Assembly (NCBI GenBank): GCA_002839375.1
Contig: PGXY01000009.1
Span: 252,080 to 316,079, forward strand
Reading direction: 5' to 3'
Origin: Spirochaetae bacterium HGW-Spirochaetae-1
GTDB lineage: Bacteria > Spirochaetota > UBA4802 > UBA5550
Length of the DNA: 64,000 nt
The notes beneath the pieces are model-generated. The model had not been told where the DNA came from. It saw only the letters and a program-made list of their open reading frames with translations, and searched no databases. The translations under genes were made by a program, and so were the position numbers. This document shows, in pieces, positions 1-64,000 of this stretch; the first letter of the stretch is position 1, and the number at the start of each line of letters is the position of its first letter.

Positions 1-234
1 TTCAATACGGATATAATTGGTATCAAAAATATCCTCCTCTTTCAGCATGCCTGCTTTTACCATTAATTCCATGACCTCGCTCATTGCCCGGGCGCCTGAG
101 AGGGCCTCAATTCTGCATTTTTCAAAGAGCTGGTCTTCCAGTTTTTCAAATATCATGCTTATAATAAAATAGGAACCCACACTGAGAACTATACATATTC
201 CGACTATCAGCATTACTTTTCTTATAAAACTCAT
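1..234 (-). CDS. N-terminus of a chemoreceptor-like membrane sensor (partial)
   Basis: The reading frame is open from an ATG at 234 to the window edge (78 codons seen). It begins with a short basic stretch, then one hydrophobic helix at residues 8-28, then an amphipathic helix leading into an extracytoplasmic domain. The segment ending DTNYIRIE resembles the start of the sensory domain in a group of bacterial methyl-accepting chemotaxis proteins. An AAGGTG Shine-Dalgarno lies 5 bases before the ATG. The signalling domain is outside the window, so a histidine kinase or cyclase with the same sensor is possible. A sigma-28-like site upstream fits a chemotaxis gene. Confidence 0.6.
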   Translation of the reverse strand, partial: MSFIRKVMLIVGICIVLSVGSYFIISMIFEKLEDQLFEKCRIEALSGARAMSEVMELMVKAGMLKEEDIFDTNYIRIE

Positions 235-294
235 GGGGCACCTTTTTTTATATAGTTATGGATAGGACTTTATACCGGTTTAACCACATAGGCC

Positions 295-322
295 TTATCG
301 GTCATACGTCCCCCCGTCTTGA
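295..322 (-). promoter_or_regulatory. candidate sigma-28 (FliA) promoter
   Basis: Read on the minus strand, ACCGATAA (7 of 8 to the FliA -10 consensus GCCGATAA) lies 12 bases after TCAAGACG, a weak match to the -35 consensus TAAAGTTT. It sits about 60 bases before the ATG of the left-edge sensor gene, the expected place for a flagellar/chemotaxis promoter. The weak -35 makes it tentative. Confidence 0.3.
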
Positions 323-401
323 CGGTTCGACATCAATATAAGCAATTATCCCTTTAACAATGAAAAAAAAATCGAAAAATGTCAACGATTTTTGCTTTCA
401 C

Positions 402-431
402 TTGACTTTTAGTCTCTTGGGGGAATTCTAT
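402..431 (+). promoter_or_regulatory. candidate sigma-70 promoter for the gene at 458
   Basis: TTGACT at 402-407 is followed after 17-18 bases by a weak -10 (ATTCTA/TTCTAT, 425-431), just upstream of the secreted protein gene. The same CTTGACTTTT string precedes the cytidylate-kinase-like gene at 7736. Confidence 0.35.
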
Positions 432-457
432 GGAATCAAAAACCGGAATCAATTGAG

Positions 458-1303
458 ATGAAAAAACGCCTGTCCTTCATTTTACTCCTGTTATTCCTGC
501 CTGTCACTGCGGTTTTTGTTATGCAGTCCGTGATTTATTCTTTGGAAATTGATCCCATTCAGGTCTTTTTTTCTCCCCGAGAGTTGAAAATTCTCAGGGA
601 AGGTGCGATTATTACCAGATCCCGTGTAAAAAACGGTACAATGATCACATCAGAAGGGCCGGTGGGTAAGATAACTATCCCCGTAACGAAGCAGATTCCC
701 GCCAGTTTGAATGATTTTGACCTGCTTGCCGAGGAGAAGGCCTTTTTTCCCCTTGTCACGGGTAAAAACGAGCCTCTTGCTCTGAGCAACATGCTTTTAG
801 CCTTTTCACGGCTGCGTGGCATGAAATATTATTCAAGAACCGGCGGCGTCATGGAAACCCTCATTATCCAGAGCAGGAGAATATCTTCGCCGGGATCAAC
901 AGCGGCGGTTCCTGATCCTTCCTATGGCGACATACGTGAAAAGCGGATGCATTATTTCATGTTTCAGGACAACCGCTTCGGCAATCAGCGGTTTCGCAGC
1001 GAACTCATCAGCGATGGATCAGATTTTATGCTTAAAAATATCTCCCTGGAGGCCATGAAGAAATATGGTATGCTTGTTAACAATGCCGGTGAATATCAAA
1101 TGATCTATTTTTTCCTCTATGACGCCAATGCACGGGGATATTTCTATTATGCCCTGCATGCCATGCGGGTTCGCAGCGCCGGTTTCCGGAGCATGGGGCT
1201 GGTAACACCGGAAAGTTTCGGTAATCGCCTCCGGGCCAATACGGTCCATTTTGCCGGGCTCATGGGATTGGACTGGACGGGTCGAATCAGTCCTTTTAAA
1301 TGA
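458..1303 (+). CDS. secreted hypothetical protein
   Basis: A protein of 281 residues with an N-terminal signal sequence (MKKR, then hydrophobic residues 5-25) and no later membrane helix, so it is probably periplasmic. The mature part is rich in aromatic residues and has no catalytic motif I can name. It contains segments such as MKYYSRTGGVMETL and YFFLYDANARGYFYY that suggest beta structure. The general make-up recalls spirochaetal secreted families such as DUF6675, but I could not confirm this. The Shine-Dalgarno is weak. A 91-base gap separates it from the acyl-CoA dehydrogenase operon, so co-transcription is unclear. Confidence 0.75.
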   Translation: MKKRLSFILLLLFLPVTAVFVMQSVIYSLEIDPIQVFFSPRELKILREGAIITRSRVKNGTMITSEGPVGKITIPVTKQIPASLNDFDLLAEEKAFFPLVTGKNEPLALSNMLLAFSRLRGMKYYSRTGGVMETLIIQSRRISSPGSTAAVPDPSYGDIREKRMHYFMFQDNRFGNQRFRSELISDGSDFMLKNISLEAMKKYGMLVNNAGEYQMIYFFLYDANARGYFYYALHAMRVRSAGFRSMGLVTPESFGNRLRANTVHFAGLMGLDWTGRISPFK

Positions 1304-1394
1304 GTTCCCGGAACGTTATCTATTAATCGATATGGACTTGATTTTTTACTGCCGTGATACTTGAATGGACAACACTTTAATAAGGGATTGAGAC

Positions 1395-2552
1395 ATGGAT
1401 CTGAGTTTAACCAAGACACAGAAGATGGTGCAGAAGCACATCAGGAAGTTCTCCCGGGAAGTGCTGGCTGAATGGTCGCTCTACCTGGACCGCGAGGCAA
1501 AGCCTCTTCCAGGCGATATAGTGACCGCCATGGGTAATCTGAATATATGGGGGATACAGGCTCCCCGGCAATTCGGCGGAGCCGACCTTGATACGGTCAG
1601 TTATGCCATAGTCATCGAGGAGATATCGCGTGTCAGCGCCTCGATAGGACTGGGAGTGACGGTCCATAATTCCGTATGCCTGGCCCCCCTGCTGAAATTC
1701 GGCACGGAAGATCAGAAGGAGCGTCTTGCCTATGATCTGTCAACGGGGAGAAAGATCGGTGGATTTACCGTAACGGAGCCCAATGCCGGTTCCGACGCAG
1801 GCGGTGTCCAGACAACGGCCTCGGATGACGGCGATGCCTATATCCTGAACGGTCAGAAGGCCTTTGTCACCAATGGCGGCGTGGGCGATGTTTTTCTCGT
1901 TGCCGCCGTGTTTGACGCAGCCAGGAAGAGCAGGGGTATAGGGATCTTTATCGTTGAAAAGGGGATGCGGGGATTTTCCGTGGGAAAAATCGAGGACATG
2001 ATGGGGATGCGGGGGAATATGGTTTCCGAGCTCATACTGGACAATGTACGCGTTCCGAAAACCAATGTGCTGGGACGGCCTGAGGACGGATTTAAAATAT
2101 CCATGCAGACCCTTGATATGGGGCGTATCGGTATAGCGGCACAGGCCCTGGGCATCGGCATGGCCGCCTATGAAGCGGCAGCCGTCTACGCGACGGAGCG
2201 CAAGCAGTTCAATAAACCAATCGGCACATTCCAGGGAGTGTCCTTTAAGCTGGCCGAGATGAAGACGAAGCTCGAGGCTGCCCGGCTTCTCGTTTATAAG
2301 GCCGCCTGCAATAAGGATAAAGGTCTTCCCTATACGACCGAAGCGGCCATGTGCAAATATTATGCGCCGGGGGCGGCCCTGGATGTGTGCCAGGAGGCCC
2401 TGCAGATTTTCGGCGGATACGGTTACGTCAAGGAACTTCCCGTGGAGCGTTATTATCGGGATGTGAAAATAACACAGATATATGAGGGGACTTCCGAGGT
2501 CATGAAGATCATTATCGGTAACGCCATCCTCAAAGAATTCAGCAAGTTATAA
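1395..2552 (+). CDS. acyl-CoA dehydrogenase
   Basis: A 385-residue FAD enzyme that introduces the trans-2 double bond into acyl-CoA and passes electrons to EtfAB. Recognisable family features are the FAD/substrate loop around GGFTVTEPNAGSDAGG, the central beta domain, and the C-terminal helical domain with QIFGGYGYVKELPVER and YEGTSEVMK, in which the Glu is the expected catalytic base. The length is normal for the short-chain family. AAGGGA lies 8 bases before the ATG. The etfB and etfA genes follow at once (16 bases, then abutting), so the dehydrogenase and its electron acceptor are encoded together. Substrate chain length cannot be read from sequence. Confidence 0.95.
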   Translation: MDLSLTKTQKMVQKHIRKFSREVLAEWSLYLDREAKPLPGDIVTAMGNLNIWGIQAPRQFGGADLDTVSYAIVIEEISRVSASIGLGVTVHNSVCLAPLLKFGTEDQKERLAYDLSTGRKIGGFTVTEPNAGSDAGGVQTTASDDGDAYILNGQKAFVTNGGVGDVFLVAAVFDAARKSRGIGIFIVEKGMRGFSVGKIEDMMGMRGNMVSELILDNVRVPKTNVLGRPEDGFKISMQTLDMGRIGIAAQALGIGMAAYEAAAVYATERKQFNKPIGTFQGVSFKLAEMKTKLEAARLLVYKAACNKDKGLPYTTEAAMCKYYAPGAALDVCQEALQIFGGYGYVKELPVERYYRDVKITQIYEGTSEVMKIIIGNAILKEFSKL

Positions 2553-2568
2553 TATAAGGGAAAGAGCC

Positions 2569-3360
2569 ATGCTTACTATTGCCGTGTGTATAAAACAGGT
2601 ACCCGACACCCATATGGTTAAAATCGATCCTGTCAGGGGTACCCTGGAGCGCGACAGGATACCGAACATAATGAATCCCGATGACATGCATGCCATCGAG
2701 ATGGCCCTGTCCCTCAGGGGGCGCTACGGTGGTACCGTAACCGCCGTAACCATGGGGCCTCCCCAGGCAGCCGAGATACTCGAAGAGTCCTATGCCATGG
2801 GTGTAGACAGCGCCGTGCTCGTCTCGGACTCCTGTTTTGCCGGGTCCGACTCTTATGTGACGGGGAAAATACTCTCGCGTGCCATTGCCGGTCTCGGTTC
2901 CTTCGATATTGTGATCACCGGCGTGGAGGCCGTGGACGGAAGCACGGCCAGCGTGGGATACCACCTCTCGGAATTTCTCCATATGCCCCTGATTACGCAG
3001 ATTCATAAAATCGATATCGAAGAAAAACATGCCGTCATAGAACGGTTATATGGACACGAATACCAGAAGATACGGGTCGATCTTCCTCTGATATTGTCGG
3101 TGAATAAAAGCACCAACGTTGTTCGCTTTCCGGCCCTGGCAGATATCCGGACCTGTTTTGAGAAGCCCATCAGAAAAATGACCATGGAAGATATAGGCGG
3201 ATCGGAAAAGGAATACGGGTTATACGGTTCACCGACGGTTGTTATCCAGTCCGAATCCTTTGTCCACGCCAGGGAGCGGGAAACCATGAACGGAAACCTG
3301 CAGGAAAAGGTCGAGGAGCTCCTGGTCAGGCTGAAGAAACATAATATCATCAGGTATTGA
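2569..3360 (+). CDS. etfB: electron transfer flavoprotein beta subunit
   Basis: A 263-residue EtfB. It shows the N-terminal AVCIKQVPDT motif, the GPPQAAEILEESYAMGVD segment and DIVITGVEAVDGSTASVGY, the nucleotide/FAD-side loop typical of the beta subunit. With EtfA it accepts electrons from the acyl-CoA dehydrogenase encoded just upstream and hands them on to a quinone reductase, or takes part in bifurcation; no partner for the latter is seen here. The start is an ATG preceded by AAGGGA. The stop codon lies next to or overlaps the candidate starts of etfA. Confidence 0.95.
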   Translation: MLTIAVCIKQVPDTHMVKIDPVRGTLERDRIPNIMNPDDMHAIEMALSLRGRYGGTVTAVTMGPPQAAEILEESYAMGVDSAVLVSDSCFAGSDSYVTGKILSRAIAGLGSFDIVITGVEAVDGSTASVGYHLSEFLHMPLITQIHKIDIEEKHAVIERLYGHEYQKIRVDLPLILSVNKSTNVVRFPALADIRTCFEKPIRKMTMEDIGGSEKEYGLYGSPTVVIQSESFVHARERETMNGNLQEKVEELLVRLKKHNIIRY

Positions 3361-3392
3361 TGACATCCTCTCAATGTATGGAAGAGCGGCAT

Positions 3393-4439
3393 ATGGAAAA
3401 GAAAGGCGGAAGAGAAAGTAAAGGCGTCATGGTCTTCGTGGAGATACAGGACCACGAACGGGTGCTCGAGGGAGCCCGTGAGTTGTTGACAAAGGGCAGG
3501 GACCTGGCCGACAGGCTTGGTGAACAGGTTTATGCCGTTGTCCTGGCACTTGAGGCTGAAAAATATCTGGCTGACGTTAAGAATTTTGGACCTGACTTTA
3601 TTCTTTATATGAGTCACAATGACCTGAAGCATTACAATAGTGAAATATTTCCAGAACTCTTCACCGGACTGATCAGAGAATATAATCCTTCCATTCTGCT
3701 CATTCCCTCCACGGAGGCTGGATCGGACCTGGCGCCCCGTCTTTCCCAGCGTTTTCATACGGGCCTGACAGCCCATTGCACCGGTCTTGACATTATCGAT
3801 TCGGAAAAGCATGGAAAGGGACTGCTGCTCATGAAGAGACCAGCCTTCAGCGGGAACATGGTGGCATCGATCATCTGCCCCGAAAGCCGGCCCCAGATAG
3901 CCACGGTGCAGCCCGGTGTCTTTGAAAAAGCGGAAAGGACCGGTCTGCATGCCGATGTGATTGAGCTTGCCTATTCGTTCGATTCCTCGTCACTACGGGT
4001 CGTAAACTGTGAAGCGCCGCGGCGCTGGGACAGGTGTACTGTCTCCCTGGAGCAGGCCGATGTAGTCATTGCCGGCGGAAGGGGACTTGGTGCTAAGCGT
4101 AATTTTGACAGGCTTTTCGAATTATCCCAGATGCTGGGCGGGGAAGTGGGAGCGACACGTGTCCCCGTTTTTAACGGTTGGTGCGGGATGGAGCGGATGA
4201 TCGGCCAGACAGGCAAAACCGTGAAGCCCCGGCTCTACATGGGATTTGGCATATCGGGACAGATACAACACACAACCTCCATTGTTGATGCTGAAATAAT
4301 CGTATCGGTCAATGCCGACCCGGGAGCCCCCATATTTGATATTTCCGATTATGTCATACAGGAAGATGCCGCCAGGTTTCTCGAAGCTCTCATAGAGCGG
4401 CTCAAGAAGGAGAAACTTACTTTCGCATGTGGCATGTAA
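3393..4439 (+). CDS. etfA: electron transfer flavoprotein alpha subunit
   Basis: EtfA of about 348 residues. The N-terminal domain starts with VMVFVEIQD. The C-terminal FAD domain shows VVIAGGRGLGAKRNFD, GGEVGATRVPVFNGWC, IGQTGKTVKPRLYMGFGISG and QIQHTTSIVDAEIIVSVNAD, all family hallmarks. I chose the ATG at 3393 because GGAAGAG lies 6 bases before it. An ATG overlapping the etfB stop (3360) is an alternative that adds 11 residues. It forms the FAD-binding heterodimer with EtfB and is the last gene of the acyl-CoA dehydrogenase operon. Confidence 0.93.
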   Translation: MEKKGGRESKGVMVFVEIQDHERVLEGARELLTKGRDLADRLGEQVYAVVLALEAEKYLADVKNFGPDFILYMSHNDLKHYNSEIFPELFTGLIREYNPSILLIPSTEAGSDLAPRLSQRFHTGLTAHCTGLDIIDSEKHGKGLLLMKRPAFSGNMVASIICPESRPQIATVQPGVFEKAERTGLHADVIELAYSFDSSSLRVVNCEAPRRWDRCTVSLEQADVVIAGGRGLGAKRNFDRLFELSQMLGGEVGATRVPVFNGWCGMERMIGQTGKTVKPRLYMGFGISGQIQHTTSIVDAEIIVSVNADPGAPIFDISDYVIQEDAARFLEALIERLKKEKLTFACGM

Positions 4440-4497
4440 AGTGGAAGCTGTTCTATGGCCCTGTTTCCGGTGTCAATGATAGTCTGTAAAATTGGGC

Positions 4498-4526
4498 TTG
4501 ATTTTAATACCCGGAAGCATTACAAT
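4498..4526 (+). promoter_or_regulatory. sigma-70 promoter for the winged-helix/ferredoxin gene
   Basis: TTGATT (4498-4503), a 17-base spacer, then TACAAT (4521-4526), ending 43 bases before the ATG at 4570. Both boxes match consensus well, so this gene appears to be transcribed separately from the etf operon. Confidence 0.6.
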
Positions 4527-4569
4527 CGATGTGTACCGTCCATATAATTAAACACCACCGGGGGCCGTC

Positions 4570-5562
4570 ATGTCTGATGATAATCTTTATCGTGATCTCT
4601 GTAGTAAAATGGGGCTGGTCAATTCAGAAAGCCTTTTTAAAGTATGGAAAACTCTCTGCACTGTTGAGGAGGCCAGGGTAGCCCTCATGCTGCCGGGCCA
4701 TGTGGATGAACTGGCCGTGAAGTCCGGTGATGATAAAACCAGGGTCGCCGGCCTTCTTACATCACTTTTTAAAAAGGGTGCTGTTTTCAAATCGCAGCGT
4801 GACGGGAAAACCGTGTATAAGCTGGCAAAGAATATCATCCAGTTTCACGACGCAAGCATTCTCTGGGATGATGCCGACCAGGACTTTTTCAATATGTGGA
4901 AACGAGTCATGGATGAAGATTTCGCCGCCATGATGCGGAACCTGCCTGAATCGGTGAAACTCCCCTCATTCATGCGGGTCATTCCTATTGATGAGCATAT
5001 TCGGCACGGCAGTGCAGTTCTTCCCTACGAAGAATGCGTACACCTCGTTTCGAAAGCAGAGCAGCTTGCCGTGGTAAAATGCCCGTGCCGGCTGAGCCAG
5101 CAGAATTGCGACGCGCTCATTGAGGCCTGCATACAGCTCAACCGGGGCGCTGAATACGCCCTTGACAGGGGGCACGGCAGACAGATCAGCCGGGAGGAAG
5201 CCCTGGATATCCTGAAAAAATCAGAGGAAGCCGGACTCGTCCACATGGCTGAAAACAAGGGTTATGGAAACGTCATCTGTAACTGCTGCAACTGCTGTTG
5301 CGAAATGTTCCGGTTGAAGGATAATTCAAAAAAGGAATGGATTCTCTCCCCGAGCCGCTATCATGCCGATGTTGATGCTTCGCGGTGTACTGCCTGCGGG
5401 CTTTGTCTTGATACCTGTCCTGTTGACGCCATAACGCTCGGTGATGTTTCAGAAATCGACACGAGTCTCTGCATAGGATGCGGTCTCTGTGCTGCAAACT
5501 GCCCGGAGAAGGCTATTTTGCTGGTACCGGTGCGCGAAGAACAGCATATACCGGTAAAATAA
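4570..5562 (+). CDS. winged-helix-like / 4Fe-4S ferredoxin-domain protein
   Basis: A protein of 330 residues. Residues ~25-95 look like a winged-helix domain (helix pairs, then a GKTVYKL wing). The middle carries an unusual cysteine set (KCPCR, QNCDA, EACIQ, then CNCCNCCC). The C-terminus is a classical two-cluster ferredoxin with CTACGLCLDTCP and CIGCGLCAANCP, able to bind two [4Fe-4S] clusters. Related proteins occur in anaerobes and often include the middle cysteine domain; their function is not established to my knowledge. The make-up suggests a redox-responsive regulator or an electron carrier docking to a partner. It has its own promoter. Confidence 0.85.
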   Translation: MSDDNLYRDLCSKMGLVNSESLFKVWKTLCTVEEARVALMLPGHVDELAVKSGDDKTRVAGLLTSLFKKGAVFKSQRDGKTVYKLAKNIIQFHDASILWDDADQDFFNMWKRVMDEDFAAMMRNLPESVKLPSFMRVIPIDEHIRHGSAVLPYEECVHLVSKAEQLAVVKCPCRLSQQNCDALIEACIQLNRGAEYALDRGHGRQISREEALDILKKSEEAGLVHMAENKGYGNVICNCCNCCCEMFRLKDNSKKEWILSPSRYHADVDASRCTACGLCLDTCPVDAITLGDVSEIDTSLCIGCGLCAANCPEKAILLVPVREEQHIPVK

Positions 5563-5574
5563 GAGGAGACCCCT

Positions 5575-5631
5575 ATGAAAGAAATATGCCATGATGGGAA
5601 TATTTTTATCTTGACGTATGAAAAAATATAG
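5575..5631 (+). CDS. possible 18-residue microprotein or gene remnant
   Basis: An ATG at 5575 with a strong AGAGGAG Shine-Dalgarno 7-8 bases upstream opens a frame of only 18 codons before TAG at 5629. It follows the ferredoxin-domain gene by 12 bases. The good ribosome site argues for translation. The short product has no recognised motif and may be the decayed start of a former gene or a coupling leader. Confidence 0.2.
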   Translation: MKEICHDGNIFILTYEKI

Positions 5632-5660
5632 GCTTTCTTTTCTCTAAGATTAGAAAAGCC

Positions 5661-7610
5661 ATGGCGCAGGACAGCAATTCAAAAAAAATAGAACGTCGGG
5701 CCCGTTCACTTCTCTTAAACAAGGAAATCCCCCAGGCCAAGATGGAGCTGGTGCGGGCCCTTATGAACAACGCCGATATACATTCCGAAGAGCGGTATCG
5801 AGCCATCATCGAACTGATACAGGGATGCCCGGATCGGCAGGTGAAGGAGCTCGTTGAAGCCTCAGACCGGAAACGGCAGGCAGCCGTTCGAAGAAAAAAA
5901 CCCCAAGCTCCTTCGGAAGAGAGGGAGCAGCTCGCCGCCGCGTCCGTGGAATATATGCCCACGGAAACATCCTATTACATCGATGAATTGAGAAAACGCT
6001 ATGACTATCTGGGGCTTTTTAAAAAACGCTTGCTCGTCCGCCGGAACAACCGGTTCGGCATCGGTTTCCGCAGGAGGCTCATCCCCAACCGACGGCTTCT
6101 GAAAGTCATGGGAGACATAGTCGGTTTTCAGCAGGAAATAGTCATGAGGCTCTCCACAATTCTCATGATGATCCTGAACGATAAAAGCATAGAAGACCCA
6201 TCGGTATTCAACTATCTGCGCCGCATACGCGTCTGGCTCATGGTGGAGCCCCTGTGCAGCCAGTCCATGAACACGATTAAATGGATGGAGCGCGCCAATT
6301 TTGAACGGGAGTTCCGGAATTACCTGGTTAACTATTTCGGTTTCCAGAAGATGGGAGGCGAACTTAAAGAAGAAATCATTCTCATGGTTGAAAATAAGAT
6401 GCGGGAGATGGAGGACCTGAAGAAAGAAAATATTTATGAGAAAGAACCCGATCATCTGCGCCGCGAGAAAGAGAAAAGAAACCTGACAAGGGAAAAAACA
6501 ATCTATGACTATATGGTCCTCTTCCGGTCCTTCCTCTACGGCGAACAGATGGAGAACAATATCATAACAGATTTTCTCAGGCAGCAGTATCGTATCAGTG
6601 GAATAACCACGTTGTTCACGATTATCATAGAAGTGCTTATATATCAGCGCCCTGCGAAGATTGAGGAATTTATCTACCGCTATCGGGTCAGGACTCCCGA
6701 GGTGAGTCCTGAAGTCTGGGATTACAGCGAGGACTATCTGAAAAAAGTAGGGAAGGATCCTGAATCCAGGAGACAGCGGGAACTGGAGCACCTGAAGAAG
6801 AACGTTTCTTCCTATGAACTGGTATACAAGATGCTTAAGGTTGAGGACAGGGGCAGAAGCCTTCTCATGCGGGGGGTCGAGGCCCAGTGGAAGATACTGG
6901 ACAAGAGCAAACATGATCCCCAGGATGTTTTTGATAATAATTATATCAACTATCTCGATGCTGCCGTGCAGTTTTTTAAAAATGCTTTTACCTGTCTCAT
7001 AAACGGCACTCCCATAACGTTCCGTGACGAGCATCGCGACGAGTTCGAGAGCTCCGTTTTTACCGCAGATATTTTTGACGATGAACTGAAGGCCTTTGAA
7101 AGCCTGCTTAACGCGATGCACCAGTTCAGGACCGCCAATCCGACCCTGAACCTGAAGCGGGAGGAGGCAGTAAGAATAATGAGGAAACAGCTGGCCACCA
7201 TGAATCACGTGGAGGACCTGATCGGTTCCATGGGGGAATATTTTTATGACCTGGCAAAGAAGCTGCTTTTTTTCTATGAGCAGCACCGCCTGTGGATTTT
7301 TTACGGCAATCAGGCCTCCGGTAAGGGCATGATACGGAGGCCACTGGAGCGCACTGATCTGGCCGGGGAGAGAGAGGAGGGAAGGCCGCTTCCCTTTTAC
7401 GACTGTTCCATTATCAGGATTGAAAGCGGCACTGCTCTGAGCGACCAACTCGTGGGGAAAAAAGTGCTTGGCAATTCTTCCGGTGAAGGTATCATTGGTT
7501 ATATAATATCCTACGCGTTTCAGATTGCTCACCAATGCGGTAACTCCCGGCTCCTCTCTGATCTTGAGGAGCGAAAAAAAATCCTCCGACGGATACAGGA
7601 CCTGAGTTAA
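5661..7610 (+). CDS. large cytoplasmic protein of unknown function
   Basis: A 649-residue hydrophilic protein without signal peptide or transmembrane helix. It is rich in charged helices: residues 1-90 look like helical repeats (ERRARSLLLNKE, ELVRALMNN), followed by a basic stretch of about 25 residues (KKRLLVRRNNRF, FRRRLIPNRRLL). I do not recognise catalytic motifs. The size and charge pattern recall spirochaete-restricted proteins such as the DUF5312 group; that link is a guess. Near the C-terminus, SGKGMIRRPLERTD is not a Walker A motif (no GxxxxGKS/T). The start ATG has only a weak Shine-Dalgarno (AGAAAAG). The gene stands alone. Confidence 0.85.
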   Translation: MAQDSNSKKIERRARSLLLNKEIPQAKMELVRALMNNADIHSEERYRAIIELIQGCPDRQVKELVEASDRKRQAAVRRKKPQAPSEEREQLAAASVEYMPTETSYYIDELRKRYDYLGLFKKRLLVRRNNRFGIGFRRRLIPNRRLLKVMGDIVGFQQEIVMRLSTILMMILNDKSIEDPSVFNYLRRIRVWLMVEPLCSQSMNTIKWMERANFEREFRNYLVNYFGFQKMGGELKEEIILMVENKMREMEDLKKENIYEKEPDHLRREKEKRNLTREKTIYDYMVLFRSFLYGEQMENNIITDFLRQQYRISGITTLFTIIIEVLIYQRPAKIEEFIYRYRVRTPEVSPEVWDYSEDYLKKVGKDPESRRQRELEHLKKNVSSYELVYKMLKVEDRGRSLLMRGVEAQWKILDKSKHDPQDVFDNNYINYLDAAVQFFKNAFTCLINGTPITFRDEHRDEFESSVFTADIFDDELKAFESLLNAMHQFRTANPTLNLKREEAVRIMRKQLATMNHVEDLIGSMGEYFYDLAKKLLFFYEQHRLWIFYGNQASGKGMIRRPLERTDLAGEREEGRPLPFYDCSIIRIESGTALSDQLVGKKVLGNSSGEGIIGYIISYAFQIAHQCGNSRLLSDLEERKKILRRIQDLS

Positions 7611-7667
7611 AACTCACATGAACTCTATATAAAATTATATATTTAGAAATGTTTTTTTTGTTTTCTC

Positions 7668-7698
7668 TTGACTTTTTTCCCTAGGCTGAAAATATCAT
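7668..7698 (+). promoter_or_regulatory. candidate sigma-70 promoter
   Basis: TTGACT (7668-7673) is followed by AATATC/TATCAT (7691-7698) at 17-19 bases, 38 bases before the ATG at 7736, in a T-rich stretch. Confidence 0.4.
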
Positions 7699-7735
7699 TC
7701 TGAAATGAGAAAATTACATTTTCAGGGTGATATTT

Positions 7736-8449
7736 ATGAAGCATATAGCGAACCTTAATCTGGAAACATGGGTAAAAAAACAGATTCAGCTGTGGGAACA
7801 GGCAAAAAAGGATATAATTAAAACCGATGAATTAAAGCCTTTTATAACCATATCACGGGAATATGGATGCCTGGTTAATCCCGTTGTTCTGGCGTTGGCG
7901 GAAGAATTGAATAAATATGAAAATAGCGACCAATGGAACGGTTATGATAAGGATCTGCTGCAGAAAATTCATGACGATTATGCAGTGAATGAAAAACTGC
8001 TGGAGACGCTGGATACCAAAAAGCGCGAAGAAATGACGGAACTGATGCGTGGTATGCTTACCGATTATCCTCCCCAGGTACATGCCCATTTACAGCTCAT
8101 CAAGACCGTCCGGACGCTGGCAATTCAGGGACGAAAGATAATTGTGGGCCGGGCCGGTGTAGTCATAACAAAGGATATGAAATATGGCCTGCATGTCCGC
8201 ATGGTAGCACCATTGGCCACGAGGATACAATCTGTGATGGAACGCCATGGAATCCGTGACAGGCTTGAGGCCGAAAAACTGGTGAAGGAAAAAGACAGGG
8301 CACGTCATGATTTTATGACCCAGTATGTCAAATTTGATGCCCAGAATCCTGCATCTTATGATCTCACCATAAACATGGCGAAATTTTCCCCACAAGAAAT
8401 GATAGATCTGATTATCAATGCACTCAAGTCGAAAAAATTCCTGAAATAG
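7736..8449 (+). CDS. cytidylate-kinase-like family protein
   Basis: A protein of 237 residues. The region from FITISREYGC onward matches the cytidylate-kinase-like family (Cytidylate_kin2 type): ITISREYG replaces the canonical P-loop start, followed by the helix VVLALAEELNKY and later GRKIIVGRAGVVIT and DRARHDFM. The family is a P-loop kinase relative whose substrate is unknown, so CMP kinase activity should not be assumed. I chose the ATG at 7736 (AGGGTGAT upstream) over a GTG nine bases earlier. It is monocistronic, with its own promoter and a downstream terminator. Confidence 0.85.
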   Translation: MKHIANLNLETWVKKQIQLWEQAKKDIIKTDELKPFITISREYGCLVNPVVLALAEELNKYENSDQWNGYDKDLLQKIHDDYAVNEKLLETLDTKKREEMTELMRGMLTDYPPQVHAHLQLIKTVRTLAIQGRKIIVGRAGVVITKDMKYGLHVRMVAPLATRIQSVMERHGIRDRLEAEKLVKEKDRARHDFMTQYVKFDAQNPASYDLTINMAKFSPQEMIDLIINALKSKKFLK

Positions 8450-8478
8450 ACGACGAGAACCACGTATATGACATTCAC

Positions 8479-8511
8479 AAAAGGGGTATGCCGAAAGGGT
8501 ACCCCTTTTTT
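8479..8511 (+). terminator. rho-independent terminator
   Basis: AAAAGGGGTA (8479-8488) pairs with TACCCCTTTT (8500-8509) around an 11-base loop, and the stem runs into a T tract. It ends the cytidylate-kinase-like transcript. Confidence 0.8.
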
Positions 8512-8545
8512 ATCCCTTCTGTTGCGGCCATGCCATGAAAATATA

Positions 8546-8574
8546 TTGCGAAATTTAAAAATATATATTATTCT
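8546..8574 (+). promoter_or_regulatory. candidate sigma-70 promoter for ygiQ
   Basis: TTGCGA (8546-8551), a 17-base A+T spacer, TATTCT (8569-8574), 43 bases before the ATG at 8617. Confidence 0.4.
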
Positions 8575-8616
8575 CGTCAAATACCGCGAAACGTTATTTT
8601 ACGGTCAAGGAGCGCC

Positions 8617-10308
8617 ATGTTCATACCAACGACAAAAGAAGAGGTTAGTGCCCTTGGTTGGGCACGCCTCGATGTCATTCTCATAACCGGCGATACCTAC
8701 ATTGACCATCCATTCATGGGTATTGCGGTAATCGGCCGTGTCCTCATGGACCGGGGATACCGCGTGGGAATCATTGCCCAGCCAGACATCTCCGGCAGCG
8801 CCGATATTGCACGTCTCGGTGAACCGATTCTGTTCTGGGGAGTCACCTCCGGTTCGGTGGATTCCATGGTATCGAACTATAATGCCGACAGAAGCAGGCG
8901 TAAGCATGATGATCTTACGCCGGGAGGGGAGAATGACCGCCGTCCCGATCGCGCCCTTATTGCCTATACGGGGCTTATACGTCGTTATTTTAAGAATACG
9001 GTTCCCATTGTCCTGGGAGGCATCGAGGCAAGTCTCAGACGTATCGCCCACTACGATTACTGGCAGGATCAGGTCAGGCGCTCCGTACTTTTGGACGCCA
9101 AGGCCGATATCCTGGTCTACGGGATGGCCGAAAACAGCATAGTGGAGCTTGCCGACGCTTTAAAGAACAATGAAGATTTTTCGTCCATGGACGGTATCTG
9201 CTACATAGCAGGAAGTCCAGGGCAGGATTGTATCGAACTTCCTTCTTATGAGGAGGTATCCCGCGATGATATTTCTTTCGAGAAAATGTTTCACCTGTTT
9301 TATCGGAACAGCGATCCCGTGTCGGGCCGGTGCCTGGTGCAGAAACACGGAAATCGGTACCTGGTCCAGAACCGGCCGGCAAAACCTCTCTCCGTTGACG
9401 ACCTTGACAGGGTAAATGAGCTTCCCTATGAGCGAGACGCCCATCCCTATTACGGGAAGCAGGGCGAGGTCCGGGCCCTGGATACTATCAGGTTTTCCAT
9501 CACCTCACACCGGGGATGCTTTGGAGGATGCAATTTCTGCTCTATCGCCGTACATCAGGGACGGACCATTGTTTCCCGGAGTGAAGATTCCATCCTGCGC
9601 GAGGCCGGGGAGATGGTACGGCATCCCCGGTTCAGGGGTATAATAAATGACCTGGGGGGCGCTACGGCCAACATGTACGGCATGGATTGTGCGGTCATGA
9701 AGAGGGGGGGATTTTGTACGGGCAGGCGTTGCCTTGATGAAGAACGGTGTTCCAGGCTTGATATCGGTCACGCACGGCAGCTGGAACTGCTGAGAAAAAT
9801 CAGGACGATAAAGGGGATAAAAAAAGTTTTTATCGCCTCGGGTATCCGTTATGACCTTATTGTCGATGATACACGTTTCGGCAGGGAATATCTTGCCGAG
9901 ATAGTACGGTACCATCTGTCGGGGCAGATGAGGATAGCCCCGGAACATGTGGAGGACAGCGTGCTGCATCTCATGGGAAAACCCTCGGTGCGAAGGCTCA
10001 AGGCCTTCATTGCCATGTTCAGGGAGGCTGTGCAGGATATGGAGAAAAAACCGGTCCTGACTCATTACCTTATGGCCGCCCATCCGGGGTGCTCCGTCGA
10101 TGACATGGTAAAAATGAACAGAATACTGTCGGGGGAATTAAAGGATATTCCGGGCCAGGTCCAGATTTTCACGCCTACCCCCTCGACATATTCAACACTC
10201 ATGTATTATACCGGCAGAGATCCCTTCGACGGCAATGAACTGTTCGTGGAAAGAGACATGGGAAAAAAAGTAAAACAGAAAAATACGGTTAAACCCCGTC
10301 GCTTATAG
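8617..10308 (+). CDS. YgiQ-family radical SAM protein
   Basis: A 563-residue member of the YgiQ family (UPF0313). The N-terminal half is the family-specific domain (FIPTTKEEV, GDTYIDHPFMG, VLGGIEASLRR, YWQDQVRRSVL). The radical SAM core follows, with C301xxxC305xxC308 in HRGCFGGCNFCSIA binding the [4Fe-4S] cluster that cleaves SAM. Further Cys residues occur at CTGRRCLDEERC. The C-terminus has MRIAPEHVE and QVQIFTPTPSTYSTLMYYTG, also typical. The reaction is unknown for the family as far as I know. CAAGGAG precedes the ATG by 6 bases. The product is probably cytoplasmic and works under anaerobic conditions. Confidence 0.93.
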   Translation: MFIPTTKEEVSALGWARLDVILITGDTYIDHPFMGIAVIGRVLMDRGYRVGIIAQPDISGSADIARLGEPILFWGVTSGSVDSMVSNYNADRSRRKHDDLTPGGENDRRPDRALIAYTGLIRRYFKNTVPIVLGGIEASLRRIAHYDYWQDQVRRSVLLDAKADILVYGMAENSIVELADALKNNEDFSSMDGICYIAGSPGQDCIELPSYEEVSRDDISFEKMFHLFYRNSDPVSGRCLVQKHGNRYLVQNRPAKPLSVDDLDRVNELPYERDAHPYYGKQGEVRALDTIRFSITSHRGCFGGCNFCSIAVHQGRTIVSRSEDSILREAGEMVRHPRFRGIINDLGGATANMYGMDCAVMKRGGFCTGRRCLDEERCSRLDIGHARQLELLRKIRTIKGIKKVFIASGIRYDLIVDDTRFGREYLAEIVRYHLSGQMRIAPEHVEDSVLHLMGKPSVRRLKAFIAMFREAVQDMEKKPVLTHYLMAAHPGCSVDDMVKMNRILSGELKDIPGQVQIFTPTPSTYSTLMYYTGRDPFDGNELFVERDMGKKVKQKNTVKPRRL

Positions 10309-10418
10309 ACAGTGGGGATTTTACGGGATATATGCCGATATATATATAAGGTACCTGTTCTTTCGGTTCGTATGAAGTACATCGGAAACGGTTATTACAC
10401 ACAGAAAGGTATGGAAGA

Positions 10419-11402
10419 TTGAGAAAACTCAGAATTGCTCTAACACTTCTTGGTGCCACCATAGCCATTGGCACTATGGGCTATCATGTAATTGAAGGCA
10501 TGACCGTTTTTGAGGCCTTTTATATGACCATCATAACTATCAGTTCCGTCGGCTTCCAGGAGGTGAGACCTCTGACAGTGGCGGGTCGGATTATCACGAT
10601 ATTTGTCATTGTCACGGGCATAACCATCGCCGGATATACTCTTGGGACCATTCTCCGGATGTTTATTGAAGGAGAATTGCGGAAAACTTTCGGGAGAAGA
10701 AAAGTGGAAAAGAAAATTGCTGAATTGACCAACCATTATATAATCTGCGGGTATGGCAGAATAGGAAAGCTCATTGTGAAAGAGCTCGATGCCCGGAACA
10801 TGGATCATATCGTCATTGAAAACGACGCCCAGAGTATTGAGGAACTTGAAGTCGACGGGTATCTCTATCTTCCCATGGATGCCACGGCTGATGAGACCCT
10901 TGTCAAGGCGGGCATACAGCGTGCAAAGGCCATAGTGACGGCGGTAAAATCCGATTCCGATAATGTATTTATAACGCTCACCGCCAGGGGGCTAAATCCT
11001 AACATTTTCATACTTGCCCGTTCTTCTGAGGAAAAAAATGAGATGAAACTCAGGCGGGCCGGAGCCAGCCGTGTTGTTTCACCATACCTTATAGGCGGGA
11101 AAAGAATGGCCCAGGTTCTCATCAAACCCACGGTGGTGGATTTTATTGATATCGCCATCATGGAAAGCCATCTGGGTCTGCAGATGGAGGAGGCCGTTGT
11201 CAGGCCGGGGTCTCACCTGGTGGGGAAAAACCTGGTACAGTCCAATCTCAGGAAGGATTACGGCGTGATCATAGTACTCATAAAAAAACACAGCGGTGAG
11301 ATGATTTTCAATCCACTACCCGTCGAAGTACTGGAAGAGAATGATGTTATAGTGATGATGGGGAAAACGGAAGACATGGTACGAATGACCGAGGTAATAT
11401 GA
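10419..11402 (+). CDS. K+ channel with RCK/TrkA domains
   Basis: A 327-residue, two-helix channel subunit. Helix 1 lies at residues 5-22, then a pore loop with filter TISSVGFQEV, then helix 2 at 58-80. A cytoplasmic RCK domain starts at YIICGYGRIGK (GxGxxG nucleotide fold) and a TrkA-C domain follows (from about residue 245, with GSHLVGKNLVQSNLRKDYG). The arrangement is that of MthK/GsuK-type ligand-gated channels that assemble as tetramers. The filter reads SVGFQ instead of TVGYG. The start is a TTG with AAAGG about 9 bases upstream; the ATG 8 bases before it is blocked by a stop. Confidence 0.88.
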   Translation: MRKLRIALTLLGATIAIGTMGYHVIEGMTVFEAFYMTIITISSVGFQEVRPLTVAGRIITIFVIVTGITIAGYTLGTILRMFIEGELRKTFGRRKVEKKIAELTNHYIICGYGRIGKLIVKELDARNMDHIVIENDAQSIEELEVDGYLYLPMDATADETLVKAGIQRAKAIVTAVKSDSDNVFITLTARGLNPNIFILARSSEEKNEMKLRRAGASRVVSPYLIGGKRMAQVLIKPTVVDFIDIAIMESHLGLQMEEAVVRPGSHLVGKNLVQSNLRKDYGVIIVLIKKHSGEMIFNPLPVEVLEENDVIVMMGKTEDMVRMTEVI

Positions 11403-11417
11403 AGTTTTGTTCCGGAT

Positions 11418-13316
11418 TTATTTCTGGTGGGATGGTTTCTTTCTGTCCCGCATCAATCGTGATATGCCGCTGATAAGATCGTCGAGCTTGAAGGGTTTCG
11501 GGATGAAGAGGTCAACAACGCTTTTATAGGCCTGCAGTTCGTCCAGGGCCCACCCTGAAAGAAGTATCGTGGTTATATCCTCTCTGATTTCCTTGATGCG
11601 CGCCGCCAGTTCAATGCCGGTGATTCCGGGAATGCCGTAATCGGTTATAACAAGGTCGTAATGGTTTTTTTTAAACTCTTCCAGTGCCTCACTGCCGTTT
11701 CCTGAAATGAATACCCTGTTTCCCATCCTGTCAAAAAGTTCGAACAATATTTTCTGCAGGCCTCTCTCGTCTTCAACGACCAGGATGTCCAGATCCCTTA
11801 TTTTAAAATCGGAATTTTGAATTTCTTTTTTTGACTTGTCCTGTATCATGCGCGGGGGAAAGACAGTCTTGATGGAATAAGCTTCGGCCGATTCCTCTTC
11901 AATTATTTTCAAGCTTATTTTTTCCGCGGCCTGCCTGATGTCTATTCCTGAAAAGACGTTGACCATGTTGGGCAGTTGCAGTATTTCACCATCCTGGCCG
12001 TTCTTCATTATGTTGATGGTAAGGCAGAGATTGCTGTTTTCTTTCAGCGTTATAAAGAGAATTCCCTTTTTCTGAATGAAGGCCGAAACTTTTAGTATGA
12101 TGGAGATGATGATTTCCCGCAGCAGGTTTGTGTCAACGCGGACATTGACCGCGGTATAGTATTTTTTTTCAATGGTGATATTTCTTTTCTTTTCCTTGTC
12201 TTCCACCTTGAACTGCATCTTGGAAAATTCAATGGCATCCTCTATGATGTTAACCAGGGGCTCCATCCTCTCCTCGTTGAGGCTGCTTTTTTTGGCGATG
12301 GAATTCTGGACGCGGCGCAGGTTATCGACGATGTCGAGGGCGGATTTTTCAATGGTTCGGATGCCTTCCATGACGGTTTCTTTCTCGGTTATCTGAAGGA
12401 GTAGCTGTGTCTGGCTCATGATGACATTGATGCTGTTATTCAGTGAATGAAGAAAACCCTTGGTGATGTCCTGCAGGAGCTGGATCCTGTTGATGGAGTT
12501 GATCCGTTCCTTCAGGGCCTTTATCTCGGTAATATCCTCCAGAATTATTTCCACGAACATGATTTCATTGCTTTCAAGAATGGGATAGATTATAAGGTTG
12601 ACGATTTTTTCGCCCTTTTCGCCGGCAGATACCTTGATCTCACCTTTCCGTTTGATGGGAATGTCACCTTTGAAAATTTCCGAAACCGATTGTCTGATAC
12701 GTTCGGCGTCAAAGGGAAATATGGATTTATAGCTCACGGTTTTTTTGTCGATGATATCTTCGCAGCTGCAGCCCAGAAATCCTTCAAGGGATCTGCTGCA
12801 TTTGATGATCTCCATGTTTTCATCGAGGCGCATGATGGGTGTGATGCAAAACTCAAAGAGCTGCGTGTCGTACCTGAAGTTGTCCTGTGAGAATTGCGAA
12901 AGTGTTGAACGGTCAAAGGAGAGTATGCGTTCATCCACGACTCTCAGCATGGCCAGAATAGAATACACCTTTTCTTGTTCGAAAAGAGGAAACAGGTATA
13001 TTTCCACGGGCAGCTGATTCCCATCGGGAGATTCCATGATGGCGAAGCAGTGTTTGCCTTGACCGTTACGGGCGCCGAGGTATGCCTGGGCGAGACGTTT
13101 TCTGTATTCAGGGAAAAGGGGATGCTGCCAGTCGAGCCTGTTAGGGCGATCCCCCGTTCCGAAAAGATTTTTGAATGACTCATTTCCGTAAGAAAGAAGC
13201 CCGTCAATGCCGATTATGCAAACGGGATAATTCATGGAATTAAATATTTTATAGTCGCATGAATCGACGGTTTCCGGTTGCAGCTCTTCCGGTTGATTTC
13301 TGGATATAGTGCTCAT
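11418..13316 (-). CDS. PAS sensor / degenerate histidine kinase / receiver hybrid
   Basis: A soluble 632-residue protein with no transmembrane helix. It contains PAS domains at ~20-130 (PVCIIGIDGLLSYGNESF) and ~150-265 (ITPIMRLDENMEIIKCSRSLEGFLGCSCED), a helical domain with KGFLHSLNNSINVIMSQ in place of the usual HELNNPL box, then an ATPase-like region lacking clear N, G1 and G2 boxes. A good receiver domain follows at ~510-630 (LDILVVEDE, DLVITDYGIPG with the acceptor Asp, LSGW, and Lys in FIPKPF). The intact receiver with a broken ATPase suggests a signal acceptor or scaffold. The gene is convergent with the K+ channel gene. Confidence 0.85.
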   Translation of the reverse strand: MSTISRNQPEELQPETVDSCDYKIFNSMNYPVCIIGIDGLLSYGNESFKNLFGTGDRPNRLDWQHPLFPEYRKRLAQAYLGARNGQGKHCFAIMESPDGNQLPVEIYLFPLFEQEKVYSILAMLRVVDERILSFDRSTLSQFSQDNFRYDTQLFEFCITPIMRLDENMEIIKCSRSLEGFLGCSCEDIIDKKTVSYKSIFPFDAERIRQSVSEIFKGDIPIKRKGEIKVSAGEKGEKIVNLIIYPILESNEIMFVEIILEDITEIKALKERINSINRIQLLQDITKGFLHSLNNSINVIMSQTQLLLQITEKETVMEGIRTIEKSALDIVDNLRRVQNSIAKKSSLNEERMEPLVNIIEDAIEFSKMQFKVEDKEKKRNITIEKKYYTAVNVRVDTNLLREIIISIILKVSAFIQKKGILFITLKENSNLCLTINIMKNGQDGEILQLPNMVNVFSGIDIRQAAEKISLKIIEEESAEAYSIKTVFPPRMIQDKSKKEIQNSDFKIRDLDILVVEDERGLQKILFELFDRMGNRVFISGNGSEALEEFKKNHYDLVITDYGIPGITGIELAARIKEIREDITTILLSGWALDELQAYKSVVDLFIPKPFKLDDLISGISRLMRDRKKPSHQK

Positions 13317-13385
13317 ATTCTTTTCAGGGAATTATCATTGTAACGGTAGATAATCCGGTCAATGATTCCTTTTGTAACCTGTTTT

Positions 13386-14783
13386 TCAGATAAGGGCTCT
13401 TTCGCTAATAAATGTCTTTTCCCCTTTTTTTATCTCCACCGTCAAATCTTTTTTACCTGTAATCGCGCCATTTTTCCCGATGAATTCCAGGGTGATTTTA
13501 TATGTGCCCGGCCGGAGGAATGTCCGTCCTATTTGCAGGCGCGCCGGCAGTGTATGCCAGCATCGCAGATCGGGCTTCATCTGGGAGAAGAGCATGGCGC
13601 CGGTTCCGGCTCCGGCCACAACGCCGATTAGACTCGACATACTCCCGCCCCCGGCTTTTTCAGCGATGGCCCTGGCAGCCAGGCCGGCGGCAATAGAGGC
13701 TGCCGCTTTTGTCACGATGGAGGCTGCCACGCGGGTTCTGAGCCTGCCGTAATCGTCCTCGAGGTTTTTGATCGCCGTGGTCGCTATATCCTCCATGTCC
13801 AGGGTGGAAAAATACTGGTTGTTTATTTTAACCCTGATAGCGTTTATCTGGTCCGTTCGTCTTTTAAATACTGGAATGGGATTCTCGGCCTTGTTGAGCG
13901 TGACCATGATGGCTCCCGTGGTTACACCGGCCGCCAGGCTCATGGTGCTCATGGAAACTATTATGGACTGTTTCATTGTCGCGTCGGACATGAGGCCGCC
14001 GCGGGAATGCTTTATGGCGGTTTTTCCTGTCTGGAAGATGACTATGAGTTCACCGGCATCAGCGGGGATTGCGTCGCGTTTTCCGAACTGCTTCGTCCAT
14101 TTTGCGTAATCATCCATATAGTTCAGCTGTTTTGAAATGCGCTGCAGGTCGCGGTACACGAGATCCAGTCCGGGATTTAGCGCCAGTATCTGTTCGTATT
14201 CCTTGTAGGCATATTCAATGTCATCGGCGTCGTTGTTCATGGTGCCGATGATTTCATAGGAAACGGCGGTGAGATATTTAGCCATTATATTTTGTTTGTA
14301 CCGGGCCGATCCTTCCTCGGTCTTGATTTTCAGAAGCTCCTCATTTACCATTTTGAATTCGACACGGGCCGAATCGTAGTCTTTAAGCATGAGAAAGTTA
14401 ATACCCAGGTACATATGCACCAGCACCTTTTCAAAATCTTCTCCCCGGTAATTGGTGTTCCTGTCGCTGGTGAGCATGGCCGTCACTTGCTGTGAAACGC
14501 TTGTGGGGATTATTTTTGCTATTTTCCCTGCTTTGAGCAGCACCGTATTGCTTGTTTCGTATTCGGCACCGGCGTGGAGCATGTATCCGCATTCCATCAT
14601 ATAGAGAAGCTGGTCTTTGCCGGACCTGTTGACTTCGGGCAGAAGCATGCGGGCCGCTTCCTTATATTGTCCCTGGTAGAATTTTTCTTCGGGGACCTTA
14701 ATGACCTGGAAATAATTTTTTGAGCCGCAGGAGGCATATATAATCGTGATAGCGGCCAGGAAAATGGGAACAAGACGTTTCAT
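13386..14783 (-). CDS. COG3014-like lipoprotein with TPR-type helices
   Basis: A lipoprotein of 465 residues starting at the ATG at 14783 (AGGAGG 8 bases upstream) with lipobox IIYASCG. Residues ~30-260 are helical and tetratricopeptide-like (EEKFYQGQYKEAARMLLPE, YKEYEQILALNPG). A Gly/Ala-rich hydrophobic segment lies near 395-425, and a C-terminal beta domain resembles sugar-binding or PEGA-like modules (RTFLRPGTYKITLEFIG). COG3014 proteins often neighbour lpoB in other bacteria, as here, implying an envelope role near peptidoglycan synthases. A terminator separates the two genes, so this gene probably has its own promoter. Confidence 0.75.
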   Translation of the reverse strand: MKRLVPIFLAAITIIYASCGSKNYFQVIKVPEEKFYQGQYKEAARMLLPEVNRSGKDQLLYMMECGYMLHAGAEYETSNTVLLKAGKIAKIIPTSVSQQVTAMLTSDRNTNYRGEDFEKVLVHMYLGINFLMLKDYDSARVEFKMVNEELLKIKTEEGSARYKQNIMAKYLTAVSYEIIGTMNNDADDIEYAYKEYEQILALNPGLDLVYRDLQRISKQLNYMDDYAKWTKQFGKRDAIPADAGELIVIFQTGKTAIKHSRGGLMSDATMKQSIIVSMSTMSLAAGVTTGAIMVTLNKAENPIPVFKRRTDQINAIRVKINNQYFSTLDMEDIATTAIKNLEDDYGRLRTRVAASIVTKAAASIAAGLAARAIAEKAGGGSMSSLIGVVAGAGTGAMLFSQMKPDLRCWHTLPARLQIGRTFLRPGTYKITLEFIGKNGAITGKKDLTVEIKKGEKTFISERALI

Positions 14784-14893
14784 ATTTAAGACCTCCTGAT
14801 AGCGTATAAATATAGAAAGAGCTTTCAGAGTGCGGTTTTTGAGTACTCCCTGATGCAATGTACTATGAAATATTCAATATTACAAGAGTTAAG

Positions 14894-14913
14894 TTGCATA
14901 TAATTATATGCAA
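14894..14913. repeat. 20-bp perfect palindrome in the leader region
   Basis: TTGCATATAATTATATGCAA is fully self-complementary, and a partial copy (TTGCATATTAA) lies at 14931-14941. It is about 110 bases before the COG3014-like start. It may be an operator, with TATAAT in its centre available as a -10 box. No regulator is identified. Confidence 0.4.
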
Positions 14914-15006
14914 GAAAAAATTAATGCCTCTTGCATATTAATCCACATGTAATTTTCATGGTTTTTGCTCAAAAAAGACCCTGGAAGATGAATTCTGGTG
15001 ATTATT

Positions 15007-15040
15007 AAAAAAAAGGCCGCTGTCATTAAAACGGCGGCCC
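15007..15040 (-). terminator. rho-independent terminator of the lpoB-like gene
   Basis: On the minus strand GGCCGC pairs with GCGGCC around a 13-base loop, followed by eight T residues. It starts about 25 bases after the stop codon at 15065. Confidence 0.85.
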
Positions 15041-15064
15041 TGTTTTTACTGTTTTTTTTGCCGA

Positions 15065-15637
15065 TCAGAAGGAAACACGATCTGTTTTTGTAGCCTTTAA
15101 AAATTCCTTCTGTTCCTGCCACATGAGCATCCCGGTGCTGAGGCTTGTGAGCTTGATGGTCACAACCAGGTACTGGATTCTTTTGCCGCCGACGAAACGC
15201 ACGTTGTCGCTGATTTCACCGAAGAGATAAAAGTTTGGAGATTTTAATGCACCGGTAGGAACGGCGCTGTCCGTATCAACCAGGCCGGTCATGCCTTTTC
15301 CCATCTCGTCAATGGCGTCCTTGGTATACGTGGGATCGATAAACTGTATTCTCTTCTGAATAAGGTTCGTCACCAGCTCATCGGCCAGCATTTTTGTGTC
15401 GATATGTTCCGACGTTCTGTTCCTTATTTTTTTAACTTCGATGATTGCCGGTTTTTTCCAGTCATTTTTTAAATAGGTGTACAGTGATGTCACCATTCCG
15501 TTGACCGTTGTTTTTATTTCCCGCGGTCCCCATTCCATGGATCCCTTGTCCTTCTTGGCGTCACGGTACTGTGTGCCGCCGCCGCAGCCGGCAAGAATCA
15601 TGGTGCAAGCGATAAAAGTATAAAGTGCCTTTTTCAT
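15065..15637 (-). CDS. LpoB-like penicillin-binding protein activator lipoprotein
   Basis: 190 residues from the ATG at 15637 (AGAGG 8 bases upstream). The signal peptide ends at lipobox MILAGCGGG, so the protein is lipid-anchored. The body matches the LpoB / FlgT-N-like fold family: PAIIEVKKIRNRTSEHIDT, then LVTNLIQKRIQFIDP, then FYLFGEISD and the last strand TGMLMWQEQKEF. In proteobacteria LpoB activates PBP1B; in spirochaetes that role is inferred only. An upstream in-frame extension of 59 residues has no merit because it would read through the promoter at 15671-15699. Confidence 0.82.
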   Translation of the reverse strand: MKKALYTFIACTMILAGCGGGTQYRDAKKDKGSMEWGPREIKTTVNGMVTSLYTYLKNDWKKPAIIEVKKIRNRTSEHIDTKMLADELVTNLIQKRIQFIDPTYTKDAIDEMGKGMTGLVDTDSAVPTGALKSPNFYLFGEISDNVRFVGGKRIQYLVVTIKLTSLSTGMLMWQEQKEFLKATKTDRVSF

Positions 15638-15670
15638 GGTAGTAACCTCTTTAATTAGTTGTAGCTGAAA

Positions 15671-15699
15671 TTCATATATACAGTAACATGAAATGTCAA
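15671..15699 (-). promoter_or_regulatory. strong sigma-70 promoter of the lpoB-like gene
   Basis: On the minus strand TTGACA (15699-15694) is followed after exactly 17 bases by TATGAA (15676-15671), 34 bases before the ATG at 15637. Confidence 0.65.
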
Positions 15700-15725
15700 T
15701 CAAGTAAAGCCATAATTTTAAAAAT

Positions 15726-16751
15726 TTATAGTCGCTTTTCTGAGTCGAGATGGTCCCGGATGGCTTTTTCAACGGCCCGGGCGGTACTGTGTGTATCCAC
15801 GTTATCAATGGCACCGATGTAGCTCATGCGATTCATGCTGTGGACATATCGGGGGTCATAATATTTTTCCAGAAGTAAACGGGTGAATTCCCGGATATTT
15901 CCTTCCCTGTAGAGTGAGATGAGGAGGTCCACGTTTCTACTTCCCAGTTTGGTCGTAAGCGTCATGACAATGTCGTTTATGACATGGGCATTGCTGTAAT
16001 GGGCATATTCACCGGTTATAATATCGATCCTTCTTTCCATGTCAGTGTTGATGAGGATGGCCTTTGAGTTTCTCATGATCCGGAAAAATGCATCGGGTAT
16101 ATGCAGGTTGCCGATTTTCTGCGATTCACCTTCAATGACGATGTAAGGAGCGGTCTTCAGGTCATGAATACGTTGCAGCAGTTGTGATTCAAAATACTTC
16201 TGGGTGCTCTGGCTGAGCCCGATACCGCCGAAGATGGAGCTCCTGTGGCCCGCCATCCCCTCCAGGTCAATGGTGTTTTCCATCATTTTCAGTATCTCCG
16301 TTTTTCCCGTACCCGTGAGTCCCTGGAGCACGATAAGGGGGGTGGTGACGGTCAGGGATGCCAGGCTTTCATTGACATGACGGCGGTATCCCTTGTAACC
16401 CTGTATGATGCGGAATACGGTCATTCCCAGCGATGAAAGGAGTGAAGCCACCGATGAGGATCTCATTCCGCCACGGGCGCAGTATATAACGATATTTTTA
16501 TTTTTATATGCCATAAATTTTTCGATCATTGTACGGAGCTTTTCCCCGACGATCTCGGTGCCCCGGAATACGGCCTCGTCCCTTCCGGTCATGCGGTATA
16601 GTGTTCCCACCTCAATCCGTTCCTTGTCGCTGAAGAGGGGAATATTAACGGCGCCGGGAATGTGATCAATACCGAACTCGAAGGGTGAACGCACGTCAAT
16701 ATAAAGGGCGTTTTCCACCTGCAATGATTCATGATAGGTTATATCTTTCAT
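15726..16751 (-). CDS. mnmH: tRNA 2-selenouridine synthase
   Basis: About 341 residues. An N-terminal rhodanese domain (YIDVRSPFEFGIDHIPGAVN) carries the catalytic Cys in YCARGGMRSSS, followed by a P-loop domain with LQGLTGTGKTEIL, both diagnostic of MnmH/SelU/YbbB. The enzyme replaces the sulfur of 2-thiouridine at the wobble position of tRNAs for Lys, Glu and Gln with selenium from selenophosphate, through a geranylated intermediate. Presence implies that the cell makes selenophosphate (SelD), not encoded in this window. Start: ATG at 16751, or an upstream GTG at 16763; neither has a clear Shine-Dalgarno. Confidence 0.92.
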   Translation of the reverse strand: MKDITYHESLQVENALYIDVRSPFEFGIDHIPGAVNIPLFSDKERIEVGTLYRMTGRDEAVFRGTEIVGEKLRTMIEKFMAYKNKNIVIYCARGGMRSSSVASLLSSLGMTVFRIIQGYKGYRRHVNESLASLTVTTPLIVLQGLTGTGKTEILKMMENTIDLEGMAGHRSSIFGGIGLSQSTQKYFESQLLQRIHDLKTAPYIVIEGESQKIGNLHIPDAFFRIMRNSKAILINTDMERRIDIITGEYAHYSNAHVINDIVMTLTTKLGSRNVDLLISLYREGNIREFTRLLLEKYYDPRYVHSMNRMSYIGAIDNVDTHSTARAVEKAIRDHLDSEKRL

Positions 16752-16865
16752 AGGGAAATTCACGACTGTTACGGAGTCAGGACTATAAATAAATGAATGT
16801 ATGCGTCAAGCATAAATAGAAAGTACTTTTTGTTCAATCTCTTCAGGGATCAGACAAAAATTGAA

Positions 16866-16893
16866 TTGATATTTAACGTATCTGCGATATACC
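16866..16893 (+). promoter_or_regulatory. candidate promoter for the 7TM hybrid kinase
   Basis: TTGATA (16866-16871), a 16-base spacer and TATACC (16888-16893), 51 bases before the ATG at 16945. The -10 is imperfect. Confidence 0.3.
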
Positions 16894-16944
16894 GGTATCT
16901 CATCTTTTCGGTTTTTTTACGGCTTTAATATGGAATGATAAATA

Positions 16945-19900
16945 ATGAACAACTGCTACAAATGGATAGTTCTGATATGCCTCCTGTTGTGGGGCGGAGT
17001 CCAGGCCCTGGCGCAGCAGACCATTGTGCTCAATCAGGACGATGAGGTTTACAACCTGGGTTATTCCATGGAAACCCTGGAGGATGCTTCGGGAAATCTG
17101 ACTCTGGAGGATGTGACCGCGGGAGCGTGGAGCCGCGGATTCGTCAGGAATTCCAGTAAAATATCCAATTTCGGGTTTACCAAATCCTCATACTGGACCC
17201 GCTTTATACTGAAAAATACTGCGAAGACATGGCACCAGTGGGTGCTGGAAGTGGGCTTCCCCCTTATAGACAGCATTGATATATATTATGTCCCTCTTGG
17301 GAAGAACGGCTCTCCGCTGTCTTCATGGAATCACGAAGTGAATGGCCGGGAGCAGCCCTATATTCAGCGTCCGATCGATCACCGGAACTTTATCTTCCAT
17401 CTCACCTTTGACCGCTCCGACGAAATGCTTATTTACATGCGGTTCAAGACCCAGGACGCCATGATTTTTCCAGTCACGGTCTGGACCGAGAGGAATTTTG
17501 CTTCGAAGATACAGACGGAGCTTCTTCTCTTCGGCATTTATTACGGCATCATTCTGGTCATGATCTTTTATAATATGTTTCTTTTTATTTCGCTCCGGGA
17601 TCTGAGTTATCTGTATTATGTTCTATTCATGACAGTGTATGGTCTTTTCCTTTTTTCCATGAACGGTCTGGCCTACCAGTTTCTCTGGCCCCGGTCTCCC
17701 TGGTGGGCCATGACGGCCAATCCCTTCCTCATCGGTATGAGTGTTCTACTTGCCGTAAAATTTTCCATTACATTCATGAATACCGGCCATTATACGCCGA
17801 AGCTGGACCGTGTTTTGAAGTTCATCATGGTGCTGTGTCTTTTTACTTCGGCGGCATCCCTTTTGGGTCTTCCCTACACGACGGCGGTGATTCTGGGTCA
17901 GCTGCTTCCCCTGGCGGCCATTGCCACGGTCATGCCCGCTGCCATCATCTGCTGGAAGAAGGGTTATCGTCCGGCCCGGTTTTACATTATCGCCTGGTCT
18001 ACCTTTCTCATGGGCATCATACTGTCGGCTCTGAGGGTGATGGGCGTCCTGGAGCATAATGTACTGACGGAGCACGGGCTCCAGATCGGTTCCGGCATTG
18101 AAATTATTCTGCTGGCCCTTGCCCTGGCTGACAGGATAAACCTTCTCAACGATGAGAAGGAGGAAGCCCAGCACGAGGCCATTGAAAACCTGAAAAAGGC
18201 CGACAGGCTCAAGGATGAGTTTCTCGCCAACACATCCCATGAGCTGAAGACGCCCCTGAACGGAATTATCGGCATTGCCGAATCACTCCAGGACGGGGCC
18301 GCCGGCGAGTTGTCGGAAACGGCTCAGAGAAACCTGTCCATGATTGTATCGAGTGGTAAGCGGCTTGCCAACCTGGTGAATGATATTCTGGATTTTTCCC
18401 GGTTGAAATTGAGGGATGTCGAGCTGCATATGAAGCCCATGGATATCTATTCCTGCATCGACGTCATTCTCGAACTGAGCCGGCACATGATCCGGGGTAA
18501 GGATGTTAAACTGATCAATGATGTCGATCCTGACCTTCCCTTCGTACTGGTCGATGAGGAAAGGGTCCGCCAGATACTGCTGAACCTTGTCAATAATGCC
18601 ATAAAATTCACGGAAAAGGGTTCCGTGACCGTTTCAGCGCGTATCCTCGAGGATAAGCCGGGAAAGAAACGTATGGCCGTCTCCGTCACCGATACGGGTA
18701 TCGGCATTGAGGCCGATAAAATTGAAACGGTCTTTCATCCCTTTGAGCAGGCCGACAGCACAATCTCGCGCATCTACGGCGGCACGGGGATCGGGCTTTC
18801 CATCAGCAAGAAACTCGTGGAACTTCACGGAGGGAAAATAAGCGTTGAGTCACGGCCGGGGAAAGGGTCTGCTTTTTCCTTTACGCTTCCCCTGTCGGGC
18901 GACCGATACGGTCAGGGGCCATGGAAACAGCACGATGAAGAAATACTGACTGAATCGTTCATCTCGTACGATGCTTTTATTGAAGGGGAGACGACATCCT
19001 TCCCATCGCTTCCACAGGACCATGATGTCTATGATGGAAAGGACAGGGGATTCCCGGGGGCGAAAAAGATGACAGTTCTTGTGGTCGATGATGACCCCGT
19101 GAACCTGCAGGTGCTGGAGAACCATCTTGTCCTCAATGATTACCTTGTGTTGAAATGCATCAACGGGAGAGATGCCCTGGAACTCATGGAGCAGGGGGCG
19201 CAGCCTGATCTGGTTCTTCTCGATGTCATGATGCCGCGGATGTCGGGCTATGACGTTTCGCGGAAGCTCCGCGAGAGGTTTTCCATCTTCGATCTGCCCA
19301 TCATGATGCTCACGGCTAAAAACCAGGTGGCCGACATCATAGCTGGATTCAAGGCCGGCGCCAATGATTACCTTTCAAAGCCTTTCGATAAAAGAGAACT
19401 CCTTGCCAGGGTGGGGACCCTTATAACATTGAAGGAGAGCGTCAGGGAGAGCAGGAGGCTTCTGTCCATTGAGCAGGAGCTAGATGTGGCCAGGCGTATA
19501 CAGCTCTCCACCATCCCCAATGTCATACCCGCCGTTGACGGTGTCAGAATCGCGGCGCGATATATTCCCATGGATCGCATCGGCGGGGATTTTTATGATT
19601 TTCACGCCATTGATAAAACCAAGCTGGGAGTGCTTATCACCGATGTGGCCGGACACGGTGTGCCTGCCGCCCTTATTGCCTCCATGGTCAAGATAATATT
19701 CTACATGCAGAAAAGTATATATCATGACAGCGCCCTGTTTCTCCAGGAGATGAACGGCATACTGGCGGGCAATATCGAGAACACCTTTCTTACAGCCGCG
19801 TACATCTTTTTCGATCTTGGCCGTGGCGTCATGTCCTATGCCAATGCCGGTCATATGCCCGTAATTCTTCATCGGCGGTCAGCTGAAAACCTCATGCATC

Positions 19901-20193
19901 TGAAGCCCAGGGGAAAAATGATCGGGTGGCTCAAGGACATCTCCCTGGAAGTGATGGATCTGGGCATTAAGAGCGGCGACAGGATCATCCTGTACACGGA
20001 CGGAATAACCGAGGCAAATAATGAGGCGCGTGAAATGTACGGTATGGAGAGATTCAGTGAATTTGTCATTTCCTGTGCCGGCATGGGGCCCGAGGAAATG
20101 CTTGATTTATTGATGCAGGTCCTTTCGGAATGGACGGGAGAGAAGGAATTTCTTGATGATGATGTAACCATTGTTGTCGTTGATATTCTCTGA
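16945..20193 (+). CDS. 7TM-DISM histidine kinase / receiver / PP2C phosphatase fusion
   Basis: A 1082-residue membrane protein. Signal peptide 1-24; extracytoplasmic 7TMR-DISM extracellular domain ~30-170 (Trp-rich jelly-roll, [11 protein letters not shown]); seven helices ~190-400; HisKA with phospho-acceptor His432 in [13 protein letters not shown]; HATPase with N box [14 protein letters not shown] and G boxes DTGIGI and [10 protein letters not shown] receiver domain follows, with acceptor Asp760 in [12 protein letters not shown]. The C-terminus is a SpoIIE/RsbU-type PP2C phosphatase ([33 protein letters not shown]). It can plausibly link a small-molecule signal to both phosphorelay and dephosphorylation of an anti-sigma antagonist. 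No target gene is adjacent. Confidence 0.95.
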
Positions 20194-20244
20194 TACGGTG
20201 ATATGCCGCTTTAGTCGCAGGTAAAGCCAGGAAGAGGTTGTTTG

Positions 20245-21405
20245 ATGCAGATAAACAGGGAATTGGAATTTGAAGAGTTCAGAGCGGTTTTTGATGGAAA
20301 GGAACCACGGGAAATATTTTTTTCACCGGGACGGGTGAACATAATCGGTGAGCATCTGGACTACAATGGCGGATATGTCTTTCCTGCCGCCATATCCCTG
20401 GGAATCACCGCCTTTGTCCGTTTCAGGGATGATGCGGTGGTCTGCATGAGATCCCGGGGCTTTGATCAGGAGGTGTCTTTTTCTCTCGATGATGAACTGT
20501 TCTTCGATGAAAAAATAATGTGGGGCAATTATCCACGTGGCGTATTCAGATATCTCCGGGAAGCGGGATACGGTCTCAGGGGCTGTGATATTCTCTTCAG
20601 CAGCACGCTTCCGGGCGGATCGGGACTTTCGTCTTCGGCAGCCATGGAGGTCCTGGCCGGTTATATAATGATACACGACACCGTGAAGACCGAGGCTGAC
20701 AGGATAGAACTGGCTCTCCTCTGTCAGCGCGTGGAAAACGAATTTATCGGGGTACAGTGCGGGATAATGGACCAGTTTGCCGTGGCCGTGGGAAGAAGGG
20801 ATCATTGCATGCTCCTCAATGCCGGGACCATGGAGTACCGGCATGTGCCGCTGCGGCTGGAGGAATACGTGCTCATAATCATGAACAGCAACAAACCCCG
20901 GGCCCTGGCCGATTCAAAGTATAATGAGCGCCGCGGGGAATGCGACCGGGCCCTGGAATTCATACAACGGGGTAAAAAGATCGATGTACTCGCCGCGGCG
21001 GAAACCGGGGACCTTGAGGCCATTCCCGATGAAATGGTCCGGAGAAGGGCCCGACATGTGGTTACGGAGAACGGCCGCGTGCTGGAATCGGTGATGTTGC
21101 TGGAGGAAAACCGTATAGATGAATTCGGGGCTCTTCTCACGGCGTCGCACCGGTCCCTGCGGCATGATTACGAGGTAACCGGCCGGGAACTGGACGCCCT
21201 GGTGGATGGGGCGCTCGGGGCCGAGGGATGTATCGGGGCAAGGATGACGGGAGCGGGATTCGGCGGCTGCGCCATAGCCCTGGTGAGGAAGGGAAGCGAG
21301 GCAAAGTTTGCCGGCCAGGTTGGCGACTCATATCACCGGGAGACGGGTATTACCGCCGGTTTTTATGCCGCGGAAATCGTTGATGGTGTCATAAAGGTAC
21401 GGTAG
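20245..21405 (+). CDS. galK: galactokinase
   Basis: A 386-residue GHMP kinase that phosphorylates galactose at C1 with ATP, the first Leloir step. Signature motifs: GRVNIIGEHLDYNGG near the N-terminus, the ATP loop LPGGSGLSSSAAMEV, the base-bearing GIMDQFAVAVG, and C-terminal ARMTGAGFGGCA. Start ATG at 20245 with AGAGG 7 bases upstream; a TTG three bases earlier is less likely. The alpha-galactosidase gene follows by 12 bases, so the pair releases galactose from oligosaccharides and phosphorylates it. The remaining Leloir genes are not in the window. Confidence 0.95.
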   Translation: MQINRELEFEEFRAVFDGKEPREIFFSPGRVNIIGEHLDYNGGYVFPAAISLGITAFVRFRDDAVVCMRSRGFDQEVSFSLDDELFFDEKIMWGNYPRGVFRYLREAGYGLRGCDILFSSTLPGGSGLSSSAAMEVLAGYIMIHDTVKTEADRIELALLCQRVENEFIGVQCGIMDQFAVAVGRRDHCMLLNAGTMEYRHVPLRLEEYVLIIMNSNKPRALADSKYNERRGECDRALEFIQRGKKIDVLAAAETGDLEAIPDEMVRRRARHVVTENGRVLESVMLLEENRIDEFGALLTASHRSLRHDYEVTGRELDALVDGALGAEGCIGARMTGAGFGGCAIALVRKGSEAKFAGQVGDSYHRETGITAGFYAAEIVDGVIKVR

Positions 21406-21417
21406 AAGGAGCATCTC

Positions 21418-23442
21418 ATGGAATTGAAAAAAGGATATCTTAACTATGATTACATGGGCAGCAGGCATATCATTGCCTTTAAGCTGGGTGAGCAAACCAG
21501 CGGGTCAGGCATAAAAATAAAGGCGGATATAAAGAAGATGAAAAAAACGTCTTTTGTTTCGGTCGTGCTTGAAGCGGAGACGGAGATTGTCATCAATGAA
21601 CTTCACCTTGAAGGGGTGTATTCTTTTACCGGTGCTAGCGCCGTGTTCTGCAACGGGTACCAGTCATGGACGGATAGCAGGGAATTTTCCCCTGCGGAAC
21701 GGATGCCCGACCTTGCCGCACCGGCAAAATGGCTCGGATTGAAATATTATGGCGATTATACCTTTGCCGGCTATCCGGGAGAGAAGGGGCTCCTTCATTC
21801 ATATACCTACTGTTATGTGCGCGAGGGCGATGAGCTGTCTTTTGCCGGGTCATTGAATGAGAACAGGGGTTTTACTGTTTTTGATATCGACGCGGGCCGC
21901 GGGACGATTCTAATAAAAAAAGATTGTTCCGGCAGGGCTGTTACGGGACAATATCACGCCTTCAGCCTGTTCATGGCCAGGGGAAAGGAGGAAAAGGTTT
22001 TTAACGGCTATTTCGATGCCATGAAAATTCACGGGGATAAAGCGCCGCTCTGCACGGGCTGGACGAGCTGGTATAACTATTATACGGGCATAACCGAAAA
22101 GATCATCCTGGATAACCTTAATGCGTGCAGCACGGCTAAAATACCAATGGATATTTTTCAGATAGATGACGGCTACCAGAAGGCCGTGGGCGACTGGCTC
22201 GACATAAAGGATTCTTTTCCACGCGGAATGGGGCATATAGCCCGAAGCATACAGGACAGGGGATACCGGGCAGGGCTCTGGCTGGCCCCCTTTATCTGCG
22301 AGAGGAAATCCCTGATATTCAGGGAAAAAAGGCACTGGGTGCTCCGAGACGCGAAAGGGCGCCCCGTCGTGGCCGGGTTCAATCCCGGATGGAGCTACTA
22401 TTTTTACGCCCTGGATATTTACCATGAAGAGGTGAGGGACTATCTTCGCCGTGTCTTTGATACGGTCTTCAACGCCTGGGGCTATGACATGGTTAAGCTG
22501 GATTTTCTTTACGCAGCGGCCCTGTGCCCTCCCCGGGATAAATCACGCGGCGAGGTTATGCACGACGGGATGAAATTCCTGCGTGAATGCGCCGGGGAAA
22601 AGCTGATATTGGGATGCGGTGTTCCCCTGGGTTCATCTTTCGGGCTGGTAGATTACTGCAGAATCGGGAGCGATGTGGCCCTGAAATGGGAGGATGCTCT
22701 TCTCAAAGGAATCCATTACCGCGAGCGGGTATCCACGATTAACTCTCTTGTCAGCACTATCGGCAGGCGACATTTAAACGAGAATGTTTTTCTCAATGAT
22801 CCCGATGTGTTCATTCTTCGCGGTTTAAATAACAGGCTGGCTTCCGAAGAAAAATACACGCTCTTTGTTCTCAATAATCTTTTCGGCGGGCTCCTTTTTA
22901 CGTCGGACAATGTGGGTGAATATAATGAAGAGGAAATGAACCGGTACCGCTCCATGTTTCCTTTTAAAAAGAAAAAAATGAAAAATGTTGATGTGAGCGA
23001 TAGTCTTCTCAGGGCCGAGTTCTCCATCGATGAAAATGAATATATAGTCCTGTCAAACCTGTCCGATGAAGAAAGGCTTGCATGGCTTCCCGGCGGTATA
23101 TATTTTACTGCGCGGGATGCCCGGGAAGACGGCGATTTTCTTGAAGGGGATGTTGATATTCTTCTCGATCCTCATACCACGCACTGCTACAAAAAAGTAA
23201 GGAACGGCGACTATACTGTTGCCGGCACTACCTGCCATATTTTCCCCGGCAGCGAGGTAAAAGGCCTCAAAGCAGGCAGGAGGGGTGTCGCCGTGGAAAT
23301 GGACGGGAGGTTCTGTAACAAGGGAAATGCGTATATCACAGTGCCCGCTGAAGGGGAATACACGGTAAACGGAGCCGCATACCGTTCCTTTCCTGTTGCA
23401 GGTAATCTTTTCATGGTTAAGGTTCCGGTTCAGGGCTACTGA
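21418..23442 (+). CDS. GH36-type alpha-galactosidase
   Basis: A 674-residue glycoside hydrolase of the GH36/GH-D clan without a signal peptide, so probably cytoplasmic. The beta-sandwich N-terminal domain ends near residue 210. The barrel carries WTSWYNYYTGITE, FQIDDGYQKAVGDW, and DMVKLDFLYAAALCPP, whose Asp is the expected nucleophile; RIGSDVALKWED is the region of the acid/base. The pairing with galactokinase supports alpha-galactoside hydrolysis, though other clan D activities cannot be excluded. AGAAGGAG precedes the ATG. Its last 7 bases overlap the end of the convergent esterase gene. Confidence 0.88.
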   Translation: MELKKGYLNYDYMGSRHIIAFKLGEQTSGSGIKIKADIKKMKKTSFVSVVLEAETEIVINELHLEGVYSFTGASAVFCNGYQSWTDSREFSPAERMPDLAAPAKWLGLKYYGDYTFAGYPGEKGLLHSYTYCYVREGDELSFAGSLNENRGFTVFDIDAGRGTILIKKDCSGRAVTGQYHAFSLFMARGKEEKVFNGYFDAMKIHGDKAPLCTGWTSWYNYYTGITEKIILDNLNACSTAKIPMDIFQIDDGYQKAVGDWLDIKDSFPRGMGHIARSIQDRGYRAGLWLAPFICERKSLIFREKRHWVLRDAKGRPVVAGFNPGWSYYFYALDIYHEEVRDYLRRVFDTVFNAWGYDMVKLDFLYAAALCPPRDKSRGEVMHDGMKFLRECAGEKLILGCGVPLGSSFGLVDYCRIGSDVALKWEDALLKGIHYRERVSTINSLVSTIGRRHLNENVFLNDPDVFILRGLNNRLASEEKYTLFVLNNLFGGLLFTSDNVGEYNEEEMNRYRSMFPFKKKKMKNVDVSDSLLRAEFSIDENEYIVLSNLSDEERLAWLPGGIYFTARDAREDGDFLEGDVDILLDPHTTHCYKKVRNGDYTVAGTTCHIFPGSEVKGLKAGRRGVAVEMDGRFCNKGNAYITVPAEGEYTVNGAAYRSFPVAGNLFMVKVPVQGY

Positions 23443-24221
23443 TATTCCCGCCCATTGTCAAGAAACGATATGACCGCTTCCGCCACAATATCGCGGTCGA
23501 AATCGACGGTGATGGCGTGGCCGCTGTGCTCCACCGTGATAATTTCTTTTTTTACCGACGCGATGGTTTCATAGATAATGCGGCATGAATCTTCGGGAAC
23601 CCTGTCGTCGAGCTTTGACTGGATGATCAGGGCCCGGGAATGCACGTCCTTCAGCAGCACCATGGCATGCCGCATGATTCTGAAAAGCTCCCAGGTCTGC
23701 CGCACGGGAATTCCCTCGTGATAGCAGATATGACCGGCCCTGGCATCGGGGTCCCGGACTCCTTTTAAATCGTCCTTTTCATATATTATTTTTTTAAACA
23801 ATCCCAGGAAAGGGGCAAGCCATATCCTTTTATCCGCAATGGTGTGGGGAGTGGAAAGGAGCACGATATTTTCCGGCCCGAACTGGTCGGCCAGCAGGAT
23901 GGAAAAAAGGCCTCCCATGGAGAGTCCCACGATATGTACGACGGGACAGTGCCGGCACATCTCCAGGTATGCCTCGCGCGCAGCCGTGAACCAGTCGTGC
24001 ACTCCGGTGCAGGTCATATCCTGAAGGGATGTTCCGTGGCCGGGATAACGGGGGATGGAAATGGAATATCCCGACCGGTAAATTCGGTCTCCCAGGTATT
24101 TCATCTCATGGGGGCTTCCCCTGAATCCGTGAAGGAGAAGAACCCCGGGAGCGTAATCCTGTATCCTCAGCACTGCCTCGGCTCCCGGGATGACCCGGCA
24201 TGTGTCAGGGCCGTTTCTCAT
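23436..24221 (-). CDS. alpha/beta hydrolase (esterase/lipase type)
   Basis: A 261-residue alpha/beta hydrolase resembling carboxylesterases and monoglyceride lipases. The oxyanion region is LLLHGFRGSPHEM, the nucleophile elbow is GLSMGGL (GxSxG), an Asp lies in SKLDDRVPEDS, and the catalytic His is in VEHSGHAITVD. There is no signal peptide. The ATG overlaps the stop of the MFS gene by four bases (ATGA), so the two are translationally coupled. Substrate is unknown; short acyl esters are likely for the family. Confidence 0.85.
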   Translation of the reverse strand: MRNGPDTCRVIPGAEAVLRIQDYAPGVLLLHGFRGSPHEMKYLGDRIYRSGYSISIPRYPGHGTSLQDMTCTGVHDWFTAAREAYLEMCRHCPVVHIVGLSMGGLFSILLADQFGPENIVLLSTPHTIADKRIWLAPFLGLFKKIIYEKDDLKGVRDPDARAGHICYHEGIPVRQTWELFRIMRHAMVLLKDVHSRALIIQSKLDDRVPEDSCRIIYETIASVKKEIITVEHSGHAITVDFDRDIVAEAVISFLDNGREYQ

Positions 24222-25534
24222 TCCTTCATCTCCCGGGCCCGTTCCTTCATGAGAACAGACAGGGCGTTTCTGTCAGCGGTGATGTAGCGCGTCACCATGA
24301 AGAAGATGAGACCGCAGGGAATCCACCAGGCGATGGAAAAGTTCATCATGAAGAGATATCCCGTTGAAATGAGCATACCGCCGATGGCCGGACCGAATCC
24401 CTGGCCCAGGTTGTCCGTGATGTTGAAGACGGCAAAGACCGAACCCCGGTGCTCGGGACGGTTAACATTCATGAGTATGGCCTTCACGTTGGCTGACGGG
24501 ACTGCCACGAGGAAACCGGCGATGAAGGCCAGGGCATAAAACATCAGGAGCGCCGTTCCCTGGGGATTGGTGACATCGGCGTTGACCACGTAGGCGGCCG
24601 GGACTATGCCTATCAGGACGCCGGTCCCGCACAGTATGGGCATATACCGCGGGTTTTTCCTGTAGAGCTTCTCGCCGATGACGGCGAAGAGTATGGCGCC
24701 AACCGTGGCGCCCACGCCCAGCATGAGAAACGTCGTCGTGGCGTCTTCCTTGGAAAATCCACGGGTTCTTTCGAGAAAGAGAATCATCCAGTAACCCAGG
24801 ATACCCCAGGGAACGGTGCCGGGAATTCCCTGGAGGAAGGTCCAGATGTTGGTCTTGTTGCTGAAAATTATTTTGAAGTCACCCGGGCTGATGCGTTGTT
24901 TGTAGGCCACGCCCTGCTGAATGAGTTCTTCGAGCGCCGCTTCGGTCCTTCCGCGCTCGGGTTCACGGGCATAGAGGGCGAACATGAGGGCCAGGGGAAA
25001 GTTAGGGGCCGCTGCCAGGATAAAGGCAATGCGCCATCCGTGGGTGTTGGTGAGATACCCGGCCAATGCAGGCCCCAGCATCATGCCCAGGGCCCAGGAA
25101 ACGCCGAGCCAGGCCGAAGCCGAGGCGCGGTGCTCTTCATGGAAATAGTCGGAAATAAGTGAAAAGGATATGGGATATATGCCGCCGATGCCGATGCCCG
25201 TGAGAATGCGCAGTATTGTGAAACTTTCGATGTTGGGTGTGAAGAACTCCATTCCCGTAAGGAGACAGGGGATCTCTCCCACCAGTACCGTGGCGACCAG
25301 GAGCATTTTTCGCGAAACCTTGTCCGTGAAGTATCCGAAAAAGATGCTCACAAAGGCCCCCACAAGTGTAAAGGCTGAACCGATAAAGCCCAGGGTCTGT
25401 TCGTTTATGCCGTATTCCTTCGATAGTTCCGGCAGGATGGCCGACATGATCCTCTGGTCGGCAAAAAGAAAGACTGACATGAAGATCAGAAGGAGGAGGG
25501 TGATTTTGTCCCGCATTGACATTTTTGACGCCAT
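24218..25534 (-). CDS. major facilitator superfamily transporter
   Basis: 438 residues with about twelve transmembrane helices. The family loop motif appears as GYFTDKVSRK between helices 2 and 3, and IGIGGIYPISFSLISDYF and SAWLGVSWALGMMLGPALAGYL mark helices 4-5. The sequence is closest in feel to spinster-like or organic-solute MFS carriers; the transported compound cannot be deduced. GAGGA lies just before the ATG. The esterase gene overlaps its end, so the pair may import and hydrolyse an ester, or the carrier may serve the neighbouring sugar genes. Confidence 0.88.
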   Translation of the reverse strand: MASKMSMRDKITLLLLIFMSVFLFADQRIMSAILPELSKEYGINEQTLGFIGSAFTLVGAFVSIFFGYFTDKVSRKMLLVATVLVGEIPCLLTGMEFFTPNIESFTILRILTGIGIGGIYPISFSLISDYFHEEHRASASAWLGVSWALGMMLGPALAGYLTNTHGWRIAFILAAAPNFPLALMFALYAREPERGRTEAALEELIQQGVAYKQRISPGDFKIIFSNKTNIWTFLQGIPGTVPWGILGYWMILFLERTRGFSKEDATTTFLMLGVGATVGAILFAVIGEKLYRKNPRYMPILCGTGVLIGIVPAAYVVNADVTNPQGTALLMFYALAFIAGFLVAVPSANVKAILMNVNRPEHRGSVFAVFNITDNLGQGFGPAIGGMLISTGYLFMMNFSIAWWIPCGLIFFMVTRYITADRNALSVLMKERAREMKE

Positions 25535-25643
25535 AGATTCCTCGCTGAATGGTTATTTTGCACCGAGATTATCTCATCACGGTAAAAAAACAAGCATTAT
25601 TTGACACACCTGTGTCATGAAATGAACTTTCTGAGTTTATTTT

Positions 25644-26300
25644 TTATTCAGGTTTATTCTCCAGTTTTTTCTTCAAAGCCTCGCGCTCCCGGGGTGTAAG
25701 GGTGTTCAGCAGCTTGTCCAGCCTGTCGGTTTTTTCAGGATCCGCTTTCTTTTCTGTTTGTTCAGGCAGCGGTGTACGGGGATCAATTATTTTCACACGG
25801 CGTATGCTTCTTAGCAGATGCGGAATCAATTCATTGTCCCGGTCAATATCATCCTGGAATCTCTTACGGATTTTACCATTGCTGATAAGATCGAGGGTGT
25901 ATGTCTTGATAAAATCGCCTTCGGAACTCATGTGGGTGATATAGGAGAATTCAATCCGGTTGCCGGCGGTATAACCACTTTGCCAGGTATAGGTATCCCT
26001 GTAAATAAAACCGCTCTCTTTCAGTTCATCTTTCTTTTTTGCCGTGATGAATTCATCAAAGTGCGATGAATCGATTTTGATGGCATAGGTTTTCTCAAGA
26101 CTGTCCAGAATGTCACGGAAAGGCAGGCTGCTTATGAACACGAAGGCTTCATCGTTTTCATACATTTTATCGACGAAGGTAAAGCGGTTGAAGTGAAACT
26201 GCCGGTCTGGTATCTCCTCCCAGTCACGGGCGCCCCACGTTGAACATGAGAGGCAGAGAAGAATTGCCGTTGCGCATACGGATAAAAATATATTTTTCAC
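25644..26300 (-). CDS. small lipoprotein of unknown function
   Basis: 218 residues from a GTG start with GGAG 11 bases upstream. The N-terminal hydrophobic segment ends with lipobox LCLSC, so the mature protein is lipid-anchored. The central part is a mixed alpha/beta domain (HFNRFTFVDKMYENDEAFVF, FEYITHMSSEG-type strands). The C-terminus is a highly charged tail ending with an ERE-rich helix (LTPREREALKKKLENK). No family is recognised. It lies 22 bases after the GH13 gene and is probably co-transcribed with it. Confidence 0.7.
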   Translation of the reverse strand: MKNIFLSVCATAILLCLSCSTWGARDWEEIPDRQFHFNRFTFVDKMYENDEAFVFISSLPFRDILDSLEKTYAIKIDSSHFDEFITAKKKDELKESGFIYRDTYTWQSGYTAGNRIEFSYITHMSSEGDFIKTYTLDLISNGKIRKRFQDDIDRDNELIPHLLRSIRRVKIIDPRTPLPEQTEKKADPEKTDRLDKLLNTLTPREREALKKKLENKPE

Positions 26301-26322
26301 AATCGGTTAAACTCCAGTTATT

Positions 26323-27948
26323 TCAATGCCTGTCCGGAAGTTGTTTCAGTATAAGTACTTCCAGGGGTTTCATGGTGTATGACGAGGGGGATATCATTTC
26401 CCCGGTACGCCGGTGCGTGGCAAAGGCGGTTTCCCAGGATGACGGTTCCTGTACTGTCAGGGTTCTCTCCTTTTTCGAAAAATTGAGGGCGACAAAAAAA
26501 CGGTCCGATTTCCCGGTCCGGTAATAGGCCAGTATGTCGCGGCCCCCGTTAATATCGCTCCAGGTTCCGGCGTACAGGGCCTCATTCTCTCTGCGCAGCG
26601 CGATGAGGCGCCGATACGCGTTGAGCAGAGATCCTTCATCGTTTTGCTGGGCCTGGACGTTGATGTGTTCGCTGTCGCTGTTGACGGGCAGCCAGGGCTT
26701 TCCGGAAGTAAACCCGCCGCTCGTGTCTCTATTCCACTGCATGGGTGTGCGGCCACGGTCCCTGCCGGGATGAAAGGGCCAGTACTTTCTGCCCACGGGG
26801 TCAACCAGATCACGGCGGCTTATTTTTCCGTCACGCATGCCTATCTCCTCGCCGTAATAGACGAAGGGCGTTCCCCGCTGTGTCAGATGAAGTGCTGCCA
26901 GGACAAGGGCCTTCTCCTTCGAGCCACGGGCCAGGCGTGTCATGCTCCTGGACTGGTCATGGTTGGAGAGGACATGGCATGGCCATCCATTTTCCGGGAT
27001 GGCATTGTACCAGCGTCTCAGTAAATCCCTGAAATCCCCGGCCCTGAAGCGCGCATAGATGGGAGAAAAGTCAAAGGTGAGATGCAGTTCGTCTTCGCCG
27101 CTGCCCAGGTACGCGGCAGAGGTCTCCGGTTCCATGACGCCCTCGTTGGGATATATCTCGCCCACGGACATAGTCTTTCCGTATTCATTGAGAAGGCGAC
27201 GGAATTCCTTCAGTATCTCATGGGTCTCGGGCTGGTTGCGGTCGTATGCGTGGCGTTGCATGTCATGACGCCGCGGATTGGTGCGGTGCAGCCAGTAGGG
27301 ATTATTTCTGAAAAGCCGGTCCTTCACGATATAGTTGATGACATCGAGGCGGAAGCCGTCCACGCCCAGATCGAGCCAGTATCGTATGTCGCCTAACATA
27401 GCCTTCTTCATGTCGGGGTTACGCCAGTTGAGATCGGGCTGTTCCTTCAGGAAAAGATGGAGATAGTACTGGCCCGTGGTTTCATCCCATTCCCAGGCAT
27501 GCCCGCCGAAGGCGGCCATCCAGTTGTTGGGCCTGCGTCCGTTTTTTCCGTCGTGCCAGATGTACCAGTCCCGTTTGGGGTTGTTCCTGGAGGAGCGTGA
27601 TTCCAGGAACCAGGGATGCAGGTGCGAAGTGTGGTTCAGTACCAGGTCCATGACCACATGGATTTTACGCCGGTGGGCCTCTTTGACCAGGGTGATAAAA
27701 TCCTTCCTGGTCCCGAATACGGGATCGATAGCGCGGTAGTTGCTGATATCGTAGCCGAAATCGTGCATGGGCGACTCATAGATGGGCGACAACCAGATGC
27801 CGTCGACGCCAAGTTCCTGCAGGTAATCGAGCCTGGAGATTATTCCCGGGATGTCACCGATACCGTCGCCGTTGGAGTCGCAGAAGCTACGGGGATATAT
27901 CTGGTAAATGATGCCATGTTTCCACCAGAGAAACTCTTTTTTCTTCAT
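26323..27948 (-). CDS. GH13 alpha-glucosidase (oligo-1,6-glucosidase type)
   Basis: A 541-residue alpha-amylase-family enzyme, cytoplasmic by lack of a signal. The barrel starts with WWKHGIIYQIYPRSFCDSNG. Conserved regions: I, MDLVLNHTS; II, DGFRLDVINY with the nucleophile Asp; III, SVGEIYPNEG with the acid/base Glu; IV, LSNHDQSR. The C-terminal beta domain carries LVALNFSKKERTL-like strands. The QIYPRSF start and DVINY residue II resemble enzymes acting on alpha-1,6 and alpha-1,4 gluco-oligosaccharides. The lipoprotein gene is downstream. An ATATAC-N9-GTATAT inverted repeat (27984-28004) upstream could be an operator. Confidence 0.9.
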   Translation of the reverse strand: MKKKEFLWWKHGIIYQIYPRSFCDSNGDGIGDIPGIISRLDYLQELGVDGIWLSPIYESPMHDFGYDISNYRAIDPVFGTRKDFITLVKEAHRRKIHVVMDLVLNHTSHLHPWFLESRSSRNNPKRDWYIWHDGKNGRRPNNWMAAFGGHAWEWDETTGQYYLHLFLKEQPDLNWRNPDMKKAMLGDIRYWLDLGVDGFRLDVINYIVKDRLFRNNPYWLHRTNPRRHDMQRHAYDRNQPETHEILKEFRRLLNEYGKTMSVGEIYPNEGVMEPETSAAYLGSGEDELHLTFDFSPIYARFRAGDFRDLLRRWYNAIPENGWPCHVLSNHDQSRSMTRLARGSKEKALVLAALHLTQRGTPFVYYGEEIGMRDGKISRRDLVDPVGRKYWPFHPGRDRGRTPMQWNRDTSGGFTSGKPWLPVNSDSEHINVQAQQNDEGSLLNAYRRLIALRRENEALYAGTWSDINGGRDILAYYRTGKSDRFFVALNFSKKERTLTVQEPSSWETAFATHRRTGEMISPSSYTMKPLEVLILKQLPDRH

Positions 27949-28076
27949 CGGGGCCTTTCCTCCGGATTATCATCGGGTTCGCAATATACCGTATCACAGT
28001 ATATGATTTAGTCAAATCAATTACGATATAAATGCGGGATCACGGCCGCGGGAATTATTCGTCTGCCAAAAATAAC

Positions 28077-28104
28077 TTGATCGGGGCCGTTTTTATGATA
28101 GAAT
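28077..28104 (+). promoter_or_regulatory. candidate promoter for the Rossmann/chemoreceptor gene
   Basis: TTGATC (28077-28082), a 16-base spacer and TAGAAT (28099-28104), 46 bases before the ATG at 28151. Confidence 0.45.
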
Positions 28105-28150
28105 ACAATGATTGGGAAAGTTGATGTAAATTTACGAATGAAGGGATGTG

Positions 28151-28705
28151 ATGATTGGTATGGTGACAATTCAAGACACTGTAGCGGATATATGTACTGT
28201 TGGGATAGTCGGTGCCGGCAGGGGCGGGAACAGCATTCTGTCCATGTTTGGAGCCAGTCCTCTGTGTGTGGTAAATTATATTGTCGATGTTAATCCTCGT
28301 GCTGTTGCGTTCGAAGCGGCACGGAATTTAAAAATATTTACTTCGACACAGATCGATCAGACTGTCAGGGCCCGGCCCGTGGATATAATAATTGAAGCTA
28401 CCGGTTCGGCGCAGGTTCTCAATGAAATTAAAGACACCATTTTCGACGAAACGATAAAAGTGAAAAATTCTCTTTCCATGATTACCGAGATCTCCATGAA
28501 TATGAGGATGCTTTCTTTTAACGCGGGAATAGAGGCGACCCACAGCGGCGTGAACGGGAAGGGATTCGCCGTGATTGCCGGTGAATTCGGCACAATATCC
28601 GACAGGACAAAAAAACTCGCCGATGACGTCGATGTCATAAATGATTCGATTGCCGGCCTGTCCAGAAAAATTGAAGCATCGCTGGAAAAATTCAGGAATG
28701 AATAA
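28151..28705 (+). CDS. Rossmann-domain / minimal chemoreceptor fusion
   Basis: A soluble protein of about 184 residues. Residues ~12-95 form an NAD(P)-binding-like half: GIVGAGRGGNSILSMF (GxGxxG), YIVDVNPRAVAFEAARN with an acidic residue at the end of strand 2, and VDIIIEATGS. Residues ~100-184 are a very short methyl-accepting coiled-coil hairpin with the CheA/CheW-binding tip MRMLSFNAGIEATHSGVNGKGFAVIAGEF. There is no membrane helix, HAMP, or room for methylation helices. It may report a cytoplasmic nucleotide or redox state to the chemotaxis array. Start codon choice (GTG 28148, ATG 28151 or 28160) is uncertain. Confidence 0.85.
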   Translation: MIGMVTIQDTVADICTVGIVGAGRGGNSILSMFGASPLCVVNYIVDVNPRAVAFEAARNLKIFTSTQIDQTVRARPVDIIIEATGSAQVLNEIKDTIFDETIKVKNSLSMITEISMNMRMLSFNAGIEATHSGVNGKGFAVIAGEFGTISDRTKKLADDVDVINDSIAGLSRKIEASLEKFRNE

Positions 28706-28743
28706 TGACTGTGGCATAAATTTTCTTCCCCATCTTCGTGCTG

Positions 28744-28806
28744 CGAAACGTATTTACTGCTTGACAGGGGGCATTTGCATTTTAATTCTGGTATAAATAC
28801 GTTTCG
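28744..28806 (+). promoter_or_regulatory. 13-bp inverted repeat bracketing a TTGACA box
   Basis: CGAAACGTATTTA (28744-28756) and its exact complement TAAATACGTTTCG (28794-28806) flank TTGACA at 28761-28766 and the presumed -10 (TAATTC, 28783-28788, 16-base spacer). The second arm ends 10 bases before the ATG at 28817. It could be a pair of operator sites or a leader hairpin. Confidence 0.45.
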
Positions 28807-28816
28807 AGGTACTTCA

Positions 28817-29272
28817 ATGAAAAAAACACTGTCTTTTATAGTTTTGATTTTTTTGGCCATCACCGTGACCTTCGCCGGTGAGAAAGCGCCTGTAGACCTG
28901 AAGGACGCCAGCCGTCAGGTAATGAGTATAATGGATAACTACTGCCAGGCACTCCAGTCCGTGAAATCCGCCCGTGACTATGCCAGGGCCATACACCAAT
29001 ATACCGATGAAATGGTGAAAATTGCCCCGCAATTGCGGGCCATCGAGGTCAAGTACGGCCGGTTCGAAGTGAAGAAGAAAGCCGATCAAACGGAAATGGA
29101 ATTGTTCCGGAAATATCAGAGGGATATGGAAAAAGCCCTGTCCGATGAACGCGTGGAAAAAGCTCAGCGGGTCAATGCAAAATATAACGGCGATCCGCAG
29201 GTTCAGAAAGCCTTTGATCGGCTGAACAGCGCCATGGAAAAGGCCCTGGGTTTCAGCGGCGACGGCGAATAG
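28817..29272 (+). CDS. small periplasmic helical protein, unknown
   Basis: 151 residues from the ATG at 28817 (GAGG 7 bases upstream). A cleavable signal peptide ends around VTFAGEKAP. The mature protein is almost all helix, with many charged residues (RQVMSIMDNYCQALQSVKSA, LFRKYQRDMEKALSDERVEK), one Cys and no metal motif. It resembles small periplasmic adaptor or chaperone-like proteins only in general shape; I cannot assign a family. An in-frame extension of 14 residues upstream lies in the promoter/inverted repeat and was rejected. The membrane AraC gene follows by 54 bases. Confidence 0.75.
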   Translation: MKKTLSFIVLIFLAITVTFAGEKAPVDLKDASRQVMSIMDNYCQALQSVKSARDYARAIHQYTDEMVKIAPQLRAIEVKYGRFEVKKKADQTEMELFRKYQRDMEKALSDERVEKAQRVNAKYNGDPQVQKAFDRLNSAMEKALGFSGDGE

Positions 29273-29326
29273 TCTGTCGCAGCGCATTGGGGCCCTGACA
29301 GGGGTGTCAGTGCAGGTGTATGAACG

Positions 29327-30433
29327 GTGGAAATATCCGCACAATTTACGACGTACGTTACGGGATTCACGGGCGTCTTTGTCCTGCTGCTCTCCCTGAG
29401 CCAGCTTTTGAACAGGAACCGGCAGTGGGAGCACCTCAATCTTTCCGGTCTCCTCTTCTGTCTTGGACTACTGCTTTTACAGGGGGGGCTGATAGTTGAC
29501 GGGACCGCGCTATCCCGGCCATTTCTTGTAACCGGTAAAAGTACCCTGATTTTTCTTATCTGCCCGCTCATGTTTTTCGCCTATCACCTGATTATCCTTC
29601 CCGTTGAAAGGCTGCCGCGCCGAAAATTTCTCTATCTTCTGCCTGTCATATTCGCCATCATTGCCGATGTCTGGTTTTTCCTTCTGCCCCTGCCGGAGAA
29701 GCAGCAGATACTGCGTGAAATAACCATGGCCGCTTACAGTAGCAAAATCAATATGTTAAAGATTGTCTATTTTCTGGCGTGGATCCAGGTAACGGCATAT
29801 CTTTCCATTTTGTTCAATGACTTTGTTATAATAAGAAAAAAGGGCAACACGTCCGGCGTGGTAATCATCACCCTTTGTTATATTGTCGTGACGGAGATAG
29901 TGTTTACTATTCTTTTGGCAGGATATGTTTTCAGCCGGATCGCTTTGATGAAAACAGGGATCGTTCTCATCAGTTTTACACTCATAAGCCTTTATCTCGC
30001 AGGGCAGAGATATCCCCGTCTTTTGCAGCTCCTCATGATGGAGGCGGAGAAGAGGAGCTATGAACGGTCTCTTCTGGGCAGCGTGGATACCGACATGGTC
30101 ATTGACCGGCTGTACGAACTCATGGAGAAAGAAAGGCTATACGTGGATGACGAACTGCTCATGAAACATCTTGCCGATAAAATATTCATATCCCCGCATC
30201 AGCTTTCGGAATTGTTGAATAACCGGCTGAAAACGAACTTTAATACATTTGTAAACGGCTATCGCATCAGGGAAGCGCAGCAGATGCTTGCGGACAATCC
30301 CGAAAAATCTGTTTTAGCCATCGCTTTCGAGGTTGGTTTCAATTCAAAGGCCTCCTTTTACCGCTCCTTTTCGAAATTGAGCGGACAGAGCCCCCAGCAA
30401 TATCGCCAGCAGCATCTTAAAAAGAAACAATAG
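29327..30433 (+). CDS. membrane-anchored AraC-family regulator
   Basis: 368 residues. The first ~235 form about seven hydrophobic helices. The C-terminal ~100 residues form an AraC double helix-turn-helix (LADKIFISPHQLSELLNN, then SVLAIAFEVGFNSKASFYRSF and SGQSPQQYRQQ). This architecture, a 7TM N-terminus with a cytoplasmic AraC domain, is known from spirochaetes and Bacteroidetes and suggests direct membrane-to-DNA signalling without a kinase. The start is GTG at 29327 with AGGTG 8 bases upstream. The target may be the adjacent small periplasmic gene or the acyl-CoA dehydrogenase gene downstream. Confidence 0.85.
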   Translation: MEISAQFTTYVTGFTGVFVLLLSLSQLLNRNRQWEHLNLSGLLFCLGLLLLQGGLIVDGTALSRPFLVTGKSTLIFLICPLMFFAYHLIILPVERLPRRKFLYLLPVIFAIIADVWFFLLPLPEKQQILREITMAAYSSKINMLKIVYFLAWIQVTAYLSILFNDFVIIRKKGNTSGVVIITLCYIVVTEIVFTILLAGYVFSRIALMKTGIVLISFTLISLYLAGQRYPRLLQLLMMEAEKRSYERSLLGSVDTDMVIDRLYELMEKERLYVDDELLMKHLADKIFISPHQLSELLNNRLKTNFNTFVNGYRIREAQQMLADNPEKSVLAIAFEVGFNSKASFYRSFSKLSGQSPQQYRQQHLKKKQ

Positions 30434-30589
30434 GGTCCTCCCTGCATAAAATGAGTCTCAGTTTATAATCTGAGGCGACAAGGAGTTGTAAATGTGTCTA
30501 TACTGTACTATGGATGGACCGTTCTGTGCTTATTCATCCTTGTGAAATTATTCAGCATAAGAAACAGAAATAAATTCTGGAGGATTTTT

Positions 30590-31750
30590 ATGGATCAGAA
30601 GTGTGCGGGAGTGTATGATAATTATTTCACCGAATCTCATGAAATACTCAGGGACTCGGTAAAACAATTCGTGAAAAGGGAGATTGCACCCTATGTGGAT
30701 CAGTGGGAGAAGGATGGCATGATTCCCCGTGAGCTCTATAAAAAAGCGGGCGATGCGGGATTCTTCGGCATCGGTTTTCCCGAGCAGTACGGCGGAACGG
30801 AGTGCGATATATTTTACGAGGTGGTTTTTGCCGAAGAGATCAACCGGTGCGGTTCAGGCGGTCTGGTGGCAAGCCTGGGCAGTATAGGCATCGGGCTTCC
30901 TCCCATCGTGAACCTGGGAACGGAAGAACAGAAACAGAAATATGTGCCGCCCGCTTTGGCCGGCGATAAAATTGCCGTGCTGGCCATAACCGAACCGTGC
31001 GGGGGCTCCGACGTGGCCAATATTCAGACAAAGGCCGTGAAAAAAGGGGATAAGTATATCGTCAATGGCTCCAAGACATTTATCACCAGTGGAACAAGGG
31101 CCGATATCATCACCGCGCTTGTCCGTACCGGCGGACCCGGGGCCGGGGGCTTAAGTCTCCTCATTATCGAAAAGGATTTCCCCGGATACAGTGTTTCTAA
31201 TAAAATTGAAAAGATGGGGTGGCACGCCTCGGATACGGCTGAACTGGCCTTTGACGACTGCGAGGTTCCCGCTGAGAATCTCCTGGGTGCCGAGGGAGCG
31301 GGCTTTATCGGGGCCATGCTGAATTTCAGGAAAGAACGTCTGTACCTTGCCATCGCGGCCCAGATTACGGCCGAACTTGCCCTTGAGGAGTCCATTAAAT
31401 ACGCCAAAGAGAGGATGGCCTTCGGCAAACCCATTTCCAAGTTCCAGGTCACCCGGCATAAAATTGCCGAAATGGCCACGCTTACCGAGGCGGCGAAGGC
31501 CTTCAATTATCGTGCCGCGGCCCTCATTGGAAACGGTGTAGAGTGCTATAAAGAAGTATGCATGGCCAAGAATTTCGCCACGGATGTGGCCCACAAGGTG
31601 GTGAATGACGCGGTGCAGATTCATGGCGGGTACGGCTATTGCCGCGAGTACCTGGTGGAGCGACTGTACAGGGATGAGAGAATTCTCTCCATTGGCGGTG
31701 GAACTCATGAAATCATGAACGAGGTAATCGCCAAGCGCCTGGAACTGTAG
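30590..31750 (+). CDS. acyl-CoA dehydrogenase (second)
   Basis: 386 residues from the ATG at 30590, which has GGAGG 7 bases upstream. An earlier in-frame start would add 32 hydrophobic residues and is unlikely. Motifs: AITEPCGGSDVANIQT (FAD side), NGSKTFITSG, ERMAFGKPISKFQ, QIHGGYGYCREYLVER and IGGGTHEIMNEV with the catalytic Glu at the usual C-terminal place. It differs from the copy at 1395 and is not followed by etf genes, so it probably shares that EtfAB pair. Substrate is unknown. Confidence 0.95.
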   Translation: MDQKCAGVYDNYFTESHEILRDSVKQFVKREIAPYVDQWEKDGMIPRELYKKAGDAGFFGIGFPEQYGGTECDIFYEVVFAEEINRCGSGGLVASLGSIGIGLPPIVNLGTEEQKQKYVPPALAGDKIAVLAITEPCGGSDVANIQTKAVKKGDKYIVNGSKTFITSGTRADIITALVRTGGPGAGGLSLLIIEKDFPGYSVSNKIEKMGWHASDTAELAFDDCEVPAENLLGAEGAGFIGAMLNFRKERLYLAIAAQITAELALEESIKYAKERMAFGKPISKFQVTRHKIAEMATLTEAAKAFNYRAAALIGNGVECYKEVCMAKNFATDVAHKVVNDAVQIHGGYGYCREYLVERLYRDERILSIGGGTHEIMNEVIAKRLEL

Positions 31751-31760
31751 TGCAGGGCGG

Positions 31761-33431
31761 TTATCCCGCCGCTATCTTTTCGAGAATCACCCTGGTGATC
31801 ATGTAGGTGGGCTTAATGCCCTCCTCGCCCAGGCCCCCCGATGACAGGGTCTGGCCGCTCACCAGGGGATTGTCCGAGGCATAATAGGCATAGCGCACCT
31901 TTACCTCCGGAGAGATGTGTCCCCGGATCAAGGCTGCGCTGATGGCTCGCTGGTAATGCCCTCCCTCCATCTCCAGGCCCACGGCCCGCCAGGTAGTCTT
32001 CTGGAACTTTTCCAAAACGTCCCTGTTCTGCAGCGACGTCCCCAGTACGGTGACGATGGGGCCCTCGTAGACATCCACGGATGTATCAAAATCCTCCTTC
32101 AGGAGATCATTGTTTATAATGTAATTATGGGGGGTCCCTTCGAAGACATGGGCCGTAGCCAGCATGATATCGCCCTTTTTTCCCGTAAGAATGCCCGCCT
32201 TCCCCATGACGGATATGGAACGCAGGTTTCGGGGGATTACCGCTGCTCCTTTCTCGTACGGGCTCAGGAGTTCCTCCATGATCTCAAAGGCCTGGGCGCC
32301 GAAGGCGTAGTCCATGACAAGGATGACCGGTTTTTCCCTCAGCAGCTTTTTTTTTGAAATGTCCACGGCGGGATGAAATGGTACGTCCTTCAGCAGGTAG
32401 GTGTCGATTATCTGGCAGTCTATATAAGCGCCGGAGGTGTCCCCGATTTCCTGCAGGCCGTGTTCCGCGGCATAGGCCTGGATGCTCCGGCCCGAATCGC
32501 GGACCTCATGGATGAATTCGTAGAAATCACCGCTTCGGTTTTCTCCCAGGGCCCCGTGGGCATACAGGGCGTTCATGACACTGTGCATGTTGGCGCTTAT
32601 TATGTGGAGGGGGCGTTCATGCAGGCCCGACCGCAGCAGGGCATCCTTTACCGTTTCGGACCATTTTTTCCCGTGCGTGTGGAGCCCGATCATCTCCCGC
32701 AGTGCCGGTGTGAAATAGACAAGGAGCATGTCGTCGCGGGATTCACATTCCTCCATTGCCCTTGTTCCCAGGCTGTGGATGATGTGAAAGAGGCCGCGGT
32801 TTCCGCCCTGCTCCAGCCGGTTTTTCTCCATGTACCGGTAGGTGTCCCTGGTCTCATGATAGGTTCTTCCCAGAATGATGCTCAGGTTCCACAGGGCCCT
32901 GTCCAGGTCCGCTTCCGTTGAAATGCCCTCGCGAACATCCCGTGTCAGCTCCTGCCATTGGCTGACGGGATTTTTTTTGTCCGGGCAGGCCTGGTTTCTG
33001 ATCTTTTCTGCTTCTATATTCAGGAAGGTGATATGAGTTAGAATGTCATATATTTCGCTTATACCGCTGGTGATGACGAAGGACATTTCTTTTTCACTGA
33101 CACGGTACGATCCGCGGCGCCGTTTCAGGGGCGTTATTTTTTCAAAGGTGGTGTGTTCAAGGTCCTCCTCGGCCGTGAGGATAATGCGTGTGCATTCTTC
33201 AATACCGCGGGGGAGCCGGTCCATTACGTATTCCAGTCCCTTGAGTTCTATTATCCTGGCATCGTTGATACTGCCGTATATTTCCGGACTGAGCGTTTTC
33301 AGGCTTTCCGCCAGGGTCTGCCCCGAGCGCCCCGAAGGCTTGTAGTAGCCCCGGAGGGCCAGTGCATCGGCCGTGGTTTTAAAGATGCGGATGGCGGTGC
33401 GCGCTCTCTGCGCCTTGCTTATGACTTCCAC
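31761..33431 (-). CDS. DUF6909-like protein with nucleoside-phosphorylase-like C-terminus
   Basis: About 556 residues from a GTG at 33431 (AAAGGGGG 13 bases upstream); a GTG at 33545 without a ribosome site would add 38 residues. The N-terminal ~300 residues are helical. The C-terminal ~180 residues show MDYAFGAQAFEIMEELL, GKAGILTGKKGDIMLA, TVLGTSLQNRDVLEKF and GLEMEGGHYQRAI, followed by YYASDNPLVSG. The EMEG box and downstream SDNP are characteristic of purine nucleoside phosphorylase / nucleosidase folds. The full-length family is, I believe, DUF6909 and is uncharacterised. Its substrate may be a nucleoside or modified base. Confidence 0.75.
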   Translation of the reverse strand: MEVISKAQRARTAIRIFKTTADALALRGYYKPSGRSGQTLAESLKTLSPEIYGSINDARIIELKGLEYVMDRLPRGIEECTRIILTAEEDLEHTTFEKITPLKRRRGSYRVSEKEMSFVITSGISEIYDILTHITFLNIEAEKIRNQACPDKKNPVSQWQELTRDVREGISTEADLDRALWNLSIILGRTYHETRDTYRYMEKNRLEQGGNRGLFHIIHSLGTRAMEECESRDDMLLVYFTPALREMIGLHTHGKKWSETVKDALLRSGLHERPLHIISANMHSVMNALYAHGALGENRSGDFYEFIHEVRDSGRSIQAYAAEHGLQEIGDTSGAYIDCQIIDTYLLKDVPFHPAVDISKKKLLREKPVILVMDYAFGAQAFEIMEELLSPYEKGAAVIPRNLRSISVMGKAGILTGKKGDIMLATAHVFEGTPHNYIINNDLLKEDFDTSVDVYEGPIVTVLGTSLQNRDVLEKFQKTTWRAVGLEMEGGHYQRAISAALIRGHISPEVKVRYAYYASDNPLVSGQTLSSGGLGEEGIKPTYMITRVILEKIAAG

Positions 33432-33880
33432 AATCGGTATCGAACCCCCTTTGATGGGATTTTTATCATGCCTTTTTTTTAAAGGGTCAATGACATTATT
33501 TATATTGATAATAATATGTGGAAATAATATTTCCGGACAAATCACAGTTTTTTAGTAAAAAATGGATTTAATCCCGGAATATATAATTTTATGATTGAAT
33601 TATAATGTGACATATCATAGACCCGCAACGTAAATAGAGCCTGGAGCGACAGTTGCCATTTTAAGTAGCGTTCTTTACAAATTTAAAATTGTTCTTGAAA
33701 ATATTTATTTTACGTATCTAATTCAATATATTGTTATATTGTAAAGGCCTGATGTTCCGGATACAAAGGGCGGGATTAAACTAAATGATGGGAGGTGTAA
33801 ATATCTTTAATCCGATAGCGTTGGCAGGGAAATGATTCGGTTTCTTTTTTCCCGGGGAAAAGGGATATTAATATAATGTC
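33432..33880. other. divergent intergenic region
   Basis: About 450 bases between the DUF6909-like gene and the amidoligase operon, strongly A+T-rich. A weak promoter-like TTGAAA-N17-CTAATT (33695-33723) points right. A Shine-Dalgarno-like GGGAGGTG at 33790-33797 is followed by no usable start; a 16-codon frame at 33785 lacks a ribosome site. I see no RNA gene here. Confidence 0.5.
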
Positions 33881-34669
33881 ATGGGTACGTGTATAGCCTA
33901 TTGCATTGCCAAGACATTCAACTTTAATGATCTTCGCGATTATTTTATCGATAATTACCGTACAACCGTGTACCGTGATTGCATCCATGTCCTCAAAGAT
34001 CCGGGAGAAGCCTTTATCTTTAGTTTCGGCGTCGTAGTGTTTTGGGGGCTCATGCACGACACGGCTCAGCGGCTTTTCGATGAGCTGGAACAGTTTTCAA
34101 ACGATACCCACGGCGATGACATCATGGAGGAATTTTCCTTTTCGGAAGGAAACGAACAATTGCGGATTCATGAGGATCATCTCTATCTTACTACCGGCGA
34201 TGTGCTGGAAAAGATCGCCTTATCCCACGGCCTGGCCCAGACGGTGAAACTGGCCGAACTGGAAATTATGGCCCAGGAAACCATTGAATCGACGCATCAT
34301 ATCCCCATCAATATAGCAAAAAAGGGAAAGACCCAGCTCAGTCGCAGGGAGATCGCCATGATGCGGGGGAAACTCTTTCTGGTTGAGACCGATATCAACC
34401 TCAATTTTGAGCTTCTGGATACGCCGGAATTTTTCTGGGAATTTCCCGAGGTGGAATATATTTATGAAACAACGGCAAAATATCTTGATGTCAAACCGCG
34501 CATTGAAATACTGAATAAAAAGCTCACTATAATACGTGAACTTCTCAACATGCTCGCCGATGAGATGAACCATAAACACTCGGCCATCCTGGAATGGATA
34601 ATAATCTGGCTCATTGCCATCGAGATACTGCTGTTTCTCATAAATGAATATGGAAAATTTTTGAAATAG
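33881..34669 (+). CDS. RMD1/DUF155-family membrane protein
   Basis: A 262-residue member of the RMD1/Sif2 (DUF155, YagE) family. A long soluble N-terminal domain carries FSFGVVVFWGLMHD-type strands and many acidic residues. A helical part with LVETDINLNFELLDTPEFFWEFPE follows, as is typical for the family, then one C-terminal transmembrane helix (WIIIWLIAIEILLFLI), so the bulk faces the cytoplasm. Yeast relatives act in mitochondrial translation and nuclear division; the bacterial role is unknown. It is the first gene of a five-gene operon with peptide-bond enzymes, suggesting a membrane platform for them. Confidence 0.88.
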   Translation: MGTCIAYCIAKTFNFNDLRDYFIDNYRTTVYRDCIHVLKDPGEAFIFSFGVVVFWGLMHDTAQRLFDELEQFSNDTHGDDIMEEFSFSEGNEQLRIHEDHLYLTTGDVLEKIALSHGLAQTVKLAELEIMAQETIESTHHIPINIAKKGKTQLSRREIAMMRGKLFLVETDINLNFELLDTPEFFWEFPEVEYIYETTAKYLDVKPRIEILNKKLTIIRELLNMLADEMNHKHSAILEWIIIWLIAIEILLFLINEYGKFLK

Positions 34670-34694
34670 GGGAATGAAGCGACAGGCCGGCCCG

Positions 34695-35396
34695 ATGAAA
34701 CGAACCCTTGATATATCTCCACAGCCCGACGAAACCACGTGCGGTCCCACCTGCCTGCACGCACTCTATCAATATTACGGTGACAAGATTCCCCTGGGTC
34801 AGGTGGTGAGCGAGGTAAAGGCTCTGGATGAGGGAGGAACCCTGGCCGTCTTTCTGGGAATTCATGCCCTGCGTCGTGGATATACGGCGGAGATATATAC
34901 TTTCAACCTGCATGTCTTTGATCCCACCTGGTTCGGTTCGTCCCATATCGACCTTGAGGAGCGCCTGCGTTCCCAGACAAAATACAAGAAGGACAAAAGG
35001 CTCACTGTGGCTACGCATGGGTATCTGGAATACCTACACATGGGGGGCGTGATCCGTTTCCACGATCTGAACATCGCCCTGATTAAAAATTATCTCTACA
35101 AGGGGTTTCCCATCATCGCGGGTCTCAGCGCGACCTACCTGTATAAGTCCATGAGGGAAATTGGAATCACCAACACCGATGACGACCTGAGAGGGGAGCC
35201 CTCGGGTCATTTTGTCGTTCTTATTCGTTATGATATTAATAAAAAGAGAATACTCCTGGCGGACCCCTATAAGCCCAATCCCTATTCCCATGACCAGTAT
35301 TACTATATCAATGTGAACCGGATCATAAACTCGATTCTGCTCGGTGTCATCACCTATGATTCAAACCTGCTCATAATAAAACCAAAGGAGACGTAA
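34695..35396 (+). CDS. C39-like cysteine peptidase
   Basis: About 233 residues from the ATG at 34695; an ATG at 34674 has its GGGG too close. The N-terminus is the family signature QPDETTCGPTCLHALYQYY, with the catalytic Cys in TTCGPTC. The His is in GHFVVLIRYD and an Asp follows in LLADPYKPNP. In peptidase C39 and related papain-like proteins this triad cleaves a peptide or isopeptide bond. There is no transporter domain and no signal peptide, so it is cytoplasmic. The gene lies 25 bases after the RMD1-like gene and 11 before the RimK-like ligase, implying that the peptidase processes or removes what the ligase adds. Confidence 0.88.
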   Translation: MKRTLDISPQPDETTCGPTCLHALYQYYGDKIPLGQVVSEVKALDEGGTLAVFLGIHALRRGYTAEIYTFNLHVFDPTWFGSSHIDLEERLRSQTKYKKDKRLTVATHGYLEYLHMGGVIRFHDLNIALIKNYLYKGFPIIAGLSATYLYKSMREIGITNTDDDLRGEPSGHFVVLIRYDINKKRILLADPYKPNPYSHDQYYYINVNRIINSILLGVITYDSNLLIIKPKET

Positions 35397-35407
35397 AAGA
35401 ATTTATC

Positions 35408-36877
35408 ATGGCTAATTATATCGTCGTTAACTCGCGCAAAAGCTGGCAATTTAATATTCCCGGTGCGGAGGTTATTGAAGCGCGGGAATACTTTTTCAAT
35501 GAACAATTCGTAAAAATGAAGGATGCCAAGATATTCAACCTGTGCAAATCGTACCGGTACCAGGCTACGGGATATTATGTTTCTCTCCTGGCCACGGCCC
35601 GCGGCCATCGGGCTTTTCCCGATATCAATACGATCCAGGATATGAAAGCGCCTATTGTGGTGCGGCTCCTGGCCGAGGACATGGAGAGCCTTATTCAGAG
35701 GTCATTTTCCCATATCCAGTCTGATAAATTTGTCCTGAGCATCTATTTTGGCAAAAATGTATCTAAACGCTACGATAAGCTGAGCATGAGTCTTTATAAC
35801 GTGTTCCAGGCCCCCTTTCTCCGGGTCTTTTTCTCCCAGAAAAACAAAAAATGGAAGATTCAGAATATCCAGGTTATCTCGATTAATGACATACCTGAGG
35901 ATCACCATAGCTATATTGTCGATTTTGCCACGCTTTATTTCTCGAGGCGGATAACGCACCGGAAGCGAAAAATGCCCGATCCCTATGATATGGCCATCCT
36001 GGTAGGTCCCGGTGAAGAGACGGCACCTTCGGACGAAAAGGCTCTGGAACGTTTTGTGTGGGCCGCGGACAAAGTCGGTTTTGACGTAGAGCTCATAGAT
36101 AAGGATACGATCCACCGCATTGCCGAGTTTGACGCGCTCTTTATCCGTGAGCAGACCAGCGTCAATCACCATACCTTCAGGTTTTCACAGAGGGCCTGGG
36201 CCGAAGGTATTGTGGTCATCGATGATCCCGATTCCATAATCAAGTGCACGAATAAGGTCTATCTTTCGGAAATGCTGAATCATTACCACATTCCATCTCC
36301 TCATACGATCGTTTTGAACAGGGAAAGTGTTGACAAGGTCCCGGCCCAGATGGATTTTCCCGTCATACTCAAACAGCCCGACAGCGCCTATTCCCAGGGC
36401 GTCATGAAGGTCAATTCTCCCGAGGAATATTACCGGACCGCCGGGGTGCTTCTGGAAAAATCGGATCTCATCATCGCCCAGGAGTATATGAGGACCGATT
36501 ATGACTGGCGCGTGGGGATCATCAACAGGAAGCCCCTGTACGTTTCGAAGTACTTTATGGCAGCGAATCACTGGCAGATCGTGAACTGGGCAACGGACGG
36601 AAAAGAGCGTCATGGGATGGGTGAGACCATGGCCGTGGAGGACGCACCGCGGCAGGTAGTGGAAACGGCCCTGCGGGCCGCCAATTATATCGGCGATAGT
36701 CTCTATGGCGTCGATCTCAAAGTGGTGAATAACAAGTGTTATGTAATTGAGATTAACGATAATCCCAGCATCGATTTCGGTATAGAGGACGCAGTCCTTA
36801 AGGATGAACTGTATATGAGAATAATGCAGGTCTTCATGAAGCGGGTGCAGAGCATGAAAGACAGGAGCTGGGAATGA
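35408..36877 (+). CDS. RLAN-RimK-type ATP-grasp ligase
   Basis: 489 residues. The N-terminal ~200 residues match the RimK-like ATP-grasp N-terminal (RLAN) domain (GAEVIEAREYFFNEQF, FNLCKSYRYQATGYYVSLLA). The ATP-grasp domain has FPVILKQPDSAYSQGVMKV, the ATP-binding LIIAQEYMRTDYDWRVGI, and VVNNKCYVIEINDNPSIDFG with the metal-binding Glu/Asn. Such enzymes form amide bonds by acyl phosphate, typically adding glutamate or another amino acid to a peptide or protein terminus. The next gene overlaps by 4 bases. The acceptor is unknown; the operon makes a small peptide, a metabolite or a protein tail plausible. Confidence 0.92.
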   Translation: MANYIVVNSRKSWQFNIPGAEVIEAREYFFNEQFVKMKDAKIFNLCKSYRYQATGYYVSLLATARGHRAFPDINTIQDMKAPIVVRLLAEDMESLIQRSFSHIQSDKFVLSIYFGKNVSKRYDKLSMSLYNVFQAPFLRVFFSQKNKKWKIQNIQVISINDIPEDHHSYIVDFATLYFSRRITHRKRKMPDPYDMAILVGPGEETAPSDEKALERFVWAADKVGFDVELIDKDTIHRIAEFDALFIREQTSVNHHTFRFSQRAWAEGIVVIDDPDSIIKCTNKVYLSEMLNHYHIPSPHTIVLNRESVDKVPAQMDFPVILKQPDSAYSQGVMKVNSPEEYYRTAGVLLEKSDLIIAQEYMRTDYDWRVGIINRKPLYVSKYFMAANHWQIVNWATDGKERHGMGETMAVEDAPRQVVETALRAANYIGDSLYGVDLKVVNNKCYVIEINDNPSIDFGIEDAVLKDELYMRIMQVFMKRVQSMKDRSWE

Positions 36878-38109
36878 GCCATGAGCAACTGCGCCTTTTT
36901 GATGGATTTGGCATTGAAGTCGAATATATGATCGTTCACCGGGAAACGCTGAAGGTCCTTCCCGTAACTGACTGGCTTCTGAAAGAGGTATCCGGCGCTT
37001 ATAACAACGAAGTCGAAATGGGAGACCTTGGGTGGTCTAACGAGTTGGTGATGCACGTGGTGGAACTGAAGACCAGCGGGACCGTTCCAACTCTCGGGGG
37101 CCTCCATATTTCTTTTATGAAGGACATACGACGGATAAACGATCTCCTGGACGGGATAGAAGGGATGCTTATGCCCACGGGAATGCATCCGCTCATGGAC
37201 CCCGCCAGGGAAACGGTTTTGTGGAAGCATGACAACAGTCCCATATACGACCGGTATAATGCCATATTCAACTGCAGCGGACATGGCTGGGCGAATCTGC
37301 AGAGTGTCCATATAAATCTTCCCTTCGGCAGCGATGATGAATTCGGACGGCTGCACGCGGCAATCCGTCTGGTGCTTCCCATGATACCGGCTATCGCAGC
37401 AAGCTCTCCCATCGTGGAAGGAAGGGTGACGGGTATGGCGGATTCCCGCCTGGAAGTATACCGTCATAACCAGAATAAAATCCCCGAGATTGCCGGTGAT
37501 GTCATACCCGAGCAGGTATTTTCCAGGAAAGAATACGAGGATGTTATTTTCAGAAAAATATTTTCCGCCATTGCTCCCCACGATCCTGAGGGGATTCTCC
37601 GCTACGAGTGGCTCAACTCCCGGGGGTGCATAGCCCGTTTTGAACGTGACGCCATAGAAATACGCCTCATGGATGTTCAGGAAAGTCCTGTTATGGATTT
37701 GGCGGTTATATCCTTTATAGTCGCCATCATACGGGCCCTGGTAAACGGGGAAATGCTGTCGTATGATGAACAGAAAAAGATTCCCACGGTAATACTGAAA
37801 AACGTAATGGTGGAAGCAATCAGGGACGGGAGCCGTGCAGTGATGGGAGGCGGGTATCCTGAACTTTTTGGGTATGAACGGGAGAAATGTGATGCTGCCG
37901 CACTGCTGCGGTATCTGCTGGATCAGGAAACAGTGGCGAAATGGATTCCCGGGGAATACCGCGGCGGCATAGATATCATTCTGGAGCAGGGTACCCTGTC
38001 GGAGCGGATCGTGAGGGCCCTGAAGGGGCAGGCGTCACAATCATCAATCAGGGATGTCTATAGCGGGCTTGCGGAGTGTCTTCGGGTGGGAATGGCGTTT
38101 CTCCCGTGA
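36874..38109 (+). CDS. GCS2-type carboxylate-amine ligase
   Basis: 411 residues of the glutamate-cysteine ligase type 2 (YbdK-like) fold. Motifs: FDGFGIEVEYMIV with the metal-binding Glu pair, MHVVELKTSG (ELKT), GMHPLMDP, LQSVHINLPF and IEIRLMDVQE. Enzymes of this fold couple glutamate, or another carboxylate, to an amine through a gamma-glutamyl phosphate. Whether the product is gamma-glutamylcysteine is unknown; the setting beside RimK-type and hydrolase genes speaks for a specialised product. The start overlaps the RimK-like stop (ATGA) and its own stop overlaps the next GTG, so the genes are translationally coupled. Confidence 0.92.
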   Translation: MSHEQLRLFDGFGIEVEYMIVHRETLKVLPVTDWLLKEVSGAYNNEVEMGDLGWSNELVMHVVELKTSGTVPTLGGLHISFMKDIRRINDLLDGIEGMLMPTGMHPLMDPARETVLWKHDNSPIYDRYNAIFNCSGHGWANLQSVHINLPFGSDDEFGRLHAAIRLVLPMIPAIAASSPIVEGRVTGMADSRLEVYRHNQNKIPEIAGDVIPEQVFSRKEYEDVIFRKIFSAIAPHDPEGILRYEWLNSRGCIARFERDAIEIRLMDVQESPVMDLAVISFIVAIIRALVNGEMLSYDEQKKIPTVILKNVMVEAIRDGSRAVMGGGYPELFGYEREKCDAAALLRYLLDQETVAKWIPGEYRGGIDIILEQGTLSERIVRALKGQASQSSIRDVYSGLAECLRVGMAFLP

Positions 38110-38816
38110 AGCGAAAGATCATCATAACCTGCGAACACGGCGGGAACCATATTCCCCGCGCCTATCGCCGCTTTTTTAAAGAGAGCGTGACCCTGCTGGG
38201 CAGTCACCGCGGGTATGATGCCGGGGCTCTGGGCCTGGCGCGGCGCCTGGTTTCTGAAATCGAAGCAGAACTGTATCTTTCATCCGTATCACGTCTTCTC
38301 GTTGACCTGAACCGGTCACCGGGGAGTAGAAATCTTTTCAGTCATATTACACGCGGAATGGACCTCGTAACAAAGAAAAAAATACTGAATGATTATTATT
38401 TTCCCTATAGAAACGGGGTGGAATCAGTTGTGGCCCATGCCGTGAAAAAAAACATGCAAGTTCTGCATGTATCGGTGCATTCCTTCACTCCGGTTCTGGA
38501 TGGCAGCGAAAGAACTGCCGATGTGGGCCTTCTGTATGATCCATCCCGCACCGGGGAAAAAAATTTCTGTGCACGATGGAGAGATGAAATTCTTTCGCAG
38601 TGTCCTGACCTTGTGGTTCGCAGTAATTATCCTTACAGGGGAACTACCGACGGAATGACTTCGTATCTCAGGAAAAAACATGACGGTGACCTGTACCGGG
38701 GGATAGAACTGGAAATGAACCAGAAGCACCTGGTGAACGCGTCGCGGTTTAATAATGATGTTACGCGAGGTGTTGTGCGGTCGTTGTGTTCCGTGCTTTG
38801 CGGAGCCAGGAGGTGA
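38106..38816 (+). CDS. N-formylglutamate-amidohydrolase-like enzyme
   Basis: About 236 residues from the GTG at 38106, which overlaps the GCS2 stop as GTGA. It matches the N-formylglutamate amidohydrolase fold: IITCEHGGNHIPRAY (metal-binding His/Glu), GYDAGALGLARRL, VDLNRSPG, LHVSVHSFTPVLDG (metal His), and a final GIELEMNQKHL. The fold is a zinc peptidase relative cleaving an amide on glutamate. Here it closes a ligase operon and has no histidine-utilisation neighbours, so it is more likely to trim a glutamyl-type amide than to deformylate histidine breakdown products. Confidence 0.88.
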   Translation: MKRKIIITCEHGGNHIPRAYRRFFKESVTLLGSHRGYDAGALGLARRLVSEIEAELYLSSVSRLLVDLNRSPGSRNLFSHITRGMDLVTKKKILNDYYFPYRNGVESVVAHAVKKNMQVLHVSVHSFTPVLDGSERTADVGLLYDPSRTGEKNFCARWRDEILSQCPDLVVRSNYPYRGTTDGMTSYLRKKHDGDLYRGIELEMNQKHLVNASRFNNDVTRGVVRSLCSVLCGARR

Positions 38817-38826
38817 TGCCCGGGCA

Positions 38827-38868
38827 TAAAAAAGGGATGCCTTTCCTGCATTGGATTCCCGGCATCCC
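38827..38868 (-). terminator. rho-independent terminator of the hsp20 operon
   Basis: On the minus strand GGGATGCC pairs with GGCATCCC around a 19-base loop, followed by TTTTTTT. It lies between two convergent operons and may also slow transcription from the right-pointing amidoligase operon. Confidence 0.75.
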
Positions 38869-38886
38869 CTCATCAAGCCCGATTCT

Positions 38887-39264
38887 CTAATTTACCTTGA
38901 TTTCAATTTTTTTCGGCTTTATTTCCTCTCTTTTAGGCAGCGTCAGTGTCAGCACCCCGTCTTTCATGTGGGCCGATATTGCCGCACTGCTGATGTCATT
39001 CCCCACGTTAAAACTTCTGTAGTAATCATAGAGCTCGTATTCTCCGTACCTGACATCGTCACGTTCCGTATCGACCGTCACTTTTCCCCGAAGTTCCAGC
39101 TTGTCGTTGTTCAGGGTGATATCGATATTTTCTTTTTGCACCGCCGGCATGTCGGCCTTTATAACGTATTCATTTTCCGTTTCGTAAATATCAACGGGCG
39201 GCACCATGATGTTTTCGTCACGGTTATAGTCATTTTTCATTATTTTTCTTCCTTCCAGTGTCAT
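38887..39264 (-). CDS. small heat-shock protein (Hsp20), third of operon
   Basis: 125 residues, an alpha-crystallin domain with almost no N-terminal arm. Characteristic strands: PVDIYETENEYVIKADMPAV, LELRGKV, YYRSFNVGNDI, and KDGVLTLTLPKREEIKPKKI, which holds the conserved A/DGVLxLxLP core. It binds unfolding proteins without ATP. GGAGG precedes the ATG by about 8 bases. It is the most divergent of the three Hsp20 genes, and the C-terminal I-x-I anchor appears as IEIKV. Confidence 0.88.
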   Translation of the reverse strand: MTLEGRKIMKNDYNRDENIMVPPVDIYETENEYVIKADMPAVQKENIDITLNNDKLELRGKVTVDTERDDVRYGEYELYDYYRSFNVGNDISSAAISAHMKDGVLTLTLPKREEIKPKKIEIKVN

Positions 39265-39280
39265 AGTCTCACCTCCATTC

Positions 39281-39694
39281 TCAATGAATTTCTATGCGCC
39301 GTGGTTTTGCTTCATCGCTCTTTTCCAGAGATACGGTTAAAATCCCGTTCTCCAGAGATGCCCGAACAGAATCAGTTTTTACGCCAAATGGCAGCCTGAC
39401 TGATTTCTTGAAGCTCCCGAAATCACGCTCTTTTCTCATGTAGGGTTTGTCAGCATAATCACTTTTCCGTTCTCCCTGAATGAGGAGGTTGTTGTTTGCC
39501 AGCTCAATGGAAAGATCCCCGGCCGCCACGCCGGGAACCACGGCCCTGACGGTTATGGTATCTCCTTTTTCATAGAGATTGATGAGCGGATATTCCATTC
39601 TTTTGTTCGTATCCGCCGGCATATCCCTGAAATAACGGTCCACTATGTCCCGAAGTTTTACGGCTTCGTCAAAAATATCATAGGTGTAAAACAT
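39281..39694 (-). CDS. small heat-shock protein (Hsp20), second of operon
   Basis: 137 residues from the ATG at 39694 (AAGGAGG 8 bases upstream); an earlier in-frame start at 39721 lies in the spacer and was rejected. The alpha-crystallin core includes YPLINLYEKGDTITVRAVV, FGSFKKSVRLPFGV and LENGILTVSLEKSDEAKPRRI, ending with IEIH as the assembly anchor. It is spaced 16 bases from the third gene and 23 from the first, so all three are expected on one transcript. Hetero-oligomer formation between the three is possible but not shown. Confidence 0.9.
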   Translation of the reverse strand: MFYTYDIFDEAVKLRDIVDRYFRDMPADTNKRMEYPLINLYEKGDTITVRAVVPGVAAGDLSIELANNNLLIQGERKSDYADKPYMRKERDFGSFKKSVRLPFGVKTDSVRASLENGILTVSLEKSDEAKPRRIEIH

Positions 39695-39717
39695 GGCTTG
39701 TCCTCCTTGTGTTGTTA

Positions 39718-40170
39718 TCAATGAACATCGATAGTAATTTTTCTCGGCTGAGCCGATTCATCCCTGGGAATCGTCACGGACAGGACGCCGTTTTTGAAGG
39801 CTGCTTTTATCCTGTCGGGACTTACACCCTCGGGAAGAGAAATGGACCGGCTAAAAGATCCGAAGCGTCGTTCCGAAATGGTATAACGCTTATCCTTTTC
39901 CTCTTTCTCGAGTTTTTTCTCACCGGCAATGGTGAGTACATTGTTCTCCAGTGTTACATCCAGGTCCTTTTCATCGATACCGGGAATTTCCGCCTTTACC
40001 GTAATGGCTTTGGCGTCTTCCTGGACATCCAATTGAGGAAGCCAGTCGGAATCGAAGAGTCCCGTGGGCCTGAATGAGAAAAACTGATCGAAAACCCGGT
40101 CAAGATCCCTCTGAAGGGAATCCACACTGGTTCCGGATTTTTCATTGCGATGAGTTAATCCCCATTTCAT
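39718..40170 (-). CDS. small heat-shock protein (Hsp20), first of operon
   Basis: 150 residues and the most typical bacterial class-A Hsp20: an N-terminal arm with LQRDLDRVFDQFFSF, the alpha-crystallin domain (LDVQEDAKAITVKAEIPG, RRFGSFSRSISLPEGV, FKNGVLSVTIPRDESA) and a C-terminal ITIDVH anchor. AAGGAGG lies 6-7 bases before the ATG. The CIRCE element 30-60 bases upstream places the operon under HrcA control, so expression should rise on heat shock or protein-folding stress. Confidence 0.92.
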   Translation of the reverse strand: MKWGLTHRNEKSGTSVDSLQRDLDRVFDQFFSFRPTGLFDSDWLPQLDVQEDAKAITVKAEIPGIDEKDLDVTLENNVLTIAGEKKLEKEEKDKRYTISERRFGSFSRSISLPEGVSPDRIKAAFKNGVLSVTIPRDESAQPRKITIDVH

Positions 40171-40201
40171 GACAGACCTCCTTATATTGTTTAGATAACT
40201 G

Positions 40202-40228
40202 TTAGCACTCTATTGAGATGAGTGCTAG
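40202..40228 (-). promoter_or_regulatory. CIRCE element (HrcA operator)
   Basis: TTAGCACTC-N9-GAGTGCTAG matches the CIRCE consensus TTAGCACTC-N9-GAGTGCTAA with one change at the last base. It lies between the promoter and the first Hsp20 gene, the usual site for HrcA repression. Confidence 0.92.
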
Positions 40229-40241
40229 TTTTTCTGATATT

Positions 40242-40270
40242 AATTTATAAAATGTTTTAAAAATCGGCAA
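40242..40270 (-). promoter_or_regulatory. sigma-70 promoter of the hsp20 operon
   Basis: On the minus strand TTGCCG (40270-40265), a 17-base spacer, TAAATT (40247-40242; TATAAA overlaps it). The transcript start would lie about at the CIRCE element. Confidence 0.55.
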
Positions 40271-40302
40271 GAGGAGAGTGCGAATTTTTTTAATTTTTTT
40301 TA

Positions 40303-40341
40303 AAAGTTACTCTGAGCAACCTCCTTGCTCAGAGTAACTTT
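40303..40341 (-). terminator. 17-bp perfect hairpin, probable terminator of the His/Cys lipoprotein gene
   Basis: AAAGTTACTCTGAGCAA and TTGCTCAGAGTAACTTT are exact complements around a 5-base loop. On the minus strand the stem ends in TTTT followed by A-rich DNA, 54 bases after the lipoprotein stop. The U tract is short, so a stabilising 3' hairpin is an alternative. Confidence 0.6.
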
Positions 40342-40394
40342 CTGATATAAGCAGGGAAGTGCTCGTTTGAGTGCCTTAATGGGTCGGAGGAAAG

Positions 40395-40793
40395 TTATTT
40401 TGGCTCGGCAGGTATTTCTTTTGAGCAGTTAATGGTAATGCGATGTGTGTGACCGTTGGTAGAACTGGAAACGAGTTGAATACCCCGGTTCATCTCCAAC
40501 TCGCGGAAAAATCCGCCATTGATAAAAATAGCGTGACTGTGGTCGCTTTCGCCTCTTATTTCATAACTTTCAGGGCCTTTTTTCATGATATCATCATGGA
40601 TGGCATGGCCATGATTAGAGCATATGGTGATCACAAGGCCCTGGGAACAGTCACCCCCCTTTTCCACATCGGGACAGCCCGGACAGTCGATTCTCATGGT
40701 CTCCTTTTTCCCGCATGCCATGGGCATAAGGGCAAGTCCTGTGATCATGAGCATGGCAGGAATGGCTAAATAGATAAGGGAATGTTTTTTCAT
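40395..40793 (-). CDS. His/Cys-rich lipoprotein, possible metal-binding protein
   Basis: 132 residues. The signal peptide ends in a lipobox-like MPMACGKK, so the protein is lipid-anchored. The mature part has cysteines in CPGCPDVEKGGDC, ICSNH and a final NCSK, and histidines in SNHGHAIHDD, SDHSHAIF and NGHTHRITI. The alternating His and Cys along predicted strands suggests binding of Zn or Cu, or an envelope metallochaperone; no family is recognised. Its own promoter and terminator make it a single-gene unit between the hsp20 operon and the M48 protease gene. Confidence 0.75.
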   Translation of the reverse strand: MKKHSLIYLAIPAMLMITGLALMPMACGKKETMRIDCPGCPDVEKGGDCSQGLVITICSNHGHAIHDDIMKKGPESYEIRGESDHSHAIFINGGFFRELEMNRGIQLVSSSTNGHTHRITINCSKEIPAEPK

Positions 40794-40832
40794 TGCAACA
40801 CCGGTTTGTCTGGATAATTTTGTGTATAATGC

Positions 40833-40861
40833 ATAGTACCACGCGATGATGTGGTTTTCAA
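40833..40861 (-). promoter_or_regulatory. sigma-70 promoter of the His/Cys lipoprotein gene
   Basis: On the minus strand TTGAAA (40861-40856), a 17-base spacer, TACTAT (40838-40833), 40 bases before the ATG at 40793. Confidence 0.6.
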
Positions 40862-40902
40862 TAAAAATTTATTAAAATTGTTAATCGGCATGGCAGGCCT
40901 TT

Positions 40903-42042
40903 TCACTGTCCATATGACGCTGCGAAGGCAATCCGTTTTTTGATGGACGGGTGACTGTAGAGGAAAAATTCCACGGCCTTGTGAGGATCAGGATCAGCAA
41001 GGTTCATCTTTGCCAGTTTTTCCATGGATGAAATGAAGGCCGGCCGGTCTCCCGTGGCATCAAGGGCGAATGAATCGGCCTGAACCTCGTATCGGCGGGA
41101 GATGAAGTTTGTCAGGGGCATCATCACCAGGCCCGCCAGGGTAAGGTAGAAGAGGAGAATAGGGATGGCCGCTATATCGTCGATACTGCCGTATCCAAGA
41201 TTTAACGCGGTATGGGAGTAGGCCATGCCGCACAGATATAAAGTGGCGAAGATGATGATAGTGCTCTGCATGATGTTTTTCACTATATGGCGGCGTTTGT
41301 AGTGTCCCATTTCATGGGCGAATATCACGGCAATTTCGTCGGGGGTGAAGTCCTTAATGAGTGTATCGCTCAGGATTATCCTCTTGCTTTTCCCTATGCC
41401 GGTAAATCCCGCATTGGCCTTTTTCGTATCCCGGCTCATATTGAAGGAATATATGCCTTTTATGGGTATATGGTATGCACTCAGCAGAGCAGTGATGCGG
41501 TCCTTCACTTCGCCGTTTTCCAGCTCTCTGAATTTATAGAAGAGGGGGAGGATTATTACCGGCGCGACGCGGGCCAGAAAGACCGAGATGAAGAAAATAA
41601 AAAGGCTGAAATAGAACCACCAGAGCTCGCCGGTGCTTTTCAGAAAAAAATAGAAGGCCAGGGCAACGGGTACGCCGACGGCAAGACCTACGGCCGTTGA
41701 TTTGCCTTTCTCAAGGAGCCACCGCGGGATTGACTGGTTCGACAGGTTGAACCGGTGTTCCAGCAGGTATCCGCCGTAGAATTCCATGGGGAATCCCAGG
41801 GCCGAAAGGGCCATGCCAAGGATGGCGCTGAAGGCCAGAAACTGCAGGTACGGGTTCTCCGTGAAGGGGCTTATGAGAGACATGAGCCATCCCGTGACGC
41901 CGCTGAAGGCGATGAGGGAGATAAGTGCGATATCCAGGATAATCCCCGCGATGGAGAGCCTGATTTTAATCCTGTTATATTCCTTCTGGTCCCGATCCCG
42001 GGAGGTTGTTTCATCAGCAGTCTGAATGTTCGTTTCGGTCAT
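40903..42042 (-). CDS. M48-family zinc metalloprotease (CAAX-protease-like)
   Basis: About 379 residues from the ATG at 42042; an ATG at 42063 without a ribosome site would add 7. Several transmembrane helices precede the active site VIFAHEMGHYKRRHI (HExxH, two zinc ligands plus Glu). The third ligand is the Glu of YEVQADSFALDATGD. The helix layout and GFTGIGKSKRIILSDTLI resemble Ste24-type CAAX proteases. Bacterial members cleave membrane or misfolded envelope proteins. It lies next to the heat-shock genes but has no shared promoter that I can see. Confidence 0.92.
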   Translation of the reverse strand: MTETNIQTADETTSRDRDQKEYNRIKIRLSIAGIILDIALISLIAFSGVTGWLMSLISPFTENPYLQFLAFSAILGMALSALGFPMEFYGGYLLEHRFNLSNQSIPRWLLEKGKSTAVGLAVGVPVALAFYFFLKSTGELWWFYFSLFIFFISVFLARVAPVIILPLFYKFRELENGEVKDRITALLSAYHIPIKGIYSFNMSRDTKKANAGFTGIGKSKRIILSDTLIKDFTPDEIAVIFAHEMGHYKRRHIVKNIMQSTIIIFATLYLCGMAYSHTALNLGYGSIDDIAAIPILLFYLTLAGLVMMPLTNFISRRYEVQADSFALDATGDRPAFISSMEKLAKMNLADPDPHKAVEFFLYSHPSIKKRIAFAASYGQ

Positions 42043-42194
42043 GATCTCTCTGTATCTCCTCATGTTTTTTTAAACAGTGAGACCATTTGATACGACCCAT
42101 GTTTTTAAAAGCAACCAAATTACAGGGAAGCAGGGATTCCCGGAGGAAATGATGTTGTGGCAGGTGGGATATGAAGATTTCACAACACGACAGT

Positions 42195-42725
42195 TTAACT
42201 GTCCATGGAGAAATTATCATCCCCTCCGCTCCTGTGATTTTTCATCTTCAGGTCACCGCCGCAGCTGGGGCAGCTCTCAATATCTTCCCGGACTGGATAA
42301 TCATTGCCGCAGTAGGGGCATTGTTTGACCCGCAGCCCGGCCTGGAAATCGCTGAATATATAGAGTTCCCTGGCACCCTCGGTCCTTTTCTCCGCCAGGC
42401 CGCTGACCACCATCTGTTCGATCTGGAAACGGACCGTCGCGGAATCGCCCAGATTCGCAATGATCACATCGCTGGTAAGTTCGCCGTTTCCCAACCGTGC
42501 CAGACGAAGTATGGCGGCCCGGATGCCTCCCGGGGTCAGGGCGAGCCCCCGGAGAAAGAGCCGGACCCCGATGAAGAGAAAAGGTATTCCGCCTGCACAT
42601 AGTGCGATGCCGGCAATGATTCTCGACTGGAGTCCGGTCGCTGCAATGATAAAGAGAAGCCCCAGTCCCGTGAGCAAGATACCTGCCAGTGATAGGAATG
42701 CTCCGGTAAAAAGTTGTATGTTCAT
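42195..42725 (-). CDS. small membrane protein with C-terminal zinc ribbon
   Basis: About 176 residues. Two hydrophobic helices lie at the N-terminus (~5-30 and ~36-60), then a basic winged-helix-like helical segment (LTSDVIIANLGDSATVRFQIEQM, broken here only by length), then a zinc ribbon CPYCGNDYP...CPSCGG. The ATG at 42725 shares its A with the stop of the upstream gene (TAATG) and has AAGGAG 8 bases before it, so translation is coupled. It is the last gene of the tail-protein / maturase operon. Function is not recognised. Confidence 0.75.
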   Translation of the reverse strand: MNIQLFTGAFLSLAGILLTGLGLLFIIAATGLQSRIIAGIALCAGGIPFLFIGVRLFLRGLALTPGGIRAAILRLARLGNGELTSDVIIANLGDSATVRFQIEQMVVSGLAEKRTEGARELYIFSDFQAGLRVKQCPYCGNDYPVREDIESCPSCGGDLKMKNHRSGGDDNFSMDS

Positions 42726-43990
42726 TACCATTGCTCCTTGGTGCGTTTGTTCAATTCATCGCCCATGAGCGTGAAGAAGGATTCAATCCTTTTATTGGTA
42801 AAAGCTGTTTCGGTGATCTCCTTGAGCGGTGCTGAAAAATCTGCGGGATGAATATTGATGAAATCAGTTTTTATCCCCTCATTGAGTTTTTTGATCTGCA
42901 GGGCGAACTCACTGGAACCAGGCGGTATGTTGATTTTCAGTTTTGGCAGGGTCGAGTAGGTATCCTGAGATTTTTTTACATTCTTTACGCTGGATCTGAA
43001 CTGTTTGACACCGTCATTCATCCCCTTCATGAGGGCGATGAGGGAAACGGTCTCCTTTATGCCGCTCTGAAGGCTGTTGAAAACATCATTCAGTTCTCCA
43101 GTCTCCATGAGACTTCCCGTTATGTCGGGCCTGTCGCGGCTGAAACGTTCTCCGCAGTAACGGCAGAAGAACCGGTTCTCGGTGTTGTCCGATTTGCACC
43201 GCCGGCATTTTTTCGGTTTTTCCGTATTGTCCTGTGCGATGAGAAAATCTTCATGGCCCCTGAGACTGTTCAGTACGCCGAGAAAGGCCGCCTTGTTTAT
43301 CAGCTCCTCGCGGTTGCTCTCAAGGTATGCCAGTTTTTCCTCGGCGAGGGACAGCTCGGTCTGAAGATCGCTCCAGCGGTCACCGATCCCCTCATTTTCT
43401 TTGTTCATCACGGCATAATCCTTCTGCCATTCCTTGCGCACTGATTCGATTGCTTCAACGAGATCTGTCCGTTTTGCCATGAGTGCATCCTTGTCCCTCT
43501 GGATCTTCCTCATTCTCAGGATGTTTATAATGAAGCCGAAACCGGTGTTGAGTTCATCTATCTGCCTGTTATAGGCCTCGATGGAGGCGGACAGCTCTTC
43601 TATTTTCTTTTTGAGTTTTTCCTCACGCGTATCGAGACTGGTGTTGTCTTTTACCAGTTTCTCAATATGCCGTATCCGTTCACTGTCCTTTTTTTTCAGT
43701 TCTTCTTTCAGGCCATCACGCTTTGTTTTAAGTGCCGCCAGTTCGCCGATAAATATTTTCTCCTGAGGAGGAAACTCTTTTTCAAAAAGCCGGGATACCT
43801 CCGATGGGAAGCCGTTCCTGTCCCTGAAGAAACTTTCCTGAAGCAGGGATATCTCGTCGGTTCGTACGGCCGTTACATTGTTGAAATTGACGTTGAAATA
43901 TTCCTGGATTTTACCGACTTTCCTGCCTATATCGTCGAGAATGGCCGATGTATCGTCGAGAAATGATACCATGTCAGCAAGCGTTCCCAT
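42725..43990 (-). CDS. coiled-coil protein with central zinc ribbon
   Basis: A soluble 421-residue protein. Residues ~75-260 are long coiled coils (heptads rich in Lys/Glu, for example EELKKKDSERIRHIEKLV). At ~285 there is a zinc ribbon CRRCKSDNTENRFFCRYCG. The C-terminal ~120 residues are helical. GGGAGG lies 7 bases before the ATG, and only one base separates it from the stop of the radical SAM gene, so it is translationally coupled. It may hold the tail protein or maturase together; no family is recognised. Confidence 0.75.
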   Translation of the reverse strand: MGTLADMVSFLDDTSAILDDIGRKVGKIQEYFNVNFNNVTAVRTDEISLLQESFFRDRNGFPSEVSRLFEKEFPPQEKIFIGELAALKTKRDGLKEELKKKDSERIRHIEKLVKDNTSLDTREEKLKKKIEELSASIEAYNRQIDELNTGFGFIINILRMRKIQRDKDALMAKRTDLVEAIESVRKEWQKDYAVMNKENEGIGDRWSDLQTELSLAEEKLAYLESNREELINKAAFLGVLNSLRGHEDFLIAQDNTEKPKKCRRCKSDNTENRFFCRYCGERFSRDRPDITGSLMETGELNDVFNSLQSGIKETVSLIALMKGMNDGVKQFRSSVKNVKKSQDTYSTLPKLKINIPPGSSEFALQIKKLNEGIKTDFINIHPADFSAPLKEITETAFTNKRIESFFTLMGDELNKRTKEQW

Positions 43991-43991
43991 A

Positions 43992-45404
43992 TCACTGCCT
44001 CCCGGGATTCAGTATCCCCTGTATGCCTTTTGATTTTACACGCGCCTGCTTTTCCAGGCGCCACAGCAGATTTTTTATTTTTGGGCTGCGGTTTTGTTTC
44101 ATTTCTATCTCGTGGAAGGAACCGGCGTGCTCCCAGTACAGAGGGCATCCCCCACCGCAGAGCTTTTCCAGATCGCATCCACGGCATGCCGGTGGGACAT
44201 AGCGTTTTTCCCGCCAGTACAGGGCCTGGTCTGAGTTCCATATCTTTTGAAAATTCTGTGTCAGAAGGTTTCCTATACCGCGGTCGAAGCTGGAACAGGG
44301 GAGGACTTCTCCGGCGGGATTTACGGAAAGAAGACCAGAGACACAGGCACAGGATTTTGATCCCAGGCCGTGGTCAAGGGGATTGAAGACGCAGTAGGGA
44401 GTGGGCGAGTACCACACAAAACGGATTCCCAGGATCTCGCAGTAATCGAGAAGAGGTTTCAGGATATTTTCAATGCCGGAGTAACCGATTCCCGTGTTGT
44501 CGTTGTCGCGGGCGATTCCCGTGGCTATGATCATGTTCATGGACAGATAATCGGCGTTGAATTCCTCACGGACGAAGCGGGCCAGGGGCATGAGGTGGCT
44601 GCTGTTTTTACGGCAGATAGTGGTATTGGTATGGGTGTGGATGCCCGACGATTTCAGATTTATGATGCCCTGCACGCAGTCCCTGAAGGCATTGCTGTTT
44701 CCCGTGATTTCATTATGCAGTGATTCGTCGTGGGATTCCAGGCTGACCTGTGCGGACTTGAGACCGGCCCGGGCAAGTTCTCCGACGAAATACATGTCGG
44801 CGCATCGGATGCCGTTGGTGATGAGATTCGTTCTCATGCCCAGGCTGTGAGCGTAGTGTACCAGCTCCGGAAGATCGTCACGCAGGGTCGGTTCTCCGCC
44901 GGTAAAAGAGATGGTTGGGACATGAGCATCGCGGTGAATTATTTTGATCACGGTGCGAACTTCTTCCGTGGTCATTTCAGCCATCTCGTTTCCCCGGTAG
45001 GGACTCGATGCATAACAGAAGTCGCACCGGTTCTGGCACCGGTAGGTCAGGGCTATTTCGGACAGCACGGGAAAGAGTATGGTCTGCGGGTTAAAGGGGA
45101 TCTCCTCCACCATGGATAGTCCACCATAGTTGTCCTGCATGATGCCCCTGATATTTTGCACCAGGGTGATGATATCGGATAGCAGTATATCAGCGGACTT
45201 TTCATATTTTTCCGACAGGATGGTGACTGTTTCATTGACTGTCCTGTTTTTCCCATATAGTAAATCGAGCATTTCATAGGCCGTATCATTGACATGCTGT
45301 ATTTTGTTTGGGCGGATGATGAGAAGACGGTCTTCACGGCGCAGATACAGAACGTCCCGTGTGGACCGGATAAAATCATCTATGGAGTCAATGCGTTCTT
45401 TCAC
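43992..45404 (-). CDS. PqqD/radical SAM/SPASM peptide-modifying enzyme
   Basis: About 470 residues from a GTG at 45404 with GAGG 6 bases upstream, overlapping the preceding stop. ATG codons further upstream, up to 45521, fall inside the repeat tail of the previous gene and lack ribosome sites. Residues ~10-85 resemble a PqqD-like substrate-binding (RRE) domain (LIIRPNKIQHVNDTAYEML). The radical SAM core has C123xxxC127xxC130 in YRCQNRCDFC, plus TGGEPTLRD. The C-terminal SPASM domain binds auxiliary clusters (CACVSG, LPCSSFD, ACRGCDLEKLCGGGC). This architecture is that of peptide maturases that install thioether or C-C links. Confidence 0.93.
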   Translation of the reverse strand: MKERIDSIDDFIRSTRDVLYLRREDRLLIIRPNKIQHVNDTAYEMLDLLYGKNRTVNETVTILSEKYEKSADILLSDIITLVQNIRGIMQDNYGGLSMVEEIPFNPQTILFPVLSEIALTYRCQNRCDFCYASSPYRGNEMAEMTTEEVRTVIKIIHRDAHVPTISFTGGEPTLRDDLPELVHYAHSLGMRTNLITNGIRCADMYFVGELARAGLKSAQVSLESHDESLHNEITGNSNAFRDCVQGIINLKSSGIHTHTNTTICRKNSSHLMPLARFVREEFNADYLSMNMIIATGIARDNDNTGIGYSGIENILKPLLDYCEILGIRFVWYSPTPYCVFNPLDHGLGSKSCACVSGLLSVNPAGEVLPCSSFDRGIGNLLTQNFQKIWNSDQALYWREKRYVPPACRGCDLEKLCGGGCPLYWEHAGSFHEIEMKQNRSPKIKNLLWRLEKQARVKSKGIQGILNPGRQ

Positions 45405-45412
45405 AACGGGCC

Positions 45413-48178
45413 TCAGAAGCTCGACACGCATGCCGAGTGGCATGCCGAGTGGCAGGCTGAATGAACGCACGCCGAGTGGCATGCCGAGTGGCAGGCTGAA
45501 TGAACACATGCCGAGTGGCATGCCGAATGACAGGCCGAGTGGCAGGCATCATAGCTGAAGGACGAGATATTTGCCGTAAAGGCCGCTGCCTGTTCCTGCA
45601 CGGTTTTCAGGTCGGGAGTTGAAAAGAGGTTTTCTATTTTTTCAACGATTTTCCCTGAAACGCCTTCTACCTGTTCAACGATGCCGCCGGCAAAGTCACG
45701 GATGCCGTCTGAGTATGGTTCGGCCTGCTTTGATATTTTTTCAAAGAAATATCCCGCAGCTCCCTTGTCAGTATCAGAATGGATTTTCTCAAGGAAGGAA
45801 CGTGCCTGAGTTTCAAATCGGTCGTTAAGGAGAAGCCAAGAATGGTTCTCTTCGAAATAGCGCTTCTGGGAATCGTAGTCCTTCATGGAGGAAAAATCGT
45901 GCCAGTGCCGATCCACTTTACCAATGTAGCTTTCGGCTGTTTTGCCGATGTCGGCCTTCCAGACCTTTCCCTGGAGGGAACGAGACACTGATTTCAGGAT
46001 GAGGGGGATCTTGTTTTTCCCCAGGGTACCGTCTTCGGCTATGGATTCCAGGAAGAGTTTTTCATAGGTTTCAAGGCCTTCCATTTCCCTGTCCAGTATG
46101 GTCACCTGGAGGGGATTGCGGTTAATGATATCAATGACTTTTTTACCGAAAAGAGACATGACTATGAGGTTGATGGCCCTGGACGGTTTATTAAGAAAAA
46201 CTGCTGTTTCAACGGCGTTCAGGTCTCCCACGGTCTCATTGGTCCTGAAGGTTTCGATCTGAATTTCCGGTGCAATGTATTCCGGTTTTTTTTCCAGGAG
46301 TTTTTTTACGGCGGGGTGAAAGGATGCGAGCCTGAGCAGCAGGGCAAGGACCGCAGATATCAGATAGTAGGTTATCCTGAAAGGAACCAGGACTGAATTA
46401 AAGCTGAAGATATATCCCGAATTCAAGCTGAATTTCTTTTTACCTCCCGGGAAGAAAATCTTATTGAAGAGATCCAGCTTGGCAAAGGCATCGATGACGG
46501 TTATCACGATACCGGCTGATATTATTTCAGATCCCAGGAATATAAAATTGAACAGGTACATTATCAGAATGTAGAAAATAAGGCTGCCGAGAAGATCGGT
46601 TATATACCCTGTATCAACTCCTGAAAGTTTCATCCCGAGAGTGTCGTTGGCGATGGTTCGTACTTTGAACCAGGGAGAGGCAATGATTTTGTCAGGGCTT
46701 ATTTTAAGGGTCATGGGAAATGCCGGGATATCATTGCGATTCCACCTGGAAGACTGGGCCATGACGGTGATATAGGGATAATATCTTTTGATGTTATTTT
46801 TATCCATGAAAAAATCTCCGTCCTGCCGGTATCTCCTTATGAAGGAAAGGTTTTCGAACATGCCGGCGCCGGCCTCGGGAATGATGAAAGGGAGTTTTTC
46901 ATCATTGAGTTTTATTTCAACGAGCTCGTTCTGAAAAGCTCCCTGGTAAGGCATAACGAAGCGCATGCGTAGAAACGGGAAGGATTCCGGGAAGGTGACG
47001 CCGTACCAGGAATACAGGGCGTTGAAATATTCATTAAAGAGTTCGGCATCGGGAGAAAGTCTTATCATGCGAGATATGGCGAGACGGATTTTAATTATAT
47101 CTCCTCGTGCCGTCTTGTTGCCAAGGATAATGTCATAGGCGAATTCATCGGCGGTATTATCGGGATTAACGCTCTTCCTGAGTTTCGCCGGTACCGTGTT
47201 CCCGTTAACCTGGACCAGGGTCTTCTCGATCATGCTGTAGAAGGCATCCCTTGGCATCCGGATTATTTTTCTCAAAATGTTTCTCTTCCCCTCCTCGGTA
47301 ACGAGGAGGTCGAAGGTTCCGGTTTCAGCCATAACAATACTGTCATCGGACTTATTCTCCAGCATGATGTCGATGAGAACATTGCGTATACGGTAGACCC
47401 CCTCTTCTGTAAGGTCTGCGGCGGTCAGTTCCTCGAGAGTGTAGTCGCCTCCCTCGGCTCCGGCATCGACATATTTATAGGGCAGGTAAAATTTTACTTC
47501 GTCTTTCTCGTTGGCTGTAAGAGAACTTTTTTCAGTATGAAGGGAAAGATAGTTTTTCCCCTTCCAGGGTGTGGGAAAAAAAATCCAGCGGTCATGGCGT
47601 TTTATTGAATCGGGATCCGTCACTACGCCGGAACGATTCACCAGATCGTCCCTGATCATTTCGGCTTTTTTATAAGCGGCGGGAATTTCCACGGGAAGCA
47701 CTACCTGGATTGTCTGTTTTTTTATCGGAAGGTTCCACTGAACAGGAGGCCACCAGAAGGCGCCGTAGGTCCGATCATTGAAGGTTGTCTTCTCGAAGAC
47801 CGGACGATCTACACGGTATCGCATGTTTATGGTGTACGTTTTTCCCGGCTCCGTTTGTATATTGAAGACAGCAGAATAGAATTGGTTTCCCTTGTATTCC
47901 ATGGTCACCTGAAATTTTCTGTTGCCCGCGGTGCCCCAGGCTTCGATGAACTGCATGGGCTCAATGAACTGCCCGATGGTCCTGATGCGGTCCCGTCCTT
48001 CATGTTCCGTGAAGGTCAGGGTATAGAGAATTTCGCACTTGCCGTCTTTTATTATAGTAATATGATAACGCGTTTCTTCCAGGGTAACCGGCGCAGCCGT
48101 GATGACTGTGCTGATGAAGAGTAATATGAGAATGAAGGGAAGAATCAACGGTAAGAGACGATTTCCTTTTTTATTCAT
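45413..48178 (-). CDS. DUF2207-like membrane protein with HSAC repeat tail (candidate maturase substrate)
   Basis: 921 residues with GAGGA 8 bases before the ATG. Signal peptide 1-28; a large beta-rich extracytoplasmic domain ~30-520 (YHITIIKDGKCEILYTLTF); hydrophobic helices ~540-560, ~565-590 and ~620-640; a cytoplasmic part with DLNAVETAVFLNKPSRAINL, like the conserved C-terminal domain of DUF2207-type proteins; then an amphipathic helical segment. The last 44 residues (878-921) are a nested repeat of HSAC units, three blocks ending in V, with 10 Cys and 9 His, then SSF. Relatives usually have Gly-rich tails. The radical SAM gene follows directly, so the tail is a likely substrate. Confidence 0.88.
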   Translation of the reverse strand: MNKKGNRLLPLILPFILILLFISTVITAAPVTLEETRYHITIIKDGKCEILYTLTFTEHEGRDRIRTIGQFIEPMQFIEAWGTAGNRKFQVTMEYKGNQFYSAVFNIQTEPGKTYTINMRYRVDRPVFEKTTFNDRTYGAFWWPPVQWNLPIKKQTIQVVLPVEIPAAYKKAEMIRDDLVNRSGVVTDPDSIKRHDRWIFFPTPWKGKNYLSLHTEKSSLTANEKDEVKFYLPYKYVDAGAEGGDYTLEELTAADLTEEGVYRIRNVLIDIMLENKSDDSIVMAETGTFDLLVTEEGKRNILRKIIRMPRDAFYSMIEKTLVQVNGNTVPAKLRKSVNPDNTADEFAYDIILGNKTARGDIIKIRLAISRMIRLSPDAELFNEYFNALYSWYGVTFPESFPFLRMRFVMPYQGAFQNELVEIKLNDEKLPFIIPEAGAGMFENLSFIRRYRQDGDFFMDKNNIKRYYPYITVMAQSSRWNRNDIPAFPMTLKISPDKIIASPWFKVRTIANDTLGMKLSGVDTGYITDLLGSLIFYILIMYLFNFIFLGSEIISAGIVITVIDAFAKLDLFNKIFFPGGKKKFSLNSGYIFSFNSVLVPFRITYYLISAVLALLLRLASFHPAVKKLLEKKPEYIAPEIQIETFRTNETVGDLNAVETAVFLNKPSRAINLIVMSLFGKKVIDIINRNPLQVTILDREMEGLETYEKLFLESIAEDGTLGKNKIPLILKSVSRSLQGKVWKADIGKTAESYIGKVDRHWHDFSSMKDYDSQKRYFEENHSWLLLNDRFETQARSFLEKIHSDTDKGAAGYFFEKISKQAEPYSDGIRDFAGGIVEQVEGVSGKIVEKIENLFSTPDLKTVQEQAAAFTANISSFSYDACHSACHSACHSACVHSACHSACHSACVHSACHSACHSACVSSF
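45426..45542 (-). repeat. 39-bp tandem repeat (three copies) coding the HSAC tail
   Basis: Three head-to-tail 39-base units (45426-45464, 45465-45503, 45504-45542). Each holds three 12-base HSAC-coding subunits plus one Val codon. Copies 1 and 2 differ by one base; copy 3 is more diverged. The period of 39 keeps the reading frame. Confidence 0.95.
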
Positions 48179-48310
48179 GGCACGTGTCCTCAGCTTTTAA
48201 TTTGCCGGAAGAAAACCTGAACAATCAACTGGTGATTGTGTGAATGGATTAAGCAAAAGGGTATGCCATGTTTTTTAAAAAGTCAAGATAATACCGGGAA
48301 AAAAATTGAA

Positions 48311-48340
48311 TTGACCCTGCCTTTATTTCATGCTTAAATA
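48311..48340 (+). promoter_or_regulatory. sigma-70 promoter of the zinc-ribbon lipoprotein gene
   Basis: TTGACC (48311-48316), a 17-base spacer, TTAAAT/TAAATA (48334-48340), 54 bases before the ATG at 48394. Confidence 0.5.
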
Positions 48341-48393
48341 TATTGCATAGTATAGCGGTAATGTGCGAAATATCATCTATCAGGAGATGTGTC

Positions 48394-49119
48394 ATGAAAA
48401 AAATTGCCCTTATTTTATTAGCCCTCATTGTTGTCACTGCGGGGTGCAAGAAATCTGTTGAGTCTGAAAAAAAGGCCTGGGAAAGCAATCTTAAAAAAAT
48501 TGATTCGCTGGCCATGGAATTCCCTTCCTATGCGACAATTCTGAAGGATCAGGTTAAAAAAGCCGAACCCGTGATGAAGGCTGCCGAGATCCTCACCGAT
48601 GAAGAAGCAAAGATCAAGAAGATTAGTGAAGCCAACGGTATAATTAATGCCCTCTTTGTCAGAAACCTGGATAACCTGAGGAGCCTGAAACAGTCCATTC
48701 GCAGCAAGATCATAGAAGTTCGGGGACTGCGCCTTGAGTATAGCGAGCGATACAGCGCAGACAGGGCCATTGCCGATGCAGAGACGACAATTCAGAAGGC
48801 TGAGGAGCGTCTTAAGACCGCTGTCAATAATGCAGCCGAAGGTGAAGCCCTCAGCGACCTGGTGACCCGTGACCTGAAATATGCCGTGAACAGCCTGGAA
48901 AGCGTTATAAAAATGGTGAGGGACCGGGAGCGTGAGGCCCAGAGAAAGATCGATGAGCAGAAAAAGATTGAGGATCAGGGCAAGACATCAAATAATATTA
49001 ATTCCGGTGGAACCACGGGGAACACGATACCGCAACCTGCCGATATCAAGTGCTCCTACTGCGGAACGATAAACCCGGCGGGGAGTAAGAATTGTAAGGG
49101 ATGCGGCGCCGCATTTTAG
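48394..49119 (+). CDS. coiled-coil lipoprotein with C-terminal zinc ribbon
   Basis: 241 residues from the ATG at 48394 (AGGAG 7 bases upstream). The signal peptide ends in lipobox VVTAGCKK, so the N-terminus is lipid-anchored. Residues ~25-195 are helical coiled coil (EEAKIKKISEANGIINALF). A Gly/Asn/Thr linker leads to a rubredoxin-like zinc ribbon CSYCGTINPAGSKNCKGCG at the very end. An extracytoplasmic zinc ribbon is unusual. It is divergent from the HSAC-tail gene and shares the zinc-ribbon theme with the two genes at the far end of that operon. No family is recognised. Confidence 0.78.
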   Translation: MKKIALILLALIVVTAGCKKSVESEKKAWESNLKKIDSLAMEFPSYATILKDQVKKAEPVMKAAEILTDEEAKIKKISEANGIINALFVRNLDNLRSLKQSIRSKIIEVRGLRLEYSERYSADRAIADAETTIQKAEERLKTAVNNAAEGEALSDLVTRDLKYAVNSLESVIKMVRDREREAQRKIDEQKKIEDQGKTSNNINSGGTTGNTIPQPADIKCSYCGTINPAGSKNCKGCGAAF

Positions 49120-49132
49120 AGAGTAGATTGGG

Positions 49133-49171
49133 CACCCCGGTGGAGGCGATGAGACGCCTTTACCCGGGGTG
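49133..49171. other. branched hairpin between convergent genes
   Basis: CACCCCGG (49133-49140) pairs with CCGGGGTG (49164-49171), with an inner AGGCG/CGCCT hairpin. No U tract follows on either strand, and it overlaps the last codons of the GH31 gene. It may be a bidirectional stop or a 3'-end stabiliser. Confidence 0.35.
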
Positions 49172-51433
49172 AGGAGCTGTTTGCTCGGTAAGCAATCCCC
49201 ATTCAGCCAGATTTCTGCGGAGCCTGCCGCCCACGGAAGACCCTTCCCTGAAAAATACGGCCGGGTTCCCGATCGGGGCATCGATATCAAACCATTCACC
49301 CTTCGACGTGAAGGCCTTCCCGCTCCAGAGATGGCGCCATTTTCCCGCCGGCAGGTATACCCACACTTTCGTTTCTCCTTTCTCTGTCACGGGCGCCATG
49401 AGGAGTTCGCTCCCTATCATGAAACACTCATAGCGCAGGTCGGCTACATTGTTATCATGAGGATATTCCAGATATAAATGGCGTATAACGGGCAAGCCGG
49501 TTTGTGAGGCTTTCTCTACGAGTTCCTTACGATAAAATCCCCAGGCCTCATATACTTTAGCGAAACGGCTGAAATGCTGCAGGGTCTCATCGTCATTGTA
49601 GAACTGGAAATTCTCATCGGGCCGGTTTCCTTCGTGTGTACGGAAAACGGGACTGAAGGCGTTCAGCTCGATCCACCGCAGCAGCAGTTCCTTCTCGCGC
49701 AGGTATTTTAGCACGGGACTCGTGAGGGCCGTGTAGCCGCCGATATCGCTGTGCTGGAGGGAGTAGCCGGAAAAGCCCGATGAAAGCATGCCGATGACGG
49801 CCGATTTGATGCCGTCATATTCATCCCAGGTGACCATCTGGTCTCCCAGCCAGAAGAGGGTGGACCAGGCCGGGCTTTTCGTGTATCCTGACCGGGAGAA
49901 AAAGAGATATTCCCGGGAGCCCGGCAGGGAATCAATAACTTCTCGGTTGAGCCTGGCCCAAAGCTCGGGGTACCGGTTGTGGAGATCGGCGGCTTTTTCA
50001 CCGGAAAAGAGCATGGCGTCCCAGGGAAGGGCCTCGGCGAAATCGGCCATCCATCCCCGCATGCCCGTTCCTGCCATTTCAGTGCGGATGATATTTTTCA
50101 TCCACTCCACCGCTTTAGGGTTTGTAAGATCGAGAAGAATAGCGGAAAAGTCCGTGTTGGGAATGAGATAGGGCTTCCCGTCGGGGGTTCTGACCATGTA
50201 TCCATGTTCAATCGCTTCCCGGTAAAGATTCCTGCCGCGTTCGGGCGCATCTTTTGTGTCCACGAGAAAGGGGTTGATATAGCCCAGGATGGGAATATCA
50301 AGCTTCTTAAAATCTTCATGAAGCATGGGCCAGTTGGGATAGCGCTTTTTATCGAGCTGCCAGTTCCACCATAGCTGTTTGCCGAAGCTGGTTTTTCTCT
50401 GGCCCTCCCAGTCCTGGAGCCAGAAGGCCGCGATGGGTGTATTGATTTCTTTCAGTTTTTCATAAATGGCCCGGACCTTTTCCGTGCCTCCCTGTATGCC
50501 GATGATGGCGCCGCGATGAACCCATTCCGGCAGGGAGCGCATTCGTCCCGTAAGATTCGTATAACGGGCAATGAGATCACGGGGAGTGTCTGCTTCGATG
50601 ATAGTGCCGCGCATGTTTTTTGTGAAGGCCGTAATCTGGATTCTTTCATCATAGCGCATGTCAAAGGCGCTGTATGAGCCTGTATCCAGGTGCAGGGAAC
50701 GCAGGTCGCTGCTGAAAAGATGCGGCACTGCCGCATAGCTCGTGTACCAATTTCCTCCGGCCTTTGCCACCAGATTTACAATGGCCGTAAGGGGCTGCCT
50801 GCCGCGGCCGATGCCCTGTTCCATGACCAGTATGGGAAGGTATCGCCCCTTCATGTTTATTTGTGTGAACTGGACGCCGAAACCGAAGAGCTTTTCGTCT
50901 TTATGGCTTTTCAGTGTAAGATAGCTCCGGTTGACGGTACCGCCGGGAAAATCGAGGCTGAAACGGATGGAATGATTGTCGGCTTCGGAAAAGCGTAGTA
51001 TATAGCCAATGGAAGAGCCGGTGTCTTCATCGGTAAGAGTACCTTCGAGGATAAAATCGCCGCTATCGGTCCGGTACAGGGCATCCAGCATTTGCCGGCT
51101 GAATACCTGTATGATCGTATCGCGAAGGAAAAAGGAGCCTCGCGATTCCTCAACGTTCTCTCGTCCCAGCGCCCCGGCCACAAAACTTTTTCCCGGTTCA
51201 TTTTCAAAGAGGATATGAACGGGATTGCGGCGCGATAATATCTTCAGGTTACCGTGGTCCCATGTCAGGATAAAATTCCTGTTTTCCAGCCGCATGGCAT
51301 GTGCTGGTCCGGTCAGATTACCCAGGACCGGCCGCAGACGGTACCATTCAGCGGCCATATTGAACACGGCGTAGGAAAGCAGTAAAACCGGTATGAGTGC
51401 TGTAATGACGAGGGCGATCTTTTTTTTATTCAT
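49160..51433 (-). CDS. GH31 glycoside hydrolase (YihQ-like architecture)
   Basis: 757 residues from the ATG at 51433 (AAAGG 7 bases upstream; 8 extra residues are possible). A hydrophobic N-terminal anchor (residues ~6-26) suggests an extracytoplasmic, membrane-tethered enzyme. The barrel has WLQDWEGQRKTSFGKQLWW, nucleophile Asp in GWMADFAEALP, and acid/base Asp in FWLGDQMVTWDE. The layout follows sulfoquinovosidase YihQ, but the residue aligning with its substrate Arg in the FGK-R-LWW segment is Gln here, as far as I recall the motif. An alpha-glucosidase or alpha-xylosidase role is therefore more likely. Confidence 0.88.
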   Translation of the reverse strand: MNKKKIALVITALIPVLLLSYAVFNMAAEWYRLRPVLGNLTGPAHAMRLENRNFILTWDHGNLKILSRRNPVHILFENEPGKSFVAGALGRENVEESRGSFFLRDTIIQVFSRQMLDALYRTDSGDFILEGTLTDEDTGSSIGYILRFSEADNHSIRFSLDFPGGTVNRSYLTLKSHKDEKLFGFGVQFTQINMKGRYLPILVMEQGIGRGRQPLTAIVNLVAKAGGNWYTSYAAVPHLFSSDLRSLHLDTGSYSAFDMRYDERIQITAFTKNMRGTIIEADTPRDLIARYTNLTGRMRSLPEWVHRGAIIGIQGGTEKVRAIYEKLKEINTPIAAFWLQDWEGQRKTSFGKQLWWNWQLDKKRYPNWPMLHEDFKKLDIPILGYINPFLVDTKDAPERGRNLYREAIEHGYMVRTPDGKPYLIPNTDFSAILLDLTNPKAVEWMKNIIRTEMAGTGMRGWMADFAEALPWDAMLFSGEKAADLHNRYPELWARLNREVIDSLPGSREYLFFSRSGYTKSPAWSTLFWLGDQMVTWDEYDGIKSAVIGMLSSGFSGYSLQHSDIGGYTALTSPVLKYLREKELLLRWIELNAFSPVFRTHEGNRPDENFQFYNDDETLQHFSRFAKVYEAWGFYRKELVEKASQTGLPVIRHLYLEYPHDNNVADLRYECFMIGSELLMAPVTEKGETKVWVYLPAGKWRHLWSGKAFTSKGEWFDIDAPIGNPAVFFREGSSVGGRLRRNLAEWGLLTEQTAPHPG

Positions 51434-51514
51434 GATGGTGCCTTTTCCCTTTATCATATTGTGTCAGCTGTTATTGTAGCGCGAATGAATAGTAATAAAT
51501 TACCCGTGGTGTTC

Positions 51515-51543
51515 TTTATATATGATTGAATCATTAATGTCAA
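51515..51543 (-). promoter_or_regulatory. strong sigma-70 promoter of the GH31 gene
   Basis: On the minus strand TTGACA (51543-51538), a 17-base spacer, TATAAA (51520-51515), 81 bases before the ATG at 51433. Confidence 0.65.
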
Positions 51544-51582
51544 GTTCTTCATCCAATCAATGACCGCTTTTAAAATTCATTC

Positions 51583-51611
51583 TTGACATCTGCGCGAGGC
51601 CGCGGGATATA
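51583..51611 (+). promoter_or_regulatory. sigma-70 promoter of the HAD hydrolase gene
   Basis: TTGACA (51583-51588), a G+C-rich 17-base spacer, GATATA (51606-51611), 38 bases before the ATG at 51650. It is divergent from the GH31 promoter. Confidence 0.5.
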
Positions 51612-51649
51612 TTTCACGGCATAAGAATAGGGGAGCCCGGCAAATATTT

Positions 51650-52279
51650 ATGATGTATGATTCAATAATTTTCGATCTGGACGGTACTCTCTGGGATGCG
51701 CTGGACGTATCGGCCGCGGCTTTTACCAAAGGATTCAGGGAATACGGCGAAAATATCACCGTCACCCGGGAGGAACTGCAGAAGGTAACGGGCCTGCCCG
51801 CTGATCAATGCATTGAGAAAATGTATCCCGGTATAACAAAAAGATTTCCTTGTATCGTTCGGGACTTCGATAGACTGGAGAGAAATGCCGTTGAAGAAAA
51901 GGGCGGTTCAATATATCCTTCAGTGCTGCAAGGAATCAGGATTCTCTCTGAAAAATATAAGATATTTATCGTGAGCAATTGTGAAGACTGGTATCTCAAT
52001 GCTTTCTTGCATCATTCGAATGTTGACGGCTATATTATTGATCACGGCTGCTACGGCAGAAGCGGGAATACCAAAACGGAAATGATTGATCGATTAAAGG
52101 AAGAATATGGATTGGTGCGACCCGTGTATGTCGGAGATACGCAGCATGATTATCTCGCTGCCATGGGTAGCGGTGTTGATTTTATTTTTGCAGAATACGG
52201 TTTTGGGGAGGTTGATACGGATTGTCGGCGGGTGGGGGATTTTTTGCAACTGGCGGATATACTTATGGTCGGGCCATAA
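51650..52279 (+). CDS. HAD-family phosphatase
   Basis: 209 residues. HAD motif I is IIFDLDGTLWDA (both catalytic Asp), motif II is IFIVSNC, motif III is the Lys in SGNTKTEMI, and motif IV is YVGDTQHDYLAA. The cap is helical, as in the phosphoglycolate phosphatase / beta-phosphoglucomutase group (C1 cap). Substrate is unknown. Two ATG codons in tandem begin the frame; GGGGAG lies 14 bases upstream, a long spacing. It converges with iorB, with the 48-bp palindrome between them. Confidence 0.88.
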   Translation: MMYDSIIFDLDGTLWDALDVSAAAFTKGFREYGENITVTREELQKVTGLPADQCIEKMYPGITKRFPCIVRDFDRLERNAVEEKGGSIYPSVLQGIRILSEKYKIFIVSNCEDWYLNAFLHHSNVDGYIIDHGCYGRSGNTKTEMIDRLKEEYGLVRPVYVGDTQHDYLAAMGSGVDFIFAEYGFGEVDTDCRRVGDFLQLADILMVGP

Positions 52280-52287
52280 ACAATACG

Positions 52288-52335
52288 GCCCTAAACAGTA
52301 CGGACAGGTCGCGACCTGTCCGTACTGTTTAGGGC
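52288..52335. repeat. 48-bp perfect palindrome
   Basis: A 24-base arm (starting GCCCTAAACAGTACGG) is followed directly by its exact complement, with no spacer. A diverged direct copy of the first 17 bases (GGCCATAAACAATACGG, 52271-52287) precedes it with 2 mismatches. It sits between convergent genes and could form a long RNA hairpin on either strand, though no U tract follows. It looks like a REP-type dispersed palindrome. Confidence 0.9.
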
Positions 52336-52349
52336 ATGAATAAAAAATT

Positions 52350-52916
52350 TTATTTCAATTCCTTGCCAAGCCGGAAGGCCTTGAGGTTCATGTCCACGAA
52401 CTTCTCCTTTACCAGGGACTTGATGCCCTTATCCCACTGCTCGTCCGAAAACTCCAGGTGATTGGAGAGCACACCCAGCATGACAATGTTCAGAGCCTTT
52501 TTCGATCCGGCTTCTTTCAGGGCCGGTTCCGTGTCCACGAAGAGACTTTTCTTTGCGTTCCCGCCCACCCACTGTTCCAGGTCGTCGGGGTACTTCATAG
52601 CTCCCGTCTCTACGGGAGCCGGGTTCACCTGAAGTCTGTTAACGATAAGAGTTCCGTTAGGAGCCAGGTAGTCCAGTTTTCTCATCACTTCCAGGGTTTC
52701 CAGGCTGACGATGTAATCTGCCGTGCCTTTCTCGATGAGGGGTGAGTAAACTTTTTTATCAAAGCGTACATGACAGTCAACGCTGCCGCCGCGCTGGGCC
52801 ATACCGTGGACCTCGGACTCTTTAACGTCGTATCCGGCCTGCATGGCCACTTCCATGAGTATCTTGCTGGCCAGGATCACTCCCTGGCCGCCCACTCCTG
52901 CAAATATCACATTCAT
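52350..52916 (-). CDS. iorB: indolepyruvate ferredoxin oxidoreductase, beta subunit
   Basis: A 188-residue gamma-domain-type subunit of 2-oxoacid:ferredoxin oxidoreductases: FAGVGGQGVILASKIL, ESEVHGMAQRGGSVDCHVRF, and MLGVLSNHLEF are its signatures. With IorA it converts aryl-pyruvates (from Trp, Phe and Tyr) to aryl-acetyl-CoA plus CO2 with reduction of ferredoxin. AGGAG lies 9 bases before the ATG, and the gene starts 4 bases after the iorA stop. Confidence 0.93.
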   Translation of the reverse strand: MNVIFAGVGGQGVILASKILMEVAMQAGYDVKESEVHGMAQRGGSVDCHVRFDKKVYSPLIEKGTADYIVSLETLEVMRKLDYLAPNGTLIVNRLQVNPAPVETGAMKYPDDLEQWVGGNAKKSLFVDTEPALKEAGSKKALNIVMLGVLSNHLEFSDEQWDKGIKSLVKEKFVDMNLKAFRLGKELK

Positions 52917-52920
52917 CGTG

Positions 52921-54492
52921 TTAATCTCCTTTTACCAGAATACATCTTCTCAGCGAGATGATCACTGAAGGCTCCGGGGCGGCAACCTCTTCTTTTACCA
53001 CGCGCTCGAACTCATTCATGTCCTTGGGGTCCACGGTGACAACGCGTTTTACACCCACGGCCCTGGCCAGCATTGCCAAGTCGAGCTGGTGGGTCTCTTC
53101 ACCCATGAGGGTTTTTCCCGTGGCAGGATGGTCCTGATGACCAGTCATGGCCGTGACACGGTTGTCCAGGATAATGACAGTCCCGGTTCCCTTGTTGTAG
53201 ACCAGGTCGATGAGGGGCGTAATGCCGGAATGGACAAAGGTAGAGTCGCCGATGACGGCTACGCTTTTGCGGGCCATCCCGGGGCCATGGGCCTTTTCCA
53301 TGCCCAGGTGCATGCCGATACTTGCGCCCATGCATCCCTGGGTGTGCATGGCCGAGTAGGGCGGAAGAACCCCCAGGGTATAACAGCCGATATCGCCGTT
53401 GACATTGAGATCCAGTTTTTTCAGGACTTGGAATACGAAACCGTGTGGGCATCCCTTGCAAAGTGAAGGGGGCCTTCCCGGTATTTTCGCCTGGTCGTAT
53501 TCGGGCATGGCTTTGGGCGGCTGTTTTTTGTTCAGGGCATTGTCTACTATCTCGGGGGTCAGTTCGCCCAGGATGGGAATGATGTTCTTCCCGCCCTTAA
53601 CGGTAATGCCCAGGGCCTTTACGCAGTCTTCAATATAGGGGTCCAGTTCTTCGACGATATAAAGCTCCTCCACCTGTGAGGCGAATTCTCTGATGAGGTC
53701 GTCGGGCATGGGCCAGCACATGCCGATTTTCAGAACCGATGCGTCGGGACAGGTCTCTTTTACGTACTGGTAGGCCACGCCGTTGGTAACTATTCCCCGT
53801 TTTTTTTCGGCCCACTCGATGCGGTTGAGGCCCGATGTGTTGGAATATTCTTTCAGTTTCGGGAGCTGCACTTCCTCCTTGAATTTATGACGGGGCCTGG
53901 CATGGGCCGGTATCATAACGTATTTCTGTGGATTGCGGACGAAGTCTTTTACAGCGACCTCTTTTCTTTCACCGATCTCCACGATTCCCTGGGAGTGCGC
54001 TATTCTCGTCGTTATGCGCACGAGTACCGGCGTGTCGAACTGTTCCGACATGTCAAAGGCCAGTTTGGTGAGCTCCTTCGCTTCGGCCGGGCTTGAGGGC
54101 TCAATCATGGGTATTTTTGCGGCACGGGCAATGTGCCGGTTGTCCTGCTCATTTTGCGAGCTCCATGCGCCGGGATCATCGGCGTTTATAATGACCAGCG
54201 CGCCGTTGACACCCGTATATGAGAAGGTGAATAGAGGGTCGGCTGCCACGTTGAGGCCCACGTGTTTCATGGCGGCCAGCACCCGTGCGCCGGCCACGGC
54301 GGCTCCCGCGGCCACTTCCAGCGCCACCTTTTCATTGGGTGACCACTGGGCTTTTATCTCTTTATAATCTCTGGCTATCGCTTCCAGAATTTCCGTGCTG
54401 GGCGTGCCGGGATACGCAGTGGCAACGTGGCATCCCGCTTCCCAGGCGGCCCTGGCGATGGCTTCATTTCCGAGTAAAACTTTTTTCTGCAT
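52921..54492 (-). CDS. iorA: indolepyruvate ferredoxin oxidoreductase, alpha subunit (no ferredoxin domain)
   Basis: 523 residues. Motifs: AYPGTPSTEILEAIARD (N-terminal pyrimidine domain), KHVGLNVAADPLFTFSYTG, CKGCPHGF, GDIGCYTLG, and IGDSTFVHSGITPLIDLVYN with TPP/Mg-binding residues. It ends at EPSVIISLRRCILVKGD. Typical IorA proteins continue for about 100 residues with two [4Fe-4S] ferredoxin clusters. Here the iorB start follows within 5 bases, so that domain is absent. Electrons must therefore leave by another route or a separate ferredoxin. GGAG lies 8 bases before the ATG. Confidence 0.92.
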   Translation of the reverse strand: MQKKVLLGNEAIARAAWEAGCHVATAYPGTPSTEILEAIARDYKEIKAQWSPNEKVALEVAAGAAVAGARVLAAMKHVGLNVAADPLFTFSYTGVNGALVIINADDPGAWSSQNEQDNRHIARAAKIPMIEPSSPAEAKELTKLAFDMSEQFDTPVLVRITTRIAHSQGIVEIGERKEVAVKDFVRNPQKYVMIPAHARPRHKFKEEVQLPKLKEYSNTSGLNRIEWAEKKRGIVTNGVAYQYVKETCPDASVLKIGMCWPMPDDLIREFASQVEELYIVEELDPYIEDCVKALGITVKGGKNIIPILGELTPEIVDNALNKKQPPKAMPEYDQAKIPGRPPSLCKGCPHGFVFQVLKKLDLNVNGDIGCYTLGVLPPYSAMHTQGCMGASIGMHLGMEKAHGPGMARKSVAVIGDSTFVHSGITPLIDLVYNKGTGTVIILDNRVTAMTGHQDHPATGKTLMGEETHQLDLAMLARAVGVKRVVTVDPKDMNEFERVVKEEVAAPEPSVIISLRRCILVKGD

Positions 54493-54495
54493 GTA

Positions 54496-54927
54496 TTATA
54501 CTCCGATAAGATCTATTTTGCTTATGATGTTGTAGCCTTCCTCCTGGAGGGCTTTCTTCGCGGCCTCGATATTGTCGAACCGGAATATCATGACGGCCCT
54601 GTCACCGCGCTTTTCGGTAAAGGCATACATATATTCGATATTGAGTTTTCTCCGGGAGAATGTGTCGATGGCTTTGTGCAGAGAGCCTGCTTTATCATCG
54701 ATTTCCAGGGCGAGTACATCGGTGATGGAGCAGGTGATGTGGTTCTGTTTCAGGACCTCATTCGCTTTTTCCGGCTTGTTGACTATGAGTCTCAGTATGC
54801 CGAAATCCGTTGTTTCAGCAATGGTGAGCGTTATGATGTTTATATCGGAGTCGGCCAGGATTTTCAGAACGCTCTGAAGATGTCCCGGTTTGTTTTCGAT
54901 AAATACTGATACCTGTGTTACGTTCAT
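54496..54927 (-). CDS. tandem ACT-domain protein
   Basis: 143 residues with two ACT repeats: VSVFIENKPGHLQSVLKILAD and ALEIDDKAGSLHKAIDTFSR. ACT domains bind amino acids and regulate allosterically. This small protein is frequently encoded between PaaK and Ior genes in anaerobes, where it may sense Phe, Tyr or Trp and tune aryl-pyruvate oxidation; the ligand is unproven. AAGGGAGG lies 7-8 bases before the ATG. It is 3 bases from iorA, which suggests coupled translation. Confidence 0.9.
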   Translation of the reverse strand: MNVTQVSVFIENKPGHLQSVLKILADSDINIITLTIAETTDFGILRLIVNKPEKANEVLKQNHITCSITDVLALEIDDKAGSLHKAIDTFSRRKLNIEYMYAFTEKRGDRAVMIFRFDNIEAAKKALQEEGYNIISKIDLIGV

Positions 54928-54967
54928 TGTTGCCTCCCTTTTAATCAGCCTGTGATTTGATGCAGCG

Positions 54968-56272
54968 TTATATTTTCCTTTTATCGATGACGCGCTGGGC
55001 CTTTCCCTCGCTCCGGGCGATGGTCATGGGTTCCACCAGGGTTACCTTGGCTGAAATTCCCAGGGCGCTCCTGAAGCGGTCCGTGATATGTTTTTTCAGA
55101 TTGTCAAGTACCTTGACTTCGTCGGAGAAGAGCTTCTCACTGACCTCGACCATGACCTCGATATCGTCCAGGGACCCTTTGCGGTCAACGATGATCTGAT
55201 AGTGCGGTTCCGTGCCTTCCGCCTCCATGAGCACGGTCTCTATCTGCGACGGGAACACGTTGACCCCGCGGATAATGAGCATGTCGTCGGAGCGTCCCGT
55301 TACTTTTTCCATCTTCACCAGGGTGCGTCCGCATTTACAGTTGTCATGGTAAAGGCGGGTGATATCACGCGACCGGTACCGGATGGTGGGAAATGCCTCC
55401 TTGGTGAGAGAGGTATAAACGATCTCGCCCTGTTCACCCTCGGGAAGTATCTCGCCCGTATCGGGATCGATTATCTCTACATAAAAATGGTCCTCGAAGA
55501 CATGCAGACCCGATTTGGCCTCGCATTCCGCCGAAACGCCGGGACCGATAACCTCGCTCAGACCATAAATATCGTAGGCATCAATACCCAGGCGGGACTC
55601 TATCTCGCTTCTCATGGCCTGAGACCAGGGCTCAGCGCCGAAAACGCCAATGCGAAGCTTTGTTTTTCTGATATCATAATCGGGCTTTTTCTTTTCGATA
55701 TAATCAGCGATGTTCAGGGCATAGGAGGGTGTGCAGGCCAGTACGGTCGTGCCGAAATCTTTTATGAGCATGAGCTGGCGCTCCGTGTTACCGCCCGAAA
55801 TGGGTACTGTGAGGGCCCCGATCTTTTCTGAACCGTAGTGAAGCCCCAGTCCGCCGGTGAAAAGACCGTATCCGTAGGCCACCTGGATGATGTCTTTCTC
55901 CGTGACACCGTAACAGCCCAGGCAGCGGGCAACGACCTCGGCGAAGACCCCCACATCGTTTTTGGTGTATCCCACGACTGTGGCGTTTCCCGTAGTTCCC
56001 GACGAGGAATGGACCCTGACGACCTTGTCCAGGGGCATGGCGAAGAGGCCGAAGGGATAGTTATTACGCATTTCCTGCTTTTTGAGGAAAGGGACATGTT
56101 TCATGTCGGCCAGGGATTTAAAGTTGTCGGGATGGAATCCGGCCTGATCAAATTTATCATGGTAATGCTTGTTGTTATTATAGGCATGTGTAAGAGACCA
56201 TTTGAGGCGCTCGTATTGAAGCTCCTTCATTTTTTGTAACGGCATTGTTTCGAATTCTCTGTTGAATATCAT
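54968..56272 (-). CDS. paaK: phenylacetate-CoA ligase
   Basis: A 434-residue adenylate-forming enzyme: [16 protein letters not shown] (phosphate loop), [30 protein letters not shown], and C-terminal [20 protein letters not shown]. It converts phenylacetate or related arylacetates to the CoA ester with ATP to AMP. Next to iorAB, the reverse use is also plausible: forming ATP from aryl-acetyl-CoA in amino-acid fermentation. The Shine-Dalgarno is weak (GGGG...TCTCCT). It opens the PaaK-ACT-IorA-IorB operon; the 270 A+T-rich bases upstream hold no obvious other feature. Confidence 0.94.
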
Positions 56273-56542
56273 AGGAGACCCCGTTTGTTTTGTAGGATGT
56301 ATAGACCTGCTTTTTTACGTTAGAATTAAAGGATACGGCATTAATGCTTTCATAGGAGTGAATATATTCTCCCGGAAGTGCAAGGTTTTCGTAAATATAT
56401 ACATTTATCAAGTAAAAAATTATTTGTGTCCGTTTCGTGACCGGGAGAGAGTTGCATTCCGGAAAAAACCGGAAATTATATCCCTGTACAGTCTTTTCCC
56501 GAAGAAGAATTTACGCCTTTCGGCATGGCATTAGAGCGGCTG

Positions 56543-58819
56543 CTATTTCCCCGCGGGATTTATTGTTGTAATGTGGACATCTTCAATATCTTTAAAATTA
56601 ATAAAGCGCTGTTTCCGGTGTTTTCCATAATAAAAGTCAGACAGGGGATTTATGGAATAGGCAAAATCCATGGCAATGGCGGTTTTCTCTCTGCTGAAAA
56701 CGGCGAGAAGCGACGTATTACTCATGGGTATGAGGTCACCGCCGGTATTGTTGTTGTATATGGTCATTGTTCCGCCGTCATAGGCCTGTTCTTTAAGGTC
56801 ATAGTACATTTTAGCGGTAAAGCTTTTTTTGATGGGAAGGCGGTAATGGGTACGGTGGATGGATCCCCAGGTCCAGTCATTCATGATGGGGCCGCGTTTC
56901 CTGCTGATCTCCCGCATCGTTTTAAGAAAGGCCCTGTCGAAGATTTCCTCACTTGATTCGACGGGGTCTGTTTTAATGTCGTCAAAATAATAGGACTGTT
57001 TCTCCTGTGCAGCCTTGTAAAAGCTGTCGAGCAGGAGGGGAGAGTATTCCAGAATTTCATCGATCATGTATCCGAATTCATCCTTCAGCATTTCCGAGAG
57101 ATAATTGTTCAGGAGACCGTAATAAATTGACGGGGCAACGGAATTGCCGGTCATGCGGAAGTCCCAGTCCTTGAAGTATATTCGGGCAAGCCTCGCCGAG
57201 GTTACGGGGTTGGTCTGAAGCATCGAAAGGAACAGGATCGTGAATTTCTGTGCCGATGGGTTGTAGCTGTCGGTGAGGATTTCTTTCAGCCTGTTTTCAT
57301 CGAGCAGTGATGTACGTTCCTCCAGAAGCGACTGGAGATGCTTTTGCCTCTCGTCTTCGGCTATGGCGCTGCCGCGGATGACCGGCGGGGCGTCTTTCAT
57401 GAAGGAGCTGCCGGCAATGATCAAGTTCGCATCCTGTTTGAAGTATATGGAAAGGTCCGTCGTTCCATACCATGTCTCGTAGAAGGACGGTTTTAGAACA
57501 GACATGGAAGGGGCGCGCAGCGGCATTTTACCGGAATAGCATTTGATGGAGCTCGTTCTGTCGGAGAAGAGGTATACGCGGGGCAGTGATGTGACGCCCG
57601 TTATGTTCGTCCTGGCCTTGCCGATGTTCTCCGAGAAGGGGATCTCGAAAAGTGAAACGATGTAATCCGCTTCAGGAAAAAGAGCCTTGATGGTGACAAC
57701 CGTTTCATCGTATGATTTAGACTCGAAAATGTCGTTCAATACCGGACCGTTGTCGGTATACCACACGATGTCGTGCCTGTCGACCTCGCTTTTTTTCGAT
57801 GTGAGAGGTTCCCGTACCGTGTTGAATTCTTTCCATCCCAGGCGGCTCCGGTAATGGATTATGCCATTTATATTTTTTACTTCCTCAAGTACGAAATCCT
57901 GGGTGTCCACGGCAAGATTGAACCCGAAGAACCGTATGTTCTGGTTGTCGCCCGAAAACAGGAAGGGAAGTCCAGCCTGTGATACGCCGCGGATAACGAT
58001 CTCGCCGAAGTGTATATGCACGGGATACCAGCCGGGATAGTTGTTCATGACGCTTTTCATGCTGCAGGCCGTCAGGTTGTTCCCGCCGGCACCGGAAACG
58101 GCCACGGCAAAGCCTTCATTGAAGGGGCCCAGAAATTCTTTCAACAGGTCCCTGATATCGTCGAGCATTTCGACGGACGCATGTTTTTCTTCGTCAAAAG
58201 TATATGTCAGATCGGGGGGGAAAATCTCCCGGAGAAAAATGCTCCGCTTGGTTTCGGGAATTTTGAACATGAGTTCCCGGTTGTTAATAAAAGCGTGGGA
58301 CCATTCTCTCAGAAGGAGAATGGCTATAACGTCCGATTCGGTCCAGTCCTCCTGGATCATCACATCCTGGAAGAGATGGGTCCATGTATGTTTGACATGG
58401 TTGATGCCGCTTGCGTAAGCCGTCAGATATTCCCTGTAGGGTGAAGGCAGGTTTTCTTCCATGGCCCTGGCACGGCTCCGTATTCCCGCGGTTTTAATGG
58501 TCTTTTCAAGAATGACGCCCCTTTCGCCGATGAGTCGGCTGATGGTGCTGTTGGCGATGGCGCGAAGGTATTCCATGGCGATGAAACGGTCCTGGGCGTG
58601 GAGGTATCCCAGGGCATAACAGACATCATCCCTGGACTGGGCCTTGATGACCGGTATGCCCCTGCTATCGCGAGTGATACTGACGGGATACTGAACACCG
58701 GCTGTGATCGTTGTATCGTAGGATATTTTCTGCGTGAAGAAGAATACAATGACGGATATCACCAGGAGGAGAATCACGGCACCCAGCGCCGATAGTTGTA
58801 TGATGGTCTTTTTTTTCAT
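56543..58819 (-). CDS. penicillin-acylase-like Ntn hydrolase, degenerate
   Basis: 758 residues. An N-terminal transmembrane anchor (residues ~8-28) is followed by ITRDSRGIPVIKAQSRDDV and ALGYLHAQDRFIAMEYLR, the typical start of the alpha chain of penicillin acylases. The family normally processes at a G-S-N-x-W site that frees a nucleophilic Ser. Here the aligned stretch near residue 240 reads NEGFAVAVSGAGGNN, with no Ser-Asn-Trp, so self-cleavage and acylase activity are doubtful. It begins 3 bases after dapL. It may be a binding protein for acylated envelope or signal molecules. Confidence 0.85.
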   Translation of the reverse strand: MKKKTIIQLSALGAVILLLVISVIVFFFTQKISYDTTITAGVQYPVSITRDSRGIPVIKAQSRDDVCYALGYLHAQDRFIAMEYLRAIANSTISRLIGERGVILEKTIKTAGIRSRARAMEENLPSPYREYLTAYASGINHVKHTWTHLFQDVMIQEDWTESDVIAILLLREWSHAFINNRELMFKIPETKRSIFLREIFPPDLTYTFDEEKHASVEMLDDIRDLLKEFLGPFNEGFAVAVSGAGGNNLTACSMKSVMNNYPGWYPVHIHFGEIVIRGVSQAGLPFLFSGDNQNIRFFGFNLAVDTQDFVLEEVKNINGIIHYRSRLGWKEFNTVREPLTSKKSEVDRHDIVWYTDNGPVLNDIFESKSYDETVVTIKALFPEADYIVSLFEIPFSENIGKARTNITGVTSLPRVYLFSDRTSSIKCYSGKMPLRAPSMSVLKPSFYETWYGTTDLSIYFKQDANLIIAGSSFMKDAPPVIRGSAIAEDERQKHLQSLLEERTSLLDENRLKEILTDSYNPSAQKFTILFLSMLQTNPVTSARLARIYFKDWDFRMTGNSVAPSIYYGLLNNYLSEMLKDEFGYMIDEILEYSPLLLDSFYKAAQEKQSYYFDDIKTDPVESSEEIFDRAFLKTMREISRKRGPIMNDWTWGSIHRTHYRLPIKKSFTAKMYYDLKEQAYDGGTMTIYNNNTGGDLIPMSNTSLLAVFSREKTAIAMDFAYSINPLSDFYYGKHRKQRFINFKDIEDVHITTINPAGK

Positions 58820-58822
58820 ATT

Positions 58823-60055
58823 TCAGAACTCAAATTGAAGACTGCTGAATCGTTTCTCTATTTCGGCAAGAATCCGTTCCTCGTCCTTTTCGTCCTTCGC
58901 CTCGAAGGTGGCAGAGAAGCGGACGAAATGTCCTTCATCGTCCCAGGGGACCGAGGATATGAGCTTTTCCCTGATGAGGAACTGGGAAAAATCCTCGGCG
59001 TTTTCAAACCGGGCTCCGCCCTTGATGCCCCGGGGTATTTCCACGAAGAGATAAAAGGTTCCACCGGGCACTTGAGCGTCGAAGCCCAGACGCTTCAGTA
59101 CCTTTACGAGGGCCATGAGGCGCCGTTCATATTTCGCGCTGATGGCATGGGTTATCTCGGGATGCTCCAGGGCCGTTATAGCCGCTTTCTGGATGGCCTT
59201 GAACTGCCCGCTGTCGTTGTTGTCTTTGACGTTGGCAAAGGCGTGAATGATGAGCTCGTTTCCGGCCACAAAGGCCATGCGCCATCCCGTCATGTTGAAG
59301 GCCTTGGAAAGGGAATGGATTTCTATTCCCACGTCCTTGGCCCCGGGAATGCTCAGGAATGAAAGGGGCTTGCTCCCGTAGGCCAGTGCAGCATAGGCGG
59401 CGTCCTGTACGATGATGACCCTGTTTTTTCTGGCGAACTCAATGGCTTCGAGATAGAATTCTTTCGTGGCAGTGGCACCCGTTGGATTGTTGGGATAGTT
59501 GAGCAGGAGGATTTTTGCCTTTTCCAGGACATTTGCGGGAATGCTTCCCAGGTCGGGAAGGAACCCTCTCTCCTTTTTCAGCGGGATGTTGTAAACCTGG
59601 CCGCCGTACCATGCCGTATGGACTCCCAGGATGGGATAACCGGGAACGGTCATGAGGGCCGTGTCGCCGGGATTGATGAAGGCCGATGGCAGCATGGCCA
59701 GTGCCGGCTTTGACCCGATGGCGTGAACGATCTCCTTTTCGGGGTTCAGGCCGTCAACACCGTAGACATTTTTCATGTAACGGGCCGCGGCCTCCTTGAA
59801 TTCATCGATGCCGTTGTCGGAATATCCCCTGTTCTCGTGCTTCTCGGCTTCGGCCTGCAGGGTTTTTATGACTATATCAAAGGCCTTTTCATCGGGCTCG
59901 CCCACGCCCAGGTCGATGAGTTCCGTCCCGGGATTTTCTTTCAGAGCGGCGCGTTTTGCCCGCTTGATCTTTTCGAACTTGTATATCTTTTCTTCTTTGC
60001 CGAATTTATTGCCGCCCAGCCGTTCGGCAATGAGTTCCTGGATATATGATTCCAT
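58823..60055 (-). CDS. dapL: LL-diaminopimelate aminotransferase
   Basis: A 410-residue fold-type I PLP enzyme. Motifs: IDLGVGEPDEKAF, the substrate loop GYSDNGIDEFKEAA, NYPNNPTGATATKEFY, VQDAAYAALAYG, and HSLSKAFNMTGWRMAF holding the Schiff-base Lys. It converts tetrahydrodipicolinate directly to LL-diaminopimelate for lysine and peptidoglycan, a pathway used by several spirochaetes. The ATG shares its A with the stop of the upstream lipoprotein gene (TAATG). The close fit to DapL rather than a generic AspC-type enzyme rests on the overall motif set. Confidence 0.9.
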   Translation of the reverse strand: MESYIQELIAERLGGNKFGKEEKIYKFEKIKRAKRAALKENPGTELIDLGVGEPDEKAFDIVIKTLQAEAEKHENRGYSDNGIDEFKEAAARYMKNVYGVDGLNPEKEIVHAIGSKPALAMLPSAFINPGDTALMTVPGYPILGVHTAWYGGQVYNIPLKKERGFLPDLGSIPANVLEKAKILLLNYPNNPTGATATKEFYLEAIEFARKNRVIIVQDAAYAALAYGSKPLSFLSIPGAKDVGIEIHSLSKAFNMTGWRMAFVAGNELIIHAFANVKDNNDSGQFKAIQKAAITALEHPEITHAISAKYERRLMALVKVLKRLGFDAQVPGGTFYLFVEIPRGIKGGARFENAEDFSQFLIREKLISSVPWDDEGHFVRFSATFEAKDEKDEERILAEIEKRFSSLQFEF

Positions 60056-60510
60056 TAATTCTTTTCCTCTAGTATTTTGATCTTTGCTTCAATGATTTCA
60101 ATTTTTGTGTAATAGTTGTCCAGCGTGGTAAAAAACCTGCCGAAATCGCCCTCCACATGTATCCTGGATTTGTTTTTTTCCAGTTTGGAGATGGTATTAA
60201 CGTTTTTTGAATAAATAAAACATTCGACTTTTTTTCCATCCACGGTCAGATCGGCAATGGCGCAGAAATCATAGTCTATATTATTGGAGACCGTTACATC
60301 CTTTACGGTAATATCGTCAAGGACGATGATTTTTTTTCCCAGTTCCTGCCGGAGAAGCATCTGCATGGCGGGATTTTCAGTCCTGTCGATTTTATCTTTT
60401 TCGATGATGACTTGCTCCATCAGTATGTCTTTTCTGAAGAGACTATCTAAGTGACTGCATCCTGTCGCTGCGAGAAGGGTCAGTGTCGTGATAATTAAAA
60501 GCTTTTTCAT
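60055..60510 (-). CDS. small lipoprotein of unknown function
   Basis: 151 residues from the ATG at 60510 (AGGAG 7 bases upstream). Lipobox AATGCSHL follows a hydrophobic signal. The mature protein is a small mixed domain (KIIVLDDITVKDVTVSNNI, CFIYSKNVNTISKL) followed by a C-terminal coiled coil (TKIEIIEAKIKILEEKN). No family is recognised. It overlaps dapL at TAATG, so it opens the lipoprotein / dapL / acylase-like operon. Upstream, a TTGACA at 60575-60580 is a likely -35 but lacks a good -10. Confidence 0.72.
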   Translation of the reverse strand: MKKLLIITTLTLLAATGCSHLDSLFRKDILMEQVIIEKDKIDRTENPAMQMLLRQELGKKIIVLDDITVKDVTVSNNIDYDFCAIADLTVDGKKVECFIYSKNVNTISKLEKNKSRIHVEGDFGRFFTTLDNYYTKIEIIEAKIKILEEKN

Positions 60511-60669
60511 GGAAATTCTCCTGAATGGGCGCTGAATAAAATGAGATCGTATAACCCCCTTAAAAAGGGCATAATGAAAAAATGTCAAACAGTTTTATGG
60601 GCACCTCTAAAAATTAGGTTTTTCATTAACAATAAAATGAAAAAACATAATTTTACCAAAATCATGTCA

Positions 60670-61167
60670 TCATTTTCCCCCGGCAAGCCGCACTAGCTCC
60701 CTCTGAAGGATATGGCGCTGGTATCCCAGTAGAACCTTACCGCCCAGGATGAAGACCGGAACAGGTATTTCCTTGGTCAGGGTCGTGCTTTCCGATATTT
60801 TTTTCCGGTAGCAGGGGATTCCCTTGTCCAGCAGGAAGGGATAGGCTTTTCCTCCCTCATATATGAAGGGCTCTCCCTTCGAAGAGCGGTCCATTTCACT
60901 GAGCATGTCGATGAGTTTCTTGATATTCACGTTGTTTGCCGCTGTCACTATGCCCTGACTGTTGCGTACTTCATGCGTTACAACCATGAGAGAAGGAAAC
61001 TGCTTTTGAATATCGGGCATGTCCTTTTTCGCCTGTTTGCACGAGGGGCAGATACCGCTGAAGAAGAAATGCATCGTTATTTTCTGTGCCGCCCGGGATG
61101 GTCCTGTGTTGCCCACGGCAATGATCAAAGAAGGAATCAGCAGGATGGTCAGTGCTATTTTTTTCAT
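60670..61167 (-). CDS. periplasmic thioredoxin-like protein
   Basis: 165 residues with a signal peptide ending near residue 27 (SRAAQ). A thioredoxin-like fold follows: ITMHFFFSGICPSCKQAKKD, with the redox pair CPSC, then a loop with AYPFLLDKGIPCYRKK and the cis-Pro segment VPVFILGGKVLLGYQR. The GGKVLxGYxR ending is common in secreted DsbA/glutaredoxin-like proteins. It lies 27 bases after the lipid-anchored peroxiredoxin gene on the same strand, so it is a good candidate electron donor for it. GAGGTG is 8 bases before the ATG. Confidence 0.85.
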   Translation of the reverse strand: MKKIALTILLIPSLIIAVGNTGPSRAAQKITMHFFFSGICPSCKQAKKDMPDIQKQFPSLMVVTHEVRNSQGIVTAANNVNIKKLIDMLSEMDRSSKGEPFIYEGGKAYPFLLDKGIPCYRKKISESTTLTKEIPVPVFILGGKVLLGYQRHILQRELVRLAGGK

Positions 61168-61194
61168 ATGATATTCACCTCGTAATTGTTGATT

Positions 61195-61842
61195 TTATTC
61201 GGCGTGGATCAGTTTATCACCCTGTTTCCAGCCTCCGGGGCACATCCCGCCCCCGCCCTGCCGTGTCGCAATGGCCGCCGAGAGCTTTCTCAGCAGTTCA
61301 TCAGTACTGCGCCCTATATCCTGGTGATGTACCTCGTAGGCGATTATGGAGCCGTCGGGATTGACGATCAGTGTGGCTCTTTCTGCCGAGCCTTCGTTTT
61401 CATTGTATACTCCCAGTTCCCGGCACAGTTTACCCCCGCGGTCCGAGAGCATGGGGAATTCAATAGTCTTTATTGATTCATTCTGCCCGTGCCATGCCCG
61501 GTGTACGACTGCGGAATCGGTGCTTATGCTCAGTATTTCGGCTCCCATGCCCCTGAATTCCTTGTAGTAATCGGCCAGTTCCTTGAGCTCCGTGGGGCAG
61601 ACAAAGGTGAAATCGCCGGGATAGAAAAAAAGTATGAGCCACTGGCCGCGGTAGCTGGCCAGGTTGATGTCCGAAATTCGTCCCTTTTGGAAAGCCGTAA
61701 GGGTCATGGCCGGAATTTTATGGTTCAGCAGGGTCTTCGGGCCCGAAGCGGCGCTATCTTTTCCCACAGTGTTCACGCTATCGGAGCATGAGCAGAATAA
61801 AAAAAACACAATGCCGATGATGACCAGGCGTAGAATTTTCAT
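61195..61842 (-). CDS. lipid-anchored 2-Cys peroxiredoxin
   Basis: 215 residues with signal peptide and lipobox FLFCSC, so it faces the periplasm or outer surface. The AhpC/Prx1 core has FFYPGDFTFVCPTE (peroxidatic Cys), LSISTDS, and RATLIVNPDGSI. The C-terminal tail has MCPGGWKQGDK, the resolving Cys in a VCP-like motif. It reduces H2O2 and organic peroxides. Most Prx1 enzymes are cytoplasmic, so this export is unusual. The thioredoxin-like gene follows directly. Confidence 0.92.
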   Translation of the reverse strand: MKILRLVIIGIVFFLFCSCSDSVNTVGKDSAASGPKTLLNHKIPAMTLTAFQKGRISDINLASYRGQWLILFFYPGDFTFVCPTELKELADYYKEFRGMGAEILSISTDSAVVHRAWHGQNESIKTIEFPMLSDRGGKLCRELGVYNENEGSAERATLIVNPDGSIIAYEVHHQDIGRSTDELLRKLSAAIATRQGGGGMCPGGWKQGDKLIHAE

Positions 61843-62022
61843 TTTCGTCCTCGTATGATTATAAGTGTTAGGGCAGTCCGTTTATCTGTCTGTAATAATA
61901 TATCATATCCCTGTTCTGTCAAGATTTAACAGGTTCATGAGTGTGATAATTACATTGATTTCACTATTTTCTCCTAATCGGGTCACTTCTTTACAATTAA
62001 AGGCCGATGCAGTAAATTTTAC

Positions 62023-62050
62023 TTGAAAATCAGTATTGTATTACTATTAT
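62023..62050 (+). promoter_or_regulatory. sigma-70 promoter of the bactofilin operon
   Basis: TTGAAA (62023-62028), a 16-base spacer, TATTAT (62045-62050), 55 bases before the ATG at 62105. Confidence 0.6.
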
Positions 62051-62063
62051 GTCAGATAATCAG

Positions 62064-62087
62064 GTCCCCCATCCCCCCCGGGGGGAC
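62064..62087 (+). other. G+C hairpin in the bactofilin leader
   Basis: GTCCCCC (62064-62070) pairs with GGGGGAC (62081-62087), and C7/G6 runs inside can pair alternatively. It lies between the promoter and the ribosome site, with A-rich rather than T-rich DNA after it, so it is not a terminator for this direction. Confidence 0.5.
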
Positions 62088-62104
62088 AAAAAACGGAAAG
62101 AATC

Positions 62105-62467
62105 ATGGTGAAAATGAATAAACAGGCTGAAGACAATATAGTAAACAGTATCATCGGCGAAGGGTCGGAATTCAAGGGTGAATTCAAGATAAACGGCCTC
62201 CTGCGCATAGACGGCAAGTTCAAGGGAACTATCGAGACCGATGGAAAGGTGCTCATCGGACAGTCCGGCGAGGCCATGACCGACATCAAGGCCCGTCTCG
62301 TGGTTATCGGTGGCATGGTGAAGGGGAATATCTTCGCAACGGAAAGGGTCATTTTTCTTTCCACGGGTAAGATCACGGGCAATATCATCACACCCAGCCT
62401 GGTGATGGAGGACGGCGTCGCCTTCGAGGGCAACTGTACCATCAATAAAAATCCCGTACGGTCCTAG
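62105..62467 (+). CDS. bactofilin
   Basis: A 120-residue bactofilin (DUF583), a beta-helix cytoskeletal protein that polymerises into filaments without nucleotide. The repeating six-strand pattern is plain: EFKGEFKINGLLRIDGKFKG, IETDGKVLIGQSGEA, IKARLVVIGGMVKGNI, ATERVIFLSTGKITGNI and LVMEDGVAFEGNCTI, flanked by short disordered ends. In spirochaetes bactofilins are linked to cell shape and to envelope or flagellar organisation. GGAAAG lies before the ATG; a second ATG 9 bases on is possible. The YaaR-like gene follows by 18 bases. Confidence 0.95.
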   Translation: MVKMNKQAEDNIVNSIIGEGSEFKGEFKINGLLRIDGKFKGTIETDGKVLIGQSGEAMTDIKARLVVIGGMVKGNIFATERVIFLSTGKITGNIITPSLVMEDGVAFEGNCTINKNPVRS

Positions 62468-62485
62468 GCCGGAAAGAGGTGAGGC

Positions 62486-62935
62486 ATGATAGAGATATCG
62501 CAGACCAACAATCGCCGCGAAGACCGCACAAAGATAAAGAACAAGGGCAAAAGCTCCTCCGTGGGCAGAAAGGATTCGGATTTCAAAACAGAACTGAAGA
62601 ATGCCGTTTCTTTTGACGTGCAGGGCTCCCTGGACGACCTTCTGTCGGACCTTTCAGACCAGGAAAAGCGTTTTCTCGATTCCCAGAGTCTCTATGATCT
62701 GAATCGGTACAAGGCCCTGGTGCAGAAAATACTGAAGATAGTCCTGGAAGAGAGCATTGAGACCAGGACGATAAAAAGGCGGAAAAGCGACAACAAGGCC
62801 GATTTTCTCGTGGCCGACATCATCAATAAAAAGCTCCTGGAAATTACCCAGAACCTTACCCGTTCCAATCCCGCGTTCAACCTGATGAAAACGATCGAGG
62901 AAGTCCGCGGACTCATCCTTGATCTTGTTCACTGA
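62486..62935 (+). CDS. YaaR/DUF327-family protein
   Basis: 149 residues. The N-terminal ~45 residues are basic and disordered. The rest is helical and matches the YaaR (DUF327) family: LDDLLSDLSDQEKRFLDSQS, DLNRYKALVQKILKIVLEES and NKKLLEITQNLTRSNPAFNLMKTIEEVRG. Function is unknown. YaaR is next to the delta-prime gene holB in Firmicutes too, as here, so the pairing is ancient. GAGGTGAG lies just before the ATG. Confidence 0.9.
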   Translation: MIEISQTNNRREDRTKIKNKGKSSSVGRKDSDFKTELKNAVSFDVQGSLDDLLSDLSDQEKRFLDSQSLYDLNRYKALVQKILKIVLEESIETRTIKRRKSDNKADFLVADIINKKLLEITQNLTRSNPAFNLMKTIEEVRGLILDLVH

Positions 62936-62946
62936 AACCAAAGGCT

Positions 62947-63957
62947 ATGAAGAAAAACGGAATCGTCGGCCACGGCCTGCAGCTCGATCACATTGAAATG
63001 ATGCTGCGGAATAACAAGATACCCCAGACCCTGCTTTTTTCCGGAATCCCCGGCATTGGCAAGCGCAGGATAGCGCTTCGCTTTATGAAGGCCCTTTTCT
63101 GCAGCGGCGAGGCGCCCCCCTGTCTTGGCTGCCCCTCGTGTCTTCAGATCATGAACGGCACTCATCCCGATGTGATAGAGCTCTCTCCCAATGCCAGGGG
63201 CACCATCCCCATAGGTGATACGGGCGAACCGGGAACGGTGCGGTGGCTCATAGACCGCCTGGCGAAAAGGTCCATATCGGGGCGGTACGGCGTTATCGTC
63301 AACGGTGTCGACCACATCGCCGTACAGGGGCAGAATGCCCTGCTGAAGACCATAGAAGAGCCTTCCGATGGAACGGTCATCGTCCTGGTGACCTCCAACA
63401 AGTCACTCATTCTGCCCACGATCCTTTCGCGGTCCACGGAGATACCCTTTTACCAGCTTTCGTCGGAAGAAGTATTGACGATCCTGAAGTCCCACGGCAT
63501 TGATGTCCCTCATGCAACTGCGGCGGCTGAAATGGCGGGTGGTTCCGTTGAGCTGGCGGTTATGCTCACGGAAAAAGAGAATCTCGATGATATCATATCC
63601 CTTGCGGAAGAAATATGCCGCTTTGTCCGGCACGGCGGTTTTCTCAATCTGGAGATTGATAATATTCAAAAAAAGATAGGCATTGAAAATGTAATGTCTA
63701 TTATGGTTAATATATTTCGCTCCTTTCTTCTTGGCACCCTGGACGGCACTGCACCGGATGTCATCTTTGCTGATATTAATATCCCCGATGAAAAAATGAT
63801 ACGCCGGATAATAAAGATATTTCTTGCCCTGCGGCGGGGACTTACGGTGAACCTCAATATCAACCAGGCCCTGAAGGGCATGCTCTATTCAATGCATGAC
63901 ATGGATGATACGGGGCTGCCCGATCTCACTATGGCGCATATCGATACTATCGGGTAA
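62947..63957 (+). CDS. holB: DNA polymerase III subunit delta-prime
   Basis: A 336-residue clamp-loader subunit of the AAA+ fold. It has a degenerate P-loop, SGIPGIGKRR (no Ser/Thr after Lys), as is usual for the delta-prime stator; zinc-binding cysteines in CSGEAPPCLGCPSC; and GVDHIAVQGQNALLKTIEEP (Walker B region) with LSRSTEIPFY as sensor 1. The C-terminal domain is the helical collar. It works with delta, gamma/tau and the sliding clamp at the replication fork. The short spacing to yaaR suggests co-transcription. The gene ends 43 bases before the window edge; nothing further is seen there. Confidence 0.92.
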   Translation: MKKNGIVGHGLQLDHIEMMLRNNKIPQTLLFSGIPGIGKRRIALRFMKALFCSGEAPPCLGCPSCLQIMNGTHPDVIELSPNARGTIPIGDTGEPGTVRWLIDRLAKRSISGRYGVIVNGVDHIAVQGQNALLKTIEEPSDGTVIVLVTSNKSLILPTILSRSTEIPFYQLSSEEVLTILKSHGIDVPHATAAAEMAGGSVELAVMLTEKENLDDIISLAEEICRFVRHGGFLNLEIDNIQKKIGIENVMSIMVNIFRSFLLGTLDGTAPDVIFADINIPDEKMIRRIIKIFLALRRGLTVNLNINQALKGMLYSMHDMDDTGLPDLTMAHIDTIG

Positions 63958-64000
63958 ATCATCCTTTAAACATCCCGTTGTTCGGGAAAATATTGTTGAA

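Follow-up and report, generated by a model that had tools for sequence, protein, structure and literature searches.

A Cys/His-repeat tail on a membrane protein as the probable target of a paired radical SAM/SPASM enzyme in bacteria and Asgard archaea

Sequence comparison in bacteria and archaea makes it very probable that the radical SAM enzyme encoded beside a large membrane protein modifies the Cys-rich C-terminal tail of that protein. An earlier note on this DNA had proposed that the tail of the membrane protein, and no free peptide, is the substrate, and this proposal is now supported by the co-occurrence of the two genes and by the way in which the type of tail tracks the enzyme clade. 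The genes belong to an operon in the window, which is the whole stretch of 64,000 nucleotides that was analysed, with the following features.

45413 to 48178, minus strand: membrane protein of 921 amino acids, ending in a Cys/His tail with ten Cys and nine His
Residues 8-26 of the membrane protein: signal-like segment
N-terminal to the cytosolic domain of the membrane protein: DUF2207-like extracytoplasmic part
Residues 529-547, 552-570 and 596-614 of the membrane protein: predicted transmembrane segments
Residues 647-713 of the membrane protein: cytosolic domain with weak similarity to TIGR04222
45416 to 45538, minus strand: tail of three (HSAC)3-V modules with nine HSAC units and ten Cys, the proposed substrate
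43992 to 45431, minus strand: PqqD/radical SAM/SPASM enzyme, 479 amino acids from the likely ATG, overlapping the tail gene by 19 bases
45150 to 45311, minus strand: PqqD-like (RRE) domain of the enzyme (Pfam PF05402, 27.1 bits, cut-off 23.4)
44604 to 45050, minus strand: radical SAM core of the enzyme with CxxxCxxC (PF04055, 82.4 bits)
44172 to 44351, minus strand: SPASM domain of the enzyme (PF13186, 40.0 bits), with seven invariant Cys in and just around it
42725 to 43990, minus strand: third operon gene, encoding a coiled-coil protein that contains a Cys4 zinc-ribbon-like motif; 15 related loci have a homologue, 12 of them at +2
42195 to 42731, minus strand: fourth operon gene, encoding a small membrane protein with a zinc ribbon at its C-terminus; homologue at +3 in seven related loci

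The earlier note had suggested that co-occurrence of tail and enzyme beyond chance would support their pairing, and in three phyla the two were indeed found together almost without exception. With the enzyme family defined at E<=1e-80 and the tail scored as a CHSACHSAC DNA pattern, 21 of the 393 genomes in the phylum of the window carry the enzyme and the same 21 carry the pattern, while the remaining 372 have neither; every one of these carriers has a single enzyme with the tail gene adjacent. Among 281 Chloroflexota genomes, clade A of the enzyme, which accompanies HSAC tails, occurs in three, the pattern in the same three and neither in 278. The 148 Asgard archaeal genomes include 24 with clade A and 26 with the pattern, 23 of which are common to both. 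The Fisher probabilities, in which related genomes are treated as independent, are 3e-35 for the phylum of the window, 3e-7 for Chloroflexota and 1e-22 for Asgard archaea. The mismatches are few: one Asgard genome has only the enzyme, and its tail gene is disrupted, while tails without the enzyme, which the earlier note had named as evidence against the pairing, were found in only three of the 148 Asgard genomes. One of these three is assembled almost as a single contig, so that its lack of the enzyme seems genuine; in its tail, one repeat unit has changed to HAAC. Furthermore, in 59 relatives the enzyme is present in the same genomes as a complete tail protein, and one further relative genome holds an N-terminal fragment of the tail protein at a contig end.

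The pairing was also followed from the side of the tail. Exact eight-residue patterns taken from one divergent protein were too strict, giving no match in GTDB genomes with the enzyme. A degenerate CHSACHSAC pattern yielded at least 116 stretches, of which at least 101, from many phyla, are genuine tails at the C-terminus of proteins homologous to that of the window. Among the matches listed, the enzyme lies in the same locus for 89 of 101 tails, being directly downstream on the same strand in 85 cases, divergent in three Asgard cases and upstream in one archaeal case. As for the other 12 tails among these matches, six loci end too soon to tell and six genomes have the enzyme elsewhere, and it scores 428-629 bits; the next radical SAM protein, in the genomes for which one was listed, reaches 103-154 bits. 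The repeat units among the matches listed are mostly HSA (669) and HDA (75), with HNA, HGA, HAA and HQA rarer. One Myxococcales genome has two HSAC tail proteins (L018 and L025), and a single clade-A enzyme was found in it. Cultured bacteria are also among the carriers, for example Desulfobulbus alkaliphilus DSM 24258 (L051).

The strongest sequence evidence for the tail as substrate is its covariation with the enzyme clade, since an enzyme-substrate relation predicts such covariation and mere co-inheritance does not require it. Asgard archaea and Chloroflexota also have a second enzyme group (clade B), with lower scores against the clade-A model. The gene upstream of these enzymes encodes a homologue of the membrane protein; this homologue usually contains a Gly-rich stretch and ends in CA repeats such as CACACACAGCACACAGGGR. 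Tails of this CACACAGGGR type stand beside clade B in 24 of the 25 loci examined (7 of 8 in Asgard archaea and 17 of 17 in Chloroflexota); no HSAC tail was seen in any of the 25, and one locus (L180) showed no tail. The remark in the earlier note that the Gly-rich tail of relatives is replaced in the window protein agrees with these Gly-rich stretches and CA repeats in the partners of the sister clade. In addition, one genome (G744) contains both an HSAC pair and a CA pair, each matched to its own clade (L204 and L221). In a quick tree of 56 enzymes, the CA enzymes lie on a long branch in a single, fully supported group of ten, together with two distant myxococcal enzymes and one enzyme without a visible tail. 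Ala-Cys pairs are common to both kinds of tail. Five CA-tail loci (L205, L207, L210, L219 and L220) encode a further radical SAM protein, more distantly related (100-118 bits), next to the first on its downstream side. Two myxococcal enzymes (L191 and L192) score 240-269 bits, and no recognisable Cys tail was seen beside them in the stretch covered.

The enzyme was correctly described earlier as having PqqD-like, radical SAM and SPASM parts, all of which are borne out by the Pfam scores given above. The GTG start proposed for it was not upheld. Homologues align from near the end of the tail, so the most likely start is the ATG at 45431, 19 bases inside the tail gene; the longest open reading frame begins at 45521, inside the tail, and would read the repeat out of frame. 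All three Cys of CxxxCxxC are invariant among 44 enzyme sequences. In the SPASM motif C-x9-15-G-x4-C ... C-x2-C-x5-C-x3-C ... C, every Cys except the last is invariant in the same 44 sequences, and the Gly is kept in 90% or more; as the terminal Cys of the classical motif is not invariant, the cluster ligation is uncertain. The model of the enzyme has a pLDDT of 91.8, with the PqqD/RRE region in beta-beta-beta-alpha-alpha-alpha order, and its nearest folds are SkfB, SuiB, CteB and anSME.

The tail with its ten Cys and nine His, as first noted, is present in the translated 921-residue reading frame. The label of DUF2207-like that had been given to this protein stands as a weak match: the score for DUF2207 (PF09972) lies under the gathering score (20.4 against 24.4 bits), and 7 of 33 relatives reach E<=0.001. 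Similarity to TIGR04222 (near_uncomplex) is also weak in the window protein (13.6 against a cut-off of 43), with 11 of 33 relatives matching at E<=0.1 (best 4e-8). Eight of the 33 match TIGR04117 (best E 0.009), probably through composition, and this is no clear family match. A fold search with the membrane protein returned low TM-scores only, to beta-sandwich domains, and the structure model of the tail is of low confidence. Membrane proteins of this type have a signal-like segment and one to three transmembrane segments. The members with a single transmembrane segment have more Lys and Arg on the tail side than on the other (3.7 and 2.3 per 15 residues, respectively; p=0.006), a topology that suggests a cytosolic tail, on the side of the membrane where the enzyme is. 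A gene divergent from the operon, at 48343-49119 on the plus strand of the window, codes for a lipoprotein-like protein that has a zinc ribbon at its C-terminus.

We consider it likely that these genes form a dedicated protein-modification system, in which a SPASM enzyme, bound through its RRE, acts in the cytosol on the Cys of the still attached tail. The fused PqqD/RRE domain would be the expected docking site for the membrane-protein partner, and the enzyme would act from the cytosolic side on the repeated Cys of the C-terminal tail. The tail would then remain on a membrane-anchored protein whose DUF2207-like domain is predicted to lie outside the cell. Known relatives of the enzyme make thioether or carbon-carbon links or epimerize residues. 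By analogy with this enzyme family, Cys thioether cross-links repeated along the tail would be the most likely modification, although for this specific chemistry we put the chances slightly below even. More speculatively, the modified tail may serve as a fixed metal-, redox- or partner-binding element, as opposed to a released natural product.

Alternatively, the system could be a conventional RiPP pathway, in which the body would serve as an outsized leader and the tail, as the core peptide, would be cleaved from it to become a free natural product or signal. In favour of this view, RiPP precursors are the usual substrates of RRE-fused SPASM enzymes, and the tail stands at the C-terminus, like a core peptide. 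However, a RiPP precursor is a short peptide and the partner here is a membrane protein of 500-920 residues, the body of which has signal and transmembrane segments; the tail is nearly invariant across phyla, unlike most antimicrobial core peptides; and no protease or exporter family recurs beside the pair among the clustered neighbours of related loci. This alternative is unlikely. What does recur is of another kind. In the window, the third and fourth genes continue the operon after the enzyme gene without a gap, the fourth with a match to Zn_ribbon_3 under the cut-off. A conserved membrane protein family of ∼330 residues occupies +2 in 49 related loci (for example L018:2156-3136 and L069:3219-4202), following the enzyme in many systems whose tails end in VSGG-type residues. 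Neither this family nor the coiled-coil and zinc-ribbon proteins gave a Pfam match above the cut-off.

It is less probable still, and indeed rather improbable, that the tail is an unmodified metal-binding element and that the target of the enzyme is another component acting together with the tail. The zinc-ribbon proteins in the window-type operon would be in keeping with such a role, as would the Cys spacing, which is four in 824 of 932 cases in the tails among the matches listed, with His beside each Cys; an i, i+4 spacing suits a helix. However, metal binding by an unmodified tail would account neither for the change of tail type with enzyme clade nor for the tail almost never occurring without the enzyme.

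The tail behaves as a conserved coding sequence. The differences between the nine HSAC units of the window are confined to third codon positions, and pairwise comparison of five orthologous tails of equal length gave 243 synonymous and 18 non-synonymous codon differences, third positions accounting for 257 of the 291 base changes; the overwhelmingly synonymous differences indicate that the repeat is coding. In five other genomes of the same family, the bodies of the orthologues are ∼40-63% identical in the matched parts and the tails are nearly the same. Among 33 diverse relatives the median identity is ∼22% for the body and ∼83% for the tail, and in each of the 528 pairs it is the tail that has the higher identity. 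A minisatellite expanded over the gene boundary and devoid of protein function, which the 39-base period of the repeat DNA and its tandem array overlapping two reading frames might suggest, is refuted by its occurrence at this locus only in a genome of 5.2 Mb, by the 243:18 ratio in the tail frame and by the conservation of the protein tail across bacteria and archaea. A dispersed or selfish repeat was likewise ruled out, by the single occurrence and the synonymous variation.

Several known systems resemble this one in part. Nearest to it among published proposals is one in which certain TIGR04222 membrane proteins, with Cys in their C-terminal regions, are substrates of MNIO enzymes (PMC12452194). 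There too, a membrane protein with a distantly similar domain has a low-complexity Cys tail and an adjacent oxidative iron enzyme; however, that system has an MNIO and a tail predicted to be periplasmic, whereas here a radical SAM/SPASM enzyme with its own RRE is paired with a tail predicted to be cytosolic. SkfB, SuiB, CteB and their relatives share the layout and fold of RRE, radical SAM and SPASM domains, and several known RRE-fused SPASM maturases act on Cys-rich targets. Their substrates are short peptides, in contrast to a membrane protein of 500-920 residues, and the window-type enzyme is far in sequence from every curated family. The CXXX-repeat (TIGR04117) and His-Xaa-Ser (HxsA/HxsC) systems also combine a radical SAM enzyme with a repeat target, with Cys every four residues in the former and His/Ser repeats in the latter, but the TIGR04117 match here is weak and the enzyme scores 85.3 bits against the HxsC (TIGR03977) cut-off of 267.9. 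Anaerobic sulfatase-maturating enzymes (anSME), a close fold match, and QhpD are SPASM radical SAM enzymes that act on proteins and not on free peptides; they modify enzyme active sites or a small subunit, and not the repeat tail of a membrane protein. As for DUF2207 itself, its link to 5-thiohistidine was concluded not to be functional (PMC12631010), and a DUF2207 protein of Streptococcus mutans affects stress tolerance and biofilm formation (PMC10457818).

In the literature, no paper was found that describes this pair of tail and enzyme, DUF2207 or a CXXX repeat with radical SAM, or TIGR04117/TIGR04119. Among curated databases, no family was found for the enzymes of either clade or for the CA-tail proteins scanned, and no NCBIfam model came near its cut-off for either clade, so many genomes carry the pair unrecognised. 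It is possible, though we hold this only tentatively, that a widespread system of cell physiology, as opposed to a natural-product pathway, spans bacteria and archaea; its enzymes would write a regular covalent pattern on the cytosolic tail of a receptor-like membrane protein, in at least two dialects, HSAC and CA, with a separate enzyme clade for each, and the modified tail would be a fixed element that senses metal or redox state. The matched dialects make the enzyme-substrate claim directly testable by a tail swap. If the claim is true, radical SAM peptide chemistry would extend beyond released peptides to permanent parts of membrane proteins, both in bacteria and in Asgard archaea.
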